A stretch of DNA of 23,718 nucleotides, taken from the IMG/VR virus record IMGVR_UViG_3300042691_002384, positions 1 to 23,718 of that record; one strand, 5' to 3'. The translations under genes were made by a program, and so were the position numbers. Source of the DNA: a virus. The notes beneath the pieces are model-generated. The model did not search any database, had not been told where the DNA came from, and was given only the letters and a program-made list of their open reading frames with translations. Shown here one piece after another: positions 1 to 23,718 of the stretch (position 1 is the first letter of the stretch; every line of letters begins with the position of its first letter).

Positions 1-3000
1 GGAACACTGTTACTGCATGTAATTCTCTCCCAGAATCTGCCAGCGTTAGTGATGCCATTTTTTTACCAGCCTTTGTAATTCTTGGCTTAAAAGATACAAC
101 AAACATCTCATCATCTTTATATGGTAACATTTTGTAATTTAAAAACTTAATTAGTGGATCCTTAGAGTCTTTTATTTCATCCACAGGTACTGCAGATACA
201 ACCCTATTATCATTTGCAAGAATAATATAAGAACGACCAGCCTCAACAACGGTATTTTCTTCATCAAATATACCAACACTTCCAGTTTTATCTAGCAACT
301 CTACCCTTGACCATCCTTTTGATCTCTTAATTGATTTTACCATACCCATCAAAATGAATGCACCTTTTTCTTCATACTCTTCAATATCATTTATGTATGC
401 ATAATAATGTTGTGGTATAGATATATTAAACTCAGGCAGATTGAGGTACTCGTATAAGTTTTCCTTAACTTTTGCAGAATCGGCTGGGTTATCTGGAAAT
501 GTAAGTGCACCAATAGCATTCATTGCCTGTAATGCTCTAGAGTTTACTCCGTTGCCTTTTGTAAATGTATATTCTTCAACTTCTGCAAAAGACTTAAAAG
601 GTCGTGCCGATAAATATCGTTCTGCAATCTTATCAGAGATAAATTTGATTGCCGAGAGTCCAAACCGAATACCCTTACCCTCAATTTTAAAATCAATATC
701 CGAATCGTTAATATGAGGTAGTTTAATGCTAATCCCCATTCTTTTCGCCTCAATAAGATATTCAGTTCGTGCATCTTTGTCCTTTTCATTTTTTAAAAGT
801 GCAAACATAAACTCAATTGGATAATGGTACTTTAACCATGCCGTCCAATACGAGAGCGTAGAGTAAGCAACCGCATGAGATTTGTTGAACGAATATCCCG
901 CATGTGCTTCAAAGTCATGCCATAAATCAAGAGCGTCATTAGGAGCAACATACTTAGAAGCACCTTTAATAAATTTATCTTTAAACTCATCAAACTCTCT
1001 CGCATCCTTTTTCTTTCCAATGATTTTACGAACCTTGTCAGCCTCTGCCATGCTCATACCGCCAAGTTCAACGCAAGCCTGCATAACCTGTTCCTGATAT
1101 AAAATACACCCATATGTTTCTTCTGTAAAGGGCTTAAGGATCTGATGTAGGTAGTTAATATTTTGACGACCATGCTTACGAGCAATATAGTCTTTACCAA
1201 TAGTATTCATAGCACCTGGACGAACAAGAGCATTAGAAGCAGCAAGTTCAGCAAGATTTTTTACTCCCATTTTTACCAAAAGATTTGTATAAGGCGTGGC
1301 TTCGCACTGGAATACACCCTTTGTATATCCATCAGAAAGCATCTGATAAACATTTTTATCATTCATATCAATTTTAAGTAGATCTATTTTTCTATCATGT
1401 CTTTCTTCAATAATATCAAGAGTATCTTTAAGAACACTGAGAGTCTTTAGACCAAGAGCATCGATCTTAATTAAGCCAATTCTTTCTGCTTCTTCCATGT
1501 CTACTGCTACAACTGGAATACGCTCATCAGCCCCAGTTACATTTCTTGTTTCCATAGGAGCGTACTTAAAGATTGGCTCTTTACTTGTTACAACACCTGC
1601 AGCATGAATTCCTGTTCCACGAATACGACCACGAAGTTGTTCACCATACATGACAACCTCTGGATACTTTTCACGAAACCAAGAAGAGTTCTTAGATGTA
1701 CAAAAATCATCCCACGTATCTACGGTCTTTAAAACTTTATTTACATCTGGCAACGGTATATTCAAAGCACGAGAAACATCTCGCACAACACCTTTATCTT
1801 TAAATTCTAAAAATGTAGCAATAGATGCAACATGTCGATATTGTCTAACTAGATAATCTTTTACTTCGTCACGACGTGAATCCTGAATGTCTGAATCAAT
1901 ATCAGGAAAGTCATTACGCTCAGGATTGATAAAGCGGAAGAACAAAAGTTTATGCTCGATTGGATCGATATCTGTAATGCCAATTGAATAACAAAGAAGT
2001 GAGCCAGCAGAGGATCCACGACCTGGACCAACCATAATGCCCTCTTTCTTTGCCCAGTTAAGCATGTTACGAACAACTAGAAAATAAGGAGCAAAGTTCT
2101 TTTGATTAATAATTTCTAATTCTTCATCAAGACGATCTAGGTATTCTTTATTTGTATCAAGTCCACGCTCTTTCAAACCTTCAAGAGCAAGTTTGCGTAA
2201 TTCTTCTCCTGGCTTACGATACTGTACTGGCAATAGGTTTAGCCCTGACTGAATATCGTACTCTTCAACCTTGTCACAAATCTCAAGCGTAGATATAAAC
2301 ATTTCTTCATTGTCAATTCCATGCTTTAACATTGCATCTTTCATTTCTTGATAAGATAAAAGATGAATATCAAATGACTGAAATGACATTTGACGATCTG
2401 CACCATAAAGATAGTTAAGTCTTTCTATCATATCTTTATGCTTTTTAGATTTTTCGTATGTAACATCTTTCTGTAATTTTGCGTGTGTATTCAGGATAAG
2501 CATAAGTTCCTGAATTTCTTTTTGGTTGCTATCAGAATGATGACAGTCGGGGGTGACTACAAGTTTTACACCCAAAGATTTTGCTAATTCTACTAATCCT
2601 TTATTTACCTTTTCAGAGTTATGAGGCATTACCTCAATATAATAATCATCTCCAAAGGTTTCTTTGAACCATTTAATATGTTTCTTAGCAATTGCTAGTT
2701 CATCTAACTCTACTGCTTTTGCTACCCAGCCACTTAGGCAGGCAGAGGTTACAATAATTCCTTCTTTATATTTTGCTAATGTTTCAAAATCAAATCTTGG
2801 CTTACTAAAAAATCCTTCAGTCCAAGCAATTTCATTAATCTTATTTAGATTTTCTAAACCTTGTTGGTTCTTAGCGAGAAGGACTATATGATGATAATTT
2901 TGATCAAGAGGATCAGTGCGTTCTGCCTTTGCTCTCTTATCAGCCATATCTGTAGTCATATAACCCTCCACGCCAAGAATAGGCTTGATGCCTGCTTCTT

Positions 3001-3163
3001 TTGCAAGACGGTACATCTCACGGTGTCCAGATAATGTTCCATGATCTGTTATTGCAATTCCTGGCATACCCAGTTCAACTGCTCTATTTACATATTCTTG
3101 CGGAGTGGCCACACCATCCATTAAAGAATAATGGGTGTGGACATGAAGCCCAACGTAGTTCAT
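1..3163 (-). CDS. dnaE: DNA polymerase III alpha subunit (DnaE), 3' end cut by window edge
   Basis: This is the catalytic subunit of a C-family replicative polymerase, predicted to copy the phage genome. About 1054 codons are visible without a stop; the C-terminus lies beyond position 1. The N-terminal PHP domain shows H7, H9, D16, TDHG (39-42), E66, H91, C142, D206 and H208, the ligand set of metal-binding, proofreading PHP domains. The palm has the acidic motif PDIDSDI (D421, D423, D425) and IDALGLKTL with D568, matching the E. coli catalytic aspartates D401, D403 and D555. The fingers motif GYSFNKSHAVAYS follows, then a helix-hairpin-helix region near 830-885 and an OB-fold starting near 930. 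The ATG sits 3 bases after the SSB stop with no clear Shine-Dalgarno, so translation is probably coupled to SSB. Bacterial DnaE is about 1160-1180 residues, so roughly 100 residues are likely missing. The identification is firm. Confidence 0.96.
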   Translation of the reverse strand, partial: MNYVGLHVHTHYSLMDGVATPQEYVNRAVELGMPGIAITDHGTLSGHREMYRLAKEAGIKPILGVEGYMTTDMADKRAKAERTDPLDQNYHHIVLLAKNQQGLENLNKINEIAWTEGFFSKPRFDFETLAKYKEGIIVTSACLSGWVAKAVELDELAIAKKHIKWFKETFGDDYYIEVMPHNSEKVNKGLVELAKSLGVKLVVTPDCHHSDSNQKEIQELMLILNTHAKLQKDVTYEKSKKHKDMIERLNYLYGADRQMSFQSFDIHLLSYQEMKDAMLKHGIDNEEMFISTLEICDKVEEYDIQSGLNLLPVQYRKPGEELRKLALEGLKERGLDTNKEYLDRLDEELEIINQKNFAPYFLVVRNMLNWAKKEGIMVGPGRGSSAGSLLCYSIGITDIDPIEHKLLFFRFINPERNDFPDIDSDIQDSRRDEVKDYLVRQYRHVASIATFLEFKDKGVVRDVSRALNIPLPDVNKVLKTVDTWDDFCTSKNSSWFREKYPEVVMYGEQLRGRIRGTGIHAAGVVTSKEPIFKYAPMETRNVTGADERIPVVAVDMEEAERIGLIKIDALGLKTLSVLKDTLDIIEERHDRKIDLLKIDMNDKNVYQMLSDGYTKGVFQCEATPYTNLLVKMGVKNLAELAASNALVRPGAMNTIGKDYIARKHGRQNINYLHQILKPFTEETYGCILYQEQVMQACVELGGMSMAEADKVRKIIGKKKDAREFDEFKDKFIKGASKYVAPNDALDLWHDFEAHAGYSFNKSHAVAYSTLSYWTAWLKYHYPIEFMFALLKNEKDKDARTEYLIEAKRMGISIKLPHINDSDIDFKIEGKGIRFGLSAIKFISDKIAERYLSARPFKSFAEVEEYTFTKGNGVNSRALQAMNAIGALTFPDNPADSAKVKENLYEYLNLPEFNISIPQHYYAYINDIEEYEEKGAFILMGMVKSIKRSKGWSRVELLDKTGSVGIFDEENTVVEAGRSYIILANDNRVVSAVPVDEIKDSKDPLIKFLNYKMLPYKDDEMFVVSFKPRITKAGKKMASLTLADSGRELHAVTVF

Positions 3164-3166
3164 TAA

Positions 3167-3820
3167 TTACCAATCAATGTTTGTAGCAGTTGTTGATGGA
3201 GTATCGAATCCAAAGTAAAATGCTTCTTGCTCTGGATATGGAACCTCACGAACTACCTTTTCAAGATTGAAGTATTCATGACCCTCCCATTTAAATGGTT
3301 CAGTGTCAGGTGTTGATGGAATAAGTGTGTAATTGGTTTCAGTTCCCTGTCCGTTACGCTTTAATTTCCACATTAGATTTGAGATGCTGCCTGTTTCAAG
3401 TGCATACTCACGAATTGTATTAAATGCAGACTGCTTGCTAATACCTTGTGACCATACTGCAATATATGGATCTTCTGTTCCATCATCTACAAGTACGTTT
3501 GTGTAGAAGCGAAGACGTGCTCTCCAGCCACTCTTTGGCTCTTTACGTGCCATTTCGCAACCAAAGCAGCGCCCCTCAGATTCCTGAGTACATGCAGCCT
3601 TGCGCTTATAGTCTTTTGGATTTGTATGCTCTGACACTACAACAGCAAGACCACGATCTTCGTTATAGTTTGCAGAGTCTGAGTCAAGTTCGTTTACAAA
3701 ACGAATTTTTGCTGCCTGTCCGTCAATTAACTTTACCCAACGGACCTTTGTTCCTGTGCTTTCATATTTTGGCTTTTCAACTAATGCGTTGATGTTTTTA
3801 AGCCCTTTTACTATAGTCAT
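3167..3820 (-). CDS. Single-stranded DNA-binding protein, gp32-like with zinc site
   Basis: This 217-residue protein probably coats single-stranded DNA at the phage replication fork. The best clue is a metal-ligand pattern of H65, C77, C85 and C88 (H-x11-C-x7-C-x2-C). T4 gp32 has nearly the same arrangement (H64, C77, C87, C90) inside its OB-fold core. Basic and aromatic residues surround the site (KRK at 72-74, then RARLRFY after the cysteines), as expected for a DNA cleft. The last 30 residues are rich in E, D, F, Y and W and end in NIDW. They could be a protein-interaction tail, though they are less acidic than the gp32 tail. It lies between primase and DnaE, which supports the role. A strong AAGGAG site precedes the ATG. 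The assignment rests on pattern and context, not overall identity. Confidence 0.78.
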   Translation of the reverse strand: MTIVKGLKNINALVEKPKYESTGTKVRWVKLIDGQAAKIRFVNELDSDSANYNEDRGLAVVVSEHTNPKDYKRKAACTQESEGRCFGCEMARKEPKSGWRARLRFYTNVLVDDGTEDPYIAVWSQGISKQSAFNTIREYALETGSISNLMWKLKRNGQGTETNYTLIPSTPDTEPFKWEGHEYFNLEKVVREVPYPEQEAFYFGFDTPSTTATNIDW

Positions 3821-3823
3821 GTT

Positions 3824-3837
3824 TCTCCTTATATAAG
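3824..3837 (-). promoter_or_regulatory. Strong ribosome binding site of the SSB gene, overlapping a palindrome
   Basis: On the minus strand this reads CTTATATAAGGAGA, four bases before the SSB ATG. The AAGGAG core is near-consensus. The first ten bases, CTTATATAAG, form a perfect palindrome sharing AAG with the Shine-Dalgarno. The other replication genes have weaker sites, which fits a need for much more SSB than helicase or polymerase. Confidence 0.6.
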
Positions 3838-3842
3838 TTTTT

Positions 3843-4766
3843 CTATTTTAACATAGCAATGATAGAGTTGTCAAACTGATATTCAAGTTTTCTAATAGCA
3901 TCATCATCCATATCACCGATATCTTTATATTGTTTATCTAACTTGATTACTGTCATTAGTGACCCTAATTTCTCAGTTAGGCGGTCAGCCATAATTGAGC
4001 CTGCTTCATCATTGTCTGCTACAAGCACAACATTATTGAAGTACTTCTCTAATAGTTTCATCTGGCTTGACGAAACATTAGCCCCCAGCGTAGCGACTGC
4101 GGGAAAACCAACTTGATCTAATCTAATTGCATCAAAGGATGATTCTACAATATATACAAACTTTGATGATTTTACTCTGTGCAGGTTAAATAATATTTTA
4201 CTTTTTGGAAGTCCTGGTGTATTTTTAAATTCTTTTCCCTCTATAGTCCTTGCAACAAAACCTATTGTCATACCGTCTGGAGATTGCATAGGTATTGCTA
4301 CTGAGTCTTGTTTTTCTGAATACCCCAAATCAAATTTAATGACAGACTCTTTAGTAATTCTTCTACCCTCAAAATATGACATAGCACGTGGAGACTCTAT
4401 AGCCTGCTTATTTAGTCTCTTTATTAATAATTCATCATACTGCACAAAATCGGGAGCAGCATAAAGAGCCTTGTTAACTATTGACTCAAGATCTGTCTCA
4501 ACTTCTTTACTTTTAATATATCTAATAGATTCAAAATAAGATCTACCAGTCATATGCATAATTAATTCTGTTAAGTTTTTTGTAGTCTGACAGCCAAAGC
4601 AAAAGAATAATCCAGACTCTTTAGATACCTCGCCAGCGGGAGTACGGTTATTATTGTGGTACGGACAAAAGATAATATAATCAGTACCGTATTCGGCCTC
4701 TATATCTATACCTGCACCAGTTAGTACTCTATGTATCTGTTGTGTTGTATATATGTCTTTAAGCAT
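3843..4766 (-). CDS. dnaG: DnaG-type primase with CHC2 zinc finger and TOPRIM domain
   Basis: This enzyme makes RNA primers for lagging-strand synthesis. With the ATG at 4766 it is 307 residues, shorter than bacterial DnaG (about 600), and appears to lack the C-terminal helicase-binding domain. The zinc finger shows C34, H37, C56 and C59, the CHC2 arrangement that recognises template DNA. The TOPRIM domain follows, with the acidic residue E208 (IVES) and the D251-N-D253 pair that bind catalytic metal. The frame is open further upstream to a TTG at 4808. The ATG is preferred because it lies in an ATGCTTAA overlap with the helicase stop, a typical coupled start, and because the extra 14 residues are encoded inside the helicase end and look unconserved. 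It sits immediately behind DnaB and before SSB. Confidence 0.93.
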   Translation of the reverse strand: MLKDIYTTQQIHRVLTGAGIDIEAEYGTDYIIFCPYHNNNRTPAGEVSKESGLFFCFGCQTTKNLTELIMHMTGRSYFESIRYIKSKEVETDLESIVNKALYAAPDFVQYDELLIKRLNKQAIESPRAMSYFEGRRITKESVIKFDLGYSEKQDSVAIPMQSPDGMTIGFVARTIEGKEFKNTPGLPKSKILFNLHRVKSSKFVYIVESSFDAIRLDQVGFPAVATLGANVSSSQMKLLEKYFNNVVLVADNDEAGSIMADRLTEKLGSLMTVIKLDKQYKDIGDMDDDAIRKLEYQFDNSIIAMLK

Positions 4767-5985
4767 TTTTGTCTTCGTAATCTTTATATTTATAATATCC
4801 CTTATCAAAGTCTGCTTGTATTAAAAAGTCTCCCATAAATCCGTTACGATTTTTTCTAAACGCACATTCAATTATATCACTGTTGTTTGCACGACCTAGT
4901 GCTAGAACCCAGTCGGCGTCGTAAGCAATTTGTCTTGACCAAGATGTTTGGCCAAGTGTTGGAACTGTGCTCATGTTAGTAACATCGTCTGGAGTTGCAG
5001 AAGAAATTGCAATAATGGGAACTTCTTCACTAATTGACATAAGTTTTAATTCACGAGAAAGGTTTTTCATACGTACTGTTTCATTATCAGACTTTTGATT
5101 TGGCGCCATAAGTTGTAGGTAATCTACAATTATAAAGTCTGGTCGATACTGATCAATTTTTCCACGAATAACTGACGGATTAATTTCTCCACCACTATCA
5201 TTAGAAATAATATGAAATGGTGGCTTACCAGCAATCTTGCTGTCGTGCCACTTCTTTAACATATCTATTTCAATATCTCCATTAGAGATTTTACGGTGTG
5301 ACCATAATCCTTCACCCATAATCGCAAATACACGATTACGAACTTCTGTCTCAGACATTTCAAGACTTATGATCATTGGTGTCTTGCCCTGTTTCCATGC
5401 CTGTACGGCAAAGTAAAGAGCAAGCCAGGACTTGCCAATACCTGGATATGCCAAGAATATCCCCAGTTGACCTGGCATAATTCCTGAAGGAAGGTAATTG
5501 TCAAATCCTGGCAAGCCTGTCTTAATTCCAATCTTACCAAGTTCTTGTTGCTTCTTTACATTTTCAAAATAAGCAATTGCAGATTGAATATCGGTTGCAT
5601 CGATATCACGTATAGCAGATGTGTTTTTCTTTAACTCAGAAGTCTTTGTAATTAATTGTTCTAGTGCTTTTACACCTTGTCCACCCTGGACTTCTGTAGC
5701 AGCATTACGAATAATGTCTTTAAGGCTATCATTTAAATAATCTGCTTGTAATTCTTCTAGGTGGTGCTTTGTTGTACCCACACCAGCAACGGGAGCAAAA
5801 TCTCTAAATTTTTCAACTACTAAAGAAGATGGCGGAACAGTTCCATTGCTTTCTGCATATCGCTTGATAAAATTCCATACATCATTATGAGTTCTTAAAA
5901 GCCCATCTATATTGGCTTGAAGTAGAACATGGACCTGTTTATCTTCTAATACCGCACTAATTACTTTTGCTTCTGAATTACTCAC
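4759..5985 (-). CDS. dnaB: DnaB-type replicative DNA helicase
   Basis: This 408-residue hexameric helicase is predicted to unwind the phage fork, moving 5' to 3' on the lagging strand. Residues 1-100 are mainly helical, like the DnaB N-terminal domain. The RecA-like motor follows: Walker A AYPGIGKS at 179-186 (K185), the ISLEMSE motif with the likely catalytic glutamate, and Walker B FIIVDYLQLM with D288. A SWSRQIAYDADWVLAL segment fits the later DnaB motifs. The start is GTG at 5985, set in the overlap GTGAGTAA with the preceding gene's stop, with AGGAAG upstream. The 3' end overlaps the primase start by 8 bases. Both overlaps suggest coupled translation of the upstream small protein, helicase and primase in fixed proportion. 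Confidence 0.95.
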   Translation of the reverse strand: MSNSEAKVISAVLEDKQVHVLLQANIDGLLRTHNDVWNFIKRYAESNGTVPPSSLVVEKFRDFAPVAGVGTTKHHLEELQADYLNDSLKDIIRNAATEVQGGQGVKALEQLITKTSELKKNTSAIRDIDATDIQSAIAYFENVKKQQELGKIGIKTGLPGFDNYLPSGIMPGQLGIFLAYPGIGKSWLALYFAVQAWKQGKTPMIISLEMSETEVRNRVFAIMGEGLWSHRKISNGDIEIDMLKKWHDSKIAGKPPFHIISNDSGGEINPSVIRGKIDQYRPDFIIVDYLQLMAPNQKSDNETVRMKNLSRELKLMSISEEVPIIAISSATPDDVTNMSTVPTLGQTSWSRQIAYDADWVLALGRANNSDIIECAFRKNRNGFMGDFLIQADFDKGYYKYKDYEDKNA

Positions 5986-6286
5986 TCAACCACTTCCTAG
6001 CCAATTTTCTACGCTCTGCTCTCTCTTTTAAATCTTGTTCTGTAGCCATTCTACCATTAAGAATTTGCTGTGCATTGTAAGCAAAAAAGTTCCATGTAGG
6101 ATATTGCACAATATTAAAATAATATTCTAATAAGTCATAGCAGGCACTAAGCCCATAAGATTCTACAAGGGCATCAGCAGCCCACTGCTCAACATTAAGA
6201 TTGAGATTAGACTTTTGCTCGTATCTCTGCAAGTGAAGTTTATTGTAGCGACTGAGCAAAGCCATACGGTCTTTGCGGTCTGCCAT
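5978..6286 (-). CDS. Small protein of unknown function, upstream of and overlapping helicase
   Basis: This 102-residue protein is not recognised. It is highly charged at both ends (an RKDR-rich N-terminus and a C-terminal KERAERRKLARKW helix), with an aromatic middle (YYFNIVQYPTWNFFAYNAQQIL) that looks helical. It starts with ATG two bases after the previous stop, behind a CAGGAA site. Its own stop lies inside the start of the DnaB gene in an 8-base overlap. That tight coupling suggests a job with the helicase, such as a loader or accessory factor. Phage helicase loaders are often small, basic and encoded next to DnaB. No motif proves this, so function is left open. Confidence 0.85.
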   Translation of the reverse strand: MADRKDRMALLSRYNKLHLQRYEQKSNLNLNVEQWAADALVESYGLSACYDLLEYYFNIVQYPTWNFFAYNAQQILNGRMATEQDLKERAERRKLARKWLSE

Positions 6287-6288
6287 AA

Positions 6289-6504
6289 TTATTCCTGAGT
6301 AATCTCTGCCTTGGCTTCTTGAACTTTCTCAATAACCTTTGTCTCAACAAAATCGTATACACGATCCATTGCTTCATTTGTATTTTCTCCATTACGAACA
6401 TGGTCAACAACACCAAGATCTACTCGCAAAGATTGAAAGTTTCCTAGATTAAGCGTGTATCCAAGTGTTACAGATACCTTTGTTTCATTACGTTCTTCCA
6501 CCAT
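6289..6504 (-). CDS. Conserved-looking small protein of unknown function
   Basis: This is a 71-residue acidic protein. The first half (residues 8-35) alternates hydrophobic and polar residues and looks like beta strands; it includes TLNLGNFQSLRVDLGV. The second half (residues 40-70) reads as one amphipathic helix rich in E and K. An excellent AGGGGG ribosome binding site stands before the ATG, and the frame is bounded by genes on both sides with almost no gap, so the gene is real. Its place before the helicase operon hints at a replication-linked or early role. No function can be named. Confidence 0.8.
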   Translation of the reverse strand: MVEERNETKVSVTLGYTLNLGNFQSLRVDLGVVDHVRNGENTNEAMDRVYDFVETKVIEKVQEAKAEITQE

Positions 6505-6520
6505 TTACCCCCTTCAAAGG

Positions 6521-7066
6521 TTAATTTATGCTCTCTGACCAAACTGGTATAAATCTACCATCTTCAGTTTTTGTATAAACTAGTATACCATCGCCAGTTC
6601 TGCGTGTCAACTCCTGTACTGTAGGAGTCATGTTATTTGTTATTAAATTATCTTTTCTTGGTCTTCCAAAATGTATACTTGCAAGTATATCACGTATCTC
6701 TTTTAGTTGCGATTCAGAGTAGTATGCTCTTATTTGCCACCCTCTTGTACCGCCAACTTGTGCACCTGTTGGTGGTGGAACAACTCCTCGTTTAATTAAA
6801 GATGGAAAATACTTGCGGTGCCTATTGACAAGTCGTGCAGTTTCTGATACAGTATATGCCTTTTCTCTATTTTTTCTAAAGTCATTACGAAAACAAGTTT
6901 CTAGTCTATCTTTTGTAATATTATAAACAGTTACCATACCAGTTGATCTAGAACTATGATGAAGCCTAACAAGATCGCCATTTAAAAACCAGATAGTCTT
7001 GTTACCTGGAATTACAGGCTGGTTATTGTAGTCTTTACTCTCAAGTTTTCTAGGTCCAAAAGCCAT
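6521..7066 (-). CDS. Helix-turn-helix DNA-binding protein, probable regulator
   Basis: This 181-residue protein has a MerR/excisionase-like winged helix-turn-helix at about residues 70-132. It begins YTVSETARLVNRHRKYFPSLI, where the SETARLV part is the first helix and turn, then a wing-like GGTRGW segment and a helix (SQLKEIRDILASI). Residues 25-55 look like a small beta domain. The C-terminal part (140-181) contains a TRRTGDGIL stretch and ends in a FIPVWSESIN strand. It lies exactly between the tail module and the replication module. A switch between late and replication gene expression is possible, but no target site was identified. The start has AGGT upstream and falls inside the preceding zinc-ribbon gene, overlapping it by 55 bases. 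Confidence 0.82.
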   Translation of the reverse strand: MAFGPRKLESKDYNNQPVIPGNKTIWFLNGDLVRLHHSSRSTGMVTVYNITKDRLETCFRNDFRKNREKAYTVSETARLVNRHRKYFPSLIKRGVVPPPTGAQVGGTRGWQIRAYYSESQLKEIRDILASIHFGRPRKDNLITNNMTPTVQELTRRTGDGILVYTKTEDGRFIPVWSESIN

Positions 7067-7203
7067 TGACCATACCTACTTTGTGATGGTGGATGATAAA
7101 ATTTTCTGCTGCCACAACTAATGCAATATGTTTCCATATGCATTTCGCTAGAGTATTGTCTATCAATAAACATTCTACCCTTGCATCTACTGCAATAAAT
7201 CAT
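7012..7203 (-). CDS. Small zinc-ribbon protein
   Basis: This 63-residue protein carries two CxxC knuckles, C4/C7 and C27/C30, spaced as in a zinc ribbon. The C-terminal half (QSRYGQWLLDLENLRV) looks like a helix. An AGGGGA ribosome binding site precedes the ATG at 7203, supporting translation. It overlaps the helix-turn-helix gene by 55 bases in another frame, so the two are probably made together. Small zinc ribbons in phages are often nucleic-acid or protein-binding adaptors. A specific role cannot be read from the sequence. Confidence 0.82.
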   Translation of the reverse strand: MIYCSRCKGRMFIDRQYSSEMHMETYCISCGSRKFYHPPSQSRYGQWLLDLENLRVKTTITSL

Positions 7204-7217
7204 TTAACTGATTCCCC

Positions 7218-7661
7218 TTAATTAGGAATGCCAATAACAATTAGATGGACTGCTAGAGAAAGATCTCCAGAAGCACCGAATCTAACAATGCCTTCCACTC
7301 TTGAAGTTGTTACAGATTTTAAAATTACTGTAACATTTTGTCCCGCTGGTGTATTTCCAATATTTAAAGCAGTAGCAGTAGCAATTGGCGCATACTTAAA
7401 GTCAGATGGGAAATCATAAGAAAATGTCTTTTCATTTCCTGCGCTGACAGTTGAATTATTAGCAACCTCAACATAACCACCAACTACTCTAGCCTCAGAT
7501 GTTTTAATGCTTTGTCTGCCCGCACTGGTTGTATCTACGGTTGTATAGTTATACGTCGCAGAAGAAACCTGTGTAGATAGGTCATTTAATGTATCGGCCA
7601 ACTGATAAATGTATGTAACATCTAAAGGTTGTCCTCGTTCTGGTAGCGGTACTTTAGCCAT
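7218..7661 (-). CDS. Virion tail-tip or fibre protein with beta-sandwich C-terminus
   Basis: This 147-residue protein has a helical N-terminus of about 35 residues containing PLPERGQPLDVTYIYQLAD, a type seen in structural proteins of tailed phages. A small-residue linker follows, then a region rich in alternating beta strands (about 60-147) ending in HLIVIGIPN. The layout suggests a trimeric fibre: a short coiled coil for assembly and a beta domain for display or carbohydrate binding. A GGAGA ribosome binding site lies before the ATG. It is the last of the tail genes in transcription order. The structural assignment is fairly safe; receptor binding is inference. Confidence 0.68.
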   Translation of the reverse strand: MAKVPLPERGQPLDVTYIYQLADTLNDLSTQVSSATYNYTTVDTTSAGRQSIKTSEARVVGGYVEVANNSTVSAGNEKTFSYDFPSDFKYAPIATATALNIGNTPAGQNVTVILKSVTTSRVEGIVRFGASGDLSLAVHLIVIGIPN

Positions 7662-7678
7662 ATATCTCCATTATATCA

Positions 7679-8437
7679 TTAGATCGTTTCATTAAGAAGT
7701 TGATACATTTTTAAAAACGGTGTTGCTGAATCAAACGGAATGCCGTTTCCTCTTACTACTGGCTCTCCAACCAAATAAATTTCAACACTAACTCTGTTTG
7801 GAGAATTTGGCTGAATTGCACCATTAATAGTATATGTGTCTGGATAGGGCAAAGATAATGTGGTTGATTCTATTCTTTCTTTATATAGCCAATCACCACC
7901 ATCATTTCTATCCCATCTTACCCAAATATCATATTCTAAAGCATTTCTAATAAAAGCATTAGTCTTGTATGTGCCTTCAGGGCTTACGGCGGTAGATCCA
8001 ATATTTCCATGATTTTTATAATAACTAAAAGTATCAGTAGTTACGGCACTAAGTTTATATGTGCCATTAAATGTAGAATCTACTCCTTCTACCGTTACCC
8101 AGTCACCGACAGACATGTAATGTGCGGCACTTGTTGTTAAAGTTGCAATGTTTGTTGTTAATTGTTTATTTGTAACAGTTTGCACTGTTTTTGTATCTTT
8201 TAATATTGTAATTGAATCCCAAGTAAATGATGCTATTTGATTTCCAGTATTAAAATTTATCTGCCCAGGAACGTAAGTAAAATTAGGAACAACTAAATAC
8301 ACTGGAGACCAATGTGATACTCTGTTACGGTCTTCAGAAATAATTCTATACCTTAAAGTATATCCTTCGTTTTCGCTACCAATCGGAGGAAGATCAATTG
8401 GCGCTTGACGATATTTTTTAATACCAGCGTCGGCCAT
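7679..8437 (-). CDS. Minor tail protein with inserted beta module
   Basis: This 252-residue protein is predicted to sit at the tail tip. Residues 20-75 and 160-225 read like parts of a fibronectin-type beta fold (YTLRYRIISED, ASFTWDSI, YDIWVRWDRNDGGDW). Between them, about residues 96-157, lies a module typical of phage structural proteins: ATLTT, then VGDWVTVEGVD, FNGTYKLSAV and a FSYY strand. The gene starts at an ATG overlapping the previous stop by one base (TAATG), so translation is coupled to the upstream tail gene. No enzymatic motif is visible. Function beyond a structural role is unknown. Confidence 0.72.
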   Translation of the reverse strand: MADAGIKKYRQAPIDLPPIGSENEGYTLRYRIISEDRNRVSHWSPVYLVVPNFTYVPGQINFNTGNQIASFTWDSITILKDTKTVQTVTNKQLTTNIATLTTSAAHYMSVGDWVTVEGVDSTFNGTYKLSAVTTDTFSYYKNHGNIGSTAVSPEGTYKTNAFIRNALEYDIWVRWDRNDGGDWLYKERIESTTLSLPYPDTYTINGAIQPNSPNRVSVEIYLVGEPVVRGNGIPFDSATPFLKMYQLLNETI

Positions 8438-9588
8438 TATGAAACTCCGACAGTAAATCTAAACTCAATATAGTTACTAGTATTTGGGTTCTTAATAATG
8501 GTTTCTGCTTCTGCATTTTTTACTACAGAATATCCCGTTAGTCCATAAAGTGGATTGATAGTAGAAACATTTTCAAGGCGCAAAGCATCATATGCAATAT
8601 AGTAGTCTCCAGTAGGAGTATCTGAGTTTTGAATTGAAGTATAAATTTTAACCACTGTTACAGCATCCCATGTGAATCCATTTGTTACATATAGGTTTTG
8701 TAATTGCTCTGTAATAACATAGTATCTGTTTTCTGCAAAATCATATGTTCCGCCTGTACCAGAACCGTTGTCTAACTCTATCTCCATGCGAGCATACTCG
8801 CCAACATTTTCTGCGTCTGTAGAAGCAAACTCAATTAAAATACGCACAGTATCAGGAACGCTTGATGAGTTTCCATTTTTACTAATTAATGAAAATGCAA
8901 GTCTGAGTTCATCTGTTGGAGCATTCTTAGAAAAATCTACATCTGCACCAGTTAAATGAATATGATTGGACCCTGGCTCAATATAAAAATGTCCACCAGA
9001 ACTTCCTGTTGATGGATCAATAGTTAGATCTGCATCATTGCCAACCACAACAATCATATTATTTAAAAATCTACAACGCTCATATCTATCTGCTCTTGAT
9101 GGTTTAAAAAATATTGAATTGTCTGCATTAGTTTGAAATACTGGATCTGATGTTGCAATAATATTATCATCATTAGGATCATCTAATGGTTGTGTAATTG
9201 TAGGTATAGATGTGGCAGAAGTTTGATCGTGATACTGCCATCCTTCTCCTGTTGAAAATGCAAATACAGTCTTACTATCATATGCTCCCGCAGAGGGGTT
9301 TGATCCTGCTGAATATAATCCTATTTCTGTTATTTCATATCTTTCTTCTGTAGGTAATTCTGCTGTTAGCACTAACTTTTCTGTACCACCATCATTTACA
9401 AATCCTCGTGATGAAATTGGAACACGGAACATTTCAAAGTCTAGGTTTTCTTTTGCGGAGTAGTCTCCATATGGGTCAGCGGTTGCTAGAGGCTGTGCGC
9501 CGCAGCCAACGGCTATATAAGAGGCATAAGCAGGTGCTTGACCAAGCAGGTACTTGCCAATAATAGATTGTCCAGTATTTGTTATCAT
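8437..9588 (-). CDS. Minor tail protein, baseplate or tail-tip component
   Basis: This is a 383-residue predicted virion protein. Its N-terminal 110 residues (IAVGCGAQPLATADP, then a stretch ending YEITEIGLYSA) resemble a domain common in minor tail proteins of actinobacterial phages, as recalled from the family. Residues about 150-340 look like a large jelly-roll or carbohydrate-binding-like beta sandwich (GHFYIEPGSNHIHLTG, RILIEFASTD, YYIAYDALRLENV). That fold is common in host-surface recognition. The start overlaps the upstream stop as ATGA and the end overlaps the next start as TAATG, so the three genes form a tightly coupled block. Sugar binding is inferred only. Confidence 0.75.
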   Translation of the reverse strand: MITNTGQSIIGKYLLGQAPAYASYIAVGCGAQPLATADPYGDYSAKENLDFEMFRVPISSRGFVNDGGTEKLVLTAELPTEERYEITEIGLYSAGSNPSAGAYDSKTVFAFSTGEGWQYHDQTSATSIPTITQPLDDPNDDNIIATSDPVFQTNADNSIFFKPSRADRYERCRFLNNMIVVVGNDADLTIDPSTGSSGGHFYIEPGSNHIHLTGADVDFSKNAPTDELRLAFSLISKNGNSSSVPDTVRILIEFASTDAENVGEYARMEIELDNGSGTGGTYDFAENRYYVITEQLQNLYVTNGFTWDAVTVVKIYTSIQNSDTPTGDYYIAYDALRLENVSTINPLYGLTGYSVVKNAEAETIIKNPNTSNYIEFRFTVGVS

Positions 9589-10154
9589 AATTCCGCCTCA
9601 TATATTGTACCACTTGAAGTTATTTCTACCTGAACCTGCTCTCCTTCTTGAACATTAATTATCTCAATAATTAAATCGCCTGTTTCTGGATCTATATAAA
9701 CATGTTCTCCATTTGGCCCGTTGCCAACATTTGGAACCTTGCTTTCAAACTTAATAGAAAAGTTTTGAAAGTATTTATCTGATGTAGCCTGAAGACTAAC
9801 AATATTATTTGGGTTATATTGCTGCTGAATAGTTGATAGATTTTTAATTGGCTGATATATTATAGGCTGCCCATTTACTGTATCATTTCTAGCAATATTA
9901 ATTAACTCTTGCCCTCCAATATTTTCAAATAAAAGATCTGCCATTATTTCTACTGGCAACGTCTCATCATTAAATAAAATAGTATCTATTGGGGCAGTTA
10001 AAACGGGATTAACAGAGGACTGAGAAGTAAGAAATGATTTTGTTGGTGTGGGTGGCATAGATGAAATATATTGACCAGTTTTTTCATCAAAATATTGGCT
10101 TCCGCCCAAATACACTCTTGTTCCATCATCAGCACCAGGGTCTATAGATACCAT
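9585..10154 (-). CDS. Minor tail protein
   Basis: This 189-residue protein lies directly behind the tail hub gene. A central stretch (LPVEIMADLLFENIGGQELI, followed by NIARNDTVNGQ) recurs next to hub genes in many tailed phages, to my recollection. The C-terminal 60 residues form acidic beta strands (VYIDPETGDLIIEIINVQEG). It has no visible catalytic residues, signal peptide or membrane segment. It begins with ATG four bases after the hub stop and ends in an ATGA overlap with the next tail gene. A connector or structural role at the tail tip is likely. Confidence 0.72.
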   Translation of the reverse strand: MVSIDPGADDGTRVYLGGSQYFDEKTGQYISSMPPTPTKSFLTSQSSVNPVLTAPIDTILFNDETLPVEIMADLLFENIGGQELINIARNDTVNGQPIIYQPIKNLSTIQQQYNPNNIVSLQATSDKYFQNFSIKFESKVPNVGNGPNGEHVYIDPETGDLIIEIINVQEGEQVQVEITSSGTIYEAEL

Positions 10155-10158
10155 TTAT

Positions 10159-13100
10159 TTATACCTCACTTAGATACAGGGTCATACTTGGACCATCTGT
10201 ATCTCTTCCATATCTAATATTATATATTACAAATCTTGTTATAGTTGGCGTTACTAAATTTAGTCCACTATTATCTTGATAAGTAATTGTTACTATATCT
10301 CCTAGTTGTAAAGTTGGTATAGCAAACATATTTACGCCTACCGCCTTTTTAGGGACCATGACCTTATTAATTATCCAGCCCATGAGTTGCTCTGCGTCGT
10401 CTTGGCTCTGAATATATGGACTCTCAATAGCAAATTCATTTTTACCATATATGATTCTACTTTGTTTTATTTCATCATACTTGGCTTTTTCTACAAGTGG
10501 AGATGTTACTATTGCACTGCCCTGAAGTTGTGGAATAGAAAAATTACTGCGCTTCTTAAAATATTCATCAACTGTAAGTTCATAGGTAGTGTCTTGGGTA
10601 AATGTTATACCTTGAATTCTTAAATAGTTGCCAGTTGTTTCATCAAGATTTAATGCTGTATCAGTTGCATTAAATATTAAAAATTCAGCGCCGTATGAAT
10701 CTGCTTGGAATCCAGATACTGCGTAGCCCTTAATTCTATTAAGAGTTGGAGATAGTTGTGCATAAAGTGCTGGGTATGAACGATCATACTTAATATCAAA
10801 ATATGCACATTCACGCATAATAGTTCCAAATTCATCAAAATACATATTGTATCTTGGTGGCTGCTCAGAACTGATGCCGTCCAGATATGTAGCCTGAATA
10901 ATGCCGCTCATAGCATATTTACGGAAAGATTCATTAGCATCAATGTTAGTATCGCCAAATGCACTTGATAAAGTCTCACCCACTGTAAATACAGTGTTTT
11001 GAGAGTAGTTTTCTGCTAGTGCATAAATATTTTCAAACATAACTCTTGAAGATCCACGAACAAACAAAGCAGAATTATTATAAATTGGCATTGGGTCTGC
11101 ATCATCTACAATTTGAATTAGTTTATTATTAATATACAAATAAAATCTACGAATAGTCCCTATATCTTCATACTCTACAGATAAATCATATACTGTAGTA
11201 TTTTCTTCTCCAGCCATACGATATTGACCAGTAAAACGACCATCATCTACAATGATACTACTTAGTCCTCCCCAAAGTTTTACAGGAATAGCATCATTAT
11301 TTGTAGAATCTTTTTTTACTTTATAAAATACAACATTGTTAATTGAAATATTTGGCTGTCCAGCATTATTAGTAGTGATATATGACTGGATGTTATCTTC
11401 TGTCATTGCTATTATTTCAAAATAGTATCCATTGTTTGTTTCTGGATTAAGCAATACTGCAATACCGCCAGATCCTCCACCTATGCTAAGATTTTGATTT
11501 GGAAGAGCGCCTGTTACTTGATAGTATGATGTACTTCCAATTGGCGTTTGTGTGCGAGTTTCATTGTTTTCAATTTTACCAATAATTCTCATTCTAGTAC
11601 CAAACAGTTTATATGCATTGTCTAATTGTTTATAAACATAAGAAATAAAATTTAGTGGTGTTTCTGTTGTTCTAAAAGATGGGCCATTCATAACAAGAGC
11701 AGAAGACTGTATTGTTCCGCTTTGTGTGGATTTTAGATTATTAACTGCACTATCTGTTAAATAGTTTGTAGCCATGAAGTTTTTTATAATACCATTACGA
11801 GTAGTCTGCTTTGCTAAATCATTATTTACACCAGCAGCACCAGTAGTGGTAGAAGGAATTGTAGGATTAATCTGTGTAGTAAATAAGTATTGTGCTTGCA
11901 TATCGCAACCACGAACATACGCATTATCAGACCAGTAACTACTAATGCCAGCAGTGTGTGCAACGATAGGTGTACCAAACTGACCACGACCATGCTCATA
12001 TACTGCTCCTGGTTGCAGTCTTTCTATGCCGTCAATTGTTTCAAAATAAGGAATAGAATAAATACGAACTAAACCAGTTGGATAGATCTTACCATTAAAT
12101 GGAAGTGTAGAAAAATATTTTTGATATTCTTGATTACTTGTAATCCAAACATTTCCAGTTCCTGTGATATTAAATTCAGCAGCATCATATCTAATTATTT
12201 CTCCATTAGAATAAAAATACCCTTGATATCTTGTTAGCCAATATACATTTTCTCCTAAGTCGATTGTATTATTTATAACTACTCCGCCAGATACGGTTGG
12301 TGGCGTTGATGGTAAATCTGAGTTAATTGGCATAGCACCCAATACGTAGTTGCCTTGCTGAGAGGCCACCTCGTTAATGGTTTTTGTATTTGGAGTTCCT
12401 GCAACCTCCCACAGCAATGCTGGTTTATATATCCAAGTTTTATCTTTATCAACCATACTTGCTTGTCTAATACTTCCATAGGTTCTTTGTAAGTATCTAG
12501 TTGTATAACTAATTTTTCCATCATTATAAACTTTTTTGTCTTGTGATGCAATTGAAATAATATTTGGAAGATTGCCAGAAGATAGGTTTTCAACTACGCC
12601 ATTATCTAGTTGATTATTGTTTCCTAATAATACAAAGTCTATTGGTCTTTCTGTTTCTGTGGGCATTAAGTAATTTTTACTCATTACAACAAAATTATTA
12701 TATTCATCAAAAAACATTGCAGTTTGTGTAGCAATTGCTAATTGATTCAAAACTTCCGCTACATTTTGGTCTGGGGCAACAAAAAAATATGGGATAACTG
12801 GATCTGATTCATTTTCAATTCTTTTAAAAGTATAGTTAGTAAAGCCAACAAAATCTAACAAAGTAACAACAGCCATGCTTAATGATGTTTCTGTCATCAT
12901 TAATCTTGGTGCAGGCATAGATTCTAAAAAGAAATAAAAATCTCTTAGTTCAATACTTATTGTTCCAGCAGTAACGTCTGCCTGTGGAAATCCTTCTGAA
13001 TACATTGTTTTAATTGGAACATAGTAATCATACAAACTTTCATCTACATCCCTTACATTAGATATGACCTCGTAAAATAAAAATTTTATATTTTTTCTAA

Positions 13101-14478
13101 CATAGTCAGCAATTATGCTTGTTGAATTATTTTCGTTAAATGCTTGATCATCGTCAAATAAAGACATGCTTCCAGTAGAAGCGAGAAGTTGTCCAACAGG
13201 AAGCGACGTTACACCAACATCTGATAATATTTTTGTAACATCGTACTGAATTGTTTTGTCTGATAGATCAACAACTAATCTTGGAGAAAACTCAATAAGA
13301 TCTAACGTTGAGTCAAATTTGTTCATAGTATCAACAACAACTCTAATACCACGAACATATTCAAATTCTCTATATGATGTACCACCAATAATTGTGTCAT
13401 TAAAAGAAGAAGGCGAGGTAAGATCAGTAACAAAACTTGTAGTATTTGTTATTGTTTCAGAACCCAACAGCCATCCATATTCTGGTGTAAACTGCTCATA
13501 ACTATCTCCGTCCCAAATGTAAAATGTTCCAATATCTCCTTCATTTTCAACAACAAGGTAGGCATAGCCAAGTAATGACACTTCTGGAAGCAATGTGTTT
13601 GAAGAAAGAGTTTCAGCAAATCTAAATATATTTTTATACGACTCAGGGACAATTAACCCATATTGCAATTCTACGTATCCATCTGGAGCAATAATTGGAG
13701 AGCCATCTGCTCTAGTATCATTTTCTGTAAATACATAAGCATCTATCCAATCATTATTACGAAGATATTGAATTCTCCAACGAGCAGGAGTTTTTTTATT
13801 TTGCTCTCCATAAAGTGGATCATCTATAGAACTAGTAGCAGTTGCAAATGGCCCTAGATCTACAGAGCCAACTCCAGTCTGTACCTTAACGACAAGTCTG
13901 TTTGCTGGTACATTATTTTTATAAACTACAAAAGGAACTGCATCATCAATATAATAAAGACCATTAGATATATTTTTTGCTATACCATATTCAAAATTAT
14001 CTTCCGTTCTATATGAAGTCCAATATCTAAACTGATCATATCTAGATGGCATATACCAGCGTGGGCGTTGTGCCATATCTGCACCAGAGTTTGGCATATA
14101 CGAGCCAGGGAAATACAATGGCTTATTAATACCCGATCTTGGTCTAAATGGTTTGATGCAATCTTCTAAAGAATAAAGCATTTTCATTTTTGTTTTAGGT
14201 AAAGTAAACTGTTGTGGTGTTCCGTTATTTTCAAATCCACCATCTACTACAACATCTGCATCTGTGGCGCCTGTATAGTACCCACCTGAATCTAGCGAGT
14301 CGAATATAACTGGAAGTATATGAAACTGAGAGGCGGGGGTAGTTGGACGATACCTATAATTACCAAGTAAAAATATATTATCTGGCATATTCATGTTCCA
14401 TTCAGCAAGAACTAAAGATCTTAGTTGTATTGTTGCTGATGTTTCTAAATGAGTCTTTAATGTTTCATTAATAAACAT
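10159..14478 (-). CDS. Large tail hub / tip protein (Tal-like minor tail protein)
   Basis: At 1439 residues this is the second-largest gene and probably forms the tail-tip hub that closes the tube and contacts the cell. Position supports this: it follows the tape measure and distal-tail genes, the standard siphovirus order. Residues about 500-610 (ELRDFYFFLESMPAPRLMM, then FFDEYNNFVVMSKNYL) resemble a gp27/Tal-like hub portion. Residues about 920-1150 look like a concanavalin/LamG-type sandwich (GYYFEIIAMTEDN, LYINNKLIQIVDD). The C-terminal 100 residues (SPYIQSQDDAEQLMGWII, LQLGDIVTITYQ) match the usual closing segment of hub proteins. Many Asn, Tyr and Thr residues fit a beta-rich tip. No peptidase or lytic site was found. 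The ATG directly follows the upstream TAA. Confidence 0.8.
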   Translation of the reverse strand: MFINETLKTHLETSATIQLRSLVLAEWNMNMPDNIFLLGNYRYRPTTPASQFHILPVIFDSLDSGGYYTGATDADVVVDGGFENNGTPQQFTLPKTKMKMLYSLEDCIKPFRPRSGINKPLYFPGSYMPNSGADMAQRPRWYMPSRYDQFRYWTSYRTEDNFEYGIAKNISNGLYYIDDAVPFVVYKNNVPANRLVVKVQTGVGSVDLGPFATATSSIDDPLYGEQNKKTPARWRIQYLRNNDWIDAYVFTENDTRADGSPIIAPDGYVELQYGLIVPESYKNIFRFAETLSSNTLLPEVSLLGYAYLVVENEGDIGTFYIWDGDSYEQFTPEYGWLLGSETITNTTSFVTDLTSPSSFNDTIIGGTSYREFEYVRGIRVVVDTMNKFDSTLDLIEFSPRLVVDLSDKTIQYDVTKILSDVGVTSLPVGQLLASTGSMSLFDDDQAFNENNSTSIIADYVRKNIKFLFYEVISNVRDVDESLYDYYVPIKTMYSEGFPQADVTAGTISIELRDFYFFLESMPAPRLMMTETSLSMAVVTLLDFVGFTNYTFKRIENESDPVIPYFFVAPDQNVAEVLNQLAIATQTAMFFDEYNNFVVMSKNYLMPTETERPIDFVLLGNNNQLDNGVVENLSSGNLPNIISIASQDKKVYNDGKISYTTRYLQRTYGSIRQASMVDKDKTWIYKPALLWEVAGTPNTKTINEVASQQGNYVLGAMPINSDLPSTPPTVSGGVVINNTIDLGENVYWLTRYQGYFYSNGEIIRYDAAEFNITGTGNVWITSNQEYQKYFSTLPFNGKIYPTGLVRIYSIPYFETIDGIERLQPGAVYEHGRGQFGTPIVAHTAGISSYWSDNAYVRGCDMQAQYLFTTQINPTIPSTTTGAAGVNNDLAKQTTRNGIIKNFMATNYLTDSAVNNLKSTQSGTIQSSALVMNGPSFRTTETPLNFISYVYKQLDNAYKLFGTRMRIIGKIENNETRTQTPIGSTSYYQVTGALPNQNLSIGGGSGGIAVLLNPETNNGYYFEIIAMTEDNIQSYITTNNAGQPNISINNVVFYKVKKDSTNNDAIPVKLWGGLSSIIVDDGRFTGQYRMAGEENTTVYDLSVEYEDIGTIRRFYLYINNKLIQIVDDADPMPIYNNSALFVRGSSRVMFENIYALAENYSQNTVFTVGETLSSAFGDTNIDANESFRKYAMSGIIQATYLDGISSEQPPRYNMYFDEFGTIMRECAYFDIKYDRSYPALYAQLSPTLNRIKGYAVSGFQADSYGAEFLIFNATDTALNLDETTGNYLRIQGITFTQDTTYELTVDEYFKKRSNFSIPQLQGSAIVTSPLVEKAKYDEIKQSRIIYGKNEFAIESPYIQSQDDAEQLMGWIINKVMVPKKAVGVNMFAIPTLQLGDIVTITYQDNSGLNLVTPTITRFVIYNIRYGRDTDGPSMTLYLSEV

Positions 14479-15126
14479 TTAAACCTCTTCTAGGGTTAGA
14501 TTTATATTCCAAAAATCATATGTGCTACCACCACGTTTTACAACAGAATAATTAAAATCTGCAAAGTATACCTGAATAATTTGGTTATATTGTGCTAAAT
14601 GTCCAAATGAAGCATCTGTAATTTCTCCACCTGTTTTAAAATTACTGTATTTATCATATGCTAGATACATCCAAAATGGTCCAGGATGTGATTGATACCA
14701 ATCTAATATTGCTACTCCACCTGCCCCACCATCCGTTGTAAATTCTCCAGATGTATTTTGATATGGTGAAATACCATTAGAATTAAAATCTGCTACCTCA
14801 AAATATGCACGGGATGGAAGCATATTCCAAGACATAGTTATGCTGAGTTTATCTGCAATATGATATGATCGCATACGACCATTAATTGTACGCTGACGCT
14901 TTTCTATTCTTTGTTGATTAAAATTAATTTCTCCACGATTATTATCTGATAGTATTAAAAATTGATCAATTAAATCTTCGTCTGTACCACCTGGAACTAC
15001 TGCCCCAACCTCATAGCCATTTGGAACATAAAGTCCACCAGTTAATGTACCTGCATTATTGGCCCACAGGACAGCCTCTGGGCGTTGGTATCTTTTACGA
15101 CCTGTTAAATATGCTGCGGTAGCCAT
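14479..15126 (-). CDS. Distal-tail-like minor tail protein
   Basis: This 215-residue protein occupies the position of the distal tail protein (Dit), between tape measure and hub. Such proteins form a ring joining tube and tip. The N-terminal 110 residues include a YRKRYQRPEAVLW-like basic start and beta strands (KLSITMSWNMLPSRAYFEV). The remainder has LDWYQSHPGPFWMYLAYDKY and closes with strands ending in NINLTLEEV. Similar strings occur in minor tail proteins of actinobacterial phages, by recollection. The ATG overlaps the tape-measure stop by one base (TAATG), so it is translationally coupled. The Dit role is inferred from place more than sequence. Confidence 0.72.
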   Translation of the reverse strand: MATAAYLTGRKRYQRPEAVLWANNAGTLTGGLYVPNGYEVGAVVPGGTDEDLIDQFLILSDNNRGEINFNQQRIEKRQRTINGRMRSYHIADKLSITMSWNMLPSRAYFEVADFNSNGISPYQNTSGEFTTDGGAGGVAILDWYQSHPGPFWMYLAYDKYSNFKTGGEITDASFGHLAQYNQIIQVYFADFNYSVVKRGGSTYDFWNINLTLEEV

Positions 15127-18100
15127 TATGAAATCCTCTGCACTTTAATTCTTTGTGAATCGATTTGTTTAATCTGAGTCATTACGGCCCTTGCTATTTC
15201 TTCAGGGTTAGATCCAGACCTAACATTTACATTTACACTATAATTATACACGCTATCTGCCGAAGATTCTCCATTATTCATTGCTTTTAATTTATCAACG
15301 CCATAACTATTTACAGCATATTTACTCATTATAAATTCGCCAGGTGATAGCATTGCTGGTATTTTATCTGTTCCTCTAGCAAGACCTCCGACAGACATAT
15401 ATTTTGGTTTTATGAAACCACCCTTTGACATAAATAGTTCATCACCTCTACCACCGCTGCCAACTATAGGCTGTGATCCTACAAGAGGTGACAAGCCCAA
15501 CATTTGCCTTATGCGATCTCTCTCATCCACAACAACTTCGGGTGATGATCCAAATTTTAATTTATCGTTAAGTTCATCAATTTGTTCTTTAAGTTTAAAG
15601 TTTAACGCTGTTCCTTTTTCTGTTGAATCACGAAGGTCTTGTAAACTTTCTATTTGATTTAAAATATTTTGATTATTTTGTTGAAGCGCAGAATTATTAT
15701 TCTGCTGGTTTTGATTTTGGTTTTGTCCATTATTTCCACCATTATTTCCACCATTATTGCCTCCAGCGCCTCCAGCAGCCATTGCTGAGGCAGCATCTTT
15801 TGCTGCTTTAGCAATATCTTTCCACTTTTGCTCTATACCTGCAAGCAGTCCAATTGTTGCAGTTATTACATCATTGTATTCTCCAGCAGCAATTTTTGCA
15901 GCGATTTCTGCATCGGCTGCTGCTTCCCATGCATCTTTTTGTGCATCAATATTATCAAGGCGAGCCTGTAGTTCATTTTTAATTGTAGTTAGAGCATCTT
16001 GTGCTTCTTTTAATTTTTGTTGAGCAAGAACAAGATTTTCACTATCTGCAACATTAATACCATTTTTGATATTGTAAACTTTATCTTCAAGATCACGAAT
16101 CTGTATAAGATTTGCTTCTCTTTGTTCTTCAAGCAAATAAATCTGATCTTCAATAATACGAATCTGCTCTTGAGTAGCCTTTTGTGCTTCTTGATATTGA
16201 TAAATCTGATCTTGCTTAACACGAATTTGTTCCTGTAGGGGTATTCTTGCTTGCTCTAATGCATAAATCTGATCTTGTTTTAGAAGAATTTGTGCTTGTA
16301 CCGTCTCACGCTGCTCTTCTAACATAAATACTTGCTGGCTAATCTCAAATTGACGTTGTTCAACTTGAATCCTTGTTAAGCCTTGGCGTGTACGTAAAGC
16401 ATCTATTTCGGCCTGACGTGCAGCATCAATATTTCCAGAAGATCTTTCTTGTGCTGCCTGTGCTGCATCTGCTCTTGCCTGTTGTACAGCCTGTGCTGCA
16501 GCAGCAATATCTCCTTGAGAAAGAGCATCGGCAATACTGAGTTGTGATTTTTGCTGAGAAGATATCTGTTCATTAATGTCATTAATTTTTTGAAGCGCTT
16601 GTTCTTGTGCATCATATTTATCATTAATTTGTTGTGCAGCACGATCCATTAATTCTAGTTCATTGGCAAGGTCAGAGGACTCTTCTTGTAGCGCTGCAAT
16701 TGGGCGCTCAAAGCCAAGTTCAATACTACGTTGCATTGCTTCAATATCAGCCTGTAGTCCCGCTATTGGTCTATCAAAACTAATTTCTATCTGTCTTTCA
16801 ATAGAATTTATCTGCTCATTCAAAGCCTCTATTGGTCTTTCAAAATTCATCTCCATTGTACGTTGTAGATCAGATATCTGCTCTTGAAACGCTTCTATTG
16901 GTCTAGAAAGTTCTAATTCAGTTTTGCGCTGTAATGATTCAATATTTCTTTCATACCCGTCAATAATGCTTTGAACTCTATCAACTGCAGCCTGTGCTGC
17001 TTCTACTTCTTGTTCAGCCTTTATAATTTTTGGCTTATATTCACGCTGTGCCGATCTTTCAAGGAATCCAAATAACTCATCTGCCTTACGACGCAACTCT
17101 TCTTTAGCATCATCTGAAGTAATACCAAGAACAATGTCTATTTTCTTTAATTCTGGAATTTCCTTAATATATTTAGCCAGTTGTTCGGAGTCAATCTTAC
17201 CATCTTTAAGATCTTGAATAAATGCCCTTGCTAAATCTGGATTAGAAAATATTTCTTTAATATCTTCTGCATTAAGGCCAATCTTTTCTAGTAATGGAAC
17301 TATTGCAGCAAACTGCTTCTTTAATTGTAATTCTGCTGTCCTACCCTCAAAGAATTTTAATAGTTCACTACTTAGTAATTCTGTATTAACTTCTTTAATT
17401 AATTTAAGTAATGCTTTCCATTCTGGAGTTCCAACTTTAGTTGTAGCAATAGCAGCAGCAAGAATGGGATTAGAGGCTATTTCAAATGCTCTACCAGTTT
17501 CTACGCCAGCCTTTTGTAGTCTGGAGAAGGCCTCTTGTGATTGAATCAGTTGCTTTCTTTGCTCTTTTAATTCTTCAATGGCCTTTTGATATGCAGACTT
17601 TTCTCCATCTCCTCCACCAGTTACAGTGCCAAGTTCTTTTGCAACAATTTCACGAATTTCTTTAAGATCTTTTATATCTTGTTTAATTTTTGCACGTACT
17701 CTGGTTGCTGCACGTTGAGCACCACCATCTAGTGATGTTTCTGCAATCTTTAAAGCAGCAATCATTGCTGGTGTAATTGTTGTAACACCAAGCATTGCTG
17801 CCTCAACTAACAATAATTGATCTGAAGTATTTTTTAATCCAGCAACACTTTTTGCTAAATCTCCAGGAAGATTTTTAAACACTTGCTGTAGCAATAATGA
17901 TGCTTGTGGCACTGGCATATCCGAAATTGTTTTAGATATAGCACCAAAACTTTGATCAAACTCTTTTGCTGTTATTGTTCCATTTGCCAACTGGCCAGAA
18001 ATACCATTTAGCACTCCAGCAATTGCTTTAGAAGTTGTAGAAAGAGTTTTCTTTAAGTCTTTTGACAATGTTTCTTGAGTCCAAGTTACTAACTCACCAG

Positions 18101-21100
18101 TGGCATAACTAACCGCACTATTTGTTTGTGATGTATAACCTGTAGCAAAATCCTTACCTAAAGACTCACCAAGTTTAGTTATTGTGGCTTTTAGTTCAGC
18201 CTGACCCTTTTCTGTTTTTAAATCTATGTTGGCAAAATCAAGATTTAGATTAACCTTGCCAGACTCTTCTTGTAGAGCCTTTAGTATAAGATTAATCTGC
18301 TCTTTTGCAAATCCTTTACCCTTTAATTGAACAGCAAGAGAATTAAATATTAGTTGTGCTTCTTCTGTTGTAGCCTCTCTTAAAGAATTAATGTCATTCT
18401 TAAACTGATTCAAGAAATCTTGGTTTTCTCTTAGTTCATCAAGTTTAGTCCTAGTTTCTGTATTTACTACTAATGCAGGACCAGTTCTTTCTAAGGGAGT
18501 TGTTTGTGGTACAACCCCAAAAAAATCACCAAGAGTTTTAAGTTTATCCTTTGTAAGAAGCGCTGCATCTCCTAAACCTTCTATTGATAAACGCTCACGT
18601 TCTCTTGCAGCATTTACCATTTTAACAACTGCAACAGTACCTACAAGTGCTGTAGTTGCTAACCCAATAGGACCTAAGAATCTTGTAACTCCTACTGCTG
18701 CTCTTGCAATACTACCCAAAAATCCACTTCTAGAAGCAATTCCTTTACCATATGTAGCAAATGCCATTGCTTGTTTTGCTGCTGCTGTTCTTGTGGCAAT
18801 AAGCGCTGTAAACTGTGTTTGTGTTAATAGTTGAGTTACAGACATTAATGCAAACATAGCAAGATTTAATTTAGATACAACTCCTGCAAATTCTCCTAAT
18901 TTACCACCACTAAACGAGGCCAAGCCAGAAAGTGATCCTAATGCAAATGTTCCGCTCATTAATCCACGATTAAGTGTAGTCATTCTATCTTGAAAAGACC
19001 TAGAAGCCTTTACCATGTTTTCTGCAGAATCTTTTGTTGCTTGAGAAATAATTGCGGCATTTGCAACCTGAGTCATTGGAACTCCGCCACGAGTTTTTTC
19101 TACTGAGAAGTCTGTTCCTGGTGTTACTGGACCTTGTGTCCGTGCCCCTCTGCTTACACCACGAACTGCTTGTGTCGCAACTTGCTGTCCTGTTCTTGCA
19201 ACATCATCTGCCTGATTCATCATTCCAACAGAAAGGCCACGAGCAATATCTTCACCAATTGGAATTGTTCTCTTGGATGGAGACTGTGTGCCTGCTGCCA
19301 TCTTTGTTTCATTAATTATTGCATCTACGGCTTGTCTTGGTTGAGATCTAAATTCTTGCCTTGTATAACTTCCTGCTGGATTAAATGAACTTGCTGGACG
19401 TAACTTTCCTGGTGTGCTCTGGCTTTCACGTGCAATTGGTATACCACCAGCAAATATATTTCCTCCTGTTTGAGTAAATTCTCCAGAAGCAAGTCCTGCA
19501 CGAATATAGTCTGTATTTCTTACACCTGGCTCTGTTGATCTTGGCTGTACTCTTACCTGACCAACTTGCTGTGAAGCATTATCAAGCGCAGTTGTAACTC
19601 TGCCAAGAGCATCTGACATTCCCTTATATTTGTCAATTACTTCTCTTGTTGCCTGTGCTAAAAGATCATCACTTACTTTTTGATTCTCAGTTCCTTCTGC
19701 AAGAGCGACTGTTCTATCTAAAATTTCCTGTTCAACTGTATCAAGAGCAGCAACTATTTCAGGATCTTGAATATTTTCTCCGCCAGCCTTAACGCTTGAA
19801 AGCATTTTATTTGTTTTTGCTGACCACTGGGTACTAAATTCTTGAATAGAAGCAGTACCTTTTTCAAGCAATATATTTAGTGATTGTGGCAGTTCTGCAA
19901 CAAGGTTAGACACAACCTTAATAAATTGTGGATATTTAGCAGCAAGTTCTTCTAAACCTGCCATCTGTATTCCCTGCATAAACTGTTGTGATCCAGCAGC
20001 GAATGGTTTTGTTAAGTGGGCACGAGCAGTTCCAAGTCTACCCTGCTGGAATCCTGGAATATTTCCTGCAATAATTCCTTGAATTAAAGCACCATACTGT
20101 TTTGTTTTATCTGCTGGAATAACTGATTCTCCAGGTGTGAGCATTGCTGGTACTGTATCTTTATTTCCACTACCTGGAACAACAAATACACCCTTATTAT
20201 ATTTTTTAGGTGTTCTCATCATTGCAGGATTTTGCATTGCAAAGTTTGCACCAGCACGAGCAGCAGCCTGATATGCCAAAACTAGTTGATTTACAGCACC
20301 AGCCTCTGCATTAAATGTTTGTGTTAGTCTTGCATGTGATTGATCAAGAGAGTGTGCAACAGCAGCAGCATTCATTTGTTCTGCTGTTAAATACTGTGTT
20401 TGTTCTCCAAGAATTTGAGATTGTCCAGTTAATCTTAAATATCCCTGTCTTAGTATTAATGCACCCTTAAGAATATTTGCAATACCATTTGCAAGCAATC
20501 CAAATGTCATCAAAGCAACAGGTCCAATTGCTCCAATGGCAACTGTTAATACTACTATTGCTTTTTTAACTCCAGAAGACAGATTGTTAAACTTTTCTAA
20601 TATACCGCCAATAAATTCAACAATTGGTGTAACTGCTTCCAAGAATGACTGACCTACTGGAACAAGTGCTAATCTTAAACTTTCAACTGCAGCCCTAAAC
20701 TTATTCATGCTAGATTCTGCTGTCATACCTAACTCAGATTCAGCGATTGATGCTAGTTCTTCTGCAGAATATCCAGCCAAATCAAGAACACGAGCAGCCT
20801 GTGTTCCTCCAGCAGTTACGTTTTCAAATAGTGTTGACAAACGAGCAAACTGGAATTTACCAAACAACTGCTCAATTGCACGTGCACGAGTTAATGGATC
20901 AAGAGTGTCTAGTGCTTTAGCAAACTCAACTACTGTTGCTCTTAGATTTCCCTGGTTTCCTTCAACAATTTCTTTAATGTTGATTCCCATAGTCTTAAGC
21001 ATGTCTGCTGCTTTTTCAGTTGGATTAATTAATGCAGCAAGTCCAGACTTTAATGCGTTTGCACCTTCAGACGCATTAACACCACCTTGTTTCATAGCAG

Positions 21101-22187
21101 TAAGGAAAAAAGCAAGATCTTTTACATTACCGCCAAGTTGCATAATAACTGGTGCAACTTTTGGAATAGCAGTTGTAATATCGTCAAGAGATACAACAGT
21201 TTGGTTTTCAACTACGTTTAAGAAGTTAATAGATTCAGTTAAATCTTCATTTGATAATCTAAAAGCATTTTGCAAAGATATAGTAGTTTCAAGAGCCTTT
21301 TGTTGTTCAATTTGTCCCAGGACCTGAAGTCTTGTTGCTTCTGTTACCTGTCTTTGTAGATCTGCACCTTGAAAACCTGCGGCTGCTGCATCAGATGCTA
21401 AATTAACAGTATCAGCAACGGCAATACCATATCTAGTAAATACTTCTCCTAAAGCAACAATATCTTGAAATGCCTGCTCTCTTTCTGGTACTGGAGTAAA
21501 CAAGTCTCCATATACTTTTCTAAATTTAATAGCAGCATTTTCCATATCCATAAATACTCTTGAGGCAGTAACTCCAAGAGTGGCCAGTGGAAGTGTAAAG
21601 CCAACCATCAACTGACGGCCAGCCCACTGTGTATTCTTACCAAAGTTTAAAAGGTTTGTAGATCCCTGTCTAACTAACTGATTAAACAAAGCCTGTCTTT
21701 GTGCAGCAAGTTGTAACTGTGTAGACATACTAGACATGTCAAGTTCATTTGGAATAATAGCAATGGCTCGCATTGCTCCAGAGGCGTCACGCCCCATTTT
21801 AATATATTGTGTAGATAGCCTTTTTACATTTTCTTCTGCTACCTTATTTATTGTGTCAAATTCAGATTTAAATAACTTGCCAAATGTTTTTGTAGATGCT
21901 CCAGCAAAGCGAAAGTACTCTCGCATTGAAAATTTATTTTTTTCAAGAGAGTCTGTAAAAGATTCTGCTGTTGTTTTTATTGCTCGTAATTCTGCAGAGA
22001 AAGCACCAATAGCATTTACGCCATTAATGAAATTTCTCTGCAGATCACGTTGGGCTAGTGAAGCAGTCTCACTGCTTTTAGCAATTGAGGTATGAAATTG
22101 TGATATCTGACGCTGTAATGCTTTTAGTTGTGCTAATGCATTAGACGTATCAATATTAACGCCAATATTAGCATTAACGTCAGCCAC
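15126..22187 (-). CDS. Tape measure protein
   Basis: This 2353-residue protein sets tail length and is threaded inside the tail tube. Residues about 195-460 hold the TP901-type tape measure core (VGFTLPLATLGVTASRVFMD; GGVNASEGANALKSGLAALI). Hydrophobic, membrane-like segments lie near 536-575, 1105-1125 and 1170-1192. A PAMLTPGE motif is at about 678 and a second, PAMLSPGE, at about 2276. An SPSK...GEDIARGLSVG motif typical of tape measures is near 966. Residues about 1740-2060 are long coiled coils with 22-residue and then 21-residue repeats, followed by a Gly/Asn/Gln-rich linker at about 2137-2180. No peptidase or transglycosylase motif is seen. The start is GTG behind AGAGGTGA. Size and position just after the chaperones make the call firm. 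Confidence 0.96.
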   Translation of the reverse strand: MADVNANIGVNIDTSNALAQLKALQRQISQFHTSIAKSSETASLAQRDLQRNFINGVNAIGAFSAELRAIKTTAESFTDSLEKNKFSMREYFRFAGASTKTFGKLFKSEFDTINKVAEENVKRLSTQYIKMGRDASGAMRAIAIIPNELDMSSMSTQLQLAAQRQALFNQLVRQGSTNLLNFGKNTQWAGRQLMVGFTLPLATLGVTASRVFMDMENAAIKFRKVYGDLFTPVPEREQAFQDIVALGEVFTRYGIAVADTVNLASDAAAAGFQGADLQRQVTEATRLQVLGQIEQQKALETTISLQNAFRLSNEDLTESINFLNVVENQTVVSLDDITTAIPKVAPVIMQLGGNVKDLAFFLTAMKQGGVNASEGANALKSGLAALINPTEKAADMLKTMGINIKEIVEGNQGNLRATVVEFAKALDTLDPLTRARAIEQLFGKFQFARLSTLFENVTAGGTQAARVLDLAGYSAEELASIAESELGMTAESSMNKFRAAVESLRLALVPVGQSFLEAVTPIVEFIGGILEKFNNLSSGVKKAIVVLTVAIGAIGPVALMTFGLLANGIANILKGALILRQGYLRLTGQSQILGEQTQYLTAEQMNAAAVAHSLDQSHARLTQTFNAEAGAVNQLVLAYQAAARAGANFAMQNPAMMRTPKKYNKGVFVVPGSGNKDTVPAMLTPGESVIPADKTKQYGALIQGIIAGNIPGFQQGRLGTARAHLTKPFAAGSQQFMQGIQMAGLEELAAKYPQFIKVVSNLVAELPQSLNILLEKGTASIQEFSTQWSAKTNKMLSSVKAGGENIQDPEIVAALDTVEQEILDRTVALAEGTENQKVSDDLLAQATREVIDKYKGMSDALGRVTTALDNASQQVGQVRVQPRSTEPGVRNTDYIRAGLASGEFTQTGGNIFAGGIPIARESQSTPGKLRPASSFNPAGSYTRQEFRSQPRQAVDAIINETKMAAGTQSPSKRTIPIGEDIARGLSVGMMNQADDVARTGQQVATQAVRGVSRGARTQGPVTPGTDFSVEKTRGGVPMTQVANAAIISQATKDSAENMVKASRSFQDRMTTLNRGLMSGTFALGSLSGLASFSGGKLGEFAGVVSKLNLAMFALMSVTQLLTQTQFTALIATRTAAAKQAMAFATYGKGIASRSGFLGSIARAAVGVTRFLGPIGLATTALVGTVAVVKMVNAARERERLSIEGLGDAALLTKDKLKTLGDFFGVVPQTTPLERTGPALVVNTETRTKLDELRENQDFLNQFKNDINSLREATTEEAQLIFNSLAVQLKGKGFAKEQINLILKALQEESGKVNLNLDFANIDLKTEKGQAELKATITKLGESLGKDFATGYTSQTNSAVSYATGELVTWTQETLSKDLKKTLSTTSKAIAGVLNGISGQLANGTITAKEFDQSFGAISKTISDMPVPQASLLLQQVFKNLPGDLAKSVAGLKNTSDQLLLVEAAMLGVTTITPAMIAALKIAETSLDGGAQRAATRVRAKIKQDIKDLKEIREIVAKELGTVTGGGDGEKSAYQKAIEELKEQRKQLIQSQEAFSRLQKAGVETGRAFEIASNPILAAAIATTKVGTPEWKALLKLIKEVNTELLSSELLKFFEGRTAELQLKKQFAAIVPLLEKIGLNAEDIKEIFSNPDLARAFIQDLKDGKIDSEQLAKYIKEIPELKKIDIVLGITSDDAKEELRRKADELFGFLERSAQREYKPKIIKAEQEVEAAQAAVDRVQSIIDGYERNIESLQRKTELELSRPIEAFQEQISDLQRTMEMNFERPIEALNEQINSIERQIEISFDRPIAGLQADIEAMQRSIELGFERPIAALQEESSDLANELELMDRAAQQINDKYDAQEQALQKINDINEQISSQQKSQLSIADALSQGDIAAAAQAVQQARADAAQAAQERSSGNIDAARQAEIDALRTRQGLTRIQVEQRQFEISQQVFMLEEQRETVQAQILLKQDQIYALEQARIPLQEQIRVKQDQIYQYQEAQKATQEQIRIIEDQIYLLEEQREANLIQIRDLEDKVYNIKNGINVADSENLVLAQQKLKEAQDALTTIKNELQARLDNIDAQKDAWEAAADAEIAAKIAAGEYNDVITATIGLLAGIEQKWKDIAKAAKDAASAMAAGGAGGNNGGNNGGNNGQNQNQNQQNNNSALQQNNQNILNQIESLQDLRDSTEKGTALNFKLKEQIDELNDKLKFGSSPEVVVDERDRIRQMLGLSPLVGSQPIVGSGGRGDELFMSKGGFIKPKYMSVGGLARGTDKIPAMLSPGEFIMSKYAVNSYGVDKLKAMNNGESSADSVYNYSVNVNVRSGSNPEEIARAVMTQIKQIDSQRIKVQRIS
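15655..15764 (-). repeat. Gly/Asn/Gln low-complexity linker with 12-base repeats in tape measure gene
   Basis: The minus strand encodes GGNN units followed by a QN-rich run. At DNA level the 12-base unit GGTGGAAATAAT occurs twice exactly (15729-15752), with a third degenerate copy at 15753-15764. The protein is probably a flexible hinge between the coiled-coil part and the conserved C-terminal part. Such tandem units can expand or contract by slippage. Confidence 0.8.
16059..16373 (-). repeat. Five tandem 21-residue (63-base) coiled-coil repeats in tape measure protein
   Basis: Five consecutive units start at bases 16373, 16310, 16247, 16184 and 16121, exactly 63 bases apart. Each has a charged start (R or Q), a middle Q-x-QI-like part and a later block resembling KQDQIYxLEEQ. 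Twenty-one residues are three heptads, the repeat of an ordinary left-handed coiled coil. Confidence 0.88.
16641..16904 (-). repeat. Four tandem 22-residue (66-base) repeats in tape measure protein
   Basis: Units begin at bases 16904, 16838, 16772 and 16706, exactly 66 bases apart. Each starts RPI[EA], then a Q/N-E-x-I-like heptad portion, an R near the middle and an E-[LMI]-x-F-[ED] ending, except that the last unit diverges at its end. A partial unit precedes the first. Twenty-two residues equal two hendecads (11-mers), a pattern expected for a nearly straight or slightly right-handed coiled coil. Confidence 0.88.
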
Positions 22188-22209
22188 TTATGTCACCTCT
22201 TTTTAAGTT

Positions 22210-22521
22210 TTAATTGCTTAAATCGTCAGCAGCAGCAAGAGTTGTACCTGATGCAGCCTCTACGATTTTGTAAACGGTTGGCAAATCTAGAACTTCTTCT
22301 AGTTTTGATACATCAGCCAACTCTGGCTTGTATTGCTGCATAGCAATTGCTACACATTCTACAAGAAGAGTCATTGACTTTTCGTTATCATCCGCCACCG
22401 CCGCAACTCCCTCAAACTTCTTCATGAAAGGACGAAGAAGAGAAATTTTTAGAGGGCGGACTGAGATTTTTGTCCCGTCCATAAGCGTGAGTTCTTTAGA
22501 CTCATGCACAGTTGTCGCCAT
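22210..22521 (-). CDS. Short tail assembly chaperone (gpG-like paralogue)
   Basis: This 103-residue protein matches the first about 95 residues of the neighbouring 234-residue chaperone: both begin MAT, then a DGT motif, [VI]xPLKI, LR.FM, a D/E run, EC[VI], a QY.PE stretch and LPT[IV]YKI. In siphoviruses the short chaperone (lambda gpG) binds the tape measure before tube assembly. Here it is a gene of its own directly before the tape measure, with no room downstream for a frameshift extension. A perfect AGGAGG site six bases before ATG and an extended -10 promoter in the gap suggest strong expression. The residues after the domain (AAADDLSN) look like a simple truncation. Confidence 0.85.
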   Translation of the reverse strand: MATTVHESKELTLMDGTKISVRPLKISLLRPFMKKFEGVAAVADDNEKSMTLLVECVAIAMQQYKPELADVSKLEEVLDLPTVYKIVEAASGTTLAAADDLSN

Positions 22522-22526
22522 TATTT

Positions 22527-22540
22527 TCCTCCTATATAGG
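22527..22540 (-). promoter_or_regulatory. Consensus ribosome binding site of short chaperone, overlapping a palindrome
   Basis: The minus strand reads CCTATATAGGAGGA. AGGAGG (22533-22528) is consensus and six bases from the ATG. The ten-base palindrome CCTATATAGG shares its right arm with the binding site. The SSB gene has a very similar arrangement, which could matter for strength or regulation. Confidence 0.6.
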
Positions 22541-22548
22541 TTATGTTA

Positions 22549-22557
22549 ATTATAGCA
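22549..22557 (-). promoter_or_regulatory. Extended -10 promoter for short chaperone and tape measure genes
   Basis: The minus strand reads TGCTATAAT, a perfect extended -10 element, in the 57-base gap between the two chaperone genes, about 28 bases before the short chaperone ATG. A weak -35 candidate (TTTCAA, spacing 18) lies upstream. Extended -10 promoters tolerate a poor -35. Activity is inferred. Confidence 0.6.
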
Positions 22558-22578
22558 TAAAACGTCTATTTTTTGAAA

Positions 22579-23283
22579 TTATGCTTTCATAACAGATGGA
22601 TCTCGCATGTCATCATAATCTAGGCCCATGCCAATTCCAAATCCAACTTTTTTAGCATTTTCTCCTTGTAATGAAAGGATATCATTGCTGTCTTTTGCTT
22701 GGCCTTTACTAAATACCCTGGCCTTCATGTCTTCCCATTCTTTTTGCCCACGTTCTGCTCCTGTAGCCTTGTCTAAATCTACTCCCTGAATAGCAGCAAG
22801 AAACTTTCTTTCTTCATAATCTAACTCTCTTTTACTTTCCAGTGTAGTTAGTAACTCTGGCATCGATAAAGACTTTTCTAATTCTTGATAATCTTTCCAG
22901 ATACCGAGCAAAAACACTTCTGCCTCTAGTTTTGCTAAGTCTAAATCAGACCAACTTTTTCCACTATCTGTTGCCTGTTTTTTAACTGTTTCCTCTGATT
23001 TACTATTAATTTTAATTCCAGCAGCAATATCTAATATTTTATATATTGTTGGCAAATCTACATGGTCTTCAACCTCATTATGTATTTCTGGATAATATTG
23101 TTTCATGCATATTCTTACACATTCAGTTAGTTTTTCTATGGCTTCGTCGTCATCTTGAGACTTATGCACTTCTTCAAATGCAATCATAAAATCTCTAAGG
23201 TGTTTTATTTTTAATGGTACTATTTCTAATTCTGTACCATCAACTAAAAATATATTTGCACTATTATAAACTTCTGTAGCCAT
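22579..23283 (-). CDS. Long tail assembly chaperone (gpGT-like, single unshifted frame)
   Basis: This 234-residue protein has an N-terminal chaperone domain (residues 1-95) shared with the short gene and a C-terminal part (110-234) resembling the T part of frameshifted chaperones (LDLAKLEAEVFLLGIWKDYQ, DYEERKFLAAIQGVDLD, GFGIGMGLDY). In phage lambda the two parts are joined only by programmed frameshifting; here the join is in one continuous frame near residues 95-110. It follows the terminator behind the major tail gene, and only a weak GATAGA-like stretch precedes its ATG, so expression should be low. The MAT...DGT start shared with the paralogue supports the chosen start. Role: linking tape measure to tube subunits during tail assembly. 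Confidence 0.85.
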   Translation of the reverse strand: MATEVYNSANIFLVDGTELEIVPLKIKHLRDFMIAFEEVHKSQDDDEAIEKLTECVRICMKQYYPEIHNEVEDHVDLPTIYKILDIAAGIKINSKSEETVKKQATDSGKSWSDLDLAKLEAEVFLLGIWKDYQELEKSLSMPELLTTLESKRELDYEERKFLAAIQGVDLDKATGAERGQKEWEDMKARVFSKGQAKDSNDILSLQGENAKKVGFGIGMGLDYDDMRDPSVMKA

Positions 23284-23297
23284 TTTATCTATTCTAT

Positions 23298-23328
23298 CAT
23301 AACAACAAAGCCCACCGCTAGGGTGGGC
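23298..23328 (-). terminator. Rho-independent terminator after the major tail gene
   Basis: On the minus strand GCCCACC, loop CTAGC and GGTGGGC form a perfect seven-base-pair G/C-rich stem, followed by TTTGTTGTT. It sits in the 70-base gap between the major tail protein and the long chaperone. It should reduce read-through so that tube protein is made in excess of chaperones and tape measure. Confidence 0.85.
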
Positions 23329-23335
23329 CTGTCGT

Positions 23336-23353
23336 TAATCTAATACTAGATTA
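23336..23353 (-). other. A/T-rich perfect hairpin immediately after the major tail stop
   Basis: TAATCTA and TAGATTA form a perfect seven-base inverted repeat with a four-base loop, starting at the base after the stop codon. The first triplet of the repeat gives a second in-frame TAA. It precedes the G/C-rich terminator. It could protect the message 3' end or bind protein; A/T pairs make it weak as a terminator alone. Confidence 0.55.
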
Positions 23354-23718
23354 TTAAGATGCTGGTGCCCAGGTACGATCTACGATCTTACCATAGGAAG
23401 CCGAAGTATCTTCAGGAAGAAGACGGAAAGAAACCTCAAACATTGATGGTTCATCACGCTTTGCAGATACTGTTACGTTCTCAATTGAGAGCGCACGGTA
23501 TGCAGCGTAAACACGCTCAACATATGCGGAGTCTTCGCAATCTCCAGTTCCAGGACCTACAGCAACAATACCACGCTCAACTGGACACTCACCAATGTCT
23601 CCTGCGGAGAGATTTAGTGTTTGTCCTGCTGAAGTAGATTTTGTTCCTGATAGTTCAGAATCGCTGTAAGCAAGAGCCAAGAGAAGGTTCTCAAGGGTAG
23701 CCTCAGCAAAAGCAGTTG
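23354..23718 (-). CDS. Major tail (tube) protein, C-terminal part; start beyond the window
   Basis: About 121 residues are visible and the frame stays open to the right edge, so the gene is cut at its 5' end. A TTG at 23680 is not believed to be the start, because the frame continues upstream with a good helix (AFAEATLENLLLALAYSDSE). The rest is beta-rich, with ALSIENVTVSAKRDE and FEVSFRLLPED ending in DRTWAPAS. This style and the place directly upstream of the two chaperones and tape measure fit the tube protein of a siphovirus. The stop is followed by a second TAA, a hairpin and a terminator, as often seen after highly expressed structural genes. A different structural protein is possible but less likely. 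Confidence 0.78.
   Translation of the reverse strand, partial: TAFAEATLENLLLALAYSDSELSGTKSTSAGQTLNLSAGDIGECPVERGIVAVGPGTGDCEDSAYVERVYAAYRALSIENVTVSAKRDEPSMFEVSFRLLPEDTSASYGKIVDRTWAPAS

Follow-up and report, generated by a model that had tools for sequence, protein, structure and literature searches.

The programmed frameshift by which long-tailed phages obtain two forms of their tail assembly chaperone is widely conserved (PMC5009743) and serves as a marker for annotation. In phage lambda, the short form (gpG) and the extended form (gpGT) are present in a ratio of about 30:1, and this ratio matters for the phage (PMC5009743). In phage TP901-1, the fused form alone leads to non-infectious particles (PMC4493119). 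T4-like phages have been described as having separate genes for a short and a long chaperone (Vladimirov, Gautam and Davidson 2022, as cited in PMC10885494).

The DNA analysed here (hereafter, the window) comes from an uncultivated phage, of which it represents a 23.7 kb fragment, and all the features given below for it lie on its minus strand. In the direction of transcription, the following genes can be distinguished: (i) the 3′ part of a major tail protein gene of the Ig-domain type, open at the window edge (23354..23716; phrog_2175, E=9e-15), in a position equivalent to that of the annotated major tail protein of Streptomyces phages; (ii) a single continuous frame of 234 aa (22579..23283), predicted to encode a long tail assembly chaperone of the gpGT or TAC-NC type; (iii) a frame of 103 aa (22210..22521), predicted to encode a short chaperone of the gpG or TAC-N type; and (iv) a tape measure protein gene of 2353 aa (15126..22187; phrog_10030, tail length tape measure protein, E=1.4e-91; PF10145). 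After this tail module, genes for a DNA polymerase III alpha subunit (PHP domain), a DnaG-like primase and a DnaB-like helicase are found on the same strand (2-6286).

The preliminary description had proposed two separate paralogous genes, the short one repeating only the N-terminal domain of the long one, and the alignment of both proteins bears this out. In BLASTP, 43/97 residues are identical (44%) and 67% positive (E=1e-25), the identity spans nearly the entire short protein, and no meaningful match exists between the short protein and the C-terminal half of the long one. In the same way, phrog_10504 matches both proteins and phrog_10474 only the second half of the long protein. The latter can be divided into an N-terminal (G) domain (approximately residues 1-97; 22993..23283) and a C-terminal (T) domain (approximately residues 111-234; 22582..22953) homologous to the -1 frame ORF of the Streptomyces phages. 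The genome record holds exactly two copies, i.e. the long and the short gene. As in gpG/gpGT chaperones, the pair lies between the major tail protein and tape measure genes, and the short protein corresponds to the N domain of the longer form. Regarding structure, the HK97 tail assembly chaperone 2ob9 was a weak match to the low-confidence models of the long (rank 2, Z 4.2, rmsd 5.2, 82 aligned) and the short protein (rank 1, Z 4.6, rmsd 5.2, 88 aligned), the mean pLDDT of the models being 62 and 50; the folding input for the short protein consisted of the window and IMG/VR rows only. Foldseek returned nothing significant, and a PDB sequence search no useful match.

It is, in our view, highly probable that these two genes encode the tail assembly chaperone in its G and GT forms and that they derive from a duplicated frameshift gene; their start signals would set the ratio between both forms. 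This reading builds on observed homology, synteny, reading frames, slip-site loss, conserved signals and phylogeny, from which the chaperone function, the leaderless start and the protein ratio are inferred; everything said below on expression is likewise deduced from the sequence.

In a protein search of 50,697 phage records, the window proteins matched 127 Streptomyces phages and a few Rhodococcus phages. Homology to annotated Streptomyces tail assembly chaperones amounts to ~40% identity (best E ~1e-33), and with the short protein 124 records gave a hit, at a single place in each. The Streptomyces records examined belong to the Stanwilliamsviridae. In these Streptomyces phages, the two domains are encoded by separate ORFs, that of the C domain being in the -1 frame, and several records annotate them as a joined chaperone gene. 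Actually, when isolates and metagenomic relatives are taken together, the C domain is in the -1 frame, and the N domain present once, in 124/124 frameshift-type loci. A canonical slippery heptamer (X_XXY_YYZ) is placed in-frame at the junction in 61 of 79 distinct frameshift-type loci, being mostly CCCAAAC or CCCAAAT and, in some, GGGAAAA or GGGAAAC; the remaining 18 carry CCCGGAA at the junction, which is not a canonical heptamer. The Boydwoodruffvirinae (L001 and others) keep the -1 arrangement with CCCGGAA in place of the canonical heptamer. A prophage and host scan of the genome collection found no relative. The WhiB genes found in five of six large relatives point to Actinobacteria as the hosts, and the metagenome origin of the contigs suggests a mainly freshwater habitat.

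The same gene pair was sought in related phages and found at 137 distinct loci of uncultivated phages, at all of which the long gene is read in a single frame and the short gene stands apart from it. These loci are drawn from many metagenomes; their counts include related phages and should not be taken as independent events, the pair having probably originated once. The common layout rules out an assembly or contig artefact, and three apparently deviant loci (L026, L105, L134) are incomplete, cut by contig ends. In locus L299 (2214-2971), the long gene is split into two frames inside the C domain, which is either an assembly error or a real exception; its upstream box is also farther from the ATG, with a purine-rich stretch between them. 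Heptamers of the CCCAAAY/GGGAAAM type are absent from both genes (0/137 long, 0/137 short), and at none of the 137 loci does a heptamer ahead of the G stop go together with a -1 frame C domain. A frameshift extension of the short gene was rejected, given that, beyond its stop codon, the -1 frame stays open for a median of 6 codons. Since most of the distinct frameshift-type relatives have such a heptamer and none of the pairs does, an ancestral frameshifting gpG/gpGT gene appears to have given way to two genes, one for gpGT in a single frame and one for gpG only.

In the tree of the N domains, the short genes form one clade (99/97) and the long genes another one (100/99). The possibility raised beforehand that the short gene might be an independent family is refuted here, as its clade is nested among the frameshift-type genes of uncultivated phages. 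The long N domains branch outside the group formed by the short genes and their sister frameshift genes. A topology that unites the long and short genes is not rejected (p-AU 0.35), and the gene was therefore probably duplicated at about the time when the sister frameshift group split off. The genes of this group (L199, L203, L262-L280) have a promoter like that of the short gene and AGGAGG, yet the slip site is still present; several sister phages have in common with the short gene the very promoter TGCTATAAT plus AGGAGG, followed by a complete slip site and then the C domain. The trees of the C domain and of the tail protein place the pair-type and sister groups close together, neither of them resolving their order. 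In the tape measure tree, the N-terminal part of the frameshift phages L267/L270 falls with the duplicated-type L282/L289, which suggests that the tape measure gene has been exchanged between duplicated and frameshift groups. The chaperone and tape measure trees place the window, a 23.7 kb fragment, beside the Stanwilliamsviridae.

These trees also leave some room, although not much, for a different order of events, in which a frameshifting relative donated the short gene by recombination, or the duplication predates the sister split and the long copy was lost there. The position of the long N domains outside the short and sister N domains speaks for such an order, and the tape measure grouping just mentioned indicates that modular exchange occurs. 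Nevertheless, apart from the single clade that the data do not reject, the mean identity within groups is 0.74 for the short protein and 0.58 for the long N domain; because the long N domain evolves faster than the short protein, its deep branching may be a rate effect. Furthermore, distances to the sister group scale alike for the short protein, the long N domain and the C domain (mean identity of sister-group genes 63%, 45% and 59%, respectively). The short gene is the copy that stayed ancestor-like, with its promoter, strong Shine-Dalgarno and slower evolution, and the long gene is the changed copy, with its in-frame fusion, new start signals and faster N domain. The earlier idea of a gene duplication with loss of the C-terminal half is thus only half of the story: the short gene does lack the T domain, but the long gene has changed as well.

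The two genes differ in their start signals. A pattern scan revealed a terminator-like hairpin in the gap between the major tail protein and long chaperone genes (23308..23330), the segment 23284-23356 having a folding energy of -27.9 kcal/mol (z=-6.1); a hairpin of this kind stands 5′ of the long gene at 132/133 loci. An extended -10 box (TGATAGAAT; 23291..23299) lies in the window 7 nt 5′ of the ATG of the long gene, as a predicted leaderless promoter. At 133 of 136 loci, versus 0/124 frameshift loci, an extended -10 box (TGNTANAAT or TGNTATACT) is found 4-10 nt before the long ATG. This short distance, together with the lack of a Shine-Dalgarno in the long gene, leads to the prediction of a leaderless transcript. 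Leaderless mRNAs are common in Actinobacteria. In the literature, a search for leaderless starts in phage tail assembly chaperones yielded only general phage genome papers. Elsewhere in the window, another extended -10 box (TGATATAAT; 7670-7678) is situated 8 nt 5′ of the ATG of a 147 aa gene (7218-7661) and looks leaderless, but there is a GGAG in between.

The short gene has its own putative promoter, composed of an extended -10 box with the sequence given above for the sister phages (22549..22557) and a -35-like TTCAAA (22572-22577), as well as a strong Shine-Dalgarno, AGGAGG (22528..22533). At 134 of 137 loci, the promoter TGNTATAAT is located 23-37 nt 5′ of the short ATG, and there too the short gene has a strong AGGAGG. 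The median duplex with the anti-Shine-Dalgarno reaches -10.2 kcal/mol for the short gene versus -1.2 kcal/mol for the long one, the former being the stronger in 96/96 distinct loci. Third-codon G+C, too, is higher in the short gene than in the long one, in 95/96 loci. An inverted CCTA...TAGG overlaps the Shine-Dalgarno of the short gene (CCTATATAGGAGG; 22528-22543 in the window) in 55 of 84 distinct leaders versus 0/47 frameshift relatives, and could be a small hairpin over the ribosome site or an operator.

No terminator was found between the long and short genes in the pair loci and, therefore, long-gene transcripts should serve the short gene too. An excess of the short form is predicted from its consensus promoter, the read-through from the long gene and its strong Shine-Dalgarno, and a low level of GT from the weaker -10 box and the missing Shine-Dalgarno. 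These contrasting signals would constitute a concrete mechanism for an unequal chaperone ratio, which is likely set by transcription and initiation, not by recoding.

The following course of events is proposed. In the relatives, one gene gives both forms: most ribosomes stop after G, and a few slip -1 at CCCAAAC/T or GGGAAAA/C, thus adding T. In the lineage of the window, the chaperone gene would have been duplicated in tandem. The upstream copy would have lost the slip site to become a continuous GT frame with its own, probably leaderless, promoter; the downstream copy, adjoining the tape measure gene, would have kept the ancestral promoter and strong ribosome site and lost the T domain and slip site. 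With G abundant and GT scarce, the former would cover the tape measure protein and the latter would recruit the tail tube protein, as in lambda. In broader terms, there is a reasonable, if less firm, case that in a widespread lineage of freshwater actinobacterial phages frameshifting has been replaced by tandem duplication and asymmetric start signals (a leaderless, weak-promoter, rare GT and a leadered, strong Shine-Dalgarno, abundant G), control of the ratio having passed from elongation to transcription and initiation.

Purifying selection acts on both copies, with dN/dS values of ~0.16 for the short gene, ~0.25 for the long N domain and ~0.15 for the long C domain. These values bear on a second alternative, namely that the short protein has lost its chaperone activity and has taken on another role, e.g., as a regulator or a minor structural part. 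The protein has no Pfam match and its link with the tape measure protein is a predicted one; however, its sequence is better conserved than that of the long N domain, and its gene has kept the ancestral promoter, the ribosome site and the place beside the tape measure gene, all of which makes such a change of role very improbable. That the long gene itself still frameshifts to give the short product, the short gene being a supplement or having another function, is scarcely credible: its -1 frame closes soon after the junction, so that any slip there would give a G-like product, but none of the 137 long genes has a CCCAAA/GGGAAA heptamer, in-frame heptamers of any A/T type occur in only 9 of them without conservation, and a frameshift inside the long gene was consequently rejected for want of a conserved slip site.

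The frameshift is absent in the whole lineage, and its sister group keeps it with a similar promoter and an identical domain set. A lineage of this kind next to a frameshifting sister offers a natural experiment on whether the frameshift serves a fixed ratio or merely two products. For annotators, no frameshift should be forced on such loci, nor should the short gene be recorded as a “duplicate of unknown function”.

Among the known systems, the chaperones of the Stanwilliamsviridae (Streptomyces phages such as Bartholomune, Coruscant, Sham and Stigma) are the nearest to the pair: they have homologous N and C domains (phrog_10504 and phrog_10474), are also encoded between the major tail protein and tape measure genes, and are usually preceded by a terminator, with a promoter and a Shine-Dalgarno ahead of G. 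They differ from the pair in having a single-copy gene with the C domain in the -1 frame (124 records). The Rhodococcus phages Trina, NiceHouse and Francesca carry distant homologues in an equivalent position, annotated as tail assembly chaperones, but with a classical -1 frameshift site (GGGAAAA). With lambda gpG/gpGT the pair would share the division of labour between a short and an extended chaperone, predicted here from sequence, while lambda obtains both from one gene by a -1 slip, at the ratio already mentioned. Finally, the T4-like phages, as described in the paper that cites that work (PMC10885494), resemble the window in having a short gene and a long gene holding the short part, with no frameshift; the window pair likewise comprises a separate short gene, a fused long gene and no slip site. 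But those phages have contractile tails and, on that description, the likeness is one of working principle, the kinship found being with the Stanwilliamsviridae chaperones. Hence, the suggestion of an alternative solution to making two chaperone forms is supported by the present locus, but not as a new principle, since the two-gene arrangement has, according to that same paper, already been reported for T4-like phages. What is new here is its presence in a siphovirus-like lineage with contrasting start signals and a visible frameshifting sister group, in which the transition can be seen: close relatives with the slip show what the two-gene layout replaced.
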